From positions 152,816 through 216,815 of the IMG/VR virus record IMGVR_UViG_3300044700_000691: a stretch of DNA of 64,000 bases; one strand, given 5' to 3'. Below the pieces are notes generated by a model. That model had not been told where the DNA came from, ran no database searches, and saw nothing but the letters and a program-made list of their open reading frames with translations. How positions within the stretch are numbered: the stretch's first letter is position 1; each line of letters opens with the position of its first letter. This document shows, piece by piece, positions 1 through 64,000 of this stretch. The translations under genes and the position numbers were made by a program. The DNA is from a virus.

Positions 1-772
1 TAAATTTAATGTTTTTTTCGCCAGAACCTTCTTCAATCATTCGTAACTTATTTGTTTTAATAGTTACATAATAATTACAGCAGTCTTCTTCTGGTTTTTC
101 TTCAATTGTACACTCTTTTTCAACTTCCTCTAGCGTTTTGTATGGGCCAGACGCAAGTTTTATCTTACCCTTAGCTTCAATATCAGTTCCAATTAAAGAT
201 TCTATAGTTGGAGCAGTTTCGCCAGACTTAACCTCGATTGTATGTATTACTTTATTCTCGTCTTCCATTGTTAAACAATAAAAAAGAGATTCGGCCGGAG
301 CCGGTAGCAATTTTTGATCTTCTGGATCTTCTTTTGTATATTGAGCTGCATCATATGGAATAGTTGCAGGCAAGCCTGGTTTTTGTATAACAGCAGGTAG
401 TCCTGGTTTTTGAGTAACTGCAGGCAATCCAGGTTTCTGAATAGTCGCAAGTTCCTTACTTCCTTGAACAGCAGGTAGATTAGATCCTCCGGCTGGAAGC
501 TCAAGAGCTTCGTTTTTAGTAGACTTGCTCTTCTTTTCATTAACATAACCACAAATAACTTTGTGTATTGCAAGTAAAAGGTCACGTATTTTATCTGCAC
601 CTGTATACTTTACATAGGTAGAATTTCCATAGGCATCTACAAAATCTAGGTCAGGGTACACATTAAAGTTGTGCAAAACGGTTTTTTGATCGTTTTGGTT
701 CCAAACTGGCTCGCAGTCTTTAACTTGCCATTTAAGTTCGTGACTTTGAAAAATTTCGCAGATTACTCCCAT
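1..772 (-). CDS. Hypothetical protein with QKPGLPA repeats, 3' end outside window
   Basis: An open frame reads from an ATG at 770-772 off the left edge, giving about 257 residues without a stop. The start (MGVICEIFQSHELKW) follows an A/T-rich stretch and lies 4 nt below the stop of the next gene upstream. Around residues 105-135 there are three tandem copies of an eight-residue unit (QKPGLPAV, QKPGLPAV, QKPGLPAT), a Pro-rich linker of the kind that separates domains in phage structural proteins. The part after the linker is acidic and contains a Cys pair (EDCCNYYV). I recognise no family. Its position next to capsid genes suggests a virion protein, but this is only inference. Confidence 0.75.
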   Translation of the reverse strand, partial: MGVICEIFQSHELKWQVKDCEPVWNQNDQKTVLHNFNVYPDLDFVDAYGNSTYVKYTGADKIRDLLLAIHKVICGYVNEKKSKSTKNEALELPAGGSNLPAVQGSKELATIQKPGLPAVTQKPGLPAVIQKPGLPATIPYDAAQYTKEDPEDQKLLPAPAESLFYCLTMEDENKVIHTIEVKSGETAPTIESLIGTDIEAKGKIKLASGPYKTLEEVEKECTIEEKPEEDCCNYYVTIKTNKLRMIEEGSGEKNIKF

Positions 773-776
773 TTAA

Positions 777-1262
777 TTATGCTTGTGGTTTTTCTCCTCT
801 AAAGGCTTTACCTTTATTGGAATCTTTTCTTTCTGGATCAACTGTTTTATAGTTTGCCCAAATTTCATTGTATATTCGACAGCTTGCTCCCATAAAATTA
901 ATAATGCCGACAAATTTCTTACGATCATCGCCAGTCATCTTGGAAACTTTTCTTCCAATACGTCGAGCATCGTCAAGATCTAATTCTTCTTCGTCATCTT
1001 TACCAACTAATTCTTTAAGAGAATTTCTTTTCTTTTCATTTAGTTGAATAAAAGACTCAAACGTCATTGATCTTGAGTCTTCAGCATATGCTGACTCATG
1101 GTCAGCTGCATATGATTCAAATCGATCAAGCTCGTCGCCAGTCATTAGACCAGTTGCATACATAACAAATCTTTCATAAAGATCTGCTCTTTCCTGCATA
1201 GGAATACCTGCTTCATCCATATATTGAATTATGCTAGGAGGTACGCTTAGTGTAATCCTCAT
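777..1262 (-). CDS. Hypothetical protein, 161 aa
   Basis: Complete frame of 161 residues starting MRITLSVPPSIIQYM. It is charged and probably mostly helical, with an acidic stretch near residue 90 (DDEEELDLDD) and a basic C-terminal tail. No known domain is recognised. It sits between the left-edge gene and a basic repetitive protein in a minus-strand run that reads away from the capsid gene, so co-expression with virion genes is likely. There are no signal peptide or membrane segments. Confidence 0.7.
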   Translation of the reverse strand: MRITLSVPPSIIQYMDEAGIPMQERADLYERFVMYATGLMTGDELDRFESYAADHESAYAEDSRSMTFESFIQLNEKKRNSLKELVGKDDEEELDLDDARRIGRKVSKMTGDDRKKFVGIINFMGASCRIYNEIWANYKTVDPERKDSNKGKAFRGEKPQA

Positions 1263-1273
1263 CGAGTTTTTAA

Positions 1274-1627
1274 TTATTTTTGTTTGCTAGCCATCTTAGG
1301 ATCAACTGACTTAGTGATAGCTGTACCTTTAATAACTAATTTGCCAAATGCTGGATCAACTGACTTAGTGATAGCTTTACCTTTAGGCGCAGCTTCTGCT
1401 AAGTTTTGGTTAACAGACTTAGTGATTTTAGCACCTTTAGCGGCTTTAAGATCAGTCATTTTAGTGTCAACTGATTTTTTAATGCTAGAACCTTTAGGCA
1501 TATCTAATTTAGCCATTTTAGGATCAACGCTTTTTCCTAATCTAGAACCTGCAGCAGGCATAGATGCTAAGTTTTGGTTAACTTTTTCAGTTAGGAATTC
1601 TGTGTAAGACAATACTTGGTTTGCCAT
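1274..1627 (-). CDS. Candidate internal capsid protein with KSVDPKM repeats and capsid-targeting tag
   Basis: A 117-residue basic, repetitive protein. Residues 1-15 (MANQVLSYTEFLTEK) match the layout of the T4 capsid targeting sequence (MKTYQEFIAE), with a possible prohead-protease cut after FLTE. The rest consists of five to six loose copies of a unit of about 20 residues ending in K-S-V-[DN]-x-[KN] (KSVDPKM, KSVDTKM, KSVNQNL, KSVDPAF, KSVDPKM), each preceded by a Lys/Gly-rich segment. Small Lys-rich proteins with such a tag are the internal proteins (IPI-III) of T4, which are packed with the DNA. It lies one gene beyond the capsid protein. The role is inferred; the tag and repeats are directly visible. 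Confidence 0.75.
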   Translation of the reverse strand: MANQVLSYTEFLTEKVNQNLASMPAAGSRLGKSVDPKMAKLDMPKGSSIKKSVDTKMTDLKAAKGAKITKSVNQNLAEAAPKGKAITKSVDPAFGKLVIKGTAITKSVDPKMASKQK

Positions 1628-1628
1628 T

Positions 1629-1706
1629 TCATTGTTTCATTTTTTTAATTACTCGATCTTCTCTGATCACTCCTGGTCTCTCCAATCCTGTAATATGAGT
1701 ATTCAT
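1629..1706 (-). CDS. Possible 25-aa leader peptide
   Basis: A short ATG frame (MNTHITGLERPGVIRED...) ends with TGA one base before the ATG of the tagged internal-protein candidate, an arrangement typical of translational coupling. It occupies the only sizeable gap between the capsid gene terminator and that gene. It could be a real small protein, a leader peptide or chance; there is no homology I can name. Confidence 0.4.
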   Translation of the reverse strand: MNTHITGLERPGVIREDRVIKKMKQ

Positions 1707-1785
1707 ATTAAAAATAAGTTAAGGCCGTTAGAGGGTCTCAGATTAAATAGTTGTTATAATTACCTAATTAGACAATTATTTTAGT

Positions 1786-1792
1786 TATTTAT
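1786..1792 (-). promoter_or_regulatory. T4-late-type promoter box
   Basis: The minus strand reads AGATAAATAAC. ATAAATA is the core of the T4 late promoter (TATAAATA). It lies just beyond the capsid-gene terminator and about 80 nt upstream of the 25-aa frame, so it would start a late transcript for the internal-protein candidate. Confidence 0.5.
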
Positions 1793-1810
1793 CTGACCTC
1801 TTAAAATAAG

Positions 1811-1832
1811 AAAGCCCTCCGAAGAGGGCTTT
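1811..1832 (-). terminator. Rho-independent terminator after the capsid gene
   Basis: Perfect 9-bp stem AAAGCCCTC/GAGGGCTTT with a four-base loop, followed on the minus strand by a T-rich run (TTTCTTATTTT). It lies 30 nt past the stop codon of the major capsid protein gene. Confidence 0.85.
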
Positions 1833-1861
1833 ACTTTATTGAGATATTAATCTATTAAAGA

Positions 1862-3451
1862 CTAAGCAACATACTCACCAGTTAAGTGTTTAACACCCGT
1901 TGCATTAGCACCGTCAACAATATTAAATTGTACGTACTGAGTTTGTGGATGCCATCCAGCTTCAACTAGAGCATATCTTGACTTCATTCCGATTTTCGGA
2001 GAGAATGTACCCTCTGAAATAGTTTGAAGAGATTCAGCCATGATGTAAGGCATGAATTTAAGTCCTGGCTCTTCGTCAGCACCTTTACGTCCGATAAGAA
2101 CAGTGTTGTTATCAAAACGTAAGTTTGGATCAACATAGATAGTTAAACCGTGAACTTTACCAGCAGGGTAAAGAGTTCCAGCAGTAGAACCTAAATCATT
2201 GTTGAATGGAGCGATTGAATAACCAGCAGCATCAGCCATAGCAGATGCAACTTTAGCAGAAACTACTGCGAAAGTACCAGCTCCGAAACGAGCTCTGTGA
2301 TAAATTAAGTTAGCAGATTCAAGAATCTTAGTAACTAATTTTCTTTGAGAAGTCGTTACGTTTTCAAAAGTACCAGAACCTGGTTGAACGTTAACGTTAG
2401 CAACATAACCTTCAGTTGCGTTAGCAAGTGTAGCATTAGTTGTAGCTAAGTTTTTAACTTTAGAAACGATTTCTTTGTTGATTGTTTGAGCAAGCTCATT
2501 AACAGCAACGTTCTCCAACATAGAGATTGCATCGAAATTCCAAACTCTGTTAAGATCTTGGATTTGTTCAACAGTTGCAGAGATAGAAACTTGAGAAGTT
2601 TTAGCCTCAACGAACTTAGTAAACATTTTAAGACCCATTTGACGGAATTTAGAACCTTCACCAGCTGCTCTATCCATAGATTGAGTATACTCATTTCCAG
2701 AAAGGAAAGGACCAGAGAAATCTGTGTGAGCTTCAGTTGAAGTCGAAGTGAATCCAGAGATGTGGTTTTCTAAAGCAGATACTAAATCAACTTTGTTAGC
2801 CGCATCTAAAGTTACACTGTTTAACACTTTACCAGCACCTAAGTAAGTAGCTAAAGTGATAGAATCATCAGAAGTAACTACTTTGAAGATCAATTGACCG
2901 TCAATACGTGAAGCACCTACGAATTGTAGTGTAAGTACTGCAGCTGTTCCAGCTCCATCACCATCAACTGTGTACTCAGTACCAGCTGTGAATGTAGCCT
3001 TTTCACCTGTAGTGAAATCAGCGATTTTGATCAAATATGGTTCGAATTCAGTACCTAAGTTACCACCTTGGTAAACATAATCTAGGTAAGGAAGGAAACC
3101 AACTGGAGAGTCCATAGGAACTACACCAACTAGGTCGAAACCAATTGTTTTTGCTGCTACTTGAATAGCAACTGGCAATAAACTTGGGAATTTATCACCT
3201 GAACCGTTTGCACCTGTTGTAGGAGCTAATGGGTTACCGATTCCACTGATAGAACCTGGTTGTTGATAGAATAAGCCTGGAGCAACTGTAGCTTCATTGA
3301 TTGAACCTGCGTTTTCGAACATTGCGTGATAGTGGCAATAATCTACTAACCAAGGACGTGAATCTGCGTTTACACCATAGCTTTCTAAAACTGGAGCCCA
3401 AGTTGACTTAATCGAAGAATCGTTTAGTCTTTTAAATACTTTTGTAGACAT
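1862..3451 (-). CDS. Major capsid protein, gp23-like
   Basis: A 529-residue major head protein of the T4 gp23 family that builds the icosahedral shell. Support: length close to T4 gp23, location directly downstream of the prohead protease, and a gp23-like block after residue 88 (KTIGFDLVGVVPMDSPVG, comparable to the FDICSVQPMTGPTG region of T4). Residues 50-54 read S-I-N-E|A, a good [LI]-x-E prohead-protease site, so the mature protein would begin at A54. The following segment (residues 56-89, with GIGNPLAP and GSGDKF) is closely echoed at the C-terminus of the gene at 15598-17211. A strong terminator follows. The start lies 18 nt below the protease-scaffold stop and has no Shine-Dalgarno sequence. 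Confidence 0.93.
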   Translation of the reverse strand: MSTKVFKRLNDSSIKSTWAPVLESYGVNADSRPWLVDYCHYHAMFENAGSINEATVAPGLFYQQPGSISGIGNPLAPTTGANGSGDKFPSLLPVAIQVAAKTIGFDLVGVVPMDSPVGFLPYLDYVYQGGNLGTEFEPYLIKIADFTTGEKATFTAGTEYTVDGDGAGTAAVLTLQFVGASRIDGQLIFKVVTSDDSITLATYLGAGKVLNSVTLDAANKVDLVSALENHISGFTSTSTEAHTDFSGPFLSGNEYTQSMDRAAGEGSKFRQMGLKMFTKFVEAKTSQVSISATVEQIQDLNRVWNFDAISMLENVAVNELAQTINKEIVSKVKNLATTNATLANATEGYVANVNVQPGSGTFENVTTSQRKLVTKILESANLIYHRARFGAGTFAVVSAKVASAMADAAGYSIAPFNNDLGSTAGTLYPAGKVHGLTIYVDPNLRFDNNTVLIGRKGADEEPGLKFMPYIMAESLQTISEGTFSPKIGMKSRYALVEAGWHPQTQYVQFNIVDGANATGVKHLTGEYVA

Positions 3452-3468
3452 TTTGTTTTAAAAATTTT

Positions 3469-5499
3469 TTAGTTTTGTGCTCTTCTTTTTAGAGCGTCGA
3501 GGTATGTGTTACCATAGCCTCTTTGATGTTCCGCAACTTTCTCAATCGAGATAAAACCTTCTCTACCTTGGCTTTCGTTGATGTGTTGCGCATTTTTATT
3601 TTGTTTTTCGAAATAAATTCTTTCATTAATTCCTCTTAGATCTCTGCTCTCCCAGAAGTTTTTAACTTGGTAAGGAGTGTTAAGAACAGTTAGGGAAGCT
3701 TGTGCTTCTAAGCGGCTCTTTTCTGCAGGGGTCATGCTTTCAAAAATATCTTTGAATTTAGTAGGCATGAATTTGATTAAGGTAGGAACGTTTTCTTGTT
3801 GTTTGTTAAGAACTGACTCAATAATTTGGATAACGTCTTCTTCTTTAAAATAAACTGCTCCAGAAAGAGCTTCTATAATAGCAGTTTTTTGTGTTTGATC
3901 TAAATTAAAGAATCTTGATTTATTATCTTCGTTAAGAAGTTTTAGGAATGGATATCTGCTTTCTAATACAGATTTAGCTGAGTTATCTTTAATATGCTTA
4001 ACAATTGCATTTACTGAACCAACTATATCGTTAACTTTAGAACCTTCAGCAACTTGGTAGTTTACTGATTCGTCTAATTTTTCGATTTGGCTAAATGCAG
4101 AGGCAGATTTGGTAGAAAGACCAGATTTACCGTCATTTAGTGATTCTGCAATATACTCAGAATATTTAATTCCTTTTTCAAGGTTTTCAGCAAGATAATT
4201 AGCGTAACCAACTGAGTGCTTTAAGTTTTCAGCAACGTATTCAGTGTATCTGATACCTTGTTCTGATTTTTCAGCAACATACTCAGTGTATTGAATTCCT
4301 TTATCAAGGTTTTCTGCTAAGTATTCTGTGTACTTAATATTTTTGTTTACGTTTTCTGCGATATGCTCAGAGTAATCAATTGCATTATTTAAGTTTTCGC
4401 CAACGTATTCAGAGTAACCGATACCTTGTTCAACTTTTTCAGCAAGATAATCCGAGTAATCGATTACCTTATTAACTTTCTCAGCAACATGCTCAGAATA
4501 GTCAATTGATTTGTTTAACATGCCAGAAAGGTAATTGTTATATTCAATTACTTTGCCAAGCTCGCTTGAAAGATAGTTAACGTACTCAACTAATTGGTTA
4601 TTAGTTGCAGGTGTGTTTTCTTCTTCAGCATTTAGATCTGTAACCAAATTCGGATCTTCATCTGTTTGGTCTTCTTCGGTAACTGCGAAGTTATCAACCA
4701 TTTTATCTACACTCTCCTTAAGAGAATCAAACTTGCCTTTAACAAGTTCAGAATATTGGTTGAACGCTTCTTTCGTTACAAACTCATTAGTCATGTGTTT
4801 GTTATTATTTTCCATAGGTTTTACTATCTCTTCATTATTTATCTTATAAACTTTGATCGATTCTGCGAGGTTTAAGCTTTCAGAAATATCTACCAATTTG
4901 TTTATAATTGAGCTTGATTTAATATTATCCAAAGATTCGAAAAGCATAGAATAATTGCTTTGGAAACTTTCGTTAACTGATCTTCTAAGAACTGCTTCGC
5001 TAAAACCAGGCTCAGCGACTAAGTCGTATGTGAATATTCTTTGGATTTTTACTTTACCCTCATTTGCTACTTGACCAGCAGCTCTTGAAGAGGTTGAAAT
5101 TGTACAGCCTGACTCAACTAGAGTTTTTGCAATCTGACCAGCCGGTGTATTTAGCAGACGTACTTTAATTTTTACGTTATTAGAATCTTGATCGTACCAT
5201 AATTTCTCAATTACGTGAGAAACATTCTTAAGTGAAACATCAAAATTTTGTGGATGATCTAACTCACCAAATAGTTGACCCTTTTCGATTTTCTCGTTTA
5301 GGTATTCTAGGTGTGGAAGATACTCAGCTTTTTCGTAGATTCGGTTGTTGTTATTCTTTGTGTCAAATACTGCACAAACCCCTTCCATAACAATGTCACC
5401 ATTCTCTGACTTAACTGTGTTTAGACCTTCATTTACTCTTTCAATAATGAAGAGCATATCTGAGGTATTTGTAATTTCGTTTACGTCTGTAAGGACCAC
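3469..5499 (-). CDS. Prohead protease fused to repetitive scaffold (gp21-like plus gp22-like)
   Basis: A 676-residue fusion. Residues 1-180 resemble the T4 gp21 serine protease (peptidase family S78): the His motif GELDHP (His82) and the Ser motif TISTSSRAAG (Ser around 135-138). Residues about 306-460 hold 11 tandem 14-residue units of the type Y-[ST]-E-[YH]-[VIL]-A-E-[NK]..., that is, two heptads each, predicting a long coiled coil as expected of a scaffold core. Many units contain [LIV]-A-E, close to the protease's own [LI]-x-E site, so the scaffold could be cut at each repeat. The start is GTG, 20 nt after a perfect TATAAATA box; ATG at residue 15 is an alternative. An in-frame ATG at residue 229 (MENNNKHMTNEF) could yield scaffold alone, as in lambda C/Nu3. 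In T4 these are separate genes. Confidence 0.88.
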   Translation of the reverse strand: MVLTDVNEITNTSDMLFIIERVNEGLNTVKSENGDIVMEGVCAVFDTKNNNNRIYEKAEYLPHLEYLNEKIEKGQLFGELDHPQNFDVSLKNVSHVIEKLWYDQDSNNVKIKVRLLNTPAGQIAKTLVESGCTISTSSRAAGQVANEGKVKIQRIFTYDLVAEPGFSEAVLRRSVNESFQSNYSMLFESLDNIKSSSIINKLVDISESLNLAESIKVYKINNEEIVKPMENNNKHMTNEFVTKEAFNQYSELVKGKFDSLKESVDKMVDNFAVTEEDQTDEDPNLVTDLNAEEENTPATNNQLVEYVNYLSSELGKVIEYNNYLSGMLNKSIDYSEHVAEKVNKVIDYSDYLAEKVEQGIGYSEYVGENLNNAIDYSEHIAENVNKNIKYTEYLAENLDKGIQYTEYVAEKSEQGIRYTEYVAENLKHSVGYANYLAENLEKGIKYSEYIAESLNDGKSGLSTKSASAFSQIEKLDESVNYQVAEGSKVNDIVGSVNAIVKHIKDNSAKSVLESRYPFLKLLNEDNKSRFFNLDQTQKTAIIEALSGAVYFKEEDVIQIIESVLNKQQENVPTLIKFMPTKFKDIFESMTPAEKSRLEAQASLTVLNTPYQVKNFWESRDLRGINERIYFEKQNKNAQHINESQGREGFISIEKVAEHQRGYGNTYLDALKRRAQN

Positions 5500-5518
5500 G
5501 TTGCCTGATTTTTTTTAT

Positions 5519-5526
5519 TATTTATA
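5519..5526 (-). promoter_or_regulatory. T4 late promoter TATAAATA upstream of protease-scaffold
   Basis: The minus strand carries an exact TATAAATA followed by ATA-rich sequence, 20 nt upstream of the GTG start of the protease-scaffold gene. This is the classical T4 late promoter recognised by the gp55-type sigma factor. It would drive the protease-scaffold and capsid genes together. Confidence 0.8.
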
Positions 5527-5569
5527 TCGTATCAGTACAAATAATTTATAACAGATGACAACTTGTCAT

Positions 5570-6424
5570 CTATATAGTTTTATTTATTAAGCGTAGTAGG
5601 TCCTGCTTCTCGAGATCAGTTAGTTTATCAAAATTAGGTACCCTTGTATGAATTTTAAAGACATATGCACCTTTATTTTGAAACCCAGTAGCTAATCCTC
5701 GGCCTGGAATGGTTATTTGAATATCGCTAAAGGACTTAGCGCTAAGAGATTTTATCTTAAATTTTGTGCCAGACACAGATTTAAAGATTAGATTTTCAAT
5801 ATTAATTAACTCGGTTAAGTCTACTTCTCTGTTATCTATAATATTACCGGCTGCATCCATAACAATACCAGATGGTATTACTATTTCTAATAGGACATAT
5901 AGATTACCAATAAATGTGCGATTAAACATTGCACCTCCACCAAGTTTACCAGTATTTCCCATATTTTGGAAAGTTAATCTAGAAAATGCTCGATTACCAT
6001 CAAAAATTAATTGGTGTTTGGTTTTGTCTGGGCTAAGCTCTACACTAAAACGATTTGGGGTAGACTCGCCCTTTTTATTATAGACTACTTCAATAGTCTT
6101 ACCAGTTAAAAGGTCTTTAAGATCGATTTTTTGATTAACTACTATATCAAGATCAATACCCCAATTTTGGGTAAAAATATCGGTTGAGCCAAATCCGCTA
6201 AACATGTCACGAAGGTCCTCAAAGTTAGCACCGCCTTTATCGTAACCTTTACGCTTTTCTACATCTCCTAATACACCATAAGCTTCGGCGATTTCCTTAA
6301 ATTTGGAATCACCGTCAGGATTTTTATCAGGGTGATATTTAATGGCAAGTTTTCGATATGCCTTTTTAATATCTGCCTGATTGCATCCGCGCTCAACTTC
6401 TAGTATATTATAATAGTCTTTCAC
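5570..6424 (-). CDS. DnaJ-like co-chaperone (CbpA type)
   Basis: A 284-residue J-protein. Residues 1-62 form a J domain with the essential HPD at 31-33, which stimulates Hsp70 (DnaK) ATPase. A short G/F-like linker (DMFSGFGS) follows, then a C-terminal substrate-binding region. The Cys-rich zinc-finger repeats of DnaJ are absent, so it is a type II (CbpA-like) protein. It lies between the head scaffold gene and the baseplate spike gene, which suggests it recruits host DnaK for head or tail assembly; T4 uses host GroEL with gp31, and a phage J-protein in a morphogenesis cluster is uncommon. Start ATG with an A/T-rich leader. Confidence 0.92.
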
Positions 6425-6443
6425 TATAATTAATATACCTAAA

Positions 6444-7247
6444 TTACTTACCCACGGTAACTGTATCTGATAAAATTAATGGTTTTGCTAAACTTACAAC
6501 GCCTTTAGCTAGGCCTGGGGTCGACGGCATTTTGCCATCGATCATTGATGCAAGGGACTCAATTGTTGCCATAAGTGCATCTCCCATAACAGCTGGCTCA
6601 GTTAAGCCGCTTGCTCCAAGTCTAGTAAAGTCTCCTCTAAGCCATACTTGCTCAGATGTTACCCTAACCTCAGAGGTTGCTGTAATATCAACAGTTGAAT
6701 TTGCAATAATTTTAATAGTAGGACCCTCTAGTTCAATAATAGACTCAGTGTCTTTATGCTCAATTGTAATAGTTGAATCCTGAGCAATATTAATTCGGGA
6801 TTTTTTATTTTCGAATGTTAAGCCTTTGCCTACAGTAAACCACAATTTAAGCTGTTCATCGCCATCCCATAGGATAAAATGCGAACCTAAATATTCACCA
6901 TCCTTTTTTAATTCTTCCTGTAAGTCTGCCGCAAGTTCCTGTAACTGAGAATACTCAGGCGAATAAATGTCGCCTTGATCAAATGTTACAACTACAAGGG
7001 CTCCGTTTTTTGGAATAGAAATACTGGCAGCACCCTCTTTACCAAAAAATGTAGGTTTTGCCATTGGATTTGCCCAAGGAAGATCCTCAGTTTTTAGTGT
7101 ATCAAATACTCCATGCACTAAAATTTTACATCGACCCTGTTTAAGAGGATCGTTTGCATCAACAACTGTACCCATATACTTTTTTAAAATATAGTCAATC
7201 GTTGTGTCTGACGAGCGTTTAATATCTAGGTCTCTGTTTACAATCAT
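6444..7247 (-). CDS. Baseplate central spike, gp5/VgrG-like
   Basis: 267 residues. The N-terminal part (about 20-115) has the OB-fold pattern of T4 gp5 and Vgr[22 protein letters not shown] and later [19 protein letters not shown]. Residues 150-200 are repetitive beta-strand sequence alternating Thr/Ile ([28 protein letters not shown]), as in the trimeric beta-helix needle. The lysozyme domain of T4 gp5 is missing. It would cap the tail tube and puncture the outer membrane. The ATG overlaps or abuts the stop of the gene at 7247-8950, fitting a baseplate operon. Confidence 0.85.
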
Positions 7248-8950
7248 TATGGCTTAAGTGGATTTTGACTAGTTATTTTACCTCCAACTTTCCTTTGGTT
7301 TACCGCTTTCATAATTGGAACGTCTCCTGGGAAAATATCAGTATTAATTTTTCCAATTTGGGTAATCTCCTTTCCAGGAAACATATCATTCTTGATTGGT
7401 GAAGCTGTTCTGGTGTCTTTACCTGGAAATATATCATTTTTAATTGGTAAAACAGTTCTAATGTCTTTGCCTGGGAAAGTGTCTTTTGTAATTGTACCAC
7501 CGGCCTTTCGTTCAGTTAATATCTGTACTAGCGATCCATCATATAAGTCATCATTAATTGGAGCAGCTCCTCTTTCTTTGGTAACTGCGGTTAAATCTGT
7601 TGGCGAAAACTTTTCAAATGGCCTAGAATTAAGAGGACCATTTGATAGTGCACCATCAACGGCTGCATCAAACTGTCTTTCTAGACCAAGTAGAGCATCA
7701 TTTAGGGCTCGTTGAGGAGCTCCTAATATATTAGTTAGAGCTCGACGGCCCGCGGATAACACTCTAGTTATTCCTCCAGTAAAAGGACCAAGATCAAGAG
7801 CACCGCCCAATCCTCCAAATAGTGGATTTAAGCCAGCTTCATCATCAAAGAAACCAGCTGTGCCAAATGCTTTATCGCCAAAATATGTGGCTGGCATTAC
7901 TCGATCAACAATAATTTTAATTTTAGGTTGTAGGTTACTGGAAGATTCGCCAGTCGACGATTTAGTTTGAGTTCCTGCATTTTCTAAAAAGTCTGAAAAA
8001 TCAAATTTGCAGCCCATGCATCTAAATGCAATTCCACCAAAGTTTACCTGGCCACTGAACGTTTCATCGTATTGTGCACTGGGTCCGCCAAAGCCTAAAT
8101 TAATATTAAGTCCAACATTTTCACCATTTTTTAGGAAACGTAAATCCATAAAATAGATATCCATTGAGAACTTTTCAAGATTCGGAGGCAATACCTTTCT
8201 ACCATTAAACGAATCATAACTCAATAGACGATATGCTTCGGCAAGGCGGGTTAATCTAAGATCTACTGTCTCATCTCCAGTTATTGTAAGTGTAATTGGT
8301 TCAAATTTGTAGCCTGCTTGGCAAGCTTTCCATAGGTTAGGTATTCCATCTAGTTCTTTAAATGCCCATGGAGATTTTTCTTGAATATGATTTAAAGTTT
8401 TAATAAATTCCATTAAATAGAAACCTCGGTTTAATTCGCCAGCCGGTCTATTTGTGATAGTAGAGGCTGCTGCCGAATTCAATAGTAGATTTTTAGGTAA
8501 AATTTCGTCGTTAGTTTCACTAAGTTTAAGAGAAAAACTATTCAAGTATTGAATTGCACAGGCTTCGCTGGCATTTGCAAGTAGGTCAGGAAAATTTGTT
8601 CCAGTGTTTACTTCAGTAATACCGCTTCCATCTGATGACATTTTTGCCCAGTCTGGCAAATAGAACAGTGGATTTGCTTTAAGCCCAGTGTATGGGTTTA
8701 TAGTTCCTTTAGCTTCACTTAATTGACTATGTATGTCTAGTGCAAATCCAAAATAGGTAGGTTCATCATATCCAGTCGAAAGCCTAGAATTTCTAAATGA
8801 TTGAATAATATTAGGTAATGATCTAGTATCTTTATCATTTACAACAGATGCTACCCAAGAGCTTCTTTTATCACCAGCTGTTGCGTCAGCACCCAAGGCA
8901 CTGCTATTAACATATGGATCTGGTTGTGGTTCAAAATCTGGTAATGACAT
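7247..8950 (-). CDS. Baseplate / tail-tube junction candidate with FPGK repeats
   Basis: 567 residues, between the spike and hub genes. A central block (about 270-340) with NVGLNINLGFGGP and GIAFRCMGCKFDFSDF looks like a beta-rich tube-type domain, so a gp48/gp54-type tube-junction role is plausible but not proven. The C-terminal 110 residues hold four spaced copies of D-x-FPGK (DTFPGKDIRT, DIFPGKDTRT, DMFPGKEITQ, DIFPGDVPI) about 15 residues apart, then a Lys-rich end. No catalytic motif is seen. The stop shares a base with the spike start. Function is assigned from position; sequence similarity to a named family is weak. Confidence 0.6.
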   Translation of the reverse strand: MSLPDFEPQPDPYVNSSALGADATAGDKRSSWVASVVNDKDTRSLPNIIQSFRNSRLSTGYDEPTYFGFALDIHSQLSEAKGTINPYTGLKANPLFYLPDWAKMSSDGSGITEVNTGTNFPDLLANASEACAIQYLNSFSLKLSETNDEILPKNLLLNSAAASTITNRPAGELNRGFYLMEFIKTLNHIQEKSPWAFKELDGIPNLWKACQAGYKFEPITLTITGDETVDLRLTRLAEAYRLLSYDSFNGRKVLPPNLEKFSMDIYFMDLRFLKNGENVGLNINLGFGGPSAQYDETFSGQVNFGGIAFRCMGCKFDFSDFLENAGTQTKSSTGESSSNLQPKIKIIVDRVMPATYFGDKAFGTAGFFDDEAGLNPLFGGLGGALDLGPFTGGITRVLSAGRRALTNILGAPQRALNDALLGLERQFDAAVDGALSNGPLNSRPFEKFSPTDLTAVTKERGAAPINDDLYDGSLVQILTERKAGGTITKDTFPGKDIRTVLPIKNDIFPGKDTRTASPIKNDMFPGKEITQIGKINTDIFPGDVPIMKAVNQRKVGGKITSQNPLKP

Positions 8951-8955
8951 TGTAT

Positions 8956-10488
8956 TTAAATATTTTTTTCCGAGTCTAATTTATTATCATCACTAATTTC
9001 AAGCCATTCGCGTCTAACTAAAATAAGTTCAGTTGAATATTTAAATTCAGACGCTTCTGGGCTTCCATTAAATTCATATATTATATCTTTTACAATATAT
9101 GGTCCAGTCAAGTATAAATCAATTACTTCCCCTGATCCTTTGATTGAGGTGACGGGTTGTTCAAAGTTTGAATCTGGCGCAATTGCATCTGCTTCACCTG
9201 ATAATTGTCTCTTAATTAACACATCAACTTTACCACCTCGATAGATAGCTTGAGTTACTCCAGGCAGCTTAACAACCAAATAATTTTTTCCAAGTTCATC
9301 AGTATTATGGCTATTTAGTAATCTAGCAAATTTATAGTTTGCATGGCCGTTATTATAGTCAACTCCAACCCACCTACTAGTTTGTTCCTTTGAAAATGTA
9401 GCAAGCTTGGGTTTTTGATAAGTAGCATTTTTATTCTCAATTGTTTTTTCGCTCAATGGCTCAATATAGTGATTGATTGGCAGCTTATTTTCTAAATAAA
9501 ACTTTCTATCGTGCCACGTAATACTTTTCCTAAAGCTTTGTTTTGATAAAACCTCGCCGTGGTTAGAATACATTGCATAGTGTGCAATGTTGAATCCAGA
9601 ATGGGTGTCCGTGATTGACGAAGATAATAGTACATCGATTAACTCTGTGTCTTTAGGTTTATCGTCTTTTGATTCAGTCTTACTTACACTATTGACTGCA
9701 CTATATTGAGACTCCATTCCATCGCCGGCTGTTTGCATAACTTTAGTTTCTTTGCTAAGGGCTTTTTCATAATTAACAAAATTTAAAATATAATTAGTGT
9801 CGATAAAACATCCAAAAAAGCTCTTTTCGTTTTTATAGGCTCTAGCACAAATATCTTGTATGAAAGTTTCAATCGTTCCGTTTGGATTAATCCAAGTCAT
9901 TAGATCATCAGTTGAAGTTTCGTTTGTTGCAAAACCTAATTTTAGGTGATCGGCCAAACTTTTTAGTGCCTCCCATGATTTCTTTTTTGGAATACTTTGT
10001 ACAGTATTTCCATATATTCCAGGAACATATAGCTTTGCAGTAATTGTATAGATACTTTCAATGCGGCCTGCTCCAGTGTAAAGTGTACTTAACTCAGAGC
10101 TTACAATATTAGTAATTAAATAATCAGATCTAATTGGTTTTATTGCTGGCGAAAGGGACTTTATGTATAGTTTTAAAATAGGGTTGGTTCTTGGAAAATA
10201 CATTCCAGAAAATACTCCAGTATTATCAATAACACTTAGCGTCAGCTCTGGCAAAAATCCATTTTGATTTATAGAAAGAGACACTAGCCTATTTTGTGGA
10301 ACAACATAGTTATCAATTTCAACATAGGGTGCAATCAACCCAGTTACAGTTTGAATATTTGCGTTATTTGCGCGCTCGGTGGTTACTTCTGACTCTGACT
10401 CAAAACTTTCTGGATTTATATGAGAAATCCTTCTAATTTCTAAATTAGGTTGAGTAATCGCTAATATTGAATTTGGATCCAGTGCCAT
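8956..10488 (-). CDS. Baseplate hub protein, gp27/gpD-like
   Basis: 510 residues with the architecture of phage hub proteins (T4 gp27, Mu gp44, P2 gpD). An N-terminal barrel region (residues 50-150, VVPQNRLVSLSINQNGFLPELTLSV) is followed by a hub-typical helical segment (about 180-250) reading SWEALKSLADHLKLGF and IETFIQDICARAYKNE, then SFFGCFIDTNYILNFVNYEKAL. It would form the trimeric ring linking spike to tail tube. It overlaps the gp53-like gene by one base at 10488 and precedes the tube-junction candidate, as expected for a baseplate operon. Confidence 0.8.
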   Translation of the reverse strand: MALDPNSILAITQPNLEIRRISHINPESFESESEVTTERANNANIQTVTGLIAPYVEIDNYVVPQNRLVSLSINQNGFLPELTLSVIDNTGVFSGMYFPRTNPILKLYIKSLSPAIKPIRSDYLITNIVSSELSTLYTGAGRIESIYTITAKLYVPGIYGNTVQSIPKKKSWEALKSLADHLKLGFATNETSTDDLMTWINPNGTIETFIQDICARAYKNEKSFFGCFIDTNYILNFVNYEKALSKETKVMQTAGDGMESQYSAVNSVSKTESKDDKPKDTELIDVLLSSSITDTHSGFNIAHYAMYSNHGEVLSKQSFRKSITWHDRKFYLENKLPINHYIEPLSEKTIENKNATYQKPKLATFSKEQTSRWVGVDYNNGHANYKFARLLNSHNTDELGKNYLVVKLPGVTQAIYRGGKVDVLIKRQLSGEADAIAPDSNFEQPVTSIKGSGEVIDLYLTGPYIVKDIIYEFNGSPEASEFKYSTELILVRREWLEISDDNKLDSEKNI

Positions 10489-11057
10489 TATTTAAATATT
10501 TTTGATTCAATTAGGTTTTTTAACACATTTGATCTTGAAATTGGGGTAGGACAGTCCTGTTTATTAACCTTTGTAACATCTGCACCAAATATAACCTTTC
10601 CATTTTGAACTTTAATATTTTTATCGTTAGGCAGAGTCAAATTTGGCTGCGTCAAACTTGTTCCAAGCTTCTTTAAATATGAAAGTCTAGTTGAATCCCT
10701 TTTTGTAGCTAAAATTACGTTCGGCAAAGCTTTAACTGTGCCCTTATCTATAATATCTTCGGTTTTAACGAAATATGCATCAGGTGTATTTGGAACCCTA
10801 ATTAATTGATCTCTAACCAAACTAAATGGATTTGATATACCATTATATTTACACAAGATATCTGCATAGTTTTCAGTTCCATAATATAGAATTGATATTA
10901 AATCTGGTCGCATTTCTTCAATAGGATCAACTTTATGTAAAGTATAGTCGCTAGTTAACTGCTTACTATCAAACCTAACTGTACCTTTGCTAAGGATTTT
11001 TTGAGTAAAACTTCCTGAAAAAAATGGTTTATTTGATATAGTTTTAAATAATAACAT
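10488..11057 (-). CDS. Baseplate wedge protein, gp53-like with LysM fold
   Basis: 189 residues. Residues about 45-95 (DLISILYYGTENYADILCKYNGISNPFSLVRDQLIRVPN) follow the LysM pattern: a helix with YGT, then the NGI turn, then a final strand with 'IxVP'. T4 gp53, a baseplate wedge component that locks adjacent wedges, contains such a LysM domain, and the length (T4 196 aa) agrees. The C-terminus ends in a Lys/Ser tail. Neighbours are hub and baseplate genes. Confidence 0.75.
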   Translation of the reverse strand: MLLFKTISNKPFFSGSFTQKILSKGTVRFDSKQLTSDYTLHKVDPIEEMRPDLISILYYGTENYADILCKYNGISNPFSLVRDQLIRVPNTPDAYFVKTEDIIDKGTVKALPNVILATKRDSTRLSYLKKLGTSLTQPNLTLPNDKNIKVQNGKVIFGADVTKVNKQDCPTPISRSNVLKNLIESKIFK

Positions 11058-11073
11058 GGTTTACTTTATATTT

Positions 11074-12885
11074 TTATCTAGATCCGCCGACTGTACCAAC
11101 TTCAGGCGGCACATAGAAGTATACGTCCTTTAGAAATACTGCGCCTTCTCCGTCCGCTGTGCCTGCGCCATATCGATTATTTAACCAATTTGCAACTTGT
11201 CCTTGTCTGGCGTCGCTTGCGCTCTGCTTTTTCGGCTCCTCCGTGGTTCCTCTACTAGCTAATTCCTGACCTTTATTTTCTATTCCGTATGTATTAGCCT
11301 GATCATATGTGTGTCCTACAAATGTTTCAACATAATCGGTTCGACCTAAGTTAAACGTTTGTCTAATATCAGCACTATCTCTTGGTCTGGTTGGAGAAAG
11401 AGTTACTGTAAATTTTAAATCAATTGGAAAATCTTCTGGACCCAATTCTTCGCCAAAATCCAATGAACAGCTTCTAACAATAACATCTCCAATTCTCATA
11501 ATTGGATTCATTGGGTTGCCTATTGTTAAGTGCCAGTTCCCAGTTGGCATGTCTGGAACATTTGCTCTCTGTTGAACAAATGCAGGAAAACTGTCGGCTA
11601 GTGCCTTTGTTATTTCAACATTAAGAGCTGCCTCCATGGAAGCTTTGTCTGCTGCTGACATACCTTCATATGGGTTAACATTAAAATCACCACTTAATAC
11701 AGATTTAGCAGTACCCACTACTACATTGGTAGCAGTCTTTGCCAAAGCCGGCGCTAATTTGCCTGCCAATTTTAAAATTGAACCTGCCCTGGCCTTGGCG
11801 ATATCGGTAAATGCAGCAAGTAACTTATCTGGATTTAATCCGCCTGAAACAAAGGCACTTTCTAGTAGAGCCTGTTCAGTTGGTGCAAGTGCAAGTCCTA
11901 GTTTTTTATAGTAGACGTTTAGTGACTGCAACCATTCTCCATCAGAATAGGTTAAAGCTAGCATGTTTGCAATAATGTCTAGTGCAACTCTTTTTTGACT
12001 CATCCCAAAATACGAATCAGTTTTATATTCAAATATAATTACCCAATTGGCATCTTGAGCAGTAGTCGAAAGCCCTCTATCCCTAATTAAAAAATCTTTT
12101 TTAACATTAACTGGACCTTGTATTTGATTAAAAAAGGCGCCATTATCTGCCCATAATCCCTTTAAATAAATTTGTTCATTTTCTTCAATTTTAGCCCTAC
12201 CGTATTGGTCAGCGGTTCCGCCACCAGCTATTCCATCTGCCTGATTTGCTAGATTTTCTACCGCTGCTATGAGAGCTTTATTCGCGCCGCTTGCACTTAA
12301 ACCTTTAACTAGGGATTGTGTAAAATTAGTAACATTATTTCCCGCAACTTCCTTAGGCGCAGTGTCCTTTTTTGTCCAAGCCAGCGACCATGTACTTTGC
12401 CAAATTTTGTTTAGGTCATTACCCGTTCCAGCCCCAAACCAAGTTACAGCCTGTGCGACTGGTATATTTTGAACCGGTTTTGCTCTTTTAATTGCAGCAT
12501 CGTCATTTGATGCTAACGGAAATTTTCTAAGGGTTATAAGTCGGTTGTTTGGCACAATTCCATACCATTTACAAAATAGGAAATCTGACCATGTGTATGG
12601 CGAGTTTTTTATGCCATACTTACTATTATCTTGATTGACTGGAATAGTTTTAGCCCAGTCAACAATAGCAGATGCAGTTGGATTACTAATAATATGAGGC
12701 GCGGCCCCATGTCTTGAACTTTGATTATTGGATGAATAGGTTGATTCATCAATTATATCAACTCCACCACTATACTTAAACACATAAAATGCATTAAATA
12801 GAGAAGTGGCTCCGCCCGATGACTGTGGAGCACCGGTTTTGGTATCTATAACTGGAACTTCTTGTCCTTTACTGCCTGTTGCCAT
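11074..12885 (-). CDS. Baseplate / tube initiator candidate, 603 aa
   Basis: A large structural protein. The N-terminal half looks globular, the middle (about 320-420) is Ala-rich and helical (KLAGKLAPALAKTATNVVVGTAKS), and residues 440-520 form a beta-rich domain (WHLTIGNPMNPIMRIGDVIV ... DFPIDLKFTVTLSPTRPRDS) reminiscent of tail-tube-type folds found in T4 gp48/gp54 and related tube initiators. Its position beside the gp53-like and hub genes supports a baseplate role. The exact T4 counterpart is uncertain. ATG start with no Shine-Dalgarno. Confidence 0.6.
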   Translation of the reverse strand: MATGSKGQEVPVIDTKTGAPQSSGGATSLFNAFYVFKYSGGVDIIDESTYSSNNQSSRHGAAPHIISNPTASAIVDWAKTIPVNQDNSKYGIKNSPYTWSDFLFCKWYGIVPNNRLITLRKFPLASNDDAAIKRAKPVQNIPVAQAVTWFGAGTGNDLNKIWQSTWSLAWTKKDTAPKEVAGNNVTNFTQSLVKGLSASGANKALIAAVENLANQADGIAGGGTADQYGRAKIEENEQIYLKGLWADNGAFFNQIQGPVNVKKDFLIRDRGLSTTAQDANWVIIFEYKTDSYFGMSQKRVALDIIANMLALTYSDGEWLQSLNVYYKKLGLALAPTEQALLESAFVSGGLNPDKLLAAFTDIAKARAGSILKLAGKLAPALAKTATNVVVGTAKSVLSGDFNVNPYEGMSAADKASMEAALNVEITKALADSFPAFVQQRANVPDMPTGNWHLTIGNPMNPIMRIGDVIVRSCSLDFGEELGPEDFPIDLKFTVTLSPTRPRDSADIRQTFNLGRTDYVETFVGHTYDQANTYGIENKGQELASRGTTEEPKKQSASDARQGQVANWLNNRYGAGTADGEGAVFLKDVYFYVPPEVGTVGGSR

Positions 12886-12948
12886 TTAGTTAATCCTTTT
12901 TATTATCTATTTGTGACAATAAAAGAGTTCGTATGCGGAGGTAATGGA

Positions 12949-13668
12949 TTATCCGTGAAACGGATCGAGATCTGGATTAGGAATCATTTTCCAGCGTCTT
13001 TCTAGGTTCATGCCTTGGCCTCTAGCTAATTGAATCTCTGTTGAGTGATCTTTAATTGCATTTAGTGCACCAATATAATCACGTCGATCAACAAACGATT
13101 GAACATAGTCAGCAACATCATCAGTTAAAGAAACTCTATAAACAACTGGATGGCGCTGTTGATTAAAGCTGCAGCGCATCATCATCATATTTAGCTGACC
13201 ATTGTATGCTTGCATTACGCTCTTTCGGGTCGGGGCAGTTTCATCAGCAAGACCTAAATCATGGATTCTATCTAATTGATTTAGGTAATTATGATCAATA
13301 TTTTCTTTAGTAAAAGATTCTACACCATGACAATCTGCAATACCAAAGTACCAACTAGCTGGCTTCTTTGCTTCATTTAAAAAAGAAGAAAAGGTTAGTA
13401 CTCTACTTTCAGGCAACGGCTCATTTACATCAATTAGGTCTAGATCTGCATCGCGAAGATCGTAAATCTCGTCAAAGGTTGTACCTTCGAACTCAATAGG
13501 TTCTTCTAAATCGACCATGTATAAAGTTTGATCTGGTGCATAGTCTAATCTATAGACTTTGCCAATAGTAACAATTTTATTATCAATTGGGGCGCCTACC
13601 AGATTGAGACGGTCCATTGTATCTTTAGATAATCTAAGCTTAACTTTATCGCCGATTTCAAATGCCAT
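12949..13668 (-). CDS. Two-domain virion candidate with internal capsid-tag motif
   Basis: 239 residues. The first about 85 residues (MAFEIGDKVKLRLS) look like a small beta-barrel (SH3/KOW-like spacing) with an acidic end. At residues 90-100 comes VLTFSSFLNE|A, the capsid-targeting and cleavage pattern found at the N-terminus of other proteins here. The second part (KKPASWYFGIADCHGVESF...) has conserved-looking Cys/His and a block of Met, and is a different domain. Cleavage at the motif would separate the two. No enzyme family is recognised. Confidence 0.65.
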   Translation of the reverse strand: MAFEIGDKVKLRLSKDTMDRLNLVGAPIDNKIVTIGKVYRLDYAPDQTLYMVDLEEPIEFEGTTFDEIYDLRDADLDLIDVNEPLPESRVLTFSSFLNEAKKPASWYFGIADCHGVESFTKENIDHNYLNQLDRIHDLGLADETAPTRKSVMQAYNGQLNMMMMRCSFNQQRHPVVYRVSLTDDVADYVQSFVDRRDYIGALNAIKDHSTEIQLARGQGMNLERRWKMIPNPDLDPFHG

Positions 13669-13669
13669 T

Positions 13670-13936
13670 TTATGATTTATAGATTTTTACAACCAAATTA
13701 CCATCGCCTTTAATTAGTCGATGCCAATCGTGCTTTTTAATATTTATTCGATTGGTTTGATTTAACTCTATAGGTAGTGAGTTATCTAATTGGATTTTCC
13801 AGCCATTACCCTCAATCAATTCAAGAGCACGATCTTCATCATCCCTATGCCATAATAGTTCAATTGGATCCACTGCTTGGGTGAATTTTCGTATTACCCA
13901 GTTATCACCAGATGCTATATCTTTATATGGATGCAT
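13670..13936 (-). CDS. Hypothetical protein, 88 aa
   Basis: 88 residues from ATG at 13934-13936 (MHPYKDIASGDNWV), two bases after the stop of the upstream gene; longer in-frame starts would overlap that gene. The protein is charged, with WHRDDEDRALELIEGNGW in the middle, and ends one base before the start of the next gene. Family unknown. It lies among tagged virion candidates. Confidence 0.6.
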   Translation of the reverse strand: MHPYKDIASGDNWVIRKFTQAVDPIELLWHRDDEDRALELIEGNGWKIQLDNSLPIELNQTNRINIKKHDWHRLIKGDGNLVVKIYKS

Positions 13937-13937
13937 G

Positions 13938-14414
13938 TTACCTAGTCTTTTTGACATCTGCCCAAGATTTACTTGGACCTGCCGCATTTACTCTAGCCAT
14001 TGCCCATTGATGAGCAGTCATTCCTGGTCTGGAACCAGAAGAGTAGAATGCACCTAGACCTTTGGAATATTCTCGTTTTAAATCAGCAAACGAATAACCC
14101 TTTTTAGTAGCAACTGCCCTAATTTTAGCTAGGGTTTCTTTGCTAAGGTTAGAAGATTTTTTCTTATCCGCCTCAGTTACCTTTGAATCAGGTCTTGGCG
14201 TATTTTTCCAACCAGATTTCTTTCGTTCAGCGGCCTCCATCTCATCTCTAAGTTTATATGCAGCATCCTTTTTACCGCTATCTAATAAACTCTTCGCTTT
14301 ATCTAGCTTTTTATCTCTAGAACTTCCTTCTGGGGCTTTATATTGAGCTGGATTTTCAAGAGTCGACTTTTTCTCAAGTAAACTTATGTATTCATTAAAT
14401 GGTTTTACGTACAT
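13938..14414 (-). CDS. Tagged virion candidate with SGSRPGMT domain, 158 aa
   Basis: The N-terminus MYVKPFNEYISLLEKK fits the capsid-targeting pattern with a possible cut after SLLE. The middle is Lys-rich. The C-terminal 65 residues (FADLKREYSKGLGAFYSSGS ... RPGMTAHQWAMARVN) resemble a small domain of unknown function that recurs in T4-like phage structural regions (I recall DUF5824-like sequences, not verified). It forms a block of overlapping genes with its neighbours, most carrying the tag. Confidence 0.65.
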   Translation of the reverse strand: MYVKPFNEYISLLEKKSTLENPAQYKAPEGSSRDKKLDKAKSLLDSGKKDAAYKLRDEMEAAERKKSGWKNTPRPDSKVTEADKKKSSNLSKETLAKIRAVATKKGYSFADLKREYSKGLGAFYSSGSRPGMTAHQWAMARVNAAGPSKSWADVKKTR

Positions 14415-14417
14415 CGT

Positions 14418-14705
14418 TTATGACTTTTTATTTAGTTGGCGCTTTACCTCGGCTCTAACCTTTTCCATCTTTTTAGCATAGGCTGGATTATCATTACGAT
14501 TAAATACAATTTGCTGGTTAAGGCTACCTGTAATTTTTCTCATATCGCCGCCTCTAGTTTTAATTAACCATGAAGCTAAGGCTTTGATTCCAAGGCTTTT
14601 AAATCTACCATTTGCATCAGGGGCATTTGAATCGTGCCAATCTGGTGAGTTTTTGGTTTTTCTTGCCTCTGTAATAAATTCTGTGTATGTAAGTATATTA
14701 TTCAT
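14418..14705 (-). CDS. Tagged virion candidate, 95 aa
   Basis: I place the start at ATG 14703-14705, giving MNNILTYTEFITEARK, an almost textbook capsid-targeting sequence with cleavage after FITE and Ala next. A further upstream in-frame start would overlap the previous gene and place the tag internally. The rest (DWHDSNAPDANGRFKSLGIK ... TRGGDMRKITGSLNQQIVFN) is basic and looks like a small folded domain common in phage genomes, with unknown role. DNA or capsid association is inferred from the tag and charge. Confidence 0.7.
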   Translation of the reverse strand: MNNILTYTEFITEARKTKNSPDWHDSNAPDANGRFKSLGIKALASWLIKTRGGDMRKITGSLNQQIVFNRNDNPAYAKKMEKVRAEVKRQLNKKS

Positions 14706-14709
14706 ATAA

Positions 14710-15237
14710 TTACCAGTACCCCGGATAAGTTTTACCGCCCCAAAGATGAGCATATCGATTTATTCGGCAAGCCCAATATCCAGCTTTGGTTTTGTCTTTC
14801 TTTAGGTGACATTGATGTCTAGCTGCAAATGATGCTCTAGCCTTTGGATTGCTTACCTTTGCGGTAAGGCCTCCATGGATATCGCCGAATGCAATTTTAA
14901 TGATTTTGCCAGTTTTTGGATTTTTAACGTAGACATGATACTTTTTAGCACCACCTCGTTTTGGATAGTTTAGGTCAACTTCTCGACCTTTATATTCAGC
15001 CTCATTAAGTTCTTCAATTGGAAAATCTAGTGGCACTGGCTCCCCTAAATATTCTCCAATAAAACCTAAATCAGTTTTTATGAATAATTCCTCTGTAATA
15101 GAATCAAATGTAACCCCATTTTCAAAATAAAACCTAGCCTCAGTTAATAACGAAATATGTGCATCACTGCCCGGCCTAAAGGCGGATTCGGCAATACATA
15201 TATTTTCATTTAAATGATACTGTAGATTAGGCGACAT
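14710..15237 (-). CDS. Virion candidate with possible tag and Cys/His motif, 175 aa
   Basis: 175 residues. The N-terminal 40 residues have LNE, IAE and SLLTE|A, the last being a good [LI]-x-E|A site at about residue 33. The C-terminal domain (KKYHVYVKNPKTGKIIKIAFGD ... ASFAARHQCHLKKDKTKAGY then WACRINRYA) has spaced H and C residues that could bind a metal. Similar domains occur in many T4-like and jumbo phages with no known function. It neighbours other tagged genes. Confidence 0.65.
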   Translation of the reverse strand: MSPNLQYHLNENICIAESAFRPGSDAHISLLTEARFYFENGVTFDSITEELFIKTDLGFIGEYLGEPVPLDFPIEELNEAEYKGREVDLNYPKRGGAKKYHVYVKNPKTGKIIKIAFGDIHGGLTAKVSNPKARASFAARHQCHLKKDKTKAGYWACRINRYAHLWGGKTYPGYW

Positions 15238-15251
15238 TTAATAATTAGATT

Positions 15252-15596
15252 TTAGTATTCCTTTGGGTCTTCTTGAATTAGTTCCTTATCTTGAGAATCG
15301 TTAACTTCATTAATTAAAAAGTTAAATACCTCTTCTACGTCATCTTTTGATGTAGCAATATGGTCAGCTGCCCATGCGTGTCCGTTTTTCAAAATTTCAT
15401 CAACACTAGACTCGTCCATTTCTAATAAAAGATCAACACATCTTTTAATTGTTTTAAGATTTCCAAAAAACATATAATTTTCATATTCAGCTTCATGTGA
15501 ATCTTCTTTGCTGTGTATTGGTTCAGCTGCTAGTTGAATTTGAGTTGGCTCGAAATCTTCTTGTGAAAATGATTCGAAAGTTTTAATTTTTTGCAT
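15252..15596 (-). CDS. Hypothetical acidic protein with tag-like N-terminus, 114 aa
   Basis: The start MQKIKTFESFSQEDF resembles the capsid-tag family ([VI]-K-x-F-x-x-F) but lacks the [LI]-x-E cleavage motif. The remainder is acidic (HSKEDSHEAEYENYMFFG, NDSQDKELIQEDPKEY). Its stop is two bases before the start of the 537-aa virion candidate on the same strand order. No family recognised. Confidence 0.6.
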   Translation of the reverse strand: MQKIKTFESFSQEDFEPTQIQLAAEPIHSKEDSHEAEYENYMFFGNLKTIKRCVDLLLEMDESSVDEILKNGHAWAADHIATSKDDVEEVFNFLINEVNDSQDKELIQEDPKEY

Positions 15597-15597
15597 T

Positions 15598-17211
15598 TTA
15601 CTTTTTATTTAAATTTTTATAAAAGCTAGTAAAGTCTAAAATATTTCTATTAGCTTTTTTAGATTTCTTTGGTTGAAAATTATCACCAGAACCTGGTGAA
15701 GTTTGAGTTGGCGCAATTGGATTACCCATGCCGCCGATACTTGCTGGTGTTTGCATTGCTACACCTGGTGATGCAACATCCTCTTTAACTTGACCGGATC
15801 CAACTTTAGTTGCTCCTTTAATTTTACTTTGTGGTGCATCTAGTCCGCTTTCTGCACTTGTAAATAAGAAGCGTGTCCACTTTTCAGCTTTTAATTGAGC
15901 CTCTTTACCACCAGTCACCTTGGCAGTTCTTGAAATGGTTCTTCCAATAATAGGTAAAGTTGCTTGTCTAAATCTTGCGAGTTGAGCTCCAAGATTCTTT
16001 TGCTCTTCTCCTTGATATTCGACAGTTGCCGATAGCGTACCAAGATAGGTTCCAATCTTTAGTAGATAATTAATTCGGCTGGAGTCTAACATTTGTTTAG
16101 ACGTAATTGCAATTTTAGTTCTTTCAAATAGAGGAAGCTTAATTTCTGGAGAATAGGCAACTCCCTTATAACGACTTATGTCAAGGTCAGTTTTATATTT
16201 TCCAAGACGAGTCCTTGCCTCTAAGTATGCCTCAATTGCCTCAACCATATATTGTTTCTTGGCCGAATCGTCGAGAGTCTGTAACATAGTTCGACGTTTT
16301 GTAATAGCATCAATTTCGCCTCGCTCATCCGTCATAATCATAATACGAACTTTTACAAATTGAGACTCTAATGTATTTAGGTCTGGCCAATTTCTAAGTT
16401 CTTCGATTGCATTTCTAATAATAACGTCACGTTTAACTAATTTCTCAGCCTTACCGCCAGTTCGCTTATTAAAATCCTCTGACGATTTCTTGAAGTCGTC
16501 AACATCATTATCCATTTCCGTTTGAACTTCTTCCCATTCAACATCAATAATATCTGGTTCAGGCTTCTTTTTATCCTCATCTTTATTTGAAAAGTCTGAA
16601 ATAATATAGGCTACCTTTACCGAGTCTTCTGCTGTTTTTCTAAAGTCTTCAGAATCTGCAGTCGTACCATCCATTTTTTCCTTGGCAGAGCTAACTAATG
16701 TTTTAGTAACCTCAGCTTCAGTTTTCTTTTGATCAGTAAATGAAATTTTAATTTTATCAAGCAGGTCATTAACCTCGGCTGTCCAATTGCTCTCCTCAAT
16801 GGTTTGATATGCTTCCCATACAATAGCCATTCGACCTTTGTATGCTCGTATTCTCTCTAACTGTAATTCAATGTCTTCGCCATCTTTAATCATTTGATCA
16901 AGAACTTCGGTTTCAATTTTTAAAGTTTGAGAAATAAAATCAATATACTTATTTAAAATATCAATCCATTCTTTATTAAGAAAAGCTTGGCTTAATTGCT
17001 GAAGAACCTGAGGATCAGTCTTTGCCTTATTTAAAATATCATTTTCGATAAGTCTTGATAAAAACTCATCGACCTTCTTCATGATATCCTCCTCCTTTTT
17101 ATTGGAGCCTTTGGCAAATGTGATAATATCAGAAATTTCATTTCCAATAATAATTAATTCAGATTCTAATAGAAGCTGTTCGAGGATATGTATGTGTTTA
17201 AATTTCAGCAT
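15598..17211 (-). CDS. 537-aa virion candidate ending in a capsid-N-arm-like segment and tag-like peptide
   Basis: A long, mainly helical, charged protein (residues 1-330 are rich in Glu/Lys heptads and probably coiled coil). Residues 481-514 align with the mature N-arm of the major capsid protein: about 18 of 34 positions are identical, including GMGNPIAP versus GIGNPLAP and GSGDNF versus GSGDKF. The last residues (NILDFTSFYKNLNKK) look like the capsid tag placed at the C-terminus. This suggests a head-associated protein that mimics or competes with the capsid N-arm, or a core protein bound to the shell. No named family. The start abuts the Dps-like gene's stop. Confidence 0.75.
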   Translation of the reverse strand: MLKFKHIHILEQLLLESELIIIGNEISDIITFAKGSNKKEEDIMKKVDEFLSRLIENDILNKAKTDPQVLQQLSQAFLNKEWIDILNKYIDFISQTLKIETEVLDQMIKDGEDIELQLERIRAYKGRMAIVWEAYQTIEESNWTAEVNDLLDKIKISFTDQKKTEAEVTKTLVSSAKEKMDGTTADSEDFRKTAEDSVKVAYIISDFSNKDEDKKKPEPDIIDVEWEEVQTEMDNDVDDFKKSSEDFNKRTGGKAEKLVKRDVIIRNAIEELRNWPDLNTLESQFVKVRIMIMTDERGEIDAITKRRTMLQTLDDSAKKQYMVEAIEAYLEARTRLGKYKTDLDISRYKGVAYSPEIKLPLFERTKIAITSKQMLDSSRINYLLKIGTYLGTLSATVEYQGEEQKNLGAQLARFRQATLPIIGRTISRTAKVTGGKEAQLKAEKWTRFLFTSAESGLDAPQSKIKGATKVGSGQVKEDVASPGVAMQTPASIGGMGNPIAPTQTSPGSGDNFQPKKSKKANRNILDFTSFYKNLNKK

Positions 17212-17654
17212 TAGTCTAGGGTTAATCTGTATGCAAGTTTATTCTTTAATGATAAAAACTCGTCTCTTACATTGTATAATTCAGTGTTTGTTTCTTGATC
17301 AAATATTTCACAAAAATCTTGTTGAAATACTCTTTCGATATTTTGAATAAAAATTGGCATTGCTTGATCGTAGTCCATAACTAGAATTGCGCAGCCTCCA
17401 ACTTTAAATCTGCCAAATTTACCAATGATCTGTTCAGCAATTTCATCAACTAATCCTAAGAAATCATCATAAAATGCACCAAATGCATTGTGTTGAGCTT
17501 CGTTTGTAGTTTGCCAATGTAAAATATGAGCCTGGTCTCTAATTTGCAGTAGACTTAACATAAATGTAGATACATCCATGGCATCAGTCTGTGGCTCGTC
17601 TAACCCGCTTTGTAATTCAAATGGAATCATTTCTTTGTAGTATGTTTTTTCCAA
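17211..17654 (-). CDS. Ferritin/Dps-like protein
   Basis: 147 residues. Residues 38-75 (QIRDQAHILHWQTTNEAQHN then AFYDDFLGLVDEIAEQI) match the first helices of Dps-type ferritins: His43/His46 with Trp47, His55, and the D70-E71 pair that in Dps helps form the inter-subunit iron site. I recall this family in phages as DUF5856. Dps binds iron and DNA and protects against peroxide; a phage protein might do this in the cell or capsid. The downstream helices are less typical. It overlaps the small gene upstream by 28 nt. Confidence 0.6.
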   Translation of the reverse strand: MEKTYYKEMIPFELQSGLDEPQTDAMDVSTFMLSLLQIRDQAHILHWQTTNEAQHNAFGAFYDDFLGLVDEIAEQIIGKFGRFKVGGCAILVMDYDQAMPIFIQNIERVFQQDFCEIFDQETNTELYNVRDEFLSLKNKLAYRLTLD

Positions 17655-17806
17655 TCGGCGAATGGTTTAATCCAAAAGGTCCGATTAGTTTCCTTTTGTA
17701 AAAGATCCATAATCTTATTGTCTCCACTTGGATGCTGCATAACTGCATTTTCCAATCTGGCTTTACCCTGAAGATAAGCTTTGTAGTTTTTCTGAGAAGA
17801 ATTCAC
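17627..17806 (-). CDS. Small protein, 59 aa, GTG start, tag-like C-terminus
   Basis: A GTG at 17804-17806 opens a 59-residue frame (MNSSQKNYKAYLQGKARLEN...). An ATAAATA late-promoter box lies 20 nt upstream, the same spacing as for other late genes, supporting this start. The C-terminus FWIKPFADWKKHTTKK contains IKPFADW, which resembles the capsid tag (IKPFSQY, VKPFNEY). The stop lies inside the Dps-like gene in another frame. Confidence 0.6.
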   Translation of the reverse strand: MNSSQKNYKAYLQGKARLENAVMQHPSGDNKIMDLLQKETNRTFWIKPFADWKKHTTKK

Positions 17807-17825
17807 AAGTTTCGCCCTTTTAGGA

Positions 17826-17832
17826 TATTTAT
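17826..17832 (-). promoter_or_regulatory. T4-late-type promoter box
   Basis: The minus strand has ATAAATA 20 nt upstream of the GTG start at 17806, the same spacing as the exact TATAAATA at 5519-5526. It lies in the 40-nt gap after the 964-aa gene. Confidence 0.5.
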
Positions 17833-17848
17833 TAGAGCAAGGCTAGAC

Positions 17849-20743
17849 TTATTCTTGAGGAGCAGTTGAGAATGAATCCATGTTAAGATCTATTCCCAAT
17901 AGAGAGTCAGATGAAGTAGATTTAGGTCTAATATTATTAGCCTGTTCAATCTTAAAGTATTTAAGCTGATCATCTGTAATCTTTCCGTTAATTAAAACAT
18001 AGTCTCCTGTGTGTTTACTAACTGCCATAAAATATGTGCCGTCCTGTAAATATCGATCAAACTCAATCTTTAATACTCCATTTAAATAGACACCAGTATT
18101 AAATGTACCGTCTTCTGCGATTGCACCGTTAAATACAGCAGTCAACTCATCTTTGTAGTTCTTATAGATTAGGTTGAATCCGGCTGCTAAAATTTCAACA
18201 ACCTCTTCTTTAGTTGAAGCTTGAACAGCAGCTGTAATTCCTTGGCTAAAATATTCTTTTCTTGGAGTAGCAGAAGCTGATGGTGTAAATGCCGTAGAGT
18301 TTTCAAAATACTCTGGCACTTCCTGTTTAGCTGCAGTAAATAGATCGGCTAAACCTTTTCTAATATAGTTTCCAGTATCTGCTCCCATACCAGTACCGCT
18401 TTGTCCAGTTAATCTAAAATTATCTCCGCTTGATTTAATTTCAATTAAATCTGTCTTAATTTTAATATCGCCCTTATCTCTATTTCCAGCGTTTACCGCA
18501 TCCTTAATTAAGATTGACATTAAAATTTCGCCGCGACCAATGTTTACATTACCAACTGACCCAATTAAATTAAAAAGCTGATCATATAGTGCTGGGCTAA
18601 GACCTGTCGTATCAAATAAGGTTTTTAGATTGCCGTTTGGGCTATTTGTAATATCTTCAAATGTAATAGTTGGATTATCTAAATACACCAATAGGTCATC
18701 GTCTTGATCAAGATCGTCCGCAATTGAAACAATGGTTTTTGCTAAATCTTTATAGCCTTTACCTGTGCCGAGAATATCAAATAACTCTTTATTTACGTCG
18801 TTATGGGTTCTCTTTAATAGTTTTTCAATCTTTTTATAGAGAGCCTCATTATATGGTGCATCAATAATTAAATCAAGCAGGTCACTTTTCTTTTTATCAA
18901 GCTCTGCAACTGAAATCGACTCAGTTAAAAGGGATTCTTCAATCTCCTTTGTCATATTATAAAACTCTGAGTGTAGAGGCTTACTGGTTATGTTTTTATA
19001 CAAAACAAAATCTTGGTTTTTAACTGAATTAACAAGCTCTGCTTCTAGTTCAATTTTAGGTACTTCTACTACCTTTAACTGAGATGGAATTTTTGCGTAT
19101 GGAGCTCTCTTATTAATACGATTTAGGTCAATTACTAAATCTGGCACAAACTCTAAGTTGGTTGCAATTGCTTTAATTGAATAACCTTGGCCAATTGCAC
19201 CAATTAATTCATCTATTCCAACTGAATCTACAGTTGAACCGCCTACTACATAATCTGAAGTTTTTGATAATCGGTCAATTGAATTTTTGACTGTTTCCGA
19301 AGACATTGGAAAAGCTGAACTTCTTTGTCCAGGGTGATACGCTACCATTAAACAAGGAACATCATACTTTCCTTTAATATTAGCTGCGATTTTTTCGTGT
19401 TCTTTACTTAGAGGTTGAAATTTATCTAGGTAAATAACGATTTCAATATCTTTTTTTTTAGTTTGATTTGCTTGAAATTGACTAAAAAAATCTGAGGCAT
19501 CCTCATCTGTACCAAAAAATTGATTAAATGTTGGAAAAAATGCCTCGTTTAATTTATCCTCTGCTGCAAGTTGAACTTTAGCAATTTGGGATTTTAGAGT
19601 TTCTTTCATAGTTTTATTAAAAAAGGTTGAGCTAACTCTAATATTTTTCTTTCTAAATGTATTTAAGAAAACTCTGTACAATTCCTTAAGAGTTTTATCT
19701 GAATCGATTAATCTAATTACCATATCATCATTGATCAAGACACGATTAACATCAAACTCCGGCTTATTTAGGAATTCTGGAGTTGTTATTTCAAGACCGC
19801 GATATTTGCTACCGTGCTCCTGTATAAAATCTTTAAATATTGCATTTATAATTTGAATATAACGTCTTTCAAATGTTGTACCATCTGGCTTAATTGCATC
19901 AAGGTCTGCTTGTGAATAGGTTTCAATAAAATTCATTAAGTCAGCTGTCATAATCCAAATGTAATCATCAGTCTTTGGTGCAGCTACTCTGTCTTGTGCC
20001 TTTTCCTTTGCTCTTGCTTGGAAAACCGGGTCAACTAATTTTGCTAAAAATACTGAATCTTCTCCGCCTGGTTCATAGAATCTAAAAACAATACCTTCGA
20101 TATCTTTGTCAGCGGTGTCTCTTAAAAAAGAGGTTCTAAGTTCAGGATTAAGAACATTAATAATGTATTTGGTAAAAGATGCAGTTTTAAATTTTCCAAC
20201 TAACTCATCAAGCGGAGTATAGACAAAATCTAAAATTTTCTCTTTTTGATCATCTGTTAGTTTTCCTTGAAAAATAATTGGTGGGCGCTCGATATCTAAA
20301 ATATCCGCCCATTTGTCTAATTCTGCCTTATCTTGGATAGTCTCAGCCTGTTCGCCAGCTTTATCCAATATATGAATATAACTTAGGATCAAGTGGTTTT
20401 TAGGTAATCTATCGTATTGTATTGATTGAGCAGTCGGTGAACTAAAATACTCCATTCCAAAATGATAGTTACATGGAAGTTTTTCAATTGAGTCAGCCGA
20501 TAATTCATCGAAGTGTTTAAGTGCAGGGTTATAGTATGAACTTAGGACACGATCTACACCTGTTAATTTAGTATTACGTTTAAAAAATTCAAATGGTTCT
20601 TCGGAATTTCCACAATTTCTTTGTGCACCAAAAAATGCACCGTCCATTTTTTCGTTAACAATAACTTCTTTATTAAGAAGAGCCTCTAAAAATTCTTTGC
20701 CCTTTTTTTCGTAAATGTCCTTTAAGTGGTTTAGTCCTGCCAT
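17849..20743 (-). CDS. Three-domain RNA ligase-like / nucleotidyltransferase-like / nuclease-like protein
   Basis: 964 residues. Domain 1 (1 to about 320) has covalent nucleotidyltransferase motifs of RNA/DNA ligases: E-K-M-D-G with Lys32, FGMEYF (Glu98), EGIVFRF (216-222) and AKLVDP (Lys235). Domain 2 (430-590) reads IVIYLDKFQPLSKEHEKIA ... MSSETVKNSID, like the NMNAT/NadR fold GRFQPxHxGH and SSTxxR, but the first His is Ser. Domain 3 (about 620-964) has a PD-(D/E)XK-like core: GRGEILMSIL, then GDIKIKTDLIEIKSS (Asp759, Glu768, Lys770). The junctions carry [LI]-x-E sites: KLNE|AFF at 398-403 and SLLTE|SIS at 605-611, so a prohead protease might split it. RNA repair or end processing is inferred. 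Confidence 0.7.
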   Translation of the reverse strand: MAGLNHLKDIYEKKGKEFLEALLNKEVIVNEKMDGAFFGAQRNCGNSEEPFEFFKRNTKLTGVDRVLSSYYNPALKHFDELSADSIEKLPCNYHFGMEYFSSPTAQSIQYDRLPKNHLILSYIHILDKAGEQAETIQDKAELDKWADILDIERPPIIFQGKLTDDQKEKILDFVYTPLDELVGKFKTASFTKYIINVLNPELRTSFLRDTADKDIEGIVFRFYEPGGEDSVFLAKLVDPVFQARAKEKAQDRVAAPKTDDYIWIMTADLMNFIETYSQADLDAIKPDGTTFERRYIQIINAIFKDFIQEHGSKYRGLEITTPEFLNKPEFDVNRVLINDDMVIRLIDSDKTLKELYRVFLNTFRKKNIRVSSTFFNKTMKETLKSQIAKVQLAAEDKLNEAFFPTFNQFFGTDEDASDFFSQFQANQTKKKDIEIVIYLDKFQPLSKEHEKIAANIKGKYDVPCLMVAYHPGQRSSAFPMSSETVKNSIDRLSKTSDYVVGGSTVDSVGIDELIGAIGQGYSIKAIATNLEFVPDLVIDLNRINKRAPYAKIPSQLKVVEVPKIELEAELVNSVKNQDFVLYKNITSKPLHSEFYNMTKEIEESLLTESISVAELDKKKSDLLDLIIDAPYNEALYKKIEKLLKRTHNDVNKELFDILGTGKGYKDLAKTIVSIADDLDQDDDLLVYLDNPTITFEDITNSPNGNLKTLFDTTGLSPALYDQLFNLIGSVGNVNIGRGEILMSILIKDAVNAGNRDKGDIKIKTDLIEIKSSGDNFRLTGQSGTGMGADTGNYIRKGLADLFTAAKQEVPEYFENSTAFTPSASATPRKEYFSQGITAAVQASTKEEVVEILAAGFNLIYKNYKDELTAVFNGAIAEDGTFNTGVYLNGVLKIEFDRYLQDGTYFMAVSKHTGDYVLINGKITDDQLKYFKIEQANNIRPKSTSSDSLLGIDLNMDSFSTAPQE

Positions 20744-20758
20744 AAATTTAAATTAGTA

Positions 20759-21259
20759 TTAGTCCAAAGATCCGTATTTTCCTGCTCCCATATCCTTTGC
20801 AAAATCTTTGCCAGCCTTTGAAGAAACGCTAAGGCTAATGCCTTTTAGTAAACCAGCATCCTCTGGGTTCTCTTCAAAATAGGTAATTAAGCTAGCTAGG
20901 TTAACATTTTGATATGGTTGAATTGTTCCTTCTGGTAGTTTTTTTTCTAATTCTCTACCAGATGAATAGTCTTTCCAGTTAAGATTCCAACAATAAAATC
21001 TAACTTCTTCTTTCATTTTTGTTGTATAGTAACGGTCAACATCTGCAAGTCTGGCTTGAACTTCAGAAAGATCAGTTTTATATGAAGTCGAGTGGCCATA
21101 GATATCAGCTGGTGTTCCAATGCTTAAACTATCTGATGTAATATCAGTCAATTTAACTAGTTGGTCCATAAGTTCCTGAAATGGTAATCCTTTAAGTGCC
21201 TCAGATTCTTCTGCTTCGTTTAGGAACTGCTTAAAGTTTCCAATAGTGCGTTTTGTCAT
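20759..21259 (-). CDS. Tagged virion candidate, 166 aa
   Basis: The N-terminus MTKRTIGNFKQFLNEAEES is one of the clearest capsid-targeting sequences in the window, with cleavage expected after FLNE and before Ala. The mature part is about 150 residues (EALKGLPFQELMDQLVKLTD...), mixed alpha/beta, with a C-terminal Lys/Gly segment (SSKAGKDFAKDMGAGKYGS). No family is recognised. A late-promoter box lies 22 nt upstream. Confidence 0.7.
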   Translation of the reverse strand: MTKRTIGNFKQFLNEAEESEALKGLPFQELMDQLVKLTDITSDSLSIGTPADIYGHSTSYKTDLSEVQARLADVDRYYTTKMKEEVRFYCWNLNWKDYSSGRELEKKLPEGTIQPYQNVNLASLITYFEENPEDAGLLKGISLSVSSKAGKDFAKDMGAGKYGSLD

Positions 21260-21280
21260 TTTATAGTTGCCTATTTCTGA

Positions 21281-21880
21281 TTATTTATCCCGAACTAATC
21301 TTTGGATTAACTCGCAAAACTCATCAACTGAGTCTTGACTAAAATTATTTGTAAAATGGTCAAAGGAATTACCTTCACGAGCATCTTTAAATCTAAATGG
21401 CGCATCTTCAATCAATTTTAGCATAAGTCGCTTTTCTTCTTTTGCTGAAACTAATCCATCCCATAGGTCTTTTTTGCGAGCCTGATCCTGTTTAAATTCA
21501 TCTGGTGCATCAATCATAATAGTTTTGCAGTTTTGGTAGCCCGGTCTTTTAATTAAGCCATATAGCTCAGATTGAGCTTGACTAAATTCCAAGCGATTCC
21601 AAATGGTTGCCCAAGTAGCTGCGGTAATATGAGCTCTATCAAATACAAAAATCTTATCGGGAAAATGCTCATGTAGATCAAGTATTGTCATAATATTACC
21701 CATACTAAAATAGTGAATACCAGAATCAGATTTATCCCATTCTTTAACTATTGCTGAATATTCATCAGCTAGGTAAAATTTATAATAAAATAGATTTAAT
21801 TCATCACCGTGTAGCTTAACCAGTTGATTAAGTAAATGGGTTTTGCCTGAGTGACGGGTACCTTCAATAAAAATTATCAT
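21281..21880 (-). CDS. P-loop nucleoside/nucleotide kinase-like protein
   Basis: 199 residues. Walker A GTRHSGKT at 7-14 follows a hydrophobic strand (MIIFIE), and an acidic strand FVFDRAHITA near residue 95 resembles the D-R-[SYH] motif of thymidylate-kinase-like enzymes. The later Lys/Arg-rich part (QDQARKKDLWDGLVSAKEEK) could be the lid. It probably phosphorylates a nucleoside, nucleotide or polynucleotide; the substrate cannot be read. It overlaps the HAD phosphatase by 4 nt, suggesting a paired nucleotide or RNA-end role. Confidence 0.65.
   Translation of the reverse strand: MIIFIEGTRHSGKTHLLNQLVKLHGDELNLFYYKFYLADEYSAIVKEWDKSDSGIHYFSMGNIMTILDLHEHFPDKIFVFDRAHITAATWATIWNRLEFSQAQSELYGLIKRPGYQNCKTIMIDAPDEFKQDQARKKDLWDGLVSAKEEKRLMLKLIEDAPFRFKDAREGNSFDHFTNNFSQDSVDEFCELIQRLVRDK
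21282..21288 (-). promoter_or_regulatory. T4-late-type promoter box
   Basis: The minus strand reads GGGATAAATAATC, 22 nt upstream of the tagged gene that starts at 21259. It overlaps the end of the upstream kinase gene, so it would separate late expression of the tagged gene from the kinase. Confidence 0.5.
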
Positions 21881-22407
21881 GAGTATTTAAGTTGTATTCT
21901 TTCTCTTGATAATATACCAATATTTCCATTAATTTGGAGCAATTCGGTCTTATCAACAAACCAATATTCAATTGATTTTGTAATCTTACTTAGGTATGGA
22001 TCTTTAGTGTATTTGTCTATTTGAACTAGAGAATCTTCAAATATTCGGATTTTATCAAAAGACGGCCCGACTGTATCTAAATATTCAAGTAGCATTTGCG
22101 GCTTATCTGTATTACGCTCGCATAGAATAATTTGGTTAAATGTTTTGGTAATTCCAAAATTATCTAAAACTGCCTCCATTGCCTTTCTGGTTGCAGCTAC
22201 CCGGTGGCTTAGAATTATTGTAGTGTGATCCTTATCCAGTTTGTTAAAAACCGACTCGATTAGTTGCAATCTATATAGATTGGTATTTAGGGATTTTGGA
22301 TTATCGAACCACTCATATGGTTTTTTGAACTCTGTACCAGCATGGGTAAATGGGGGAACCCTAAATAAGGTTTCATCAAAATCTACGACGTTTAAAACTT
22401 TCTCCAT
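21877..22407 (-). CDS. HAD-superfamily phosphatase
   Basis: Starting at ATG 22405-22407 gives 176 residues. Motif I is VVDFDETLF (Asp9, Asp11), motif II TIILSHR (Ser about 65), and a later acidic motif IFEDS (about 127-131) fits motif IV. This is a small HAD hydrolase, like the C-terminal 3'-phosphatase part of polynucleotide kinases. A TATAAT box lies about 26 nt upstream. Overlap with a P-loop kinase suggests split 5'-kinase/3'-phosphatase end healing, which is inference. Confidence 0.75.
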   Translation of the reverse strand: MEKVLNVVDFDETLFRVPPFTHAGTEFKKPYEWFDNPKSLNTNLYRLQLIESVFNKLDKDHTTIILSHRVAATRKAMEAVLDNFGITKTFNQIILCERNTDKPQMLLEYLDTVGPSFDKIRIFEDSLVQIDKYTKDPYLSKITKSIEYWFVDKTELLQINGNIGILSRERIQLKYS

Positions 22408-22412
22408 ATGAA

Positions 22413-22438
22413 ATAAATAACTTTGAAATAATATTATA
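22413..22438. promoter_or_regulatory. Divergent promoter region
   Basis: This gap separates leftward HAD/kinase genes from the rightward UvsY/UvsW block. Minus strand: TAGTATAATA with TATAAT at 22433-22438, the recurrent -10-like motif. Plus strand: ATAAATAAC at 22413-22421, a late-type box about 25 nt before the first plus-strand gene. Confidence 0.5.
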
Positions 22439-22444
22439 CTAAAA

Positions 22445-22906
22445 TTGAACTTAGAGTTTATAAAAGGGGAGTACGAAGGTAACAGAGTTAACTTGGTTAG
22501 GGAAACTATCCAAAGAAAACAGCCATTTTCCATCTTTACTTTCAGCAACCCAAAGATTTATCGTCAATTTTTAACAGATTTATCCAAATTTGCAACCTTG
22601 CCGTATGTTCGTCAAACATTTATGACAAATCATCAAATGGGAGGCTATCCTATCATCTATCCAAGCATCTTTATAACTAATGTTGGATCAGCCGTATCTG
22701 ATCAAGACTTTAAAAATATGATGCTAGGCAGTTTAAAACAGTACCATATCGATTCTATAATTTGTCTCTATGCAGGTCAAATTAGTTCCTATTATAAAAA
22801 TGGAGACAGGCACTCCATTGGAACAGATATCTACACTTCACTCAATCCACAAGAATTTGATACATATTATTTTAAGGTTGAGAGTACTTGTTACACCTTT
22901 GTTTAA
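22445..22906 (+). CDS. Hypothetical protein, 153 aa
   Basis: First gene of the plus-strand block, from a TTG at 22445 (MNLEFIKGEYEGNRV); the next ATG would remove 59 residues. It contains a mixed alpha/beta core (FSIFTFSNPKIYRQFLTDLS ... IICLYAGQISSYYKNGD). I cannot name the family. It precedes UvsY-like and UvsW genes by 31 nt, so a recombination or replication link is possible. The start is uncertain. Confidence 0.6.
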   Translation: MNLEFIKGEYEGNRVNLVRETIQRKQPFSIFTFSNPKIYRQFLTDLSKFATLPYVRQTFMTNHQMGGYPIIYPSIFITNVGSAVSDQDFKNMMLGSLKQYHIDSIICLYAGQISSYYKNGDRHSIGTDIYTSLNPQEFDTYYFKVESTCYTFV

Positions 22907-22937
22907 ACCTTAGGGCCAGTACCAAGTAAAAGAAGAT

Positions 22938-23387
22938 ATGGAATTCGAACAACAATCACCAGAAGTTAAAAAGAGTTTATCTGATGTTTTTTCAGCAAAG
23001 CGTAAAGCTGTGTCTGAAGAGGTACAGGAAGGAATTGGTTATATGAGTAATATAAAGCGACTCGCTGATGCCCAAGTCTACTTTTTAAGCTTGCGTCAAC
23101 GATTGCTTGAGGAAAACCATACCCTAATTGAACACTTCAATCGCTACAAAAAGAAATATAGAGAACAAAAAGGAGACGAGTGGGAAGCAGTCTCCAGAAC
23201 ATCCCAGCTAAGATACAATTCTAACGAAAAGACTACTATTGTCGACGGAAAAACGTCTATTATCAAAGAAACGATCGACCAGATCGAAAGCCAAATTCAA
23301 TTTTATCAAGACACAATCAAGACAGTAGACGCCGCGCTTTTTGGTACAAAAACTAGACTTGATATTGAAAAGATGCTGGGTGTGTAA
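22938..23387 (+). CDS. UvsY-like recombination mediator candidate
   Basis: 149 residues, almost entirely helical and charged, with length and gene order (just before UvsW) as in T4 UvsY, which loads UvsX recombinase on gp32-coated ssDNA. The middle has a basic segment (HFNRYKKKYREQKGD), and the C-terminal helix (QIESQIQFYQDTIKTVDAAL) ends like UvsY helices. Sequence similarity to T4 UvsY is too weak to be decisive by eye; synteny carries the call. ATG start with AAAGAAGAT upstream. Confidence 0.5.
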   Translation: MEFEQQSPEVKKSLSDVFSAKRKAVSEEVQEGIGYMSNIKRLADAQVYFLSLRQRLLEENHTLIEHFNRYKKKYREQKGDEWEAVSRTSQLRYNSNEKTTIVDGKTSIIKETIDQIESQIQFYQDTIKTVDAALFGTKTRLDIEKMLGV

Positions 23388-23402
23388 AAACATCCAAAGA
23401 GT

Positions 23403-24965
23403 TTGCTAAAGTTTAAGTTAACACCAGATAAAAGATATTTTCAATTAATACATAATGACCTTAAAAAAGAACTGGTTGATCTTAAGAACTTTTTTAAAAA
23501 ACGAGCTAAAGGCTATCACTTCAGTCCGCTATTTCAGCGTCGCCTTTGGGACGGTTACGATAAATTTATTGATCGTGAAAACCGAATTGGCGTAGGGTTA
23601 TGGTATCAAATCAAACAGTTTAGCCAAATTTATGGTCATGAAATTGAGTTAGATGGCTTAGATTCTCTGCTTAATCTTGAATTTACAAAGGATCAACTTG
23701 ATAAATTTGCAAGCGTCCTATTAGATGGAGTTGATCTTACTCCATACGATTACCAAATGGAAGCTGCCTACCGTGCACTTAAATTTAAGTTTAGCGCTCA
23801 GGAATTAGCAACATCAGCCGGTAAAACCCTAATCCTATTTTTATATCTAAGTTTCCTTAAACGTAAGGGAATTATTAATGGTAAAGATAAAAAGGCTCTA
23901 ATCGTAGTGCCTAATATCTCACTAGTTGGCCAAACTGCAGAAAAATTTATGAAAGACTATCATACTGGTCTAATTAACTGGAATATCCTTGAAGTTGGTG
24001 GTAAAAACAAATACTCAGACAAGAAATTTGAAGATGCTGACCTGGTTATTTCAACATATCAAAGTTTAGCAAAACGCGATGGAGATTTTTTTAAGAAATT
24101 TACCGTACTGTGTATTGATGAGTGCCATACTTCAAGAGGCGATACAATTAAAGATATTCTTCTAGCCTCAACCAATGTTGAATATAAGCTGGGTCTATCT
24201 GGAACAATTCAAGTAGATGAAGATTTTTCTGATTTCTATAAAATCCAAGAATACATTGGCCCTCTAAGCATGACTCTTAAATCAAGCTTTTTAATTGAAA
24301 ACAAACATTCGCCTGATGTTTACATCAAGATGCTTTTCTTAAAATATCCTGAAACTGAACCTTTTATCCAAAACTATAAGTATATGCAGGAGCACGGTAA
24401 AAGTCAATTTCATCGTATTGAAGACTATGGCAAAAACATGTTTCAAATGGAAAAGGATTTTATTATTTCATATGAACCGCGTGTAGATTTTATTTCGTCA
24501 CTAGTCCAAAAACTAGGCGGCAACTCACTGATACTATTCATTAATGTGAAGGACAAATATGGTCAACGTATTAAAGAAAGAATTTTAGAATGGAATCCAA
24601 ATTCATTCTATATTGATGGTGAAGTAAGTGGAGATCATCGAGCCGAATATAAAGATGCAATGGAAGCTGGGTCTAATGTGGCCCTAGTTGCAAGCTATGC
24701 AACCTTTGCGACTGGTATTGACTTAAAGAATGTGCAAAATATTATTTTTGCAGAAAGCTATAAATCTGAAATTACTATTCGACAAGCAGTCGGTCGTGGA
24801 ATGCGAAAGTTGGCTGGAAAAAGCAAGGTAACAATTTACGATCTAGTTGATGATCTAAGTGGTTATATTGTAAAGCACGGTAAAGTTCGTGAGAAAATTT
24901 ATGAAAAGGAACAGTGGATTGTGTCTAAACACAGCTACGATTTAAGTAAATTTCTTAAGGATTAA
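23403..24965 (+). CDS. uvsW: UvsW-like SF2 helicase
   Basis: 520 residues from a TTG start (MLKFKLTPDKRYFQLI). Residues 1-100 match the UvsW N-terminal domain (GYHFSPLFQRRLWDGYDKF parallels the FNPRFR...WDGR of T4). Helicase motifs: Q-motif region LTPYDYQMEA (112-121), Walker A ATSAGKT (136-142), DECH (239-242), motif III GLSGT (264-268), motif VI RQAVGRGMRK near 466. UvsW unwinds R-loops and branched DNA and switches T4 to join-copy replication. It ends 4 nt into the convergent gene at 24962. Confidence 0.93.
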   Translation: MLKFKLTPDKRYFQLIHNDLKKELVDLKNFFKKRAKGYHFSPLFQRRLWDGYDKFIDRENRIGVGLWYQIKQFSQIYGHEIELDGLDSLLNLEFTKDQLDKFASVLLDGVDLTPYDYQMEAAYRALKFKFSAQELATSAGKTLILFLYLSFLKRKGIINGKDKKALIVVPNISLVGQTAEKFMKDYHTGLINWNILEVGGKNKYSDKKFEDADLVISTYQSLAKRDGDFFKKFTVLCIDECHTSRGDTIKDILLASTNVEYKLGLSGTIQVDEDFSDFYKIQEYIGPLSMTLKSSFLIENKHSPDVYIKMLFLKYPETEPFIQNYKYMQEHGKSQFHRIEDYGKNMFQMEKDFIISYEPRVDFISSLVQKLGGNSLILFINVKDKYGQRIKERILEWNPNSFYIDGEVSGDHRAEYKDAMEAGSNVALVASYATFATGIDLKNVQNIIFAESYKSEITIRQAVGRGMRKLAGKSKVTIYDLVDDLSGYIVKHGKVREKIYEKEQWIVSKHSYDLSKFLKD

Positions 24966-25744
24966 TTAATATGACCGTCTGCAACTTCCTCTTCTAAAAA
25001 ATCTAGAAAATACTGCTTTGCATTTTGCTCAAATTCTCTGTGTTGACGTTGGATTGACTTAAGATCATCTTCAATCTGTTCAAGTTTAGAGTATTCTGCC
25101 TTAAACCATTTAATAGATTCAGTTAATTTATCAGTAATATCCTTTACTGCGTCTTCATCTTCAACTAAACCAAGTTCAGCAAGACGTTTCCATTCAGCAC
25201 TATTAATTGCATTAGCAACGTCTGCAATAGTTTCTTCATCGTAATATTCTTTAGTATCTAAATATTCCTGAATGGTTTCTTCAGCGTATTCTAATAGACG
25301 ATCTGCTCCATTATCTGGTGAAAGGTGAATCCAACCGCCGCTATTGCCGCCCCAACCAACATGTCCAACCCAATCATAAGATTGTTCAATGTCTTCTTGG
25401 AACATTTCGGCTTGGTCCTGTAGCCATCTATACCAAATATCAGAGAGTCTTTCTTCGTCCAGCTCTATGCCAACCTTTGCCAAAACCTCTTCATTATCTG
25501 GCGAATTATAAACCTTTACGTTTAGGGCAAAAAAGTCTCCATTGTATTGATTACGACCTCTGTTTAGATTCCAACCATCTGAAAATATCGAATCGATCTT
25601 GGCCTCAAATAATTCTAGTTTTTCAAGTAAGTCCTTTTCCAACCAAAAATCTCCAAGCTGCTCTGTATAAAAGGCAACTAGCGAATTATTATTTGCCTTT
25701 ACGTATTCTCTACTAAAATTTTCAAATAGTTTAATATGTTTCAT
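24962..25744 (-). CDS. Tag-like hypothetical protein, 260 aa
   Basis: The N-terminus MKHIKLFENFSREYV belongs to the tag-like group ([VI]-K-x-[FY]-x-x-F) but without the cleavage Glu triplet. The rest is acidic, with long helical stretches (SIKWFKAEYSKLEQIEDDLK) at the C-terminus and a Gly/Trp-rich block in the middle (WVGHVGWGGNSGGWIHLSPD). No family known. It overlaps UvsW tail to tail, so it is on a separate transcript. Confidence 0.6.
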   Translation of the reverse strand: MKHIKLFENFSREYVKANNNSLVAFYTEQLGDFWLEKDLLEKLELFEAKIDSIFSDGWNLNRGRNQYNGDFFALNVKVYNSPDNEEVLAKVGIELDEERLSDIWYRWLQDQAEMFQEDIEQSYDWVGHVGWGGNSGGWIHLSPDNGADRLLEYAEETIQEYLDTKEYYDEETIADVANAINSAEWKRLAELGLVEDEDAVKDITDKLTESIKWFKAEYSKLEQIEDDLKSIQRQHREFEQNAKQYFLDFLEEEVADGHIN

Positions 25745-25745
25745 G

Positions 25746-26198
25746 TTATTCTACTCGACCATCATTTCCATCCATTGCATCATGCACTGAATTTAAATTG
25801 TCCAGGGATGTAGTTAATTGAGAATACATCCAAGACTCTAGTTGCTCGCCTTTAGCCATTCGGTCTTTAATCATATTTGCATAGTCTGCAATTCTTTCAA
25901 GTTGGCCAAATGTCATTTCATTTAATTCAGCTAGGGTATCTCTGCCCTCTGCTTTATTTGTAAATTCTTCAAAAAGAAGTATTGAAGATTCATTAACTGG
26001 TTGGTAAGCTAAGGTTTTGGTTTTTTCTTTAACCGCAGTAGATTTAATTTGTGTAGTTTGACCTTGAGACACCTTAACCGCTAATTCTGTAACCTTGTCT
26101 CTAATCGCACAAATTTTTTGATAGTCCCGTTTAGTTATCTGAGTCGTTGATTCGTTAATTGTAGACAAATAGGTTAAAAACTGGTCGATTTGCGACAT
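25746..26198 (-). CDS. Tag-like hypothetical protein, 150 aa
   Basis: I set the start at ATG 26196-26198, giving MSQIDQFLTYLSTINEST, which fits the tag pattern (F-L-x-x-L-x-T-I-N-E|S). The body is helical (DYQKICAIRDKVTELAVKVS; QLERIADYANMIKDRMAKGE) with an internal second F-x-x-F patch (LLFEEFTNKAEG). The upstream gene stops 2 nt earlier. No known family. Confidence 0.6.
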   Translation of the reverse strand: MSQIDQFLTYLSTINESTTQITKRDYQKICAIRDKVTELAVKVSQGQTTQIKSTAVKEKTKTLAYQPVNESSILLFEEFTNKAEGRDTLAELNEMTFGQLERIADYANMIKDRMAKGEQLESWMYSQLTTSLDNLNSVHDAMDGNDGRVE

Positions 26199-26200
26199 AT

Positions 26201-26815
26201 TTAAAGAGATATTTTTGCAGCAATAATTATCCCAAGCACCAATTTGCAATAAATCATTTGGAAATCGTAATACGTCATAATAATATCGTATTGCTTTTTA
26301 TCCATTTTTATTACGTTTGCGCCAGAAGATAATTTATTAATGTTATTTATTAATTGTACAGTCTCTTTGAGTTGAGTTACGCCAATTAGACGCATCAAAA
26401 TATCATTAAACGTACTGTAATTTAGGGTAGAGCGCTCGTCCGCGATCTTTTTTAGCCAGTGTTCAATTACCAGGACAGCATCACGTTTTTTAATAATGTC
26501 CCCAGCGGGTAAAGCCTCATTTATTATATGAACAATATCATCAAGCTCAGTAATTAGGTCTGCCCTAGTACTTAACCAGTCCAGTTCTCTGTCAAAAACT
26601 GAAATTGCAGTAGTTTGCTTTTCTCTAGAATAGACAAAGTTAATAACAAAAGGATTTGTCATTGAATTTGCTGTAATTACAAACTCCCCGTCATCGGCCT
26701 GAGGTCTTTTTAGCTCCTCGGCTTCAATCTGGAAGTCTTGGAATGGAAAGTTTCGCAAAAAAGGATAATTTGCGTAAACTTTAGATAGAGTTCTGTCTTG
26801 TGCTACCAATGCCAT
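26201..26815 (-). CDS. Hypothetical protein, 204 aa
   Basis: A 204-residue frame starting MALVAQDRTLSKVYANYPFL. It contains FPFQDFQIE|AEE near residue 25, a weak tag-like site, and is otherwise mixed alpha/beta with a hydrophobic C-terminal helix (YCKLVLGIIIAAKISL). First gene of a three-gene leftward run, with a TATAAT box and an ATAAATA box just upstream. Function unknown. Confidence 0.6.
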   Translation of the reverse strand: MALVAQDRTLSKVYANYPFLRNFPFQDFQIEAEELKRPQADDGEFVITANSMTNPFVINFVYSREKQTTAISVFDRELDWLSTRADLITELDDIVHIINEALPAGDIIKKRDAVLVIEHWLKKIADERSTLNYSTFNDILMRLIGVTQLKETVQLINNINKLSSGANVIKMDKKQYDIIMTYYDFQMIYCKLVLGIIIAAKISL

Positions 26816-26827
26816 GCTAATTTTTAT

Positions 26828-26844
26828 TATTTATTAGTATTATA
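26828..26844 (-). promoter_or_regulatory. Composite promoter region
   Basis: On the minus strand TAGTATAATA (TATAAT at 26839-26844) is followed by AATAAATAATA (late-type box 26828-26834), 13-29 nt upstream of the gene starting at 26815. Having both motif types next to each other suggests expression in more than one phase. Confidence 0.5.
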
Positions 26845-26889
26845 CTAGTAGGTTAAACTAAGAACACCAACCGAGTAAAACACTTAAGT

Positions 26890-28320
26890 ATGCAAACAAA
26901 AGAACAATTAGACAAAGAGATTAAACGTCTTAATCTAGAGCAAAACGCTCTAAAAATCTTGATTAACTCGTTTTACGGAGCCTTCGGTAATAAGTATTTC
27001 TATTTTCACGATACAGATATTGCACAATCGATCACCCTACAAGGACAAGACCTTATTAAATTTTCAATTAAAGCAATTAATCACTACTTTACAGAAAAGT
27101 GGCACCTTGATACAGAATTACATGAAAAGCTTGGCATATCCAATCTAAAGATTAATCAAGTTAAAGAAGAATCTGCAATTTATACTGACACAGACTCATG
27201 TTATGTTAGTTTTCATCCAGCGATTAACTCAATCGAAGGTTTTCCTTTAAATGATACAGAAGCTCTTAAGTTTTGCTTGGCAATCAATCGCGAAAGACTA
27301 AGTGCCTATTTCAAAGCAGCCTTTCAAAAATATGCAACTGCATTTAATACTGATAATTGCCAAGAGTTTGAAATGGAAAATCTTTCTAGAGCCGCAATTT
27401 GGTGTGCTAAAAAGAAATACGTTCTTAAAGTAAGTTATGAAGACAATCCAGCTGAAGAGTTATCAGAAAAAGAAAGTCAAGTAGTAAAAGGTCTTGAAAA
27501 AGTTCAATCATCATATCCTATTTGGGCAAGAACCCATCTTGAAAAACTATACGACTTCTTTTTAGATCGCGGTTATGACTTAGATCTTGAAGATGAGCTT
27601 ATTCCTAAATTACAGGCCCTACGTGCTGAAATGGAAACTCTTTCGCCCGATGATATTTGTTTCTCGTTTTCTGTTCGTACCTATGATAAGTATGTTAAGA
27701 GTGAACATCCTTTAAAATTAGATAAAGGTGTTCCAATTTATACTAGAGCTGCAGCTTATCATAATTTCATGTTAAAAGAAACAGGTAATATAAAATATAA
27801 TCGTGTGCTAAGCGGTAAAGTTAAATTTTACTATGCTGCGCCCAATCCATACGAATTTGATATTTTTGCATTTTCTCCAGGAGTTTATCCAACTGAATTT
27901 GCTCTACCGATGGATAAAGATCAGCAGTTCTTTCGTTTAATTTGTGAACCTTTAAATAAGCTGCTTCTTGCAATGGGATTACCTCAAATTAATCCACAAT
28001 TACGTCGTGCAATTGAAGTAGTTAAACACAGACCTAAAAAAGGTCAAGATATACAGTCTTTTCCGATTCATATCGTCGACTCTGAGACATTTGAAAATAC
28101 CCTAGTTCCAGAGTCTCTTCAAGAGTTTATTGCAAATCCAGATTCAGCAATTCCACCTCAATTGATGCCACAATACTTAAGTATTGTATCTAAATATGGT
28201 TTAAATACAGTGGTTGTCCCAGATGCTGAACTTGCAAAATATATTGATAAAATTAAGAAAAAGAAAGCTACAAAAGCCGTTGTTGTCGAAGAAGATGAGA
28301 TGGAGGAAGTAGAAGACTAA
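26890..28320 (+). CDS. Family B DNA polymerase, C-terminal part (split gene)
   Basis: 476 residues beginning about 20 residues before motif B. Motif B is K22-x3-NSFYG (22-30), motif C is YTDTDS (98-103) with the two catalytic aspartates, followed by a thumb-like region. The exonuclease domain, N-terminal domain and motif A, about 540 residues in T4/RB69 gp43, are absent; the frame has its own ATG and an in-frame stop at 26854-26856, and the DNA upstream codes on the opposite strand. This is therefore a separate C-terminal subunit needing an N-terminal partner elsewhere. The C-terminus is Lys-rich then acidic (KKKATKAVVVEEDEMEEVED), without an obvious clamp-binding peptide. Primase follows 4 nt later. 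Confidence 0.9.
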   Translation: MQTKEQLDKEIKRLNLEQNALKILINSFYGAFGNKYFYFHDTDIAQSITLQGQDLIKFSIKAINHYFTEKWHLDTELHEKLGISNLKINQVKEESAIYTDTDSCYVSFHPAINSIEGFPLNDTEALKFCLAINRERLSAYFKAAFQKYATAFNTDNCQEFEMENLSRAAIWCAKKKYVLKVSYEDNPAEELSEKESQVVKGLEKVQSSYPIWARTHLEKLYDFFLDRGYDLDLEDELIPKLQALRAEMETLSPDDICFSFSVRTYDKYVKSEHPLKLDKGVPIYTRAAAYHNFMLKETGNIKYNRVLSGKVKFYYAAPNPYEFDIFAFSPGVYPTEFALPMDKDQQFFRLICEPLNKLLLAMGLPQINPQLRRAIEVVKHRPKKGQDIQSFPIHIVDSETFENTLVPESLQEFIANPDSAIPPQLMPQYLSIVSKYGLNTVVVPDAELAKYIDKIKKKKATKAVVVEEDEMEEVED

Positions 28321-28324
28321 TTAA

Positions 28325-29431
28325 ATGGAGATAACTGAAGTTTCAAAGTTTGTAAAAAGTGTCATGAGCGCCAGATTTCCTGGCATTCACGATAAACAGA
28401 CTATTGATGAGAGCGATGGCAAATTAAATTTTGCATGTCCATTTTGCGGAGACTCTAAGGTTAAAGCTTCCAAAAAAAGAGGACACCTCTATATGGAAAC
28501 TAAAACCTATAAGTGTTTTAACGATGGTTGCATGGCATGGATGAGTCTTGCTGAATTTGTTGCAAGCCTAAGCAATCAATATGGAATTATATCGTCTCTG
28601 TTCTTAGACGAAGCTGATCTTGATATTAATTACAAAAAAACTACTGAAAATCACCTTGTTAGATTCTTAACATCTAACAGAAAAGGTATGATTTCAATTA
28701 GTGATGTAATTAACCGTTTTTCGCTAAAGAGATTAGACCAAATTTCAGAAAATTCTGCTGCATATAGCTTTGCTCAATCTAGAGGCTTAACTAAAGTTAA
28801 AAACTTTGGCGATATTATGTATGCTGATGCAATGGATAATAAAGTTTATATTTTTAACTTTGATCACCGTTCTGGTAAAATTCTAGGCCTTGCAACTAGA
28901 AGTTTAGACCCATTTACCGATAGAAAATACCTGATTAAATCCTATAATGAGGTTTCTAAAATCTTTACAAATGGAGATACTCCAGAAATTATTGATGATG
29001 CCAATTATCTTAATAACTATTTTAATATCCTAAATGTTGATTTTACGCAGCCGCTAATGGTTGCAGAAGGTCAAATTGACTCAATGTTTTTAAAGAACGG
29101 TTTAGCAACATCTGGTGTTTCCAAAGCTAAATCTATCTTAAAAGCAATGGGTGCAGTCGATATTAAAATTATATTTGACCGAGACAAAGCCGGTAAAGAT
29201 TCAATGCTAGCTTTTATTAAAGATGGATATTCTGTATTTTTATGGAATAGTTTAATGGATGAATTAAAGAAAAAGTTTCCAACTCAAATTATTAAGCTTT
29301 CAAAAATTAAAGATATTAATGACCTATTTCTTTTCCTAAATAAACAGGATCCATCATTTACAATTTCTCAATTTCAAGACTTAATAGGTAAGCACTTTAG
29401 TAATTCAGTATATGATATAGTCTACCTATAA
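28325..29431 (+). CDS. DNA primase, gp61/DnaG-like
   Basis: 368 residues. An N-terminal zinc finger has Cys38-x2-Cys41 ... Cys64-x4-Cys69 (CPFCGDSK ... CFNDGC). A TOPRIM domain follows, with LMVAEGQIDSM (about 240-250, catalytic Glu) and IIFDRDKAGKDS (about 285-296, DxD). This is the primase layout of T4 gp61 and DnaG; it makes RNA primers with the replicative helicase. It lies directly after the polymerase fragment, which it follows by 4 nt, fitting a replication operon. Confidence 0.88.
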   Translation: MEITEVSKFVKSVMSARFPGIHDKQTIDESDGKLNFACPFCGDSKVKASKKRGHLYMETKTYKCFNDGCMAWMSLAEFVASLSNQYGIISSLFLDEADLDINYKKTTENHLVRFLTSNRKGMISISDVINRFSLKRLDQISENSAAYSFAQSRGLTKVKNFGDIMYADAMDNKVYIFNFDHRSGKILGLATRSLDPFTDRKYLIKSYNEVSKIFTNGDTPEIIDDANYLNNYFNILNVDFTQPLMVAEGQIDSMFLKNGLATSGVSKAKSILKAMGAVDIKIIFDRDKAGKDSMLAFIKDGYSVFLWNSLMDELKKKFPTQIIKLSKIKDINDLFLFLNKQDPSFTISQFQDLIGKHFSNSVYDIVYL

Positions 29432-29439
29432 ATATTAAT

Positions 29440-29952
29440 ATGAAAGATCCCAATCAAAAAAAGAATATAAAAACATTTCTTAAACCTAGAATCGGCGGAT
29501 CTGTTAAACAGGGGTATTTTAGACCTCAACAGCCAGATCGTTATATGGGCGATCCGGGTCAAATTATCTATCGATCCAGTTGGGAATATAAATTTCTAAA
29601 ATGGTTAGATTCAAGCCCGTCAGTTCTTAAGTATTCGTCTGAACCATTTGGTATTCCATACTATAATCCAATGGACAAGCGCGGTCATATTTACTATATT
29701 GATTTTTTTGTTAAATTAGCTGGGCCAACCGGTAACGAAGAAAATTGGTTAATTGAAGTTAAGCCAAACAAATATGTTTCGCCACCAACTAAACCTAAAC
29801 GCATGACAGATAAGCAAACTGCAAGTTATGTCTATGCAGCAAAGCAGTTTATTACAAATCAGGCAAAATTTGAAGCAGCCAGAGACTATGCTGCACAAAA
29901 AGGAATTAAGTTTGGAATTATTACCGAAAACTTCTTGTTTAAAAGTTTGTAG
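29440..29952 (+). CDS. Head completion nuclease-fold protein, gp4-like
   Basis: 170 residues with the PD-(D/E)XK/TnsA-type pattern seen in T4 gp4 (head completion): YRSSWEYKFLKWLD (Glu49), HIYYIDFFV (Asp88), WLIEVKP (Glu106, Lys108). In T4, gp4 acts after packaging to stabilise filled heads before tail joining. The spacing and the SSWEYKFL motif are distinctive. It lies between primase and a structural gene, then portal, so this part of the plus strand switches from replication to head genes. Confidence 0.85.
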   Translation: MKDPNQKKNIKTFLKPRIGGSVKQGYFRPQQPDRYMGDPGQIIYRSSWEYKFLKWLDSSPSVLKYSSEPFGIPYYNPMDKRGHIYYIDFFVKLAGPTGNEENWLIEVKPNKYVSPPTKPKRMTDKQTASYVYAAKQFITNQAKFEAARDYAAQKGIKFGIITENFLFKSL

Positions 29953-29961
29953 AATATAAAG

Positions 29962-30627
29962 ATGATAAAAACAACATTTAGTTCCCAAATAGACGATTTT
30001 AGAAGTAAAGGTGAAAAACTAGAGGATCCTTTCTTTAGCGAACTTTCGCCATTACCAGACTCAGTTTTTATTCCAGCTCATATCTATACTTTCTTTGCCT
30101 TACCAGTTGACGATCAACAAATCCCAACGGCTGATCAATATCTTGATGCAAAGGCAATGACTAACTATTCAATTAAGCGACCTTATTATGACCAGAGACC
30201 AATCGGCATCTGTTTAGCAAATGACGCAGAGTCTGTTACCATATTAAATCTTAAAATAATGCCATTAGGGGCTACCCAAGTTATCCTGAATATACTCTGG
30301 CAGACTCTTAATAGTATCATACGTAAATCATATGATGATAAAGGACAATTCATCAATGATACCCGAAAGTTATATCAACTTCCTGAATATGCCCCACTTA
30401 TGGGATTTAATTCAAATCCATTTGCAATGGTGGATCTTTTTCAAAACGCGAGCGGCGGAAAATTTAACGTGCGTTACGCAGTAAATAAATATCAAAAAGA
30501 AGCTATTACCAATCCAAAGCTTATACCCTTTCACCTGGTACCCAGAATTGCTCAAACTAATATTTTTGACGGCATTCAGACAAGATCAATAAGCATGGAA
30601 TCAGTAATATCACAATTTAACGCATAA
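29962..30627 (+). CDS. Structural protein candidate upstream of portal, 221 aa
   Basis: 221 residues from ATG 29962. The sequence is globular with many aromatic residues (SVFIPAHIYTFFALPVDDQQ; YDQRPIGICLANDAESVTIL). No signal peptide or coiled coil. It is packed between the gp4-like and portal genes (9 nt and 2 nt gaps), so a head, neck or baseplate role is likely, but I cannot match it to a T4 gene. In T4 gp53 follows gp4, yet this protein lacks the LysM pattern, which is in the gene at 10488-11057. Confidence 0.65.
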   Translation: MIKTTFSSQIDDFRSKGEKLEDPFFSELSPLPDSVFIPAHIYTFFALPVDDQQIPTADQYLDAKAMTNYSIKRPYYDQRPIGICLANDAESVTILNLKIMPLGATQVILNILWQTLNSIIRKSYDDKGQFINDTRKLYQLPEYAPLMGFNSNPFAMVDLFQNASGGKFNVRYAVNKYQKEAITNPKLIPFHLVPRIAQTNIFDGIQTRSISMESVISQFNA

Positions 30628-30629
30628 TT

Positions 30630-32339
30630 ATGGCAGGATTTCTAGACAATATCGGCTTAGGAGGACTTAAATCAAGACTATCAGATTTAAGCCGAGTTGG
30701 TATGAAGTACGAGGATCTTTTAATTAAGAACTCACAATCGATAGGTTTTATTGAAAGTCAATTAATGCAAGCTCGAGGCAGTGTTTTACCAGGAGGTCAG
30801 ACTGACTCTTTAGCAAGAGCAACTATGGCAATCTCAGATACAACATCTGCTCTTAGAACTAAAGCTATTGCATTTTTCCAATTGGATTATGCAACAAAAC
30901 GCGAAAGACTTAGAGACCTTGCATCAAATGGTGAAATTGAATTTGTAATTGAGTCTATTACAGACGACGTTATTGTATTTGATGAAGATAACAGATTTGC
31001 TTATCCAAATGACCTAGTTGGCGAAATGCTCTACAAAGGTAAAAACAAAGAGCAGCGTCTTAAATATCAAGAGAAAGTTATTGACAAATACAATGAAAAC
31101 TTTGAAAAAATCTACAATGCATGGGGTTTCAACGAAGGAATTTCAGCATGGCAGTATTTCTTTCAATGGTTAATTGAAGGTCACTTAGCATTTGAAATTC
31201 TCTATGATGACTTACAAAATCCAAGAGAAATTATTGGATTTAAGGAGATTGACCCTTCTACACTATATCCACAAATTAAAAAGGATGCAGCTGGAAAGAT
31301 CTTTTTAGAATGGGCACAAAAAGTTCCTGGCGAATCTAAAGTAAGAACACTTACTGATTCTCAGGTTTTATACCTATCATATTCAAACCACTTTAGAACA
31401 AAACGTATCTCGTTTGTTGAAAGAATGGTTAGATCATTTAACTTAATGCGTGTTATTGAACACTCTAAAGTTATTTGGCATACAATGAACGCTCCGATTC
31501 GTTTAACAACTAAAGTTCCAATTGGAAGTAAGTCACTAAACAAAGCAAAAGAAGATGTTCGTGAATTTGCAAACCAATTAAAAGAAGATATTTTCTTTGA
31601 TACTAATACTGGTGAAATTCAGGTAGACGGTCGTCCAAATCTACTATTCTACAAGAATTATATTTTACCAGTTAATGACCAAAACCAGTCAATTGAAATT
31701 GCACCACTAGAATACGCAGGTCCTAATATGTCTGGCTCTGAACTTCTTAACTACTTTAAAGAAAAGTTAAAGATGGATTCAAAAATCCCTTATTCACGAT
31801 GGGATTCAGCAAATGGCTCAGGTCAATATACAATGAATGCTGAAGGTATTCGTCGAGAAGAGATTCGTTATAATAAATTTGTAACGCGTTTGCGCTCTGC
31901 ATTTAAGGAACTTTTAACTAAGCCTCTATATTTACAAATGTGTCTTGATTTTAAAGACTTAAAAGATGATTATCGTTTTAAAAATGCAGTTGGTATTAAC
32001 TGGCATGATGATAACGTCTTTGAAGAAATTAAACAACAGGACTTACTTAATAAACGTCTTGCAACAATTAACGCTCTTAAAGGAGTTGTTGATGATGAAG
32101 GCAAACCATACTTCTCTACTGAATACTTGGTTAAAGAGTATTTACGTATGAGTGATGAAGATCTTCAAAAGAATAGAGACTATATGAATCAAACTCCAAC
32201 TGGAGAAGGCGAAGCTGGAGAAGCAGCCGCACCTGGAGCTGCTCCTGAAGCAGGTACTGCACCGGAAGGTGGAGCTGGCGCTGAAGCCGCAGCTGGCAAA
32301 GAAACTGCATCTGAATTAGGCGCGCCTGGAGCTCTATAA
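30630..32339 (+). CDS. Portal protein, gp20-like
   Basis: 569 residues, matching T4 gp20 (524) in size and sequence character: an alpha/beta wing (AFEILYDDLQNPREIIGFKE; IDPSTLYPQIKKD) and long stem/crown helices later (YFKEKLKMDSKIPYSRWDSA ... EGIRREEIRYNKFVTRLRSAF). The portal dodecamer forms the DNA gate, nucleates the prohead and binds terminase and neck. The C-terminal 50 residues form an Ala/Gly/Glu/Pro-rich low-complexity tail (GEAGEAAAPGAAPEAG), longer than in T4. A bidirectional terminator follows. Confidence 0.9.
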   Translation: MAGFLDNIGLGGLKSRLSDLSRVGMKYEDLLIKNSQSIGFIESQLMQARGSVLPGGQTDSLARATMAISDTTSALRTKAIAFFQLDYATKRERLRDLASNGEIEFVIESITDDVIVFDEDNRFAYPNDLVGEMLYKGKNKEQRLKYQEKVIDKYNENFEKIYNAWGFNEGISAWQYFFQWLIEGHLAFEILYDDLQNPREIIGFKEIDPSTLYPQIKKDAAGKIFLEWAQKVPGESKVRTLTDSQVLYLSYSNHFRTKRISFVERMVRSFNLMRVIEHSKVIWHTMNAPIRLTTKVPIGSKSLNKAKEDVREFANQLKEDIFFDTNTGEIQVDGRPNLLFYKNYILPVNDQNQSIEIAPLEYAGPNMSGSELLNYFKEKLKMDSKIPYSRWDSANGSGQYTMNAEGIRREEIRYNKFVTRLRSAFKELLTKPLYLQMCLDFKDLKDDYRFKNAVGINWHDDNVFEEIKQQDLLNKRLATINALKGVVDDEGKPYFSTEYLVKEYLRMSDEDLQKNRDYMNQTPTGEGEAGEAAAPGAAPEAGTAPEGGAGAEAAAGKETASELGAPGAL

Positions 32340-32364
32340 TAACTAACAATTTTTCATAAAAAAA

Positions 32365-32379
32365 GCCGCAATTTGCGGC
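32365..32379. terminator. Bidirectional terminator between convergent genes
   Basis: GCCGCAA/TTGCGGC 7-bp perfect stem (extended by A/T pairs) with A-runs on the left and T-runs on the right, so it works on both strands. It separates the portal gene (plus) from the gp25-like gene (minus). Confidence 0.9.
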
Positions 32380-32402
32380 TTTTTCTTTTTATATCGAGTC
32401 CG

Positions 32403-32780
32403 TTATTTGTATGCAATAACAAATCTAGCCTTACCATCAATTGTTAATAATAGGTGTATAGAATCTTTAAATTGATCTATTCCGTCTGGTACAAGATAAG
32501 CCTTAACTTCAAAGTTTCTATTCTTTAATAGTGAACAATATTGTTTTAATTGGTAGCGTACGCCGATTTCTAATCCAGCTAAATCTACTGAGTCTGAAAA
32601 ATCAAATAAGAACGACTCTTCATCTACTCCATAATCGGACCCACCGAGTACAGTTTTAGTTGGAGTTAATAGCGTCATTTTAATTTGAGCCAATAACACC
32701 TGTAATTCTTCCCTTTCAATAAATGAAAGTTCTTCGTATCCTGGATCGTTTTCGTGTTTTAAGTAAATATCAGTAATCAT
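32403..32780 (-). CDS. Baseplate wedge protein, gp25-like
   Basis: 125 residues, near T4 gp25 (132). The segment LAQIKMTLLTPTKTVLGGSDYG, followed by ESFLFDF, parallels the gp25/GPW core (a helix, then LLT..KG...F.FG..L...LF), and the rest alternates a long helix with strands (LLKNRNFEVKAYLV). gp25 is the most conserved wedge protein and starts sheath assembly. It overlaps no gene; the neck-like gene lies 1 nt upstream. Confidence is moderate because identity is low. Confidence 0.62.
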   Translation of the reverse strand: MITDIYLKHENDPGYEELSFIEREELQVLLAQIKMTLLTPTKTVLGGSDYGVDEESFLFDFSDSVDLAGLEIGVRYQLKQYCSLLKNRNFEVKAYLVPDGIDQFKDSIHLLLTIDGKARFVIAYK

Positions 32781-32781
32781 A

Positions 32782-33516
32782 TTAGAATCTCATTGTATAC
32801 ATCCAACCGGCAGAGTTTTCGCCTTTAATTGCTTCCAAAACAGCTGCCATTTCAGTATCAGCCTTTGTTACTAGGTTGGTGTAATTTATTTTAACATCTC
32901 CAGGTAGTACATAGTCAAATGTAGTAATCATTTCCCCAAGTCTCTGTTTAGACTTTGCTCTGCAATAGCGTTGAAACATTTCATCTTCATATAGATTAGA
33001 TGGATCAATTTTCTTAGCAACTTCTAGCACAGCGCCTCTCTTAGGGGTTCTGCCAAGAACAGTTATTTGTTTAGTGTTTTTGTTATAATCATATGCAATT
33101 GTATCTAACAGAAAGGCTTTAGTTAAATCCAGGAATGAAAACATTACTGTTCTATACATTAAAGATTCTCCAACAAACGGTGTTAAGAAAGTTTCGGCTC
33201 CAATAAATTTGTTTTCGCCAAAGTCTCTATCCACTGTTGAAAATACTGAAGCTCCAGTCGGCTCAACTGCTTTGTGAACAAATTGTACGCAATCTGGTAA
33301 AGTAATAGTACGGCTTGCTTTAAATTGAGCAGCACTAAACACATCAATTGGAATTTGCAAATACGCTTTATCTAGAGCATATTGCCAATTATCATAGAAG
33401 AAAACCTCAGCATTCTTTATAACCCTTTCTACTTCTTTGGTTGGAAGTTGATAGGGAAGGGCTCCTGAAAAAGTTACTTCATCAATAATATCTGATATTA
33501 ATTCTTGTCTAGTCAC
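32782..33516 (-). CDS. Neck/connector-type virion candidate, 244 aa
   Basis: 244 residues. It begins with a helix (MTRQELISDIIDEVTFSG) and includes a patterned C-terminal half (DEMFQRYCRAKSKQRLGEMI, then DYVLPGDVKINYTNL) of a type I have seen in large-phage neck or tail-connector proteins. No exact T4 equivalent is assigned. It is immediately upstream of the gp25-like gene, consistent with a tail/neck operon. GTG or ATG start not resolved beyond the strong frame. Confidence 0.55.
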   Translation of the reverse strand: MTRQELISDIIDEVTFSGALPYQLPTKEVERVIKNAEVFFYDNWQYALDKAYLQIPIDVFSAAQFKASRTITLPDCVQFVHKAVEPTGASVFSTVDRDFGENKFIGAETFLTPFVGESLMYRTVMFSFLDLTKAFLLDTIAYDYNKNTKQITVLGRTPKRGAVLEVAKKIDPSNLYEDEMFQRYCRAKSKQRLGEMITTFDYVLPGDVKINYTNLVTKADTEMAAVLEAIKGENSAGWMYTMRF

Positions 33517-33535
33517 GCAGTTTGCGTTATTTTAA

Positions 33536-33763
33536 TTAGGCAGTTGGTGCCTGTGCAGCAGCCATTTTAGCAGCTTCTGCTTTCTTTTTATCCTCTTCGG
33601 TTTTTGCAGCAGTAGCATCAGCAATTTTTAATTTAATTGCATCAAGTTCTTTTTGAGAATCTAGTACCTTTTGCATAGCAGTTGCTTCTTGTTGGTTTAA
33701 CGCAACTAGGTCTGCTGAAGCATCTTCATTTAGACCAAAGTAGTTTTGAAATGACTTAATCAT
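33536..33763 (-). CDS. Small tagged coiled-coil protein, 75 aa
   Basis: The N-terminus MIKSFQNYFGLNEDAS matches the capsid-targeting pattern with [L]-N-E|D. The mature part is an Ala/Lys/Glu-rich single helix (AVAL... QKELDAIKLKIADATAAKTE) likely to form a coiled coil, ending Ala-rich (KMAAAQAPTA). It resembles a small prohead core or internal protein. A late-type box lies 21 nt upstream. Confidence 0.65.
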   Translation of the reverse strand: MIKSFQNYFGLNEDASADLVALNQQEATAMQKVLDSQKELDAIKLKIADATAAKTEEDKKKAEAAKMAAAQAPTA

Positions 33764-33782
33764 TTTATTGTAGTTCTTTTTG

Positions 33783-35126
33783 TTATTTATCGGAAATATA
33801 GTCCGAAAAAGTTTTTATACGGGTTGTGCCAGAACCAGGATTTGCTCCAAGTTCTTGACGACTTGCTTTATATGAACCCCATTGAGATGGTACGCGAATA
33901 GTTCCGGAAACTCGTTGTGGATTTCTTTCCGGTTGCAGGTCATCCATATCTGGATTGCTTTTCGTGCGGTCTCTGAATAACTCTGGTGTTAGCAGGTCCT
34001 CTTCAATCTTTCCACCTAATATCATCCATACCTTTTTAGGGTCCTTTCCTTCAGGGATCCCCTGTGAAAAGCTATCAAAGTCTTGTGCTAACCAAAACTC
34101 TCTCATTAGAGTGCCAGATACGCCATCTTCATCTCCGTCTGCACCAGAGTTTCCTCCAAATTCAGGGCGTTCAGTTTCTATTCTATTAATTTTAGAAATT
34201 GAGCCTTGCCATTTTTCCATAGCAGCCCATCTGGGCATATCCTCATCTGTAGCATAAAGATTAACTACCGTATTTGGTGCATATTGTGTTTGGCCAAGAG
34301 CTTCAACAAATTCATATCCACTTCTGACTGGAGTAACGTTTGATAGGTGCAATTCAACATTATCAAAGTCTTCTAAATAGTAATCTAATACATCCATTGC
34401 AGATTTGCCGCTAATTCCAGCCATTTCTGTCTTGGAAATAAACACATGTACCTCGTCGTTTTCTTCTGCAATTTTTGCAATTGCATCATAGTGACCGGCA
34501 TGTGGTGGTTTAAATTTACCACTAAATATTCCGACGGTTTTAATATTTAATTTTGGAACTTGAGTACGACCAATTTTTCTGGTCTTCATTGTAATTTCTG
34601 CAAACTCAGTCTCTAGACTCTTTGCAAGTGCTAGGTTTTTGCGATCATCATCATAAAAAGTAAAATGAGTAAAGCCTTTTGCCATTAGTTTACGAAAGGC
34701 TTCTTTTTTCTTTTCTGCAATAGTGCCGTCGAATCCAAATTCTGGATCACTTACTGCATAAATTAGGTTGGGGTGAATATCTATACCGTGGGATAATAGA
34801 AATTCTCTGACTAGTTTCTTATTATCTCTAGCTGTAATAATCCCGACAGCAGTCCCGGATTCGTATGCAGAACGTAATATGTTAAGTACCCATTCAACTA
34901 ATCTTCCAGCCTTTAAAATATTAGCATCATTGAATTGGGTATAGTTAACCTCATGATGAGGTTCCTTTTCATAATCGTTAAACTCCTGTGGAGTAAGATC
35001 AAATTTCTCGCCAGTCAAGGCATCCTTAACAAGGATCTTTGCATTGGTAACAACTAGCGTGTCATCCAAATCAAATACGATAATTGAATTGTCTCTAGAA
35101 AATGCCATTTCGTTTACTGTTTGCAC
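33783..35126 (-). CDS. HAD phosphatase fused to NMNAT-like nucleotidyltransferase, tag-like C-terminus
   Basis: 447 residues. Domain 1 (about 12-185) is a HAD hydrolase: FDLDDTL (Asp19, Asp21), IITAR (motif II), and YDDDRKN (motif IV). Domain 2 (195-375) is an HxGH nucleotidyltransferase of the NMNAT/NadM group: GIFSGKFKPPHAGH (His209, His212) and GVSGTLMRE (SGTxxR). NMNATs make NAD from NMN and ATP; a HAD partner may remove phosphate groups. The last 14 residues (TRIKTFSDYISDK) look like the capsid tag at the C-terminus. NAD supply, RNA capping or end repair are possible roles. Unlike the 964-aa protein, both His of HxGH are intact here. Confidence 0.8.
   Translation of the reverse strand: MQTVNEMAFSRDNSIIVFDLDDTLVVTNAKILVKDALTGEKFDLTPQEFNDYEKEPHHEVNYTQFNDANILKAGRLVEWVLNILRSAYESGTAVGIITARDNKKLVREFLLSHGIDIHPNLIYAVSDPEFGFDGTIAEKKKEAFRKLMAKGFTHFTFYDDDRKNLALAKSLETEFAEITMKTRKIGRTQVPKLNIKTVGIFSGKFKPPHAGHYDAIAKIAEENDEVHVFISKTEMAGISGKSAMDVLDYYLEDFDNVELHLSNVTPVRSGYEFVEALGQTQYAPNTVVNLYATDEDMPRWAAMEKWQGSISKINRIETERPEFGGNSGADGDEDGVSGTLMREFWLAQDFDSFSQGIPEGKDPKKVWMILGGKIEEDLLTPELFRDRTKSNPDMDDLQPERNPQRVSGTIRVPSQWGSYKASRQELGANPGSGTTRIKTFSDYISDK
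33784..33790 (-). promoter_or_regulatory. T4-late-type promoter box
   Basis: The minus strand reads CGATAAATAAC, 21 nt upstream of the tagged 75-aa gene. It overlaps the 3' end of the HAD-NMNAT gene. Confidence 0.5.
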
Positions 35127-35143
35127 TGGCCATTATTTTTTAT

Positions 35144-35150
35144 TATTTAT
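35144..35150 (-). promoter_or_regulatory. T4-late-type promoter box
   Basis: The minus strand reads AAATAAATAATA, 18 nt upstream of the HAD-NMNAT gene, in the gap left of the 458-aa gene's terminator. The remainder of the 134-nt gap holds only the terminator. Confidence 0.45.
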
Positions 35151-35202
35151 TTAGCCAGTATATCAATGTAAATATACTAATCCTGGCTCAATAAAAGCAA
35201 AA

Positions 35203-35228
35203 AACGCAAAGCTTCGAGGCCTTGCGTT
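35203..35228 (-). terminator. Rho-independent terminator
   Basis: Stem AACGCAAGG/CTTTGCGTT (one G-T pair) with an 8-base loop, followed on the minus strand by TTTTTGCTTTTATT. It lies 33 nt after the stop of the Cys-rich 458-aa gene. Confidence 0.75.
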
Positions 35229-35260
35229 ATTTGAACAGTTTCTTCCAAATGGTAAGATCC

Positions 35261-36637
35261 TTATAATTCAGTCTGTATTGACTCGACTGCTTCTTTGTAT
35301 TCTTCCATAGTTACTCCAATTTCGCTTGCTTGCTGGTCTGGAGACATAGTCAATGATCTTTGTTGATTATCTGCGTTAGCCAACCATTGTGTAACTTTAG
35401 TCATTACCTCTGGAGATACAGATTCGTACACAGCAGATTCCATTAAACCATTTCTATAACAACCAAGTGCCTCTTTAACGTAATCATTATATTCTATCGC
35501 AGAATCGTCGTTATGTATTTCTAGAGCTTCATTACAAAGTTTTTCGCAAACCTCATAAATTGATTCGCAAGTAGATTCATAACAAGCCGACTCGTAATTT
35601 GCATATTCATTAACCGTAATACCGTCATCTACCATTTCATACATACATTTTTCCATATATGCACAGGCTTCATTAACATAACCATCGAACTTATGTTCAG
35701 GGTCTTCATCATCTTCATACATTGAAGCATCTGAACAAGTAGATTCGCATATTGATTCAATTAGGTGATGTGCAGCTTCAGATAACATTGATTTACTACC
35801 ATCATGGCAAGTATGACCTAGGCCTTCTGCCATATACTCAGAATTTCCTGGGTTATTCATTATTCTTCCATTGGGAAGTGTTACACGGTCCTTTCCGATT
35901 CCATATTCAAAGTTATTTGAATTGTGACCTAATTCGTTTGGAATTTCGTCAGCTTCCTCATCATCACTATACGTATCACAGTGTTCTCCGCAATCAGAGC
36001 AAATATCTCCCATCATAACAGCAGCTCCGCAACAGTCTGAAGATACTCCATACTCGTACGCATCTCTAGGATCCCATGATTCATTTGTACGTGACTTAGC
36101 GCCATCATAAATAGTTTTTAACCATGATTCAAGTTCTTTATTATCACCTGCATCTAGGTTAGAATATTCTTTTTTGAATGCTCTAACAAAACTTCTAAAA
36201 GTTTTAGATTCTTGAGCAAGTAGATCAATTTCAGACATTGCGCCTTCTTTAATAGCAACAGCTTTCTTTTTAGGGGCACCAGATTTAGCGTCGGCTGCCG
36301 CTTTCTTCATAGACTCCTTTTTATCTCCGTCCTTATCTAAATCTAAAAAATCAGGTTTGCCTGATTTACCAGGTGCAGCCTTTTTACCGGCTGGCTTTTT
36401 ACCAGCTTTCTTATCTAGATATGCCTGTAAACCCGCGTTAAGCTGTTTCTTTTCATTTAAGAAATCTGCAAATCTTAATACTTTGTTTTCTGCGATTTGT
36501 GGTTCTTGTCCACATGTTTCGCAATCTTCGGTTACTTCTGGATTACGGCCAGCTTCATTATCAAACTGTTCGTCCTCTGAGTAGTAATTTGGCTTCTTTA
36601 AAAAAGAAGGTAAGTCTTTGTTAGAAAATTTTCCCAT
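35261..36637 (-). CDS. Cys-rich 458-aa protein with internal capsid-tag motif and zinc ribbon
   Basis: Residues 1-50 are acidic and contain a CETCG pair (CxxC, about 39-42). At 53-63 comes VLRFADFLNE|K, the tag/cleavage motif. A Lys/Gly-rich linker follows, then (about 190-230) a zinc-ribbon-like DCCGAAVMMGDICSDCGEHC, and a long acidic C-terminal half with repeated Cys-containing helices (YESACYESTCESIYEVCEKLC type). The Cys spacing suggests metal or disulfide clusters. Family unknown. The tag inside the chain could release the C-terminal part into the capsid. A late-type box lies 22 nt upstream and a strong terminator downstream. Confidence 0.65.
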   Translation of the reverse strand: MGKFSNKDLPSFLKKPNYYSEDEQFDNEAGRNPEVTEDCETCGQEPQIAENKVLRFADFLNEKKQLNAGLQAYLDKKAGKKPAGKKAAPGKSGKPDFLDLDKDGDKKESMKKAAADAKSGAPKKKAVAIKEGAMSEIDLLAQESKTFRSFVRAFKKEYSNLDAGDNKELESWLKTIYDGAKSRTNESWDPRDAYEYGVSSDCCGAAVMMGDICSDCGEHCDTYSDDEEADEIPNELGHNSNNFEYGIGKDRVTLPNGRIMNNPGNSEYMAEGLGHTCHDGSKSMLSEAAHHLIESICESTCSDASMYEDDEDPEHKFDGYVNEACAYMEKCMYEMVDDGITVNEYANYESACYESTCESIYEVCEKLCNEALEIHNDDSAIEYNDYVKEALGCYRNGLMESAVYESVSPEVMTKVTQWLANADNQQRSLTMSPDQQASEIGVTMEEYKEAVESIQTEL

Positions 36638-36658
36638 TTTAACTAATTATTTCATGAT

Positions 36659-36665
36659 TATTTAT
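36659..36665 (-). promoter_or_regulatory. T4-late-type promoter box
   Basis: The minus strand reads AGATAAATAATC, 22 nt upstream of the 458-aa gene and overlapping the end of clpC. It separates late expression of that gene from clpC. Confidence 0.5.
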
Positions 36666-38653
36666 CTATGGCGGTCCTCTATACTTGACTCAGCTAGACC
36701 TGTGCTATCTGCCGATGTCGTAATATTAACATGGCCATTGTCTTTAAGCTTTCCATCAATCCAAAGTTCAGCTAAGAGGTCCTCAACGTGGTTTTGAACC
36801 ATTCTTTTAATTGGCCTGGCTCCGTATTTCTCATCATAACCGTGTTCAATAATAAAGTCCTTAGCTAATTGGTCTAATTCAAATGTATAACCGTTTTCAA
36901 GTGATCTTTCAAGCAAATTTTTAAGTTCAATCTCTAAAATTTGACGAATTTCCGCTTTTTCTAGTGAATCAAAGATAATAATATCGTCTACTCGGTTTAA
37001 GAATTCCGGTTGGAACTTATTTTTAAGAGCTTTGTCTAAAACACTCTTTGCAAGTGCCCTTTCCTTTTCAATATTGTTTGCTGTTGCAAATCCAATGCCG
37101 ACTCCGCGATCTTGCAGATCCCTTACTCCAACATTAGACGTCATAATAATAACAGTGTTTCTAAAATTGATTTTTCGGCCTCTTCCATCAACTGCATAGC
37201 CTTCGTCAAGAATTTGAAGTAAACTATTAAAGATATCTGGATGAGCTTTTTCAATTTCATCTAATAAGACTACCGAATATGGCTTTCTGCGAACTTTTTC
37301 AGTTAATTGGCCGCCATCTTCGTATCCAACGTATCCTGGAGGCGCTCCCATCATTTTAGAAGCCGTAAATTTCTCTCCATATTCATTCATATCGACCCTG
37401 ATCATATTTTCTTCAGAATCAAACATTTCATGTGCTAGGGCTTTAGCTAATTCGGTTTTACCAACACCAGTTGGTCCTAAAAACATAAATGTTCCAATTG
37501 GTTTTTTCCTGGAGGCAATATTTGCTCTACTTCTCTTAATTGCTCTAGCCAGTTTCTTAATAGCCTCTTCTTGACCAATAACTCTTTTACCCAGGTCTGA
37601 TTCAAGCAAAGCAATTTTCTCAAGATCAGTTTGTGTAAGTTTTGATACTGGAATGCCAGTCATTGTTGCAACAACTTCAGCAATTTTACGATCGTCTACT
37701 TCAAGTCGATTGTCTTTTAGTGTTTTTTCCCACTCAACTTTAGCTTCATCAATTTTAGCAAGTTGATCGCGTTCAGCATCTCTTAATTTTGCAGCGGCTT
37801 CATATTTTTGTGACTCTACGGCAGTTCTTTTATTTTTTGAGATTTCTCCAAGAGCATCTTCTAATTCTCTTATTATTTGTGGAACAACTATGCCATCGAT
37901 ATGTACATTTGCGCCAGCTTCGTCTAATAGGTCAATTGCCTTGTCTGGAAAAAATCTTTCAGTTAAGTATCGATCTGCAAGTTTTACACATGCATCCAGT
38001 GCCTTTGAGCTATATGTAACAGAGTGGTGACTTTCGTAATATTCTTTAATATTTTCAAGTATTTGCCGAGTTTGTTCTGGAGTAGATGGTTCAACCATTA
38101 CCTGTTGAAATCTACGATTTAGTGCTCCATCCTTTTCAATAGATTCTCTATATTCATCTAACGTAGTTGCGCCAATACACTGAATTTCTCCACGTGAGAG
38201 TGCAGGCTTTAGGATATTTGCTGCATCTAGTGAACCGCTTGCTGAACCGGCTCCAACCATTGTATGGATCTCATCAATGAATAAGATAATATTTGGATTG
38301 GCACTTACCTCATTAATAATAGACTCCATTCGTTCTTCAAACTGGCCACGATATTTGGTTCCAGCAACAAGAGAACTAATTTCAAGAGAAACAATTCTTT
38401 TGTCAAACAAAATTCTAGGACAAGTTTTGTCAACAATCATTTTTGCAATACCTTCAACGATTGCAGTTTTACCAACACCAGGTTCCCCTATTAAGATAGG
38501 GTTATTTTTCTTGCGTCTAGATAAAATTTGACTACAGCGTTTAACTTCAGAAAGACGACCAATTACTGGGTCCATTTTTCCTTCTAGTGCAAGTTGAGTA
38601 AGGTCCTTTCCGAAATTATCTAGGACTGGTGTTCGTGCGTTTCCTTTTGTCAT
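36662..38653 (-). CDS. clpC: ClpC/ClpA-type AAA+ unfoldase without N-domain
   Basis: 663 residues with two AAA+ modules. D1: Walker A GEPGVGKT (56-63), Walker B LFIDEIH. D2: Walker A GPTGVGKT (393-400), Walker B LLDEIEKA (463-470). The middle has a UVR-like short coiled segment (KYEAAAKLRDAERDQLAKI), as in ClpC rather than the long ClpB M domain. The N-terminal Clp-N repeats are missing (cellular ClpC is about 820 residues). GIGF at 519-522 matches the IGF/VGF loop that docks with ClpP, so this phage unfoldase may feed host ClpP or compete for it. It may act in assembly or host protein turnover. Confidence 0.9.
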   Translation of the reverse strand: MTKGNARTPVLDNFGKDLTQLALEGKMDPVIGRLSEVKRCSQILSRRKKNNPILIGEPGVGKTAIVEGIAKMIVDKTCPRILFDKRIVSLEISSLVAGTKYRGQFEERMESIINEVSANPNIILFIDEIHTMVGAGSASGSLDAANILKPALSRGEIQCIGATTLDEYRESIEKDGALNRRFQQVMVEPSTPEQTRQILENIKEYYESHHSVTYSSKALDACVKLADRYLTERFFPDKAIDLLDEAGANVHIDGIVVPQIIRELEDALGEISKNKRTAVESQKYEAAAKLRDAERDQLAKIDEAKVEWEKTLKDNRLEVDDRKIAEVVATMTGIPVSKLTQTDLEKIALLESDLGKRVIGQEEAIKKLARAIKRSRANIASRKKPIGTFMFLGPTGVGKTELAKALAHEMFDSEENMIRVDMNEYGEKFTASKMMGAPPGYVGYEDGGQLTEKVRRKPYSVVLLDEIEKAHPDIFNSLLQILDEGYAVDGRGRKINFRNTVIIMTSNVGVRDLQDRGVGIGFATANNIEKERALAKSVLDKALKNKFQPEFLNRVDDIIIFDSLEKAEIRQILEIELKNLLERSLENGYTFELDQLAKDFIIEHGYDEKYGARPIKRMVQNHVEDLLAELWIDGKLKDNGHVNITTSADSTGLAESSIEDRHR

Positions 38654-38656
38654 ATA

Positions 38657-39283
38657 TTATTTAGTTCTATTTGTATTTTTAAGCATCTTACTTTCCAAAC
38701 TAGCAACAGCTTGTTCTAGTGTTGACTTGGAATTTTCTAAAAGGTTTCTCTCCATTTGACGACGGCGACTTTCAATCATTCGGTCAAATCTATTATTTAA
38801 ATAATCAGATACTCCAGTCGAAACTGCAATTTCATAATAATATTGGTGATTAGATAGAATAATCGTTTGATATTTAAGAATAATAAAGACTTGCGCGTTT
38901 GGAGTTTGCACATAGCGAGCACCACTAGTTGGTGCAATTAATAGAGTATTCTTAGGGTCTTTAAGCGAAACTTCAAGCGCTTTAATTGCTAATGCAGCTC
39001 GATCATCGATGGCAATGCCAGGTCGTGAGCTATATAATTTTTTTAGTCTCTGGCTAACCAAATATCTTTTAAATTTAAATGAAAGTTTACGAATCATTTT
39101 TTTTATAAAACTTGGGGTTTTAATAATAGCTTGTGGATTTATTAATTTGTCAAAGGCAACTTCACTAAGAATCTCGTAAGATTCATAGCTAAACTTAACC
39201 TCATCTTCTTGATGAGCAGGTTTTACCGAAAAACTTTTTGGTGTCTTTTTAAAGACCAAATCGAGAGCAGGTTTCTGTCGCAC
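38657..39283 (-). CDS. Hypothetical protein, 208 aa
   Basis: 208 residues from a GTG (39281-39283) that overlaps the stop of the preceding gene. It is basic with a Lys/Arg-rich stretch in the middle (KKMIRKLSFKFKRYL) and helical ends. No known domain. It lies between clpC and a small helical gene in one operon. Confidence 0.6.
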   Translation of the reverse strand: MRQKPALDLVFKKTPKSFSVKPAHQEDEVKFSYESYEILSEVAFDKLINPQAIIKTPSFIKKMIRKLSFKFKRYLVSQRLKKLYSSRPGIAIDDRAALAIKALEVSLKDPKNTLLIAPTSGARYVQTPNAQVFIILKYQTIILSNHQYYYEIAVSTGVSDYLNNRFDRMIESRRRQMERNLLENSKSTLEQAVASLESKMLKNTNRTK

Positions 39284-39510
39284 TATAGGATAATTTTAGA
39301 GCCAGTACCCTCCTCTGGTTCCTCCATTTTTTCAATTAGCTGACTAAAGGATTCTTCGATTCCGACTGCTAACAAATCTAGCATATCATCATCCGTTTTT
39401 AAAAATCCCATTAATTTAGCTTGACCCATTGCCTGCATCATTGCTTGAGCAGTTTCCTTTGCAAACTCGGTAATATCGCCACTAGGCAATTTCTTTAACT
39501 TTGATTCCAT
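39283..39510 (-). CDS. Hypothetical small protein, 75 aa
   Basis: 75 residues from ATG 39508-39510 (MESKLKKLPSGDITEFAKET). A longer in-frame TTG start at 39546 exists but has less support. Met/Ala/Glu-rich helical protein with an acidic end (EKMEEPEEGTGSKIIL). It overlaps the 51-aa gene upstream by 29 nt. No recognised family. Confidence 0.6.
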   Translation of the reverse strand: MESKLKKLPSGDITEFAKETAQAMMQAMGQAKLMGFLKTDDDMLDLLAVGIEESFSQLIEKMEEPEEGTGSKIIL

Positions 39511-39637
39511 ATGTTTTTTTATAAATTTTGTGAATTGATTCGGCAAGCTTTCTATCTAAGATAACTTGCGATAAGAGAATGCCGTGTGTTTTACAATATT
39601 CTCTAACAAATACTTTAAAGTTGGGTTTCTGTTCCAT
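39482..39637 (-). CDS. Small basic protein, 51 aa
   Basis: ATG 39635-39637 opens a 51-residue frame (MEQKPNFKVFVREYCKTHGI...) with a basic C-terminus (KIYKKTYGIKVKEIA). A TATAAT box lies 7-12 nt upstream, so the message may be almost leaderless. It overlaps the next gene by 29 nt in another frame, as often seen here. No family. Confidence 0.55.
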   Translation of the reverse strand: MEQKPNFKVFVREYCKTHGILLSQVILDRKLAESIHKIYKKTYGIKVKEIA

Positions 39638-39643
39638 AATAAT

Positions 39644-39649
39644 ATTATA
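39644..39649 (-). promoter_or_regulatory. TAGTATAATA-type -10 promoter box
   Basis: Minus strand AGTATAATATTA just upstream of the 51-aa gene. It is one copy of a recurring motif with a perfect TATAAT and conserved TAG before it. Confidence 0.5.
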
Positions 39650-39656
39650 CTAAATT

Positions 39657-40292
39657 TTAGTCCCACCAGCCTTTTAAGCCAGTACCATTAAACCAGTTAT
39701 TCCAAAGATCCTGACCGTTCTTTTCTTCTTCGGTTGCATTTTTTACAATCTTTTTAAATTCTTTGTGATTTTGGCCGTGTAGAATTGTAAATAATTCTTT
39801 CCACTCTTGCTCTTCAATTTCACGAGATCGATCGAATACTTTACGATTGTGCTTCTTTTCGGCTGGCACTTCGTTATCGACTAATCGACTAAAACCAGGT
39901 TTATCTGGAACTGGTTCAAATTCCCAATCATGGTGATAAATTGGGCCAAGTTCAGCTTCAGCCATCTCAATATAATTGCTCTCATTATAATTCTTAATGA
40001 TTTCAATTGCTCTACGCATAGCTGCTACCTTTTTCATTCTTGGCTCTTCGACTTCCATTCCTTTAACGGCTAAGTTATCAGACATATGAGTCAAACCAGT
40101 TTCCAAAAACATTAGGGTTCCATGATGATCCCACCAATAATGATTAGCTAAGGCCTTTCTAAAACGCCAAACATTTTTTACAAAACGACCAATGTCTCTC
40201 CTGAAAAAATCATAAAATTTATAGACACGACTTTCGTGCCACATTAATCTCTTTAAGCTTTTTGAAAAACTATCTGCAAAGTTAATATCCAT
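39657..40292 (-). CDS. Conserved-type phage hypothetical, 211 aa
   Basis: 211 residues, Trp- and Lys-rich (MDINFADSFSKSLKRLMWHE; ALANHYWWDHHGTLMFLETG; LWNNWFNGTGLKGWWD), mostly helical. Proteins of this look are common in T4-like phages but their role is unknown. It has its own TATAAT promoter 20 nt upstream and ends before the next promoter. No enzyme motif apparent. Confidence 0.6.
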   Translation of the reverse strand: MDINFADSFSKSLKRLMWHESRVYKFYDFFRRDIGRFVKNVWRFRKALANHYWWDHHGTLMFLETGLTHMSDNLAVKGMEVEEPRMKKVAAMRRAIEIIKNYNESNYIEMAEAELGPIYHHDWEFEPVPDKPGFSRLVDNEVPAEKKHNRKVFDRSREIEEQEWKELFTILHGQNHKEFKKIVKNATEEEKNGQDLWNNWFNGTGLKGWWD

Positions 40293-40311
40293 AATAATAA
40301 GTATTTAGGAT

Positions 40312-40317
40312 ATTATA
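40312..40317 (-). promoter_or_regulatory. TAGTATAATA-type -10 promoter box
   Basis: Minus strand AAGTATAATATCC, 20 nt upstream of the 211-aa gene. Confidence 0.5.
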
Positions 40318-40323
40318 CTTAAT

Positions 40324-40989
40324 TTACTTAACTTTGAACTTAAATCCGGTGATTTTTTCGATTCGGGCTACAGTAACTTCATTATTCTGCATACCATCTG
40401 ATTTGTCAGTGGTGTTTGCAAATAGGTAAGCATGCCATTCTTTTTTAGATTTAATGTAGATAACTTTCCAGCAATGTGTAGGAACAGCTGTGCCTTTACC
40501 AATAGTTTTTGCAACTCCAATATTGCCGCACCATACTTTAACTGAATCTGCAACAGCTGCAGTTTGACGAGTATAGGTCTCTAGCGATTTCCAGTCTCCA
40601 GCGTTTAGCGAATGGTATTGTGCTGCCATATTTGAAAAATAGAAACATTCGTCCTGTACAGCTTGACTTTGGCAAAGATTATCTGCAGCTGGCATCATAT
40701 GACCCCGGTCAGTTCCTGATCCAACAAAATCTGCTGCAATATTAGTTTCATTTGGAAGAAGCGGATCTGGTTTAAATACATCCTTTCTCTTAAGTGGAGT
40801 AGGGCAAGTTACCATTGCTTTAGTTGTCCACCATTCTATAATAACAGGGTACTTTAGCGATTTTGAAAAAACTGCTGTGTAGTTTGTATGCTTTAGTCTA
40901 ACTGTATCAGTAGTAGCAAATTTAATTTGGGTCTGTGCTGATGCTACCGCCGGTAACAAAAATAGCAAAATATAAAATATACGTTTCAT
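40324..40989 (-). CDS. Exported DNA/RNA non-specific endonuclease (NucA family)
   Basis: 221 residues with a clear Sec signal peptide (MKRIFYILLFLLPAVASAQT, cleavage probably after ASA). The catalytic DRGHM motif lies at 94-98 (His97), followed by NMAAQYHSLNAGDW (Asn120 metal ligand, Asn129, Trp133), the standard beta-beta-alpha-Me nuclease layout. It should degrade DNA and RNA in the periplasm or outside. Roles could be recovery of nucleotides, removal of competing phage DNA or clearing lysis debris. An exported nuclease next to thymidylate synthase suggests nucleotide scavenging, which is inference. Confidence 0.9.
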   Translation of the reverse strand: MKRIFYILLFLLPAVASAQTQIKFATTDTVRLKHTNYTAVFSKSLKYPVIIEWWTTKAMVTCPTPLKRKDVFKPDPLLPNETNIAADFVGSGTDRGHMMPAADNLCQSQAVQDECFYFSNMAAQYHSLNAGDWKSLETYTRQTAAVADSVKVWCGNIGVAKTIGKGTAVPTHCWKVIYIKSKKEWHAYLFANTTDKSDGMQNNEVTVARIEKITGFKFKVK

Positions 40990-40997
40990 AGGAATAT

Positions 40998-41243
40998 TTA
41001 TTCCCCTGATTTAACTATTTCAATTAGGATGCCAGCTTGACCTGCTGAGATATTATATGTATTAAATCTATTATCATGGATCCAGCCATAATCCTTAAAC
41101 TTAAATAAGATACAGTCCTTACCCTCAAACCAAACATGAATTGCATTTGTTGCATAATCGATCGACGGCTGAGTGATTACTCCCGCTTTCCAGCTGTCCC
41201 TAAATTCTGGTTCAAATTCGCCTGGTGATATTAATATATGCAT
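40998..41243 (-). CDS. Hypothetical protein, 81 aa
   Basis: 81 residues (MHILISPGEFEPEFRDSWKA...), beta-rich with WFEGKDCILFKFKDYGWIHD. It sits between the secreted nuclease and thymidylate synthase genes. No signal peptide and no recognised family. Confidence 0.6.
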   Translation of the reverse strand: MHILISPGEFEPEFRDSWKAGVITQPSIDYATNAIHVWFEGKDCILFKFKDYGWIHDNRFNTYNISAGQAGILIEIVKSGE

Positions 41244-41272
41244 TCAAGATTATTTAACTCGAAAGTTAATCT

Positions 41273-42526
41273 TTAATTACTTAAGGGTGCTTTAATTGAT
41301 GGGTGAGATTTATATCCTTTTACTTTAAATGTAATATCCGGGTCAAACGTATTAATAATTTCATCCAATTCTAGTAAGTGCCAATTTTCATTTCCTGAAT
41401 TTATTTCTAATTTAGGTAGATAGAAGGCCTCACGATCTTTAACTCTTGGAATACCCCACTGGTCGATTTCTGAATGCGATAGGGTACTAGGATCTCCTCC
41501 ATTATAGATTTCATTAAACATTTCTTGGGTAACCATCTTGCGTCTTTCGTCTAGACTATATTGATATCCAATTTGCTCGTTTGCTGCGTTTAGGTGATTT
41601 AAGTAGAGATGTGTATCACCAAGACTTCCTACTAATTGATCAGGCACCATGTTAACCATCTTTGCAATAATCTCCAATAGCAATCCATATGAGGCAATAT
41701 TAAAAGGTAAACCTAAGAACGTATCAACTGAACGTTGATTCCACATTAAAGAGATTGATCTTTGTGGAGTTGATTCATGAAAAGCTCTTTCTGTAATAGC
41801 AAGATTCTCTAACTCAACATCAGTGTTCTCCATTACCCATTTAATTCTTTCCGCAATAGTTAATTCCTTTGTGTAAACTTGAAATCCATAATGACAAGGT
41901 GGAAGAACCATTTGGTCTAATTCACCTACATTCCAAGCATTAACCATTAATCGTCTTGAGTCTGGATTTGTTTTAAGTTCGTTGATTAGGTTTGCGATTT
42001 GGTCTATACTTGTTTCATATACTCCAGGTTCAACAATCTTTTCGTCTCGTGTAGTTTTTCTAACCCATTTTCTCCATTGCTTACCATAGATTGGACCTAA
42101 CTCACCCCATTTCTTAGCAAACTCATCATCGGTTTTGATTTTGTCAATGAATTCTTCCATTGTAAATGGTTCAGTTAATGTTCTATTTTTCTTAGAATTC
42201 TCTAATAATTTGGTTTTACCAACATATTCACCTTTATTATATCTTTTAATATAGGCTTGGTAAGCATCACCGTTCCAGATGTTGCAATTATTGTCAACCA
42301 GGTACTTAATATTAGTATCTCCTCGTAGGAACCAAATTAACTCAGTAACCATGGTTTTCCATGCCATTTTCTTGGTCGTTAAGAGAGGAAACCCATCTTT
42401 CATATTGTGTCGAACTGTGTAACCAAAAATACTTAAGGTTCCAGTACCAGTTCGGTCGCTCTTTTCAGCTCCATGTGTTAGGATTGTCTTAAGCAAATCC
42501 GTGTATTGTGTATCTAGCTTGTTCAT
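41273..42526 (-). CDS. thyA: Thymidylate synthase
   Basis: 417 residues from ATG 42524-42526. Makes dTMP from dUMP using methylene-tetrahydrofolate. Motifs: DRTGTGTLSIFGYTVRHNM (24-42), substrate Arg pair at 191-192 (PDSRRLMVNAWN), catalytic Cys211 in LPPCHYGFQ, and NQRSVDTFLGLPFNIASY. The enzyme is about 150 residues longer than the usual 264 because of two insertions, around residues 95-140 and after the catalytic site (about 225-250). It overlaps the stop of the HAD gene region by none (1 nt gap). Confidence 0.94.
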   Translation of the reverse strand: MNKLDTQYTDLLKTILTHGAEKSDRTGTGTLSIFGYTVRHNMKDGFPLLTTKKMAWKTMVTELIWFLRGDTNIKYLVDNNCNIWNGDAYQAYIKRYNKGEYVGKTKLLENSKKNRTLTEPFTMEEFIDKIKTDDEFAKKWGELGPIYGKQWRKWVRKTTRDEKIVEPGVYETSIDQIANLINELKTNPDSRRLMVNAWNVGELDQMVLPPCHYGFQVYTKELTIAERIKWVMENTDVELENLAITERAFHESTPQRSISLMWNQRSVDTFLGLPFNIASYGLLLEIIAKMVNMVPDQLVGSLGDTHLYLNHLNAANEQIGYQYSLDERRKMVTQEMFNEIYNGGDPSTLSHSEIDQWGIPRVKDREAFYLPKLEINSGNENWHLLELDEIINTFDPDITFKVKGYKSHPSIKAPLSN

Positions 42527-42527
42527 A

Positions 42528-42893
42528 TTATTTAAATACTTTAATTTTAGCGTCAACTTCTGTTAATTCTGACCAGGTTCCAAGATAGGTTACTGCTCTA
42601 ACCTTTCTATTGTCAATCCAAACATATTCTTGGTCGTCCTTGATTCTTGGCTTATCCATTACTAATCCATGATAATTAAAACCATTAGTCTTTAACCAAT
42701 TTTCAGTAACTTCCCGGTCCTTGCCTTCACGAGCAGTAAAAAATGTAATAATATGACCTTCACCATACCATTGATTAATAATTGCTAACGAATCTGGATA
42801 AACCTTAGCCGTTGAGTATAAATGAGACTCTTCGTTTTTAATATCTTCGCAGATTGTTCCATCTATATCGATTAAAAAAACTTTAGTCTGCAT
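42528..42893 (-). CDS. Small HAD phosphatase
   Basis: 121 residues. Motif I FLIDIDGTICED (Asp9, Asp11), motif II FFTAREG, and motif IV WIDNRK near residue 92. It is the size of a minimal HAD hydrolase and resembles LNS2/5'-nucleotidase-like proteins. Placed next to thymidylate synthase, it may act on nucleotides. It overlaps the upstream 65-aa gene by 11 nt. Confidence 0.78.
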   Translation of the reverse strand: MQTKVFLIDIDGTICEDIKNEESHLYSTAKVYPDSLAIINQWYGEGHIITFFTAREGKDREVTENWLKTNGFNYHGLVMDKPRIKDDQEYVWIDNRKVRAVTYLGTWSELTEVDAKIKVFK

Positions 42894-43080
42894 TAGATCC
42901 TATTTTTTTAATTTGATAAGAGTACCCTGAATCAGAGTTTACCTGAAATCTTCTTCTCATTTCCTCTGCTGCTTGCTCAGTTTCAAATTCCATTACTTCA
43001 CTAGTGCTGTCCAATAATATAACTGGAAGATGCGAAGAGTTTTCATTGGATTTTATCATTTTTACAATTACGTAGCTCAT
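42883..43080 (-). CDS. Hypothetical protein, 65 aa
   Basis: 65 residues (MSYVIVKMIKSNENSSHLPV...), small alpha/beta protein with EAAEEMRRRF-like helix near the middle. The stop overlaps the HAD start by 11 nt. No family recognised. Confidence 0.55.
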   Translation of the reverse strand: MSYVIVKMIKSNENSSHLPVILLDSTSEVMEFETEQAAEEMRRRFQVNSDSGYSYQIKKIGSNAD

Positions 43081-43082
43081 AT

Positions 43083-43439
43083 TTAAAATTTTAAATTAAT
43101 GTTTATATTATTTGAGGTGTCACTCCAAAATTCATAAGTATCGCCATCTTTAAACTTATTTTGACCACTTGCTATTTCATCTGTAACTTTCTTGGCAGCG
43201 GCTTCTTCTATTTTACGTAGATCCGCCCGTAGATCAGCATTAATTTGAGTAAATACTTCATCTTCCCAGCTTGCTGAAATACCGCTATCTGAAACTAATA
43301 CAGTCTTATCTGAATTAATAACAAACCATTTATATCCAGTCATACAACCAGCTAAAAATAAAAGCCGACTTTCAGGATCTTCTCCATACTTATCGACTAG
43401 TCTGTCAAATACTTTAAGTCCAATATCAATTACATCCAT
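43083..43439 (-). CDS. Hypothetical protein, 118 aa
   Basis: 118 residues (MDVIDIGLKVFDRLVDKYGE...), mixed alpha/beta with a helix ending EEAAAKKVTDE. It overlaps the gene upstream by 10 nt and precedes the 65-aa gene by 2 nt, so it is in one operon with the HAD and thymidylate synthase genes. Confidence 0.55.
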   Translation of the reverse strand: MDVIDIGLKVFDRLVDKYGEDPESRLLFLAGCMTGYKWFVINSDKTVLVSDSGISASWEDEVFTQINADLRADLRKIEEAAAKKVTDEIASGQNKFKDGDTYEFWSDTSNNININLKF

Positions 43440-43729
43440 TTTGTTTCTGAAGTTTTCTGATTGTATAGCTGTCTAACTAACTTACCTAATTCCATATCAT
43501 TTGGATTTTCATCAAGTAGATGGGTTTGAATTACTAGAAAATTTCCTTGAAGACTATTCCAAAAAACTCGGCTTGCTTCATTAAGAGCCTCTTCGTCTTT
43601 CATATAGGTAATATTACCAGTTTTATCAATTTCAATTAATTTTTCGCCAGCATCATTGATTGTAAAAAGATATTCTGGTTGTACTAATTTAAGTTCGCCA
43701 ATTGGCTCTAGATTTTCTTGATTTTCCAT
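43430..43729 (-). CDS. Hypothetical protein, 99 aa
   Basis: 99 residues from ATG at 43727-43729 (MENQENLEPIGELK); a longer TTG start at 43762 is possible. Acidic, with helix ASRVFWNSLQGNFLVIQTHL. First gene after the terminator at 43785-43808, so likely the operon head, though no strong promoter is seen in the gap. Confidence 0.55.
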   Translation of the reverse strand: MENQENLEPIGELKLVQPEYLFTINDAGEKLIEIDKTGNITYMKDEEALNEASRVFWNSLQGNFLVIQTHLLDENPNDMELGKLVRQLYNQKTSETKWM

Positions 43730-43784
43730 ATTAATAGGTTTAAGATATTTTACTATAGTCAATTACTAAAGTTTATTCATAAAA

Positions 43785-43808
43785 AAAGCTGCCAGTAATA
43801 GCAGCTTT
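43785..43808 (-). terminator. Rho-independent terminator
   Basis: Perfect 8-bp stem AAAGCTGC/GCAGCTTT with loop TATTACTG, followed on the minus strand by a run of T. It ends the lysis-neighbourhood transcript after the L,D-transpeptidase-like gene. Confidence 0.88.
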
Positions 43809-43844
43809 TTCTGAGTTGGAGCTCTAGGTTCCAAAGGAATCCTA

Positions 43845-44435
43845 TTATACTAAGTCCTTAGACTCAATTAGTGTATAGGTAAATGATTTACCATGAACTG
43901 CAGCGGCCTTACGGCAAATTACCATAAAAGACTCAAAGTCTGCAGCTTTTTTAAATACTTGACAACCTTCTGACCAGTTTTCAACATAAGTTGAATCTGC
44001 ACCAGCTTTATGAATATTAATTCCAAAAATTCCTTCTTGGATTTTGTTTTCATCGTATTCCATGTCTTTATCAGCATCACGATATACTTTAACTGGTTTT
44101 GCTTGTTTAAGAGCTTCATATTTACCTTGGTGTAAACCTAGGGTATGTGAACCTCTATATTGACCTTCAACTAGTCGTGCAACTCCCGCTGCATTATGGT
44201 ATTCCATAACTCCCTTTTTACCAGGATCTGTTGTACATGGCCATTGGTGAAATTTCCAAGCACCACCTTCTTTATATGATACAGTAAGCTGATCATCGAA
44301 AGCGTTTGTAACCTTCTGGCCAGTTGCAGAATTTCTAACGCCTACGATATTAACATCAAAATCTTTTGCACCTTCAAACCACGCATAGCCTTTTGCTTTA
44401 ACAGCGGCTTCTATTTGTTCTCTTGTATATGACAT
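43845..44435 (-). CDS. L,D-transpeptidase/YkuD-like protein
   Basis: 196 residues. The C-terminal half has FGINIHKAG (His142) followed 13 residues later by W-S155-E-G-C158 in NWSEGCQVF, matching the YkuD-type catalytic pattern H-x(n)-S-x-G-C. L,D-transpeptidases cross-link peptidoglycan or cleave it in some contexts. No signal peptide. Next to the holin-like and endolysin genes, it may process peptidoglycan at lysis or superinfection. The HGC triad is SEGC here, a small deviation. Confidence 0.6.
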   Translation of the reverse strand: MSYTREQIEAAVKAKGYAWFEGAKDFDVNIVGVRNSATGQKVTNAFDDQLTVSYKEGGAWKFHQWPCTTDPGKKGVMEYHNAAGVARLVEGQYRGSHTLGLHQGKYEALKQAKPVKVYRDADKDMEYDENKIQEGIFGINIHKAGADSTYVENWSEGCQVFKKAADFESFMVICRKAAAVHGKSFTYTLIESKDLV

Positions 44436-44457
44436 AATTATTTAAAAAATTTTTTGA

Positions 44458-45501
44458 TTAGAACCAATTTCTTGGATCAGCTTTCTTTGCAGCTTTTTTC
44501 AATTCGTTAGCTGCTCTATTTGCTAAATCTTCTGCTTCTCTTGCTGCTTGTTCAGCTGCACGTTTAGTTTCTTCTGCTACTCGTTGTGCCTCTGCTGCAG
44601 TTGCTCTAGCTGCTTCATCTGCTAATCTCTTAGTTTCAGCGGCTTGTCTTTCTAATTCTCTAGCTGCGGCTGCTGCTTGCTCATCGGCAATACGCTTAGC
44701 ATCTTCAGCTACTTTTCTAGCTTCTTCAGCTGCGGCCTTTGCAATACGATCAGCTTCTTCTGCTGCTCTTTGTGCCTCAGCTGCTGCAACTGCTGCTGCT
44801 CTTTGTGCTTCAGCTGCTGCGATCTCAGCTTGTCTATGAGCTTCTTCTGCTGCCTTTTGCGATTCGGCTGCTACTAGTGCAGCGTCTTCTGCTATTTGAT
44901 TTGTATCAATACTTACACTTAAGTCAACATCAAGACCAACTAAAACTGCTACTTCACCGCTAACTCCGATTGTTGCAACTCCATCTACATAAGTAGCTTC
45001 GCCACCTCCACCGATTCCAACTTGTTCTCCAACCGATACTCCTGCACCAGCTGTAACTGAGCCTTCTCTTAAATCAACTGTTCCTTCTCCATCTACTCCT
45101 ACTGATGTTCCTGCTGATACGCTTCCATTTGCTACTACACCTTCATCACCTGCTCTTACTTCAAGGCTAGCTTCGTTTCCGGTTTTAACATAGGCATCTA
45201 CTGTACCACTAGCACCAAATCCTTCAGCATTGGCTTGACCTTCTACTGTGATATGAGCTTCAGTTGTATCTGAATAATTTGCTTCTACGTAAACGTTATT
45301 TCCATCTAATCCACCTTCAACTGATGCTTCAGTTCCAGTTTTAACAGATACTTCAATACCTATCGAGGCATTTTCATCTCCTGTTGATACTCCTGCAGAT
45401 GCAGTTGTTGTAGTATCAATTGATGCACCGCCTGAAGTTCCATCTGAATGTACTTCGGCTGAATTGTTGTTCTCAAAATTTGAGTTTGTTTCTGTTGACA
45501 T
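44458..45501 (-). CDS. Gly/Ser-rich beta plus Ala-rich coiled-coil protein, 347 aa
   Basis: Residues 1-200 are acidic, Gly/Ser/Thr/Val-rich repeating beta sequence (GVSTGDENASIGIEVSVKTG-like units; GVDGEGTVDLREGSVTAGAG). Residues about 205-335 form a long Ala/Glu/Lys coiled coil with many A-A-x-E-A-Q-R-A repeats, like TolA domain II, ending PRNWF. Looks like a fibrous or surface-attached virion protein or a TolA mimic. There are no catalytic motifs. It lies between the YkuD-like and membrane-protein genes. Confidence 0.6.
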   Translation of the reverse strand: MSTETNSNFENNNSAEVHSDGTSGGASIDTTTTASAGVSTGDENASIGIEVSVKTGTEASVEGGLDGNNVYVEANYSDTTEAHITVEGQANAEGFGASGTVDAYVKTGNEASLEVRAGDEGVVANGSVSAGTSVGVDGEGTVDLREGSVTAGAGVSVGEQVGIGGGGEATYVDGVATIGVSGEVAVLVGLDVDLSVSIDTNQIAEDAALVAAESQKAAEEAHRQAEIAAAEAQRAAAVAAAEAQRAAEEADRIAKAAAEEARKVAEDAKRIADEQAAAAARELERQAAETKRLADEAARATAAEAQRVAEETKRAAEQAAREAEDLANRAANELKKAAKKADPRNWF

Positions 45502-45516
45502 AATTTATTTTGTTTT

Positions 45517-45801
45517 TTATTTTGTTTGTAATTCGCTAACTGCAGCTTCAACATACTTATCTCTTTGTTGTTGAAGATACTCAATTCTATCTAACAGAAT
45601 TTGTTTATCCTCCTTATCCGTTTGCTGGATATAGGCTTTTTGTTCTTCATATAGCTTTTGCCAATAAGCAACCCGCTCTTCCATCATTTTACCCTGATAC
45701 CAGATAATTCCTACCATAAGTACTATTGTAAAAGATTGCTCTTTAAGTTTAGAAAAGAACGTATCGGTAAATCCGCCAATTGGTGTTTTAGGTTCTGCCA
45801 T
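45517..45801 (-). CDS. Single-pass membrane protein, possible spanin/holin-like
   Basis: 94 residues from ATG 45799-45801 (MAEPKTPIGGF). One membrane segment (SFTIVLMVGIIWYQ, about 20-34), then a long basic/acidic coiled coil (WQKLYEEQKAYIQQTDKEDK). N-in with a periplasmic coil fits an i-spanin or holin partner. It is in the lysis neighbourhood. Could also be an unrelated small membrane protein. Confidence 0.55.
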   Translation of the reverse strand: MAEPKTPIGGFTDTFFSKLKEQSFTIVLMVGIIWYQGKMMEERVAYWQKLYEEQKAYIQQTDKEDKQILLDRIEYLQQQRDKYVEAAVSELQTK

Positions 45802-45808
45802 TATGATT

Positions 45809-46192
45809 TTATCTTTTTCCTTCATGAACTACCTTTAGTCCATCATTTCTGTCAATATACATGTATTCACATGATACTAAGCCAAATTCGTCAATGTGGT
45901 CTAAAACTTCGTCCGCTGAAAATTCAGAACATGAGTAAATATCAAATTGAAAAAACGCTGGATTGGGTTTATCCCAAACGTGAATTGCTGCATGTGATGT
46001 AGCTAAGGTAACTGTACCAGTAATACCTTCATTTCCAGGTTCATCTACATAAATTGAAGATGGACCAGCAACAACTACCATTCTTACCTTTTTAACAAGA
46101 TCAGTTAACCACTGATTTAAAATAGTTTCATCTTTTGGAGGGTTTTGAATATAGCCTCTTACTAAAAGATGAAGATGATTAGGGGTGAACAT
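45809..46192 (-). CDS. S-adenosylmethionine decarboxylase-like (SpeD) protein
   Basis: 127 residues. ATSHAAIHVW (Ser66, His67, His71) resembles the pyruvoyl-serine site of SpeD (SHxxIH), with Ser and second His five residues apart as in T. maritima (Ser63, His68). The following FFQFDIYSCSEF has Cys88 in the position of the SpeD catalytic Cys, two residues further. The cleaved Glu before Ser is Thr here. SpeD makes decarboxylated SAM for spermidine synthesis. Whether self-cleavage occurs is unknown, and a diverged non-enzymatic role is possible. Confidence 0.6.
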   Translation of the reverse strand: MFTPNHLHLLVRGYIQNPPKDETILNQWLTDLVKKVRMVVVAGPSSIYVDEPGNEGITGTVTLATSHAAIHVWDKPNPAFFQFDIYSCSEFSADEVLDHIDEFGLVSCEYMYIDRNDGLKVVHEGKR

Positions 46193-46209
46193 TTTAAAAT
46201 CCCTCTAAA

Positions 46210-47034
46210 TTATTTTAATAAATTGTAATATTCGTTAAAGTGTTTAATACGATCATCAAGACCGATTGTTCCACCATTAACTCTTTTGGTTACCGCTGTA
46301 ACAGTTGCAGTATCTGCGCCTTTATCACAAATTGACCAAAGTTTATTTGAATCAAAAAAGAAAGCTGCAGAAGCTAAAGGATATTTAGTTGCAACTAGAT
46401 CTGGATTAACAACTGTATCTTCACCAATAAATTTAGCAAAGTTAGTGTAATTTGATTTTCCTGTTAATTGGATATAACCTCTACCACGGAATTTGAAACC
46501 TTCTTTAGAAGCTTCATTACCATTACCCATACGATCTGCATAAACTCTTGAAGCAATCTTCTCTGGTTGACGAGCATAAGATTCGTTTAAGTTACCAGGG
46601 AAATATTTACCAAAGATTTTTTTAAGACCATCTGCTGAGTAATTAACGTTTTCGCTAACTGCTTTAAATCCGCCACTTTCATGACCACATTGTGATAAGA
46701 AGTGAGCTAGACGTAAATTATTAGTAATATTGAATTTAGCAGCTGTATCTGGAATTTGTGCAATAACTGAATCAGGAATATGACCTTTAAGCGCAGCTAA
46801 TTTAAAAGCAGAAGCTGGGATTGCCACAGCTGGTGCTGCAACTGATTCGCTAATTCCTAATTTTGCAAGTGTAGTAGGGCCAGCAATACCATCAGCAGTA
46901 AGACCATTTGCGGTTTGCCATGCTTTTAATTTTGCCTCTGTACCAGGGCCAAACGATCCGTCTGAACCCGCTCCTAATTTTTCTTGAAGTTTTTTAACTA
47001 AGTCTCCGGTAGAACCGACTTTAAGTACTGACAT
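46210..47034 (-). CDS. Endolysin: peptidoglycan-binding domain plus GH19 muramidase/chitinase-like domain
   Basis: 274 residues. Residues 1-62 are a PG_binding_1 domain (VGSTGDLVKKLQEKL; DGSFGPGTEAKLKAWQ; DGIAGPTTLAKLG). Residues about 88-270 are GH19-like: catalytic Glu119 in CGHESGGF, Glu128 in SENVNY, and RGRGYIQLTGKSNY. Cuts peptidoglycan glycan strands at lysis. No signal peptide, so release needs a holin. A second GH19-like protein, tagged for the capsid, is at 62681-63622. Confidence 0.93.
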   Translation of the reverse strand: MSVLKVGSTGDLVKKLQEKLGAGSDGSFGPGTEAKLKAWQTANGLTADGIAGPTTLAKLGISESVAAPAVAIPASAFKLAALKGHIPDSVIAQIPDTAAKFNITNNLRLAHFLSQCGHESGGFKAVSENVNYSADGLKKIFGKYFPGNLNESYARQPEKIASRVYADRMGNGNEASKEGFKFRGRGYIQLTGKSNYTNFAKFIGEDTVVNPDLVATKYPLASAAFFFDSNKLWSICDKGADTATVTAVTKRVNGGTIGLDDRIKHFNEYYNLLK

Positions 47035-47045
47035 TTTGTTAAGAT

Positions 47046-47441
47046 TTATTTTTTAAGGAATAATTCAAAGATGAGTCCAAAAAGTGCAGCAAAAATAATC
47101 CACATTGCTTTGTTAATACCGTCTTTCCACTTACTAACTTCATTAAGCATCTCGAATTTTTCGCGCATATTTTTTTCATTGTCTTCTCTAAATTGAGTGT
47201 TTTTATTTACTCGAACAATAACTCCTGTTTCGGGATCAAGCAAAAGTTTTTTAATTTGACTAATGTCATCATGCAATTTTTCATGTGATTCCTCAGCTGC
47301 CTCAACCTTTTCTTGAATAATCTTTAGTTCACCATTGGGCATATGCTTACGAATATGATCCAGTGCACCAAGGATTTCGTCCATCATTTGGCTAACCCCG
47401 GCTGTATTGCTTGTTCTACGTTTAATAGGCTGGTCTCCCAT
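47046..47441 (-). CDS. C-terminally membrane-anchored coiled-coil protein, holin candidate
   Basis: 131 residues: helical/coiled coil (KIIQEKVEAAEESHEKLHDD), then one hydrophobic segment at the C-terminus (MWIIFAALFGLIFELF) ending KK. This tail-anchored layout resembles haemolysin-XhlA type phage lysis proteins. Directly upstream of the endolysin gene (12 nt), supporting a holin or lysis role. Confidence 0.6.
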   Translation of the reverse strand: MGDQPIKRRTSNTAGVSQMMDEILGALDHIRKHMPNGELKIIQEKVEAAEESHEKLHDDISQIKKLLLDPETGVIVRVNKNTQFREDNEKNMREKFEMLNEVSKWKDGINKAMWIIFAALFGLIFELFLKK

Positions 47442-47463
47442 TGAGTTTGTTCTAATTTTTTTA

Positions 47464-47685
47464 TTAAGCGGTTGGTTCTTCTAGTAGTTGAAGACCTTCT
47501 TCAGGCTCAACTGCAGGCTGTTCCATATTTGGCATCATAGCCGGTTCAGCTTGAGGCATCATTGGCTCTTCCATTGGTTGTTCTTGAGCAATTGGCATCT
47601 CTGGTTGCATAGCTGGCATTGCATCAACAGCAGGTTGATCTTTAGCTACAAACTCATCGAAACTCATAATACGATTGTCCATCAT
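47464..47685 (-). CDS. Small Pro/Met/Glu-rich protein with tag-like N-terminus
   Basis: 73 residues. The N-terminus MMDNRIMSFDEFVAKDQ resembles the tag pattern (I-M-S-F-x-x-F) with Val-Ala-Lys instead of the [LI]-x-E triplet. The rest is a low-complexity Met/Pro/Gln/Glu chain. An exact TATAAATA late promoter lies 19 nt upstream, suggesting a virion or core protein. Confidence 0.55.
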   Translation of the reverse strand: MMDNRIMSFDEFVAKDQPAVDAMPAMQPEMPIAQEQPMEEPMMPQAEPAMMPNMEQPAVEPEEGLQLLEEPTA

Positions 47686-47703
47686 TTCAGTTTTATTTTT
47701 TAT

Positions 47704-47711
47704 TATTTATA
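47704..47711 (-). promoter_or_regulatory. Exact T4 late promoter TATAAATA
   Basis: The minus strand reads GCGTATAAATAATA, 19 nt upstream of the 73-aa gene. It would drive that gene and continue to holin and endolysin. Confidence 0.75.
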
Positions 47712-47727
47712 CGCCTGGAAAAAAGAA

Positions 47728-47747
47728 AAAGGGCCAAGGGGCCCTTT
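47728..47747 (-). terminator. Rho-independent terminator
   Basis: Perfect 8-bp stem AAAGGGCC/GGCCCTTT with loop CCTT, followed on the minus strand by TTTCTTTTTT. It ends the transcript of the gene at 47770-48147 just before the late promoter. Confidence 0.88.
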
Positions 47748-47769
47748 AAAAATTTCAATAGTCGATTAA

Positions 47770-48147
47770 TTAAAAGCCTTGTTCACGACGTAATTGAGCT
47801 TCATCGTGATCCATTTGAATTTTAGTCATTCTTTCCATTTCCTCGTCACTAACTGATTTCTTAAATCTAATTCTAGGGTACCAGTAACGATCGTCATCAC
47901 TGTCAAAGTCTGGATAAGATTGCTCAGTGTCTACTGAATATCCTTGGTCTTCAACCCATTTCATCATGTTAGAAAATTCTTCTGGATGAATATCGCCCCG
48001 TACCTGAATAGTAATTTGACCGCTGTTCGCATATGTATCAGAATAGGCTCTAACATTAAATTTATTGCTAAAGTCTACACCTAATTGTTCTGGCGTATAG
48101 TCTTCATTTGATTCATTAATGTATTGGCTAAAAGGTTTAATGTGCAT
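47770..48147 (-). CDS. Tagged virion candidate, 125 aa
   Basis: The N-terminus MHIKPFSQYINESNEDY fits the capsid tag with cleavage after YINE. The body is a small acidic alpha/beta domain (YANSGQITIQVRGDIHPEEF; WVEDQGYSVDTEQSYPDFDS) with Asp-rich middle and Arg/Glu C-terminus. No family recognised. A terminator follows directly. Confidence 0.68.
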   Translation of the reverse strand: MHIKPFSQYINESNEDYTPEQLGVDFSNKFNVRAYSDTYANSGQITIQVRGDIHPEEFSNMMKWVEDQGYSVDTEQSYPDFDSDDDRYWYPRIRFKKSVSDEEMERMTKIQMDHDEAQLRREQGF

Positions 48148-48167
48148 TAGTTCTTTATTAATTTTTA

Positions 48168-48887
48168 TTATGCGCCAAAGGCTTTAGTAAAGCCTTGAGG
48201 ACAAGTTTTTGTACATATTAAATCTGCAATAACCGGTGCGACTGCCGCTCCGATTGCAATACCGACACCAGCTGGTGTTGCCCATAACGCTGCAGAATCT
48301 AAACTTTTAGCTAAACAATTTGAAATTACATTTTTTAATATTTCGTGGTCAACACTATCGCTAACACCTGGTATTTGTAAAAATGCCTCTGTCACAATTG
48401 CGCTCATTGCCGCTACTGCTGCAGCCTTAGCCGCCATATCTGCAATATAGAGAACAGGCGTTGCCATTAACGATAATGTGGTTGATGTTGCTGCTCCAGC
48501 CGGTTGAGCTGGCGTAAATGCTGCAACTACACCTGCAGAGATTGCTGCGGTTATTGCTATATTACATGCGTTTTCATCCGCCCAGTGGTATGCCATTACA
48601 GCACCATCTTTTACTACTTCATAACCTTCTTTAACTCCAGACTCTATTTGATTTCCAATATTAATAAGTACTGGTACTACTTCTTCTTCCCATTCTCTAC
48701 CAGTCACATCTTCAATTCTATGATTTATTTCAGGATGGTCGTGAATATATCGTATTGCTTTGTCGGTAAGTCCCCATGATTCGCATGTTGAACAAGGTGC
48801 ATCTCCACCAAAGCCATACCATCTTACATTGTTATCTCCGCAATCTGAGCGATGATATACTATTCCGTCTCCGTTTTTGTCTGCCAT
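48168..48887 (-). CDS. Ala-rich hydrophobic protein with Cys motifs, 239 aa
   Basis: The first 45 residues contain spaced Cys/His (HRSDCGDNNVRWYGFGGDAPCSTC) typical of a metal-binding or disulfide domain. Residues about 108-215 are largely hydrophobic and Ala-rich (IAITAAISAGVVAAFTPAQP; MAAKAAAVAAMSAIVTEAFL; WATPAGVGIAIGAAVAPVIA) with a final ICTKTC pair. This resembles pore-forming or membrane-inserting proteins. No known family. Could be a bacteriocin-like or injected protein. A late box is 22 nt upstream. Confidence 0.6.
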   Translation of the reverse strand: MADKNGDGIVYHRSDCGDNNVRWYGFGGDAPCSTCESWGLTDKAIRYIHDHPEINHRIEDVTGREWEEEVVPVLINIGNQIESGVKEGYEVVKDGAVMAYHWADENACNIAITAAISAGVVAAFTPAQPAGAATSTTLSLMATPVLYIADMAAKAAAVAAMSAIVTEAFLQIPGVSDSVDHEILKNVISNCLAKSLDSAALWATPAGVGIAIGAAVAPVIADLICTKTCPQGFTKAFGA

Positions 48888-48908
48888 AATTTCTCTATTA
48901 ATTTTTAT

Positions 48909-48915
48909 TATTTAT
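48909..48915 (-). promoter_or_regulatory. T4-late-type promoter box
   Basis: The minus strand reads AGATAAATAATA, 22 nt upstream of the 239-aa gene, just after the terminator that follows tRNA-Ser. Confidence 0.55.
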
Positions 48916-48925
48916 CTAAAATAAA

Positions 48926-48951
48926 AAAGGAGAACTTTTCAGCTCTCCTTT
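48926..48951 (-). terminator. Terminator after tRNA-Ser
   Basis: Stem AAAGGAGA/TCTCCTTT with a 10-base loop and a following T-rich run on the minus strand. It begins 2 nt after the tRNA 3' end. Confidence 0.78.
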
Positions 48952-48952
48952 G

Positions 48953-49037
48953 CGGAAGATGTAGGATTCGAACCTACGGTACCTTGCAGTACAACAGTTT
49001 TCAAGACTGCCGCGATCGACCACTCTGCCAATCTTCC
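48953..49037 (-). tRNA. tRNA-Ser (UGA)
   Basis: Acceptor GGAAGAT/ATCTTCC, T-arm GTAGGTTCGAATCCTAC, long variable arm as expected for Ser, anticodon loop CTTGAAA giving UGA (reads UCA/UCG). The 3' CCA is not encoded. It follows the 84-aa gene by 10 nt and ends at a terminator. Confidence 0.95.
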
Positions 49038-49047
49038 AGTGTATATT

Positions 49048-49302
49048 TTACCAATCTCGCTTAACGTCGTGTTTTGAAAAATTAGGTACAATATTGTACT
49101 TTTCTTGGGTTTCAATACCCTGCATTTTTTTTCGTTCGGCTGAATCAGATTCTCTTTTCTCGAGTTTAGCAATCCACAGCTTTTCTTCAGCAGTTCCCCA
49201 TTTTTTTAATTGGTCCCTAAGTGATAAAGTTTGATCGGTTCGATCAAATTCTCTAGCAAATTCGTCTTTTCCTCGATTTGGTCGTTGTTGATAATCTGCC
49301 AT
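49048..49302 (-). CDS. Hypothetical charged protein, 84 aa
   Basis: 84 residues (MADYQQRPNRGKDEFAREFD...), rich in Lys, Arg, Glu, Asp, probably helical. It precedes tRNA-Ser on the same transcript. The frame runs within 11 nt of the tRNA. No family recognised. Confidence 0.55.
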   Translation of the reverse strand: MADYQQRPNRGKDEFAREFDRTDQTLSLRDQLKKWGTAEEKLWIAKLEKRESDSAERKKMQGIETQEKYNIVPNFSKHDVKRDW

Positions 49303-49321
49303 ATTGTGTATTTTATTTAAT

Positions 49322-49555
49322 TTAGGTTAGCCGGTTTACTATTTTCTCGTGCAACTTATGAAGATCTGTGTTATCATAGATTAGAATCTTTTCATCTCCA
49401 ACTCGACCTACTGCCTTTAGGCCGCAGCCTTCACAAATAAATCCATCTTGATAGTGTTCGTCCATCAGGCTTCCAAAGATTTGATCTGTATCAATATCGG
49501 CTGGAATATCTTCTCCCCACATTTCAGGGGCGCATTTATCACAAAAGTCTGCCAT
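49322..49555 (-). CDS. Small zinc-ribbon protein, 77 aa
   Basis: 77 residues with CDKC (5-8) and CEGC (about 41-44), the two halves of a zinc ribbon, in an otherwise acidic protein. Such small zinc proteins often bind nucleic acid or other proteins. It lies between the 34-aa and 84-aa genes. No close family. Confidence 0.6.
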   Translation of the reverse strand: MADFCDKCAPEMWGEDIPADIDTDQIFGSLMDEHYQDGFICEGCGLKAVGRVGDEKILIYDNTDLHKLHEKIVNRLT

Positions 49556-49558
49556 AGT

Positions 49559-49663
49559 TTAAAATTTACCCCATCCACTGCGGTGACGATTTTCTTCAGC
49601 TATCTTAAAGCCTAATAGAATCTCTTTGCAGATTTTTTTAATCTTATTAATTATATTCTTCAT
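49559..49663 (-). CDS. Small basic protein, 34 aa
   Basis: ATG 49661-49663 overlaps the TGA stop of the IMPDH gene (ATGA), a coupling signal. The 34-residue product (MKNIINKIKKICKEILLGFK...) starts as an amphipathic basic helix and ends RHRSGWGKF. No homology known; overlap and location support a real gene. Confidence 0.55.
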   Translation of the reverse strand: MKNIINKIKKICKEILLGFKIAEENRHRSGWGKF

Positions 49664-50733
49664 AGTAAGTGTGGTTTTGCTTCTGTTTGACCAGCATTAG
49701 TTATTTGTACCCATTTTGGGTGGTATTTTGCAAGAGAGTCAGCTCCAGCATAGGACAGAGCAGATTTAACTCCATCAATAAGGCCCTCTACTATAAATTT
49801 AACTCCGCCTTTGTATGGAATAATTGTTGATTCGCCTTCAACATTTCGTTGAGCTTGACCATGAACGGTTTTAGTTTCTAAAGAAGCTGCGCCTCTATAT
49901 CTCTTATACAAACCAGTTGACTTTTCAACAATTTGACCAGGACTCTCATGTGTTCCAGCTAAGAGTGAACCTAGCATTACTGAACTTGCTCCTAGTGCTA
50001 GGGCTTTTGCAATATCGCCGCTTGTTTTAATTCCGCCATCTGCCATTACTGGAGTTTTTGCAACTGAAACAATATCACTGATACAGGTTACGTTTGGAAT
50101 ACCAAAGCCAGTCTTAATTCTGGTTGTGCAAAGAGAACCTCCACCAATTCCAACTCGTAAGCCGTCTGCTCCCCATGATTCTAAGTCTTGAGCTGCCTCG
50201 GCCGTTGCAATATTTCCTGCAATAATATCAACGTGTTCAGGTAAATTTGCCTTACACCATTCGATCATGACCTTTACATTTATGTGATGGCCGTGTGCAA
50301 CATCAATTAAGAGGATATTTGCGCCTGCTTCAACTAGGGCCTTTGCTCTATCCATATCACTTGCCATTACACCAATTGCCGCCATAATTGGAACCTGTTT
50401 AATTTCAGCGTGCCAATCATCATACATAATTCCCCAATCTTCATATGGACCGCCGAATCCATCACCATATATTTTATAGCTCAACAATTTAACCTGATTG
50501 GCCTGCTCTTCAATTGACATAAATCTGTGAATACAGCCAACTCCGCCTAGGAGAAATAGCCTAAATGCCATTTCTAATTCGCATACCGTATCCATCGGTG
50601 AAGCAACTAGAGGTCGCATCAAGCCATATCGACGGCTCACTAGTGTATCTAATTTAATAGTTTGACGACTTGATACTTCAGAATAACCTGGTACCAATTG
50701 GATATCATCATATGTAAGAGCAGTCTTATTCAT
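49660..50733 (-). CDS. IMP dehydrogenase / GMP reductase-type enzyme without CBS domains
   Basis: 357 residues from ATG 50731-50733. TIM-barrel NAD(P)-dependent enzyme: LTYDDIQLVPGYSEV at the N-terminus, catalytic loop GGGSLCTTRIKTG (Cys202), MADGGIKTSGDIAKALALGA, and MLGSLLAGTHESPG. IMPDH makes XMP from IMP and limits guanine nucleotides; GMP reductase runs the reverse step. A PYKGGVKFIVEGLIDGVKSA segment and the flap RYRGAASL favour IMPDH. The regulatory CBS pair is missing: only about 30 residues occupy that site (82-115). A phage copy may escape host nucleotide feedback. Confidence 0.88.
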   Translation of the reverse strand: MNKTALTYDDIQLVPGYSEVSSRQTIKLDTLVSRRYGLMRPLVASPMDTVCELEMAFRLFLLGGVGCIHRFMSIEEQANQVKLLSYKIYGDGFGGPYEDWGIMYDDWHAEIKQVPIMAAIGVMASDMDRAKALVEAGANILLIDVAHGHHINVKVMIEWCKANLPEHVDIIAGNIATAEAAQDLESWGADGLRVGIGGGSLCTTRIKTGFGIPNVTCISDIVSVAKTPVMADGGIKTSGDIAKALALGASSVMLGSLLAGTHESPGQIVEKSTGLYKRYRGAASLETKTVHGQAQRNVEGESTIIPYKGGVKFIVEGLIDGVKSALSYAGADSLAKYHPKWVQITNAGQTEAKPHLL

Positions 50734-51445
50734 TATCTGTAAATTTAACAAAGGTTATTTCATTAGTAATAGGGTCCCAATCGAATGTTACCGGTTTATT
50801 AACATATTCATAGTATTCATTTAGGATTGATACATTAAACCAGTGAGTGGTTCCATCAAACTTATAACCAGATCCACCGTGAATATGTCCACATACATGA
50901 ATTTTAGGTTTAACTTTAGATTGATCGATATGATTTCTCAATAGTGGACAACCTAAATTTGGTTCGTTATATGGAGGACCGCTTGTATCTAAATGACCTT
51001 GAGCTGGCCCGTGTGTAACTAAAATATCAGTATTAGTTGGAATTGCAGCCCATTTAGCAGCTAACTCTTCTCCTTGACGAGGAAGATTGAATGCCCAATT
51101 GTGAAATTCTGGTTGCCAAGGACTACCGTAGATTTTAGCTGTTTCATTATCATCTCCGACTTCAATTGTACTATCTTGCAAATAATCAATCCACTTATAA
51201 GAATTAACAATTTCCATTGATTTCTCTGGAAAATCTTCAAACATGCGGTCATGATTACCTGCAATAAAAATTTTATGGTCATATTGATCTAGTCCATCAA
51301 ACCATTTACAGAAACTGGTAATATCACCAGGATTACGTCCTGAATTCATGATATCTCCAGCATGGATTAGTAAGTCTCCACCCGGTAAATCATTGGTTAC
51401 CTCATGGTGTTTTGTGTGCGTGTCAGAAATTAACGTTATTCTCAT
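50726..51445 (-). CDS. Metallophosphoesterase (calcineurin-like)
   Basis: 239 residues with all metal motifs: SDTHTKHH (7-14; Asp8, His10), HAGDIM (Asp31), AGNHDRM (Asn, His), THGPAQGH and CGHIHGG. Binuclear-metal phosphoesterase with unknown substrate; candidates are nucleotides, phosphodiesters or RNA ends. The stop overlaps the IMPDH start, suggesting a nucleotide-metabolism link. Its own TATAAT promoter lies about 30 nt upstream after a terminator. Confidence 0.88.
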   Translation of the reverse strand: MRITLISDTHTKHHEVTNDLPGGDLLIHAGDIMNSGRNPGDITSFCKWFDGLDQYDHKIFIAGNHDRMFEDFPEKSMEIVNSYKWIDYLQDSTIEVGDDNETAKIYGSPWQPEFHNWAFNLPRQGEELAAKWAAIPTNTDILVTHGPAQGHLDTSGPPYNEPNLGCPLLRNHIDQSKVKPKIHVCGHIHGGSGYKFDGTTHWFNVSILNEYYEYVNKPVTFDWDPITNEITFVKFTDNE

Positions 51446-51474
51446 CCTATAGTTTATTTGTGTTGATTAATACT

Positions 51475-51480
51475 ATTATA
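51475..51480 (-). promoter_or_regulatory. TAGTATAATA-type -10 promoter box
   Basis: The minus strand reads TTTGTATAATAGT, 30 nt upstream of the metallophosphoesterase gene and right after the terminator at 51486-51510. Confidence 0.55.
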
Positions 51481-51485
51481 CAAAA

Positions 51486-51510
51486 AAAGAGCAGTGATTA
51501 GCTGCTCTTT
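51486..51510 (-). terminator. Rho-independent terminator
   Basis: Perfect 9-bp stem AAAGAGCAG/CTGCTCTTT with a 7-base loop, then TTTTTTT on the minus strand. It ends the transcript of the gene at 51536-52093. Confidence 0.9.
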
Positions 51511-51535
51511 CTTATACATTCTATATTTAATTAGA

Positions 51536-52093
51536 TTATCCCAATTCATAAAATTTTTCAAGAGCAGCTTGTATTCTGTCCGATATTGATGGATCAGCGG
51601 TTTCAGCGATATCTGCAATTAGTGCAATACCATTTACAATACTATCATAACCTGGAAGATATGTAACATTTTTATCCTTTTTGTACATACTTAATACATC
51701 AATTAGGGTATCTTCAATAAAACCTGCAATGGCTTCAACATTGACATTCATTGGATCCTCTCCATCTGGAGAAATAATTTCAGCATACTGTCTAACCTCT
51801 TCGCCAATCTCTGCAATTTCTTCAGCGTGCGATTTGTTATCTTGGTAAACGTCTTTCTTTTTAGTTTTAGTAACAAGATCCTTTGGAACTCTAACAATCC
51901 TTTTGCTAGAATCCAATAGTTCAATTTTAATAAAGTCATCATCCATATCAATTACTTGGCCAGGTCCTCTATAACTAGTTACATAGTCACCAGGCTCAAT
52001 ATCAGGATTTTCCTCGTTTTTCTGAAACTCTGCTTCAGGATCTTTCATAAATTTATCAAGATCAAAATCTTCGTATAGCTTAATATATTTCAT
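51536..52093 (-). CDS. Tag-like hypothetical protein, 185 aa
   Basis: From ATG 52091-52093 the N-terminus is MKYIKLYEDFDLDKF, the tag-like group ([VI]-K-x-Y-x-x-F) without the cleavage triplet. Residues 35-75 look like a small SH3/KOW beta barrel (IEPGDYVTSYRGPGQVIDMD; DDFIKIELLDSSKRIVRVPK). The C-terminus is acidic and helical. No family certain; the barrel suggests nucleic acid or protein binding. It overlaps the upstream gene by 14 nt. Confidence 0.6.
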   Translation of the reverse strand: MKYIKLYEDFDLDKFMKDPEAEFQKNEENPDIEPGDYVTSYRGPGQVIDMDDDFIKIELLDSSKRIVRVPKDLVTKTKKKDVYQDNKSHAEEIAEIGEEVRQYAEIISPDGEDPMNVNVEAIAGFIEDTLIDVLSMYKKDKNVTYLPGYDSIVNGIALIADIAETADPSISDRIQAALEKFYELG

Positions 52094-52460
52094 TGTACTT
52101 AATAATAAGTTCTCCAAGAACTTCGATTTTTCCAACTAACTTTTGAAAGTCAGTTTGCTTAATTTTAACAGTGTCTTTAGTTGAGGCAAGTTCATCAATT
52201 AAAGTATTGTATTCTTTTATTGCAGAGTCGCGATCTTCAACCGTCCAGCCCTTTTTTGCTTTTTTGTAATATGGTAACTTAACAACAAAGTGGTTATACG
52301 TTAACATTGCGTTACCGCCGCGTTCCTTTGCATTTTCTGCAATTTTAGTTGCTCCCATTAATCGGGACTCGTCAAACTCAATAAATTTCTTTTTGAGATT
52401 GTCAGTAGGTGCTTTAGCCTCATTGATAAATTCGCTAAACTGTTTAACTTGATTCTTCAT
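52080..52460 (-). CDS. Tagged virion candidate, 126 aa
   Basis: The N-terminus MKNQVKQFSEFINEAKAP is almost identical in layout to T4 IPII/IPIII tags, with cleavage after FINE before Ala. The mature part is a basic helical protein (DNLKKKFIEFDESRLMGATK; LPYYKKAKKGWTVEDRDSAI). A T4-like internal protein is plausible. A late box is only 6 nt upstream, so its message may be nearly leaderless. Confidence 0.72.
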   Translation of the reverse strand: MKNQVKQFSEFINEAKAPTDNLKKKFIEFDESRLMGATKIAENAKERGGNAMLTYNHFVVKLPYYKKAKKGWTVEDRDSAIKEYNTLIDELASTKDTVKIKQTDFQKLVGKIEVLGELIIKYNEIY

Positions 52461-52465
52461 AAGGT

Positions 52466-52472
52466 TATTTAT
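52466..52472 (-). promoter_or_regulatory. T4-late-type promoter box close to ATG
   Basis: Minus strand AGATAAATAAC. The T4 late start site is usually several bases after this box, which would put the start almost at the ATG of the tagged gene at 52460, i.e. a leaderless or very short leader message. It lies just past the tRNA-Leu terminator. Confidence 0.5.
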
Positions 52473-52484
52473 CTAAACGAAAAA

Positions 52485-52506
52485 AGGACTGAATTGCTTC
52501 AGTCCT
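52485..52506 (-). terminator. Terminator after tRNA-Leu
   Basis: Stem AGGACTGAA/TTCAGTCCT with a short loop and T-run on the minus strand, beginning 2 nt after the CCA end of tRNA-Leu. Confidence 0.88.
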
Positions 52507-52507
52507 G

Positions 52508-52592
52508 TGGTACCCTCTGAGAGACTCGAACTCTCACACCCTGCGGCACTAGATCCTAAGTCTAGCGTGTCTACCAATTCCACCAAAAGGGC
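52508..52592 (-). tRNA. tRNA-Leu (UAG), CCA encoded
   Basis: Acceptor GCCCTTT/AGAGGGT, long variable arm, T-arm GAGAGTTCGAGTCTCTC, anticodon loop CTTAGGA giving UAG (reads CUA/CUG). The CCA end is encoded. Followed by a strong terminator. Leu-UAG decodes a codon class enriched in AT-rich genes. Confidence 0.95.
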
Positions 52593-52601
52593 TTGGATTT
52601 A

Positions 52602-52811
52602 TTACTTACTTAGATACTTTTCAACGGCAGCGATGCGATCGTCTGCATCTACTAACATTGTAATAGCTTCTTCAGCATTTTTATAGAAATCTCCAGTCGA
52701 ATGGTCGCCAATTCCTACTGCATGATTACTTAATAGTTCAAGAGTTAAAAGAGCCCTTTGTCTATCTGCTTCAGCTGCGGATTTCAGCATATTTGCTAAA
52801 TGTGCTTTCAT
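52602..52811 (-). CDS. Small helical protein, 69 aa
   Basis: 69 residues (MKAHLANMLKSAAEADRQRA...), Ala/Glu/Leu-rich helices, ending VEKYLSK. It has its own TATAAT promoter 18 nt upstream and is followed 10 nt later by tRNA-Leu, so gene and tRNA share a transcript. No family recognised. Confidence 0.6.
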   Translation of the reverse strand: MKAHLANMLKSAAEADRQRALLTLELLSNHAVGIGDHSTGDFYKNAEEAITMLVDADDRIAAVEKYLSK

Positions 52812-52828
52812 TGTATTGATTTTAATTT

Positions 52829-52834
52829 ATTATA
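52829..52834 (-). promoter_or_regulatory. TAGTATAATA-type -10 promoter box
   Basis: Minus strand TTAGTATAATAAA, 18 nt upstream of the 69-aa gene and within the end of the lipoprotein gene region. Confidence 0.55.
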
Positions 52835-53095
52835 CTAATGTTTCTTATACTTTACAATTTTAATCTGAACAGTATCACCTACTCGCATTGCCTTTCGCAT
52901 AGTATAGGTTGTTCCACAGTCAGTTTTGACTCTCCATTCAGGATCAAGCTGTAATGTATGCTTTTGTCCAATTTGGAAGTATTCAACTTCCGTTATAACA
53001 CAATCCTTTTCAATAACTTCAGCAACCTTAGGCGATTCACAGCCAAGTGCAGCTAGTGTAAAAATTGTTCCAATTATAAAATATACTTTTTTCAT
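52835..53095 (-). CDS. Small lipoprotein, 86 aa
   Basis: From ATG 53093-53095: MKKVYFIIGTIFTLAALGCE, a lipoprotein signal (lipobox ALGC, slightly off the usual L-A-G-C order, acceptable in Bacteroidota). The mature part is small and beta-rich with Cys pairs (KDCVITEVEYFQ; TDCGTTYTMRKAMR). Phage surface lipoproteins can block receptors and superinfection; that role is inference. It is preceded by tRNA-Arg. Confidence 0.65.
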   Translation of the reverse strand: MKKVYFIIGTIFTLAALGCESPKVAEVIEKDCVITEVEYFQIGQKHTLQLDPEWRVKTDCGTTYTMRKAMRVGDTVQIKIVKYKKH

Positions 53096-53107
53096 ATTTA
53101 AATTTTG

Positions 53108-53182
53108 TGGTAGTCCCGCCAAGAATCGAACTTGGATCCACTGCTTAGAAGGCAGTTGTTCTATCCGTTGAACTACAGGACC
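53108..53182 (-). tRNA. tRNA-Arg (UCU), CCA encoded
   Basis: Acceptor GGTCCTG/CGGGACT, T-arm CCAAGTTCGATTCTTGG, anticodon loop CTTCTAA giving UCU (reads AGA/AGG). CCA is encoded. It lies 9 nt upstream of the small membrane gene's stop region and 12 nt before the lipoprotein start. AGA is rare in many hosts but frequent in AT-rich phage genes. Confidence 0.94.
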
Positions 53183-53190
53183 GCGTTTTA

Positions 53191-53376
53191 TTATTCTTTA
53201 TCTAATTCCTTGTATAACTTATCGCTGTACAAATTAACTAAAATAAAAAGGGTCCACCATCTGACATCAATCACATCTAGGATTGTTTTATCAAATGCGG
53301 CAAAGCATAATACAACCATTAATAACAAGTTGATAATTAACTGTGCCCAAACAAAAAACTTACTGATCTTCTTCAT
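53191..53376 (-). CDS. Small two-helix membrane protein, 61 aa
   Basis: 61 residues with two hydrophobic segments (WAQLIINLLLMVVLCFAAF and WWTLFILVNLYS) around a short loop, basic N-terminus MKKISKFF. It lies just upstream of tRNA-Arg on the same strand. A TA-rich stretch (TATATTATAAT) upstream may be the promoter. Function unknown; possible holin or superinfection-exclusion protein. Confidence 0.65.
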   Translation of the reverse strand: MKKISKFFVWAQLIINLLLMVVLCFAAFDKTILDVIDVRWWTLFILVNLYSDKLYKELDKE

Positions 53377-53389
53377 AATTATAATATAC

Positions 53390-53983
53390 CTATTTTTTAT
53401 AAAAATATCCGTGAGTATTCCAGCCTAAATCGCAGTTAACATCTTTTTCTACTCTTCTTAAATACTTTATTCTTTTTTCTTGAGATACAAAAGGTACGCT
53501 CCAAAATTGTCTGGTTTTTGTTTTAAACCAACCAAAGACAAATGAATAAACTCCCATAACTAATCTTAGTTTAACAGAGTTTAAATATAGGGTTTGAACT
53601 GGTAGTGCCGGAGCTCCATGTGTTAAATAAGTTCTAACTTTTTTATCACTTAATAGTGGCTTTGGATAGCCGTATAATTTAGTTAAGGGTACAAAGTTAT
53701 ATGCAAATCCTGGTGTAAATACTTCATCGAAGAAAGTTTCCATTCTTGGAGTTAATCTAAACCACCATACCGGAGAAATAATATAAATTCGGTCTGACCA
53801 TGTTACCGCTTCTTTATATGATTGTATCAAATCGGTTCTTGGTCTTGCGTAATCGTCATTGTACAGATCTAATACTTTGACAGATTCATTGTTTTTAATT
53901 AGGGTATTTTCAATTGTTTTAAAAATTCCATTATAGCAAAAAGATTTGCGGTTAGGGTGCGCTATTATTATTAAATTATTCAT
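53390..53983 (-). CDS. Flavodoxin-like NAD(P)H-quinone reductase family protein
   Basis: 197 residues. Rossmann-like flavodoxin_2 family: N-terminal strand and loop LIIIAHPNRKSFCYNG (FMN phosphate binding position), YIISPVWWFRLTPRMETFFD (about 72-91, typical PxWWxxxPxxL motif) and GYPKPLLSDKKVRTYLTHGA. Such enzymes reduce quinones and other electrophiles, protecting redox balance. A phage copy could support metabolism during takeover. It is in a run of small accessory genes with short gaps. Confidence 0.8.
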   Translation of the reverse strand: MNNLIIIAHPNRKSFCYNGIFKTIENTLIKNNESVKVLDLYNDDYARPRTDLIQSYKEAVTWSDRIYIISPVWWFRLTPRMETFFDEVFTPGFAYNFVPLTKLYGYPKPLLSDKKVRTYLTHGAPALPVQTLYLNSVKLRLVMGVYSFVFGWFKTKTRQFWSVPFVSQEKRIKYLRRVEKDVNCDLGWNTHGYFYKK

Positions 53984-53984
53984 T

Positions 53985-54188
53985 TTACTTTAATTGGTTC
54001 TTGTTTATAAATTCCATATGCTTTTCCGTTTGCGGCTGAGGTGTTTCTTTAGAATTTCCCAAATCAGTACTATTATTTGTATCAGTTTTCTCATCAGTTA
54101 GCTTCTTTTTATATTGATACCAAGATGGATTCGGTAATCCGCTATAGTGATCCCAAAGATCCTCTTCTATTAAATCAACTTTACTCAT
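53985..54188 (-). CDS. Hypothetical protein, 67 aa
   Basis: 67 residues (MSKVDLIEEDLWDHYSGLPN...), Asn/Thr/Gln-rich, low complexity C-terminus. It starts 28 nt after the tRNA-Pro 3' end and ends 1 nt before the flavodoxin-like gene start. Family unknown. Confidence 0.5.
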   Translation of the reverse strand: MSKVDLIEEDLWDHYSGLPNPSWYQYKKKLTDEKTDTNNSTDLGNSKETPQPQTEKHMEFINKNQLK

Positions 54189-54216
54189 TTAACAATTTTA
54201 TTAAAAACTATATTTG

Positions 54217-54291
54217 TCGGGATGGCAAGATTCGAACTTGCGACCTCCTGCTCCCAAAGCAGGCGCGATAACCGAGCTACGCTACATCCCG
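54217..54291 (-). tRNA. tRNA-Pro (UGG)
   Basis: Acceptor CGGGATG/CATCCCG, T-arm GCAAGTTCGAATCTTGC, anticodon loop TTTGGGA giving UGG (reads all Pro codons CCN by wobble). The 3' CCA is not encoded (ACAA follows). It sits between the 100-aa membrane gene and the 67-aa gene. Confidence 0.95.
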
Positions 54292-54314
54292 AGTAGCTAA
54301 GACTAATATACTAA

Positions 54315-54617
54315 TTAACTAGTAATTAGCGTATTCTCTGTTTGTGACTTTGAACCTGTCAATCCTAATTTTTTATCAAGTCTTGAATCAGTGTAGGATT
54401 TGCACTCTAATTCGACTCTCTTTAATTCTAACTCTAAATCTGTTCTCCATATTTGAAGATCTTGTTGAAAATTTCGATTCATTTGATCGATTCCTTGGTG
54501 CAGATTTTCAATCTGCTTTGCTTGTCTGTTAACCTTAAGCAAACCAATAACAACTACTACTGCAAATGCAATAGCAACCATCGTTAGCATACCTAAAGCG
54601 AATGAAGTTAATTCCAT
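54315..54617 (-). CDS. Membrane-anchored coiled-coil protein, 100 aa
   Basis: 100 residues: N-terminal membrane segment (FALGMLTMVAIAFAVVVVIG, about 6-25), then a coiled coil (NRQAKQIENLHQGIDQMNRN ... WRTDLELELKRVELECKSYT). It has a TATAAG box 38 nt upstream. Could be a spanin-type or anchoring protein. No family certain. Confidence 0.6.
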   Translation of the reverse strand: MELTSFALGMLTMVAIAFAVVVVIGLLKVNRQAKQIENLHQGIDQMNRNFQQDLQIWRTDLELELKRVELECKSYTDSRLDKKLGLTGSKSQTENTLITS

Positions 54618-54654
54618 TGTTTTTAGATTATTTTGTGTCTTAGCTACAATGGTC

Positions 54655-54660
54655 TTATAC
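54655..54660 (-). promoter_or_regulatory. TAGTATAAG-type -10 promoter box
   Basis: Minus strand TAGTAGTATAAGACC, 38 nt upstream of the 100-aa membrane gene. It differs from the consensus TATAAT at one base. Confidence 0.4.
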
Positions 54661-54678
54661 TACTAAATAAGAAATGGA

Positions 54679-54915
54679 TTAATCGAGATGAAAATAGATC
54701 TCAGCCAGTGGATAGAGTTTTTCACTGGGGCTTTTAACTGTTAACTGCGGTCGATAAACTCTAGTGTTGGTTTTCCTATGAGTTTTTGCCATCCAAATAG
54801 TTACAAACTCTTTGACAGTGTCTTCTACCTCTTCACCTCTAGAATTTACCATAGTAAAACTTTTGCCGATATAGGTATCGTCAATGGTAATTGGTGATTT
54901 TAGTAGTATAGACAT
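54679..54915 (-). CDS. Hypothetical protein, 78 aa
   Basis: 78 residues (MSILLKSPITIDDTYIGKSF...), beta-rich with basic middle (MAKTHRKTNTRVYRPQL). An 8-bp inverted repeat lies just upstream (54923-54948). No family recognised. First gene of a run of small genes. Confidence 0.5.
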   Translation of the reverse strand: MSILLKSPITIDDTYIGKSFTMVNSRGEEVEDTVKEFVTIWMAKTHRKTNTRVYRPQLTVKSPSEKLYPLAEIYFHLD

Positions 54916-54922
54916 AATAACA

Positions 54923-54948
54923 GTTGTTAATTTTAGTTATTTAACAAC
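54923..54948. repeat. Inverted repeat GTTGTTAA/TTAACAAC
   Basis: Perfect 8-bp arms separated by 10 bp, in the 86-nt gap between two minus-strand genes. It lacks a T-run on the minus strand, so it could be an operator or a weak RNA hairpin in the leader of the 78-aa gene. Confidence 0.45.
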
Positions 54949-55001
54949 AAGTCCACTATAAGTTTTTAAAAATGTGAGATTTCTTTAAAAATAACATTAA
55001 A

Positions 55002-55235
55002 TTAATCTGGCAGGTCCAATGCAAGGGCTTGCATAAAATTTGGATTTGCCTTGATTTCGCTAATTGCAGCAACTAATTCATTTTTAGACATGCCGAAGAG
55101 GGAACATCGATCCTTAATACATTTTTCTTCTTTGGTACCATAATTTTCCCAGACATCATAAAAATATCCAAGCGCATGGTCCCAGCCGTATATGATAGTT
55201 TGTCCACTATCCAGTTTTTTGGTGTATCTGCTCAT
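55002..55235 (-). CDS. Hypothetical protein, 77 aa
   Basis: 77 residues (MSRYTKKLDSGQTIIYGWDH...). Aromatic, with WDHALGYFYDVW near the start and a helical C-terminus (KNELVAAISEIKANPNFMQA). It overlaps the next gene's stop by one base (55235). No family recognised. Confidence 0.5.
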   Translation of the reverse strand: MSRYTKKLDSGQTIIYGWDHALGYFYDVWENYGTKEEKCIKDRCSLFGMSKNELVAAISEIKANPNFMQALALDLPD

Positions 55236-55543
55236 TACCTCTTTGATTTAATTGCATTAAGAATAATATTAGTTATCCTATTCAAGCGCCATTCACTTTT
55301 TTGTTCTTTGATTGTTAAAGGCTCAGTATTATTATGAACATTTACTTGGCTATTGTATTGATACTTAAATGCATCAAAATATACTTGGTGCAAATGAGTT
55401 GGAATAGTACTAAAATCTGCAGTACACTCAATTGGTAAATGAGTCCCGCTGCCAGCAATCTTAATACTACTCTTAATAGTAACTTTACCTGAACCTTGCA
55501 TGGTCAAGTGACTTGAATCTGTATTAATTGTTAGCGTGCTCAT
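55235..55543 (-). CDS. Hypothetical protein, 102 aa
   Basis: 102 residues from ATG 55541-55543 (MSTLTINTDSSHLTMQGSGK). The N-terminal part is Thr/Ser/Gly/Ile-rich beta sequence; the C-terminus is basic (EWRLNRITNIILNAIKSKR). It overlaps the gene at 55524-55811 by 20 nt. No family recognised. Confidence 0.5.
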   Translation of the reverse strand: MSTLTINTDSSHLTMQGSGKVTIKSSIKIAGSGTHLPIECTADFSTIPTHLHQVYFDAFKYQYNSQVNVHNNTEPLTIKEQKSEWRLNRITNIILNAIKSKR

Positions 55544-55811
55544 AATCTGATACTTTAAGACCCCATTGCATATCAACCCAGCTCATATTGATCTCAGCCT
55601 GCTTTTTGGTTGTATATCTATTGTTTTTACGTAAGTAGTCAACACCCCATTCCATCCATTGATTTCGCTGTTCCATTGTCATAGTCCAATCCCAAAACCA
55701 ATTGTCTTTGCGCTCAACGATATCTGCGTATTTAACTTCATGACCGGCTAGCTCAAACATTTTATCAATGAGAACCTGTGCTACTTCTTCTGGAGATTTC
55801 TTCTTTGCCAT
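55524..55811 (-). CDS. Hypothetical protein, 95 aa
   Basis: 95 residues (MAKKKSPEEVAQVLIDKMFE...), Trp-rich and helical (NWFWDWTMTMEQRNQWMEWG). It resembles phage small proteins but I can name no family. It follows the 87-aa gene by 1 nt. Confidence 0.55.
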   Translation of the reverse strand: MAKKKSPEEVAQVLIDKMFELAGHEVKYADIVERKDNWFWDWTMTMEQRNQWMEWGVDYLRKNNRYTTKKQAEINMSWVDMQWGLKVSDYEHANN

Positions 55812-55812
55812 A

Positions 55813-56076
55813 TTATAGAGCTTGAATTTGAGCTAGGGTTGCGGTTACTTCAGCTTCACATAAATAACCTAATACATCACTAGTAATTGGAGTATCATAG
55901 GTAATATCTCCGTCTTGTCCAAATACTGCCAATTCGTATAGCCCGTTTTTTCCACCATACGAATACGGGCTTTTAACTATACTTGCGCCAAATCCATTAC
56001 TAAATTTGATTTTGGCATGCACGCCACCCTCATGGTTTGGGTGATCTTTAAATTCTAAATCTTCAAATGTTTTCAT
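55813..56076 (-). CDS. Hypothetical protein, 87 aa
   Basis: 87 residues (MKTFEDLEFKDHPNHEGGVH...), beta-rich with Gly/Tyr (GASIVKSPYSYGGKNGLYEL). N-terminus MKTFEDLEF is only superficially like the tag. Starts 4 nt after the stop of the 79-aa gene. Family not recognised. Confidence 0.55.
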   Translation of the reverse strand: MKTFEDLEFKDHPNHEGGVHAKIKFSNGFGASIVKSPYSYGGKNGLYELAVFGQDGDITYDTPITSDVLGYLCEAEVTATLAQIQAL

Positions 56077-56079
56077 TTC

Positions 56080-56319
56080 TTAAAAATTAAAAGGTTCGCC
56101 ATTTACTGTAACTGCAACAATATCCTTGTAGTTAGATAGACTTTGAATATATTTCTTGGGACTCTTAATCTTATCGTAAACTAAGGTTTGTCCAGTGTTA
56201 AGTGTAATTGAAATTTCAGACCCACCTGGAGTCAAGCTTAAATTATTTGTTCTGAATTGATCAGATACCTTTACCGTTCTACTTACTTGCATATATCGTT
56301 TTAAATTTGCTGGATTCAT
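56080..56319 (-). CDS. Hypothetical protein, 79 aa
   Basis: 79 residues (MNPANLKRYMQVSRTVKVSD...), small beta-rich protein with a Thr/Gly/Lys core (GSEISITLNTGQTLVYDKIK). It lies in a run of small genes between the RNA ligase and the membrane genes. No family recognised. Confidence 0.5.
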   Translation of the reverse strand: MNPANLKRYMQVSRTVKVSDQFRTNNLSLTPGGSEISITLNTGQTLVYDKIKSPKKYIQSLSNYKDIVAVTVNGEPFNF

Positions 56320-56325
56320 ATTAAA

Positions 56326-56655
56326 TTATTGGCCGCAACCACAGTCTGCATCCTCTGATAGAGGACCCTCGATTGGTGGTGCACTTGGTTTATAGAATGC
56401 TTGATTACGCTCCCACAACTGGTCATCTGTAATATCGAGTTGACCCTCTTCGTCGATAAATCTTAGAGTCCATCCACCATCGCCATACTTTTGGTTAAGC
56501 TCATCTATTCGGTCAGGCTTGTTATCAACTAAATCTCCTTTTGCAAAGAGATAACTTGAACAAATGTGAGAATAGAGAACTTCTCCTTCTTCGGTTACTA
56601 CTAAAAATTGGGCGTCTTCTACTTGTCTAACGCCAGGATAAATGTATAGATTCAT
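56326..56655 (-). CDS. Hypothetical protein, 109 aa
   Basis: 109 residues from ATG 56653-56655 (MNLYIYPGVRQVEDAQFLVV), which avoids overlap with the 31-aa gene; an upstream start is possible but overlaps it. The C-terminus has Asp/Cys (EDADCGCGQ), a CxCG cluster that may bind metal. No family recognised. Confidence 0.55.
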   Translation of the reverse strand: MNLYIYPGVRQVEDAQFLVVTEEGEVLYSHICSSYLFAKGDLVDNKPDRIDELNQKYGDGGWTLRFIDEEGQLDITDDQLWERNQAFYKPSAPPIEGPLSEDADCGCGQ

Positions 56656-56659
56656 ATAA

Positions 56660-56755
56660 TTAGCTTGAATATGCGATTCCCCAAATAATTCCACCTAACC
56701 AAAGAGCTATGATCAAATATATGATCGCATCCTTTCTATTAAATGTGTTTTTCAT
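56660..56755 (-). CDS. 31-aa single-pass membrane peptide
   Basis: ATG 56753-56755 gives 31 residues: basic start MKNTFNRKD, then hydrophobic AIIYLIIALWLGGIIWGIAY and a short end. The next gene starts 4 nt after its stop. A TATAAT box lies 7-12 nt upstream, so the message starts at or near the ATG. Small membrane peptides are common phage modulators; function unknown. Confidence 0.6.
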   Translation of the reverse strand: MKNTFNRKDAIIYLIIALWLGGIIWGIAYSS

Positions 56756-56761
56756 AATAAT

Positions 56762-56767
56762 ATTATA
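56762..56767 (-). promoter_or_regulatory. TAGTATAATA-type -10 promoter box
   Basis: Minus strand GGGTATAATATTATT just upstream of the 31-aa gene. It lies after the stop of the RNA ligase gene. Confidence 0.5.
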
Positions 56768-56780
56768 CCCAATTATTTTG

Positions 56781-57908
56781 TTAATGGCTGTCACCAACTT
56801 CCCAGTTTTCTGCATATATTAAGTAGTCTGGATTAATTACCTTTGCAACTTTATGACGATCACCGGTGTGGTGTTTTACAACAACTCCTTCGTGTGGCAC
56901 TTTAGTTCCAGGGATAAAATTCTTAAAGACATACATATCTTCAATTTCTTTATTCCACTCTCCAACATATAACACATCAACATAAGGTAAATCCATTTCA
57001 ATTCCAACAAAATTAAAAGATTCATCAGTTGAACAGTATTTGCCATTGATTTCCAAGTCAAACCCTGCAAATTCAATTTCCTTTAGTCCATAATCATAGT
57101 TCTTTTGAATACCTGCTCCATAAATTTCGCCGTATAAAACTACGCCTATACCAATACCGTCTGGGAATCTTTCGGTGTCCTTGGCAAACTTCCATAAAAC
57201 TTCCTTAATGTTATATTTATCGGCAACATCATACCACACATTAGTATCATAGAAACCCTGAGAGTCAGAACCCTTTTCAACATTGTGTGAACCTGCTACA
57301 AATTCATAATCGACCCATTTAACACCAAATAATTTCTTTACTTTATCAAATAAGGAAAGTTTGTTTTTCTTTACAATACCGTATCTTGCATTAGTACCAT
57401 GGATCTTACGAGAAATCTCAACCCAATCTTCTTCGGTAAACATTCCTGGTACATTTTTTGCATTTGGAAATTTATAGTAGATATGAAAGTTTGGATTTTC
57501 GGAATACCTAATCTTTTTACCGCTAGCCAATTGAACCTGTTTAACTGGAGGTTCGTATTTCCAAATATCCATTGCATACATCATGTCCTTACCTTCATAG
57601 TAGTTTTCCATGAATGGAATATGCTTTAACGGAATCACTAGACATTCAGAATAAACACCACGTAATTTTACAGTACGGACCCTACCACCTTTTCTAAGAT
57701 AGTTTGTAACATTAAGTTCATCAGAAAGCTTAATTGGAATTACTGCATCGGTTGTTGCAGTAACTACCCAATCATCAACTTTATATTGACCTTTTTGCAC
57801 AATGCAGTTCCATCCACCAACTACAGCTAATTCAATTTTATCAGCACCTTCAATTGGTTTAATTTCCTTAACTGTTGCAACAAAGCACACTGAATTATTA
57901 TTTTCCAT
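56781..57908 (-). CDS. RNA ligase, DRB0094-like family
   Basis: 375 residues. N-terminal domain (1-130) resembles the OB/tRNA-binding-like domain of the DRB0094-type ligases. The ligase core has motif I RKIHGTN (Lys168, nucleotidyl acceptor), FVAGSHNV, motif III/IIIa LYGEIYG and IEFAGFDLEI, motif IV HEGVVVKH, and motif V KVAKVINP. It seals 3'-OH/5'-phosphate or nicked RNA. Directly downstream of the kinase gene (57898), with 11 nt overlap, so together they form a repair pair. Confidence 0.9.
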   Translation of the reverse strand: MENNNSVCFVATVKEIKPIEGADKIELAVVGGWNCIVQKGQYKVDDWVVTATTDAVIPIKLSDELNVTNYLRKGGRVRTVKLRGVYSECLVIPLKHIPFMENYYEGKDMMYAMDIWKYEPPVKQVQLASGKKIRYSENPNFHIYYKFPNAKNVPGMFTEEDWVEISRKIHGTNARYGIVKKNKLSLFDKVKKLFGVKWVDYEFVAGSHNVEKGSDSQGFYDTNVWYDVADKYNIKEVLWKFAKDTERFPDGIGIGVVLYGEIYGAGIQKNYDYGLKEIEFAGFDLEINGKYCSTDESFNFVGIEMDLPYVDVLYVGEWNKEIEDMYVFKNFIPGTKVPHEGVVVKHHTGDRHKVAKVINPDYLIYAENWEVGDSH

Positions 57909-58374
57909 TTTTGTGTTCGTTTATAAATTTTTTAAGATCTTCTTTTTTCTCATCATTGAATACATCTTCCATTTTAATTTCTTTTACTGGAAGTAGTTGT
58001 AATTCAAATCTATTTTTCATTTGTTCCAACTTATCATCGGGTACGCCATGTAAATTTTTACCGCCATGACGATTTTCAACTATTAGAGAAAATACTTGAT
58101 ATCCAAGTTCTTCAGCCAAATCAAAGTAGGCTGACATTTCCCAAGCTTGAGTAAAGGTATTTGATACTACAATAATAGGTTCGCCAGCTTTCATTTCTGC
58201 CATTACTGAATGACGACACCAAGCATGAGCTTCACTCAATTTAGTTGCATCAAAGTTATAATTAGAATCCTTATCTACAAAGAACATATCTGCTTCATAG
58301 TGCCTGCCGCCTAATTCTTTGGCTAGGGTTGATTTACCACTTCCTGGTAATCCTCTAAGTAAGTATAGTTTCAT
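57898..58374 (-). CDS. P-loop polynucleotide/nucleoside kinase
   Basis: 158 residues with Walker A GLPGSGKST (8-16), acidic strand YEADMFFVDKD, and an R-rich lid (RHSVMAEMKAGEPIIVVSNT nearby). It resembles the 5'-kinase domain of T4 polynucleotide kinase without the phosphatase. Overlap with the RNA ligase gene suggests repair of tRNA or other RNA cut by host anticodon nucleases, as T4 does with Pnkp and Rnl1. The 3'-phosphatase activity could come from one of the HAD genes. Confidence 0.8.
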   Translation of the reverse strand: MKLYLLRGLPGSGKSTLAKELGGRHYEADMFFVDKDSNYNFDATKLSEAHAWCRHSVMAEMKAGEPIIVVSNTFTQAWEMSAYFDLAEELGYQVFSLIVENRHGGKNLHGVPDDKLEQMKNRFELQLLPVKEIKMEDVFNDEKKEDLKKFINEHKNGK

Positions 58375-58379
58375 ATTTT

Positions 58380-58721
58380 TTAAAGTGTGTAATATTGTTG
58401 CAGGTCTTCTCGTATTTTAACTGTGCCGTCTGGTAAAAATCGAACCACTGCCTCATGTATTTTAGGAGAGTCTTCATTTTCAAATCTACCATCCATTTCA
58501 TATAGAACATAGATAGTTTGACCTTCAGCGACTGCCGCTTGAATAAGTGCATCTTTGCTAAGGGTAAGATCAATATCTCCCCACCAAAGTTTTCCAGCGT
58601 CAGTGCATACGTTTGCATTAAATATTGCAAAGTTGTTTGGGTTGCGATCTCGATAACCGCTCTTGCTTGCCGAAATCATTCGACCCGAAAAGCCTAGTGC
58701 TTCATTTAATAAATTTTCCAT
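58380..58721 (-). CDS. Hypothetical protein, 113 aa
   Basis: 113 residues (MENLLNEALGFSGRMISASK...), mixed alpha/beta, acidic (GDIDLTLSKDALIQAAVAEG). It lies 5 nt before the kinase start on the same transcript, behind a TATAAT box. No known family. Confidence 0.55.
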   Translation of the reverse strand: MENLLNEALGFSGRMISASKSGYRDRNPNNFAIFNANVCTDAGKLWWGDIDLTLSKDALIQAAVAEGQTIYVLYEMDGRFENEDSPKIHEAVVRFLPDGTVKIREDLQQYYTL

Positions 58722-58740
58722 CTTTATTGTGTATAGAGTT

Positions 58741-58746
58741 ATTATA
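58741..58746 (-). promoter_or_regulatory. TAGTATAATA-type -10 promoter box
   Basis: Minus strand TTTTTAGTATAATAACTC, 20 nt upstream of the 113-aa gene; likely drives the RNA repair cluster (113-aa, kinase, ligase). Confidence 0.6.
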
Positions 58747-58783
58747 CTAAAAAGAATTGAGTTAGAGCCTCTCTGTTCTTATT

Positions 58784-59575
58784 TTAGTCTAAAGATTCGC
58801 CGCAACTAGGGCAAAACTTCCAACTAGATTTTTTGATACGTGAGCCGCATCCGCCACAGTAGTTACGTATCTCAGCAACTTCTAATGGTTTTTTTGAAAG
58901 TGGTAGGAGTTTTATAATTAAAGTTTCGTTAACCCACCAATTATAAGATCCGTTTTCTTCAGAGAATTTTTGTTTTGAATTAGAACCCTTTTCAATTCTA
59001 CCTGTTTCAATTGATCCAGCTACTGGCATTGAAACATTGTTGAGAGTGGTTCCACCATAACTTAAATTACCTACTGCACTTGAGCTAGTATAACTTATAC
59101 CTGAGCCAAGCGAACCTGTACTGGTTCCTGTACAATAGATACTTGGAGTATTAGTAGTTATAGTTGTTCCAGCCCAATTATTTGAATTAATTGTCATTGA
59201 ATTACCATACCAGTAATTTCCTCTTAAGTTCAGCTCATAGAAAAATTCAACTTTAACTTGTCCATTTTTAGCAATAGCTTCTTTGGATTCTGTAGAGTCT
59301 TCAACTTCATATGTTTCAAACTTAAATTTTTTAGCAACATCAAGATAACGCTCAAGGTAAATTCTTTGGCCGGGTCTAATAACTAGACCAGCTTGAGAAA
59401 TCTCTTTACTGTTAATTGAAATTTTTGCTAGTACTTTGAACTGATGGGGATTAAAAATTTCCAGTTCAAATTGTTGTCCGTCATTTAGGTAGACAGAGTC
59501 TTCGTATTGTTTAATACGGTTTTTGTTGCTGGTGATATTCACCGAACAACGCTTTTGTTCTTGTAGTGTATACAT
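58784..59575 (-). CDS. Beta-rich protein with C-terminal zinc ribbon, 263 aa
   Basis: 263 residues. The N-terminal 120 residues are mixed; the middle (about 120-190) is Ser/Thr/Gly/Asn-rich low-complexity (GTTITTNTPSIYCTGTSTGS). The last 25 residues form a zinc ribbon: C-x2-C (YCGGCGSR) ... FCPSCG. Such ribbons often bind other proteins or nucleic acid. No family recognised. A long leader (59576-59681) precedes it. Confidence 0.6.
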   Translation of the reverse strand: MYTLQEQKRCSVNITSNKNRIKQYEDSVYLNDGQQFELEIFNPHQFKVLAKISINSKEISQAGLVIRPGQRIYLERYLDVAKKFKFETYEVEDSTESKEAIAKNGQVKVEFFYELNLRGNYWYGNSMTINSNNWAGTTITTNTPSIYCTGTSTGSLGSGISYTSSSAVGNLSYGGTTLNNVSMPVAGSIETGRIEKGSNSKQKFSEENGSYNWWVNETLIIKLLPLSKKPLEVAEIRNYCGGCGSRIKKSSWKFCPSCGESLD

Positions 59576-59681
59576 TTTAGATTTATATTTTTGCTTACCT
59601 CTTTATGACCATGCGATCATTCAAGGGCTATTAACCCGAGGCGAACAAGGAGAGGCTCTAATCTCTCTTCTTCAATATTAT
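59576..59681 (-). other. 106-nt intergenic leader with two small hairpins
   Basis: Between two minus-strand genes there is a GC-richer stretch. On the minus strand it forms GAGAG...CTCTC and GGG-TTAATA-CCC hairpins, followed by an A/T-rich 25 nt and TATAAATC before the ATG. It has no confident gene. It may be a structured leader or a promoter region. I see no tRNA or riboswitch consensus. Confidence 0.35.
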
Positions 59682-59921
59682 TTACTTCTTATTTTTAAAA
59701 AGTTTCACAGTTCGGATTAGCTGGGCACAGGTTTCTACAACTGCAAGACACAGCGAAACTCTAATAGCCCAATAAATTGACCAGTGTACATTTTCCAAGT
59801 GGTCTAGCGCAATAGTACATAGAGTTACTAGTGAGATTGGAAAAATAAAATTTACCACCACCATTACATAGAATATAAGGTTTAGGATTGAGTGCAGTTT
59901 TTCTTTAGAGTTTTCTTTCAT
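59682..59921 (-). CDS. Two-pass membrane protein, 79 aa
   Basis: 79 residues with two hydrophobic segments (ILNLIFYVMVVVNFIFPISL and WAIRVSLCLAVVETCAQLIR) and basic ends (MKENSKEKLHS; VKLFKNKK). Starts overlapping the previous stop (TAATG). Holin-like topology near a lytic transglycosylase; the role is speculative. Confidence 0.65.
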   Translation of the reverse strand: MKENSKEKLHSILNLIFYVMVVVNFIFPISLVTLCTIALDHLENVHWSIYWAIRVSLCLAVVETCAQLIRTVKLFKNKK

Positions 59922-60058
59922 TAAAATAGTATTTTGATTGTAATGACAATTATTGCAATAACTGCACCAGTAAATAATACGGCTGTCACTATTGATTCAT
60001 TGCCTTCAACTTGTTTTTTGCTACGACCTTGATATTCGTTCGGATCCCAGTTTTCCAT
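59921..60058 (-). CDS. Small membrane protein, 45 aa
   Basis: ATG 60056-60058 gives 45 residues (MENWDPNEYQGRSKKQVEGN ...) ending in a hydrophobic helix (IVTAVLFTGAVIAIIVITIK). C-terminal-anchored, cytoplasmic N-terminus. Its TAA overlaps the ATG of the 79-aa membrane gene, showing coupling. Probably lysis- or membrane-related. Confidence 0.65.
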   Translation of the reverse strand: MENWDPNEYQGRSKKQVEGNESIVTAVLFTGAVIAIIVITIKILF

Positions 60059-60069
60059 GTTGCTTTATT

Positions 60070-60570
60070 TTATTTAACTATACGTCTAGCGTAATCGTTA
60101 ACCATTGGTCTACCTGTATTATAACAGCCAACCGCCAATGGCCAACTATCATATCTTTTATACAGATATGCCAAAAGTTTCATTGAAATTTGAACATTTA
60201 GTTCAAGGTTATTTAGTAATTGTTTCTTGGTTATCGGCTCATCCCAAATAAAATTTGCAGTTGGTACCTGTATCTGCATTGCACCATACGCTGCAGCAGA
60301 TGAAGTTAGCTTTGGATTGTATTTCCAATCAAATGGACCATGGTAACCTGTTTCTTCCCTTGCCACTCCCATTGCAATATGGAATGGAACATTATATTCA
60401 TCTGAATATTTCTCTAGATAATAATAAAGAGCTAAACTTGGCGGTGACTTCTCATTGATTGTTCCGCTGCTTAGCTCTTTAGTTGGTTCAGTATTAAATA
60501 GTCTCCAAAGAAAACCAAATGCTAATATTCCAGCCAATACAATGAGAGTTTTAAATGAATTTACTCCCAT
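60070..60570 (-). CDS. Membrane-anchored lytic transglycosylase (SLT domain)
   Basis: 166 residues from ATG 60568-60570 (MGVNSFKTLIVLAGILAFG), an N-terminal anchor or uncleaved signal. The SLT core has AREETGYHG with the catalytic Glu, AYGAMQIQVP, and a later VGCYNTGRP, as in goose-lysozyme/Slt family enzymes. It cleaves peptidoglycan between MurNAc and GlcNAc. Could help lysis or DNA entry. Downstream are two small membrane genes. Confidence 0.85.
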   Translation of the reverse strand: MGVNSFKTLIVLAGILAFGFLWRLFNTEPTKELSSGTINEKSPPSLALYYYLEKYSDEYNVPFHIAMGVAREETGYHGPFDWKYNPKLTSSAAAYGAMQIQVPTANFIWDEPITKKQLLNNLELNVQISMKLLAYLYKRYDSWPLAVGCYNTGRPMVNDYARRIVK

Positions 60571-60580
60571 AATTTTAATT

Positions 60581-60910
60581 TTAGTGGCCAGTAGCATTTA
60601 CATATGCTTTTTGTGCATATATGTTAAAAATAACACGTCCGATTGAGTCTGAGTAAATTGTATAAACTCCAGTCTTTCTATCGATAATCAATAGCTCTTC
60701 CTTTTCATTTACTGCAATCGACGTACTTTTAAGAGATCTAGCTTCTCTCCAAGCTTCACCTTTAACTTTGTTTAAGGCTAATTCGTAATAATAACCAATA
60801 CAAAATCCTGCGATTAGTGCACTGGCTAAAACTGCAACTGTTCCAATTCTTTTAAGAAGGGCTGTTGCTTTTTCTGTTAGGTGTTGGGCGAAGTTTTTTT
60901 GATTTTCCAT
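60581..60910 (-). CDS. Single-pass membrane protein, 109 aa
   Basis: 109 residues. The start MENQKNFAQHLTEKATAL has an L-T-E|K site that resembles the tag but is followed by a membrane segment (VAVLASALIAGFCIGYYY, about 25-43) and a small beta-rich extracellular domain (AVNEKEELLIIDRKTGVYTI). It overlaps the upstream glycosyltransferase-like gene by 59 nt. Function unknown. Confidence 0.55.
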   Translation of the reverse strand: MENQKNFAQHLTEKATALLKRIGTVAVLASALIAGFCIGYYYELALNKVKGEAWREARSLKSTSIAVNEKEELLIIDRKTGVYTIYSDSIGRVIFNIYAQKAYVNATGH

Positions 60911-61916
60911 TCTTTATTTGTTTAGGTGTATCTTTAGTCAATATACCTAGATTATAGTCAGTTTGGTCTTTGTACAATTCCCTAGCCTCAGCTAACAGAA
61001 CTGGATATGACTGGTCAATTCCTGGAAAATCTCTATCTAAATCTTCAAGAATTTTACCTAAAAGTTGAAGCCTAACGATTGCATAATTTAAGTTATGCTT
61101 TAGACCCCATATATGTAAAACATTATTAAATTTCTGTTTAACTGTATCAAGAGGTTCGGTGTGAATCCAACCTTCCATTTCTGGATCTAGGTGGGTCACA
61201 TTAATCTTTTTGCCAGGAATCCAGTCTGATTTAAGATAAGTTTCAATATTAATTCCTCGGGCTTCAGCTAAATTAGACAATAGGTATTGTTCTATAAAAA
61301 TCTGATCGCCTGCTCCAATAATAGGTTTCCACTTATCGCTATTTTCAACGATCATTTCTGCATGATACATCCACTCATGGATAAATTCGCTAGCTCCATT
61401 ACAATACAGCATTGCCGTGTTAACTGCTCTAGGCGACCATTTTTCAACTGGACTCTCTAACTCTGCAACTTTGTATAGGTCATCGCCATTTACATAACCA
61501 ACTTCTGGATATTTGTCAGCATCGGTTATTTCACCATGGAAAGTTAATATTTGTGCATCAATATTAAAAAAATCTCTAGATTTAATATAGAGATCGGTAT
61601 CGATCATGCAAAATTTATTAAAGTCTAGTGAAACGTGTTTTGCAATTAGCATTTTAGGATATGCCCAAAATCTATCATCACTTCGCATTAACACCTGTTC
61701 ATGGTGGATAGTATCAACAAACGAATAGGCATTGTGCAGACCATAGTGAAATAGCTGAGCCTCTCGTTCGGGACTAATATAGAGACCAATTGGGCCAAAG
61801 TTTTTTCTCCAATACAGAGCTGACGTTAATTGACATAGTAAATTAACTGATTTAAATATTCCTTCATCTACATCTCCTGAGTAGAATGCATGTACTCCTA
61901 ATATAGGTTCATTCAT
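60852..61916 (-). CDS. Glycosyltransferase-like protein (GT-A type)
   Basis: 354 residues. It begins MNEPILGVHAFYSGDVDE; residues 100-110 read FCMIDTDLYI with a D-x-D metal/nucleotide-sugar motif, and later blocks (PRAVNTAMLYCNGASEFIHE; GAGDQIFIEQYLL) look like GT-A family strands. The C-terminus is basic (NGKSKKLRPTPNRKSNSPS). It may modify phage DNA, phage proteins or the host surface. Possibly the family known as DUF6734 (recalled, not verified). Confidence 0.65.
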   Translation of the reverse strand: MNEPILGVHAFYSGDVDEGIFKSVNLLCQLTSALYWRKNFGPIGLYISPEREAQLFHYGLHNAYSFVDTIHHEQVLMRSDDRFWAYPKMLIAKHVSLDFNKFCMIDTDLYIKSRDFFNIDAQILTFHGEITDADKYPEVGYVNGDDLYKVAELESPVEKWSPRAVNTAMLYCNGASEFIHEWMYHAEMIVENSDKWKPIIGAGDQIFIEQYLLSNLAEARGINIETYLKSDWIPGKKINVTHLDPEMEGWIHTEPLDTVKQKFNNVLHIWGLKHNLNYAIVRLQLLGKILEDLDRDFPGIDQSYPVLLAEARELYKDQTDYNLGILTKDTPKQIKNGKSKKLRPTPNRKSNSPS

Positions 61917-61922
61917 AATTTA

Positions 61923-62195
61923 TTAAGCTAATAGCTCATTAATTTTTTCAATAATATCTGCTTGGGATTTTACGCCAACCGATTGGTGTACAGTTTCGCC
62001 TGCCTTTAAGTATACCAGGGCAGGAATTGATCTAATTCCATGTAGGGCTGCTGTATCTGGATCTTCATCCGCATTTACTTTAGTGATTTCAACTAAATCG
62101 TTTTCGTTAAACTGTTCAGCTACTTTTTCCATAACTGGACCAAATGTTCTACATGGTCCACACCATGGCGCTGAGAAATAAATTACATTAATCAT
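61923..62195 (-). CDS. Thioredoxin
   Basis: 90 residues with the active site WCGPC (Cys12, Cys15), the cis-Pro loop RSIPALV (Pro58), and Lys/Asp-rich strands typical of thioredoxin. Small thioredoxins donate electrons to ribonucleotide reductase or serve as polymerase processivity factors (T7). No ribonucleotide reductase gene is in this window. It precedes the glycosyltransferase gene by 6 nt. Confidence 0.93.
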   Translation of the reverse strand: MINVIYFSAPWCGPCRTFGPVMEKVAEQFNENDLVEITKVNADEDPDTAALHGIRSIPALVYLKAGETVHQSVGVKSQADIIEKINELLA

Positions 62196-62208
62196 CGTTT
62201 TCTTTATT

Positions 62209-62496
62209 TTATTTTACTCTTAAAACCTGTTTGGATTTTTCTTCTATCCATTCAAACTTTCTATATTTAAAATCCTTCCACTCTTCAAAATCATCTAGCA
62301 TATCGATAACTTCGGTTGGAATCAGGACAAATCCGTCTGGCGTAGTGCCAGCAAATTTATAATAATTAGTGTCCTTTAATTTTTCTTTGACTAGTGGATT
62401 TTCAACCGGTTCATCATATAAACCAGCCTCTTGGTCTAATCGCATCATTTCAGCAAGGATTTTTCCTCGCTCTTCTTTAGTAAGCTCCTCTGACAT
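62209..62496 (-). CDS. Hypothetical acidic protein, 95 aa
   Basis: 95 residues (MSEELTKEERGKILAEMMRL...), helical start and aromatic middle (YYKFAGTTPDGFVLIPTEVI). It starts 17 nt after the encoded CCA of tRNA-Leu(UAA) on the same strand. No family recognised. Confidence 0.55.
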   Translation of the reverse strand: MSEELTKEERGKILAEMMRLDQEAGLYDEPVENPLVKEKLKDTNYYKFAGTTPDGFVLIPTEVIDMLDDFEEWKDFKYRKFEWIEEKSKQVLRVK

Positions 62497-62513
62497 TTAG
62501 TTGAGGTTATTTT

Positions 62514-62602
62514 TGGTACCGACGGCCGGAATCGAACCGGCACGGGCATTACTGCCCAAGAGATTTTAAGTCTCTCATGTCTACCTGTTTCATCACGTCG
62601 GC
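62514..62602 (-). tRNA. tRNA-Leu (UAA), CCA encoded
   Basis: Acceptor GCCGACG/CGTCGGT, long variable arm, T-arm GCCGGTTCGATTCCGGC, anticodon loop CTTAAAA giving UAA (reads UUA/UUG). CCA is encoded. A TAGTATAATA box lies 12-17 nt upstream, so the transcript starts almost at its 5' end. Confidence 0.95.
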
Positions 62603-62613
62603 ATAACTAAGTT

Positions 62614-62619
62614 ATTATA
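62614..62619 (-). promoter_or_regulatory. TAGTATAATA-type -10 promoter for tRNA-Leu
   Basis: Minus strand CGTAGTATAATAACTT, placed so that transcription would start about at the tRNA 5' end. The clearest functional placement of this motif. Confidence 0.65.
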
Positions 62620-62650
62620 CTACGTTTGTTAACTGGGTTATCTTCCTTAG

Positions 62651-62657
62651 ATAAATA
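62651..62657 (+). promoter_or_regulatory. T4-late-type promoter for the tagged GH19 gene
   Basis: The plus strand reads AGATAAATATT, 23 nt upstream of the ATG at 62681. Same box and spacing as on the minus strand, so the only plus-strand gene of this end is also late. Confidence 0.6.
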
Positions 62658-62680
62658 TTTATAGAAATAACTAATTATTA

Positions 62681-63622
62681 ATGGGACAAAACATTAGAGA
62701 CTTTAAGTCATGGCAAAGATTAAATGAAGACACTTCATTTTTAGGATGGATTGGCGATCTTGCAACATCGGCATTTACCGGAAAGGCAGTTGAGCCTGCA
62801 CCAAGTTCAGTAACTTCAATTGCAGAACCTGGATCAACCGCAGCTGCAGTTATAGATAAGACTGCTTCTGCCCTAGGTATAAAGACTGATACTAAAGCTG
62901 ATGATAAAGAAAAATCTAAATCAGATTCTGCTAAGTCGTCTACTAAATTTAAAAAGTTTGACAAGAAAATTCCAGCAGAAAACGTCTTAGCGCTTGAGGC
63001 TGCAATGGAAAGACATGGAATTACAAATGACTTTGCAAGAAAAGCAATTCTTGGTGTAATTTCAAAAGAAAGTTCAAACTTAACTCCAGAAGGGGACTAT
63101 AGTAATACTTCAAATTCAAGAATCAGAGAAGTATATGGTGCAAGAGTAGCAGATCTTTCCGATAGTCAACTTACTGCACTAAAAGAAGAGCCTACTAAAT
63201 TTTGGGATAGAGTATATGGAGTAGACGATCCAACTGGTCGTGGTGTAAAATACGGCAATACTCAACCTGGCGATGGGGCTAGATATAGAGGTCGTGGATT
63301 TAACCAAATAACATTTAAGGCTAACTATAAAAAACTGCAAGACCTATTTGATAAAATGGGTAAGCTTAAAGCTGGTACTGAAATTAATATTGTTGAGGAA
63401 CCTGAATTACTAGAAGATCCAAATATTGCAGCTGAATTTGCAATGTTGTACTTTATTAATAGTTTTAAAGGAAAGGGTAAAGACCTAAACTCCTACAATA
63501 ATTTAGAATCTGCTGTTACTGACTATGTTCAAGCCAATGCTGGATGGGGTACAGATATTCGTGCCGGCCATAGTGCAAGAGGTTATGCAAGAGCACTAGA
63601 CTATGCATCAACTATTGCATAA
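62681..63622 (+). CDS. Capsid-tagged GH19-like peptidoglycan hydrolase
   Basis: 313 residues. N-terminal tag MGQNIRDFKSWQRLNEDTSF (I5 to E16, cut after RLNE). Then a Ser/Ala/Lys-rich linker to about residue 95 and a GH19-like domain: ISKESSNLTPEGDYSNTS (Glu130 and Glu137 as likely acid/base pair), RGRGFNQITFKANYKKLQ (compare RGRGYIQLTGKSNY of the endolysin), and SAVTDYVQANAGWGTD. If the tag works, this enzyme is stored inside the capsid and injected or released at infection to open the wall. Late promoter upstream, terminator downstream. It is on the plus strand, unlike its neighbours. Confidence 0.82.
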   Translation: MGQNIRDFKSWQRLNEDTSFLGWIGDLATSAFTGKAVEPAPSSVTSIAEPGSTAAAVIDKTASALGIKTDTKADDKEKSKSDSAKSSTKFKKFDKKIPAENVLALEAAMERHGITNDFARKAILGVISKESSNLTPEGDYSNTSNSRIREVYGARVADLSDSQLTALKEEPTKFWDRVYGVDDPTGRGVKYGNTQPGDGARYRGRGFNQITFKANYKKLQDLFDKMGKLKAGTEINIVEEPELLEDPNIAAEFAMLYFINSFKGKGKDLNSYNNLESAVTDYVQANAGWGTDIRAGHSARGYARALDYASTIA

Positions 63623-63649
63623 CTTATAATAAACTAGATAAACACAGAA

Positions 63650-63666
63650 AGCCGCTAATTGCGGCT
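63650..63666. terminator. Bidirectional terminator
   Basis: Stem AGCCGC/GCGGCT with a five-base loop, A-rich left and T-run right. It serves the plus-strand GH19-like gene and the minus-strand tRNA-fMet. Confidence 0.85.
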
Positions 63667-63678
63667 TTTTCTTTTTAG

Positions 63679-63751
<73 letters not shown>

Positions 63752-64000
63752 ATATAATATTTTCAAGATGTGATTGTTGGAAAGTAAAAAAACGCTGAGA
63801 TTATACGTTTTAACGTTAGATCTTTACATAGGATTATTGTTTCCCTACTTATCCAGAGACTTTTGATCTCTATTCTAACAGTGCCGGTTTTTTAGGTGTA
63901 CCACTCCTTGAGCTGCGGGTTTGAACTACTCTCCTCATATTATATCTACCAGAATCTGCCGATCCCGTTAACCCTTGCGAGGCTATAGATTTTTCTGAGA
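63752..64000. other. Unexplained right-edge region
   Basis: About 250 nt up to the window end without a convincing gene. On the minus strand there are two TATAAT boxes (63800-63805 and 63939-63944), a 22-codon frame starting MRRVVQTRSSRSGTPKK at 63938, a short hairpin AGAGA/TCTCT and a GTTCAAACCCGC sequence like a T-loop. It may be a promoter/leader or another RNA gene cut by the edge. Confidence 0.3.

Follow-up and report, generated by a model that had tools for sequence, protein, structure and literature searches.

Why would a large virus of bacteria carry a non-specific nuclease provided with an export tag, and on which DNA would such an enzyme act once outside the cytoplasm? The question is raised by one gene in a 64,000-nucleotide stretch of DNA (positions 152,816 to 216,815 of IMG/VR virus record IMGVR_UViG_3300044700_000691; hereafter the window), which, as judged by sequence comparison, belongs to a large virus of Bacteroidota-type bacteria.

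Phage, gene and nuclease family

The virus record holding the window comprises 216,815 bp (216.8 kb). A T4-type major head protein, a head maturation protease and a portal protein are encoded in the same window as the nuclease, and further window genes code for an endolysin, a thymidylate synthase and a ClpA/B-like ATPase. As neither a tyrosine nor a serine integrase was found in the 216.8-kb record, a lytic phage is favored and the prophage reading was dropped, with the caution that the record is possibly fragmentary. The MAG contigs with the nearest relatives are those of Chitinophagaceae and other Bacteroidota; the phage host probably belongs to the same phylum. The nuclease gene corresponds exactly to an ATG-initiated open reading frame of 221 codons for amino acids, as confirmed by an ORF check of the window:

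40324..40989, minus strand: coding sequence of the predicted exported DNA/RNA non-specific endonuclease (221 aa; Pfam, PHROG, PDB and AF2 matches)
40699..40710, minus strand: DRGH motif, residues 94-97, with the general-base His97 (R95, G96 and H97 invariant in 51/51 relatives)
40630..40632, minus strand: N120, active-site Asn of the SN-M/I-xxQ segment (alignment of relatives)
40603..40605, minus strand: N129, predicted Mg2+ ligand (alignment; invariant in 51/51)
40579..40581, minus strand: E137, active-site Glu (alignment; invariant in 51/51)

The Pfam profile search assigned residues 21-219 of the protein to PF01223 (E=3.9e-36; 125.2 bits versus a curated cut-off of 23; profile positions 7-217 of 223 covered), PHROG 14168 (“nuclease”) was matched at 3.1e-22, and the PDB matches were EXOG, EndoG, Serratia nuclease and Anabaena NucA. 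An AlphaFold2 model built from 51 of the protein's own relatives reached a mean pLDDT of 91.4; Foldseek comparison of this model retrieved EXOG (E 6e-17) and NucA (TM 0.81, rmsd 1.9), and the modeled structure has the betabeta-alpha-Me nuclease fold. R68, R95, G96, H97, N104, N120, Q124, N129, W133 and E137 are identical in all 51 aligned relatives, which argues for an intact active site (N129 we take to be the Mg2+ ligand and E137 the active-site Glu, as in the family generally); cutting of both DNA and RNA would be expected from membership in PF01223. The mature part of the protein is under strong purifying selection (omega (dN/dS) 0.05-0.11 in close pairs). The initial annotation had described a full signal peptide followed by an intact NucA-type active site: the latter is borne out by the PF01223 match and the invariance of R95, H97, N120, N129 and E137, the former by the AxA/Q signal at the N-terminus.

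Export signal and cysteines

The N-terminal sequence MKRIFYILLFLLPAVASA, followed by QTQ at the predicted mature end, consists of a K/R-containing n-region, a hydrophobic core and an AxA/Q c-region. By heuristic scan and inspection, the protein thus has the n/h/c organization and AxA site of a Sec/SPase-I substrate, with no second transmembrane segment and no lipobox Cys.

40936..40989, minus strand: signal peptide, residues 1-18, predicted cleavage ASA/Q (sequence, heuristic scan, kept in full-length homologues)
40804..40806, minus strand: C62, one half of a putative conserved disulfide (51/51 relatives)
40672..40674, minus strand: C106, the other half of the putative disulfide (51/51 relatives)

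Signal-peptide prediction had been proposed as a check by the initial annotation, and the prediction came out in its favor: when all 544 frames of the 216.8-kb record were scanned by a simple heuristic, complemented by inspection, the nuclease ranked second-best of the 11 ORFs that scored. The full-length ORFs among the 80 loci kept from the IMG/VR relatives likewise begin with a signal-like segment that ends before a conserved Q/D start; their signal sequences have diverged, each homologue having its own hydrophobic N-terminus, and retention of such a segment despite sequence drift is not expected by chance. In close pairs, the signal part appears relaxed (dN/dS 0.3-1.5, an imprecise value as only about 20 codons are compared), and the combination of a constrained mature part with a relaxed signal part is, at the sequence level, the pattern of a cleaved signal. 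Loci that appeared to be signal-less (match from residue 28) were rejected as such, their ORFs carrying a different signal; three MAG contigs (L088, L089, L097) had no clear signal and were set aside as distant. The export signal is thus well supported, with cleavage and a periplasmic location as predictions. A C-terminal T9SS sorting domain is absent (no NCBIfam match): the nuclease domain (21-219 of 221) reaches the end of the protein, and the periplasm is therefore the predicted place.

C62 and C106 are invariant, and the distant immuto and LR756504 proteins have cysteines near both positions; a C62-C106 disulfide formed outside the cytoplasm is therefore likely.

Two further ORFs with signal-like N-termini were observed in record G000. 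One (23477-23959, minus strand; L100:3477-3959) codes for 160 aa with a very strong signal peptide (MLRHFLIIIILFFITNWANA, followed by Q), a weak match to PHROG 1365 and no Pfam match, and represents a second predicted exported phage protein; the other (15963-16364, minus strand; L099) codes for 133 aa with the N-terminus MKKQILTILTCLASITVFS, followed by Q, and has no family match.

Relatives and evolutionary history

In IMG/VR, 187 stretches matched the query patterns, 184 of which encode a relative; 51 relatives entered the residue alignment. Well over 100 other viral contigs thus encode the family, with the export tag kept in those examined, which marks it, on sequence grounds, as a real and widespread phage trait. 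In the tree, the phage nucleases form a supported clade (96/98) beside the secreted nucleases of Bacteroidota, a homologue being present at 1e-10 in 96 of 297 sampled Bacteroidota genomes; three MAG contigs fall inside the phage clade and may be phage contigs. Remote homologues with signal-like starts are encoded by unrelated large phages, i.e. RaK2-type Klebsiella phages, Xanthomonas XaC1, Yersinia GN1/YerA41, Sinorhizobium Phosso, Flavobacterium immuto and a 636-kb uncultured phage; most of them already bear a nuclease annotation, which in two members of the RaK2 group includes the word “periplasmic”. Their position in other branches suggests more than one capture, with the reservation that their long branches make the placement unsure. 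A match in the Acinetobacter “phage” MD-2021a (L143, CAKLQH020000003.1) was not counted: with kup, aqpZ, hisF and thrB as neighbors of nucA, the record looks like host chromosome mislabeled as phage.

The initial annotation thus goes too far in its premise that an exported nuclease is unusual for a phage, since exported homologues recur in several unrelated large phages, mostly under an existing nuclease annotation, besides the more than 100 viral contigs with the family. Phage-borne exported PF01223 nucleases are already known as a kind, to which the present gene belongs; the signal is kept throughout its large phage-specific clade.

Gene neighborhood

The nuclease gene is one of a long series of genes on the minus strand; the following neighbors are relevant to its context:

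40998..41243, minus strand: 81-aa ORF directly upstream (8-nt gap), no Pfam/PHROG match, probably co-transcribed
46210..47034, minus strand: GH19 endolysin, encoded on the nuclease strand and 5.2 kb upstream of the nuclease gene (context only; single place in the record)

Across 98 loci, the upstream neighbors belong to 32 different families and the downstream neighbors to 37, so that no conserved partner or inhibitor gene could be retained, and the neighbor is antisense to the nuclease gene upstream in 40 of 95 and downstream in 48 of 95 cases. The lack of a fixed partner together with the frequent antisense neighbors suggests a self-contained, stand-alone accessory (moron-like) gene. A GH19 endolysin is encoded within approximately 5 kb in four of the seven largest arrangement groups; none is in reach in the largest group (26 loci). 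As thymidylate synthase and another neighbor recur in some of the groups, these are not independent; a consistent lysis operon was rejected, the endolysin being near in some arrangements only and these sharing ancestry. The PADLOC defense-system models gave no match for the nuclease.

Several other genes of the window deserve mention, all on the minus strand. The thymidylate synthase (41273-42556) is, with 427 aa, above the usual size, its Pfam match being spread over 17-330 in a manner suggesting insertions; an alanine/glutamate-rich protein of 347 aa with coiled-coil-like AEAQRAAEEA repeats and no family match (44458-45501) adjoins holin-like and endolysin genes; an S-adenosylmethionine decarboxylase-like protein (phrog_3125, 3.3e-12) is encoded at 45809-46192 and an IMP dehydrogenase/GMP reductase family enzyme (PF00478, 1.2e-99) at 49660-50751. 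In one group of relatives (L062:5647-5901, L073:5647-5901, L079:5641-5895, L080:5645-5899), a small thioredoxin-like protein (WCxPCK) is encoded directly downstream of the nuclease.

Proposed function

For a nuclease family member that by sequence comparison combines an intact active site, a conserved export signal and purifying selection with membership in a phage-borne clade, we tentatively place one reading first, with somewhat less than even confidence: a barrier nuclease of the periplasm, which would degrade DNA on its way through the envelope, whether of superinfecting phages, plasmids or transforming DNA, and would also be released at lysis. The enzyme would be made in the host cytoplasm during infection and threaded out unfolded by the Sec machinery; after cleavage behind ASA18 it would fold in the periplasm, where the C62-C106 disulfide can form. 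No inhibitor protein would then be needed to spare the cytoplasmic DNA of phage and host. Any DNA or RNA in the periplasm could then be cut, including stalled DNA of superinfecting phages and incoming plasmid or transforming DNA, so that competing genomes would meet the enzyme as a barrier in the envelope; lysis would also free it into the lysate. The principle is shown by endonuclease I of E. coli, which degrades superinfecting T4 DNA in the periplasm. The initial annotation had considered superinfecting phages and biofilm DNA as targets, roles that we likewise infer as possible. Several points speak against a barrier: most tailed phages shield their DNA across the periplasm, so that a nuclease lacking a partner that stops injection may achieve little, and no such partner was identified for the present enzyme; a similar gene is common in Bacteroidota (96/297 sampled), where nutrient acquisition is a usual explanation; and the endolysin genes within approximately 5 kb in several arrangements fit a role in lysis at least as well. 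The literature search found nothing directly on phage-encoded exported nucleases in superinfection.

Clearance at lysis, in which the periplasmic enzyme digests released host and extracellular DNA, lowers viscosity and frees virions from debris or biofilm matrix, is the alternative to be taken most seriously, though we regard it as rather unlikely: an exported enzyme would be set free at lysis whatever its main role and a GH19 endolysin lies nearby in the four arrangement groups named above, but these share ancestry and the largest group lacks it. Moreover, the YerA41 homologue is apparently a middle- rather than late-expressed gene, which fits action before lysis: g167 (“Endonuclease”) of YerA41 is listed as a middle-class gene and carries the particle-associated mark (PMC7354516), its correspondence to the homologue YerA41_018 being deduced from gene order. 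The same mark, together with the annotation of YerA41_018 as “phage particle associated protein”, would agree with an enzyme that is packaged into or stuck on virions and works at the cell surface when the phage enters. We consider this quite improbable, as a secreted nuclease can co-purify with particles, a signal peptide is not expected for a packaged protein, and a text search of the main text of the RaK2 virion paper gave no mention of a nuclease.

The presence of thymidylate synthase and IMPDH/GMP reductase in the window and the commonness of such secreted nucleases in Bacteroidota would be compatible with nucleotide scavenging, i.e. periplasmic digestion of DNA and RNA as a supply of nucleosides for replication of the large phage genome; however, the gene neighborhood is not conserved and the main nucleotide pool, the host chromosome, is cytoplasmic, which makes this explanation unlikely. 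That the N-terminus stays uncleaved and the protein degrades host DNA as a cytoplasmic or membrane-anchored enzyme would correspond to the common site of action of phage nucleases inside the cell, but is very improbable given the family-wide retention of the signal, the SPase-I-like c-regions and the Q-start of the mature end; a non-specific nuclease inside would also attack phage DNA and RNA.

A generalization of the barrier reading is possible but doubtful: widespread, phage-dedicated, disulfide-stabilized periplasmic nucleases might provide large lytic Bacteroidota phages with a general barrier to DNA in the envelope, directed at phages, plasmids and transformation alike, a superinfection exclusion based on a nuclease and not on blocked injection that evolved several times in unrelated large phages. 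If a barrier exists, many large lytic phages would have a simple, non-specific means of closing the periplasm to rival DNA, which would affect superinfection and gene transfer as well as extracellular DNA in communities rich in Bacteroidota. As signal-bearing nucleases recur in unrelated large phages, the question of their role could be put directly to the test with a single gene and a single catalytic mutant.

Comparison with known systems

The superinfection exclusion proteins Spackle and Imm of T4 likewise represent a phage-made envelope barrier to a second infection, and Spackle resides in the periplasm after cleavage of its signal (PMC7677548); in contrast to the window protein, neither is a nuclease, lysozyme or DNA passage being blocked instead. 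Fold and active site are shared with Anabaena NucA, Serratia nuclease, EXOG and EndoG; these, however, are cellular enzymes, and NucA is accompanied by the cytosolic inhibitor NuiA, whereas no inhibitor gene was noted in the phage. The nearest cellular relatives in the tree, the secreted PF01223 nucleases of Bacteroidota, mostly have hydrophobic N-termini too, but are chromosomal, the phage sequences forming a separate supported clade. The “periplasmic DNA/RNA non-specific endonuclease” of RaK2, K64-1 and Muenster (Alcyoneusvirus) is also an exported nuclease of large phages, yet differs from the window protein in sequence (24% identity), in its motif (DKGH versus DRGH) and in its tree branch.

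Closest in kind are the Campylobacter prophage nucleases CJE1441 of CJIE4 and CJE0566 of CJIE2, which, like the window protein, are phage-borne, of PF01223 type and have a signal-like N-terminus. The CJIE4 copy shares 27% identity over 115 aa with the window protein, and equivalents of H97, N120, N129 and E137 are present. CJE1441 belongs to a temperate prophage, and the block of natural transformation is reported for CJE1441, whereas the window protein is known from its sequence. According to the account in PMC3995785, as far as its statements citing Gaasbeek 2009 and 2010 go, CJE1441 is expressed and functional and its host is non-transformable; by analogy, the CJIE4 nuclease is the nearest experimental precedent for a barrier role.
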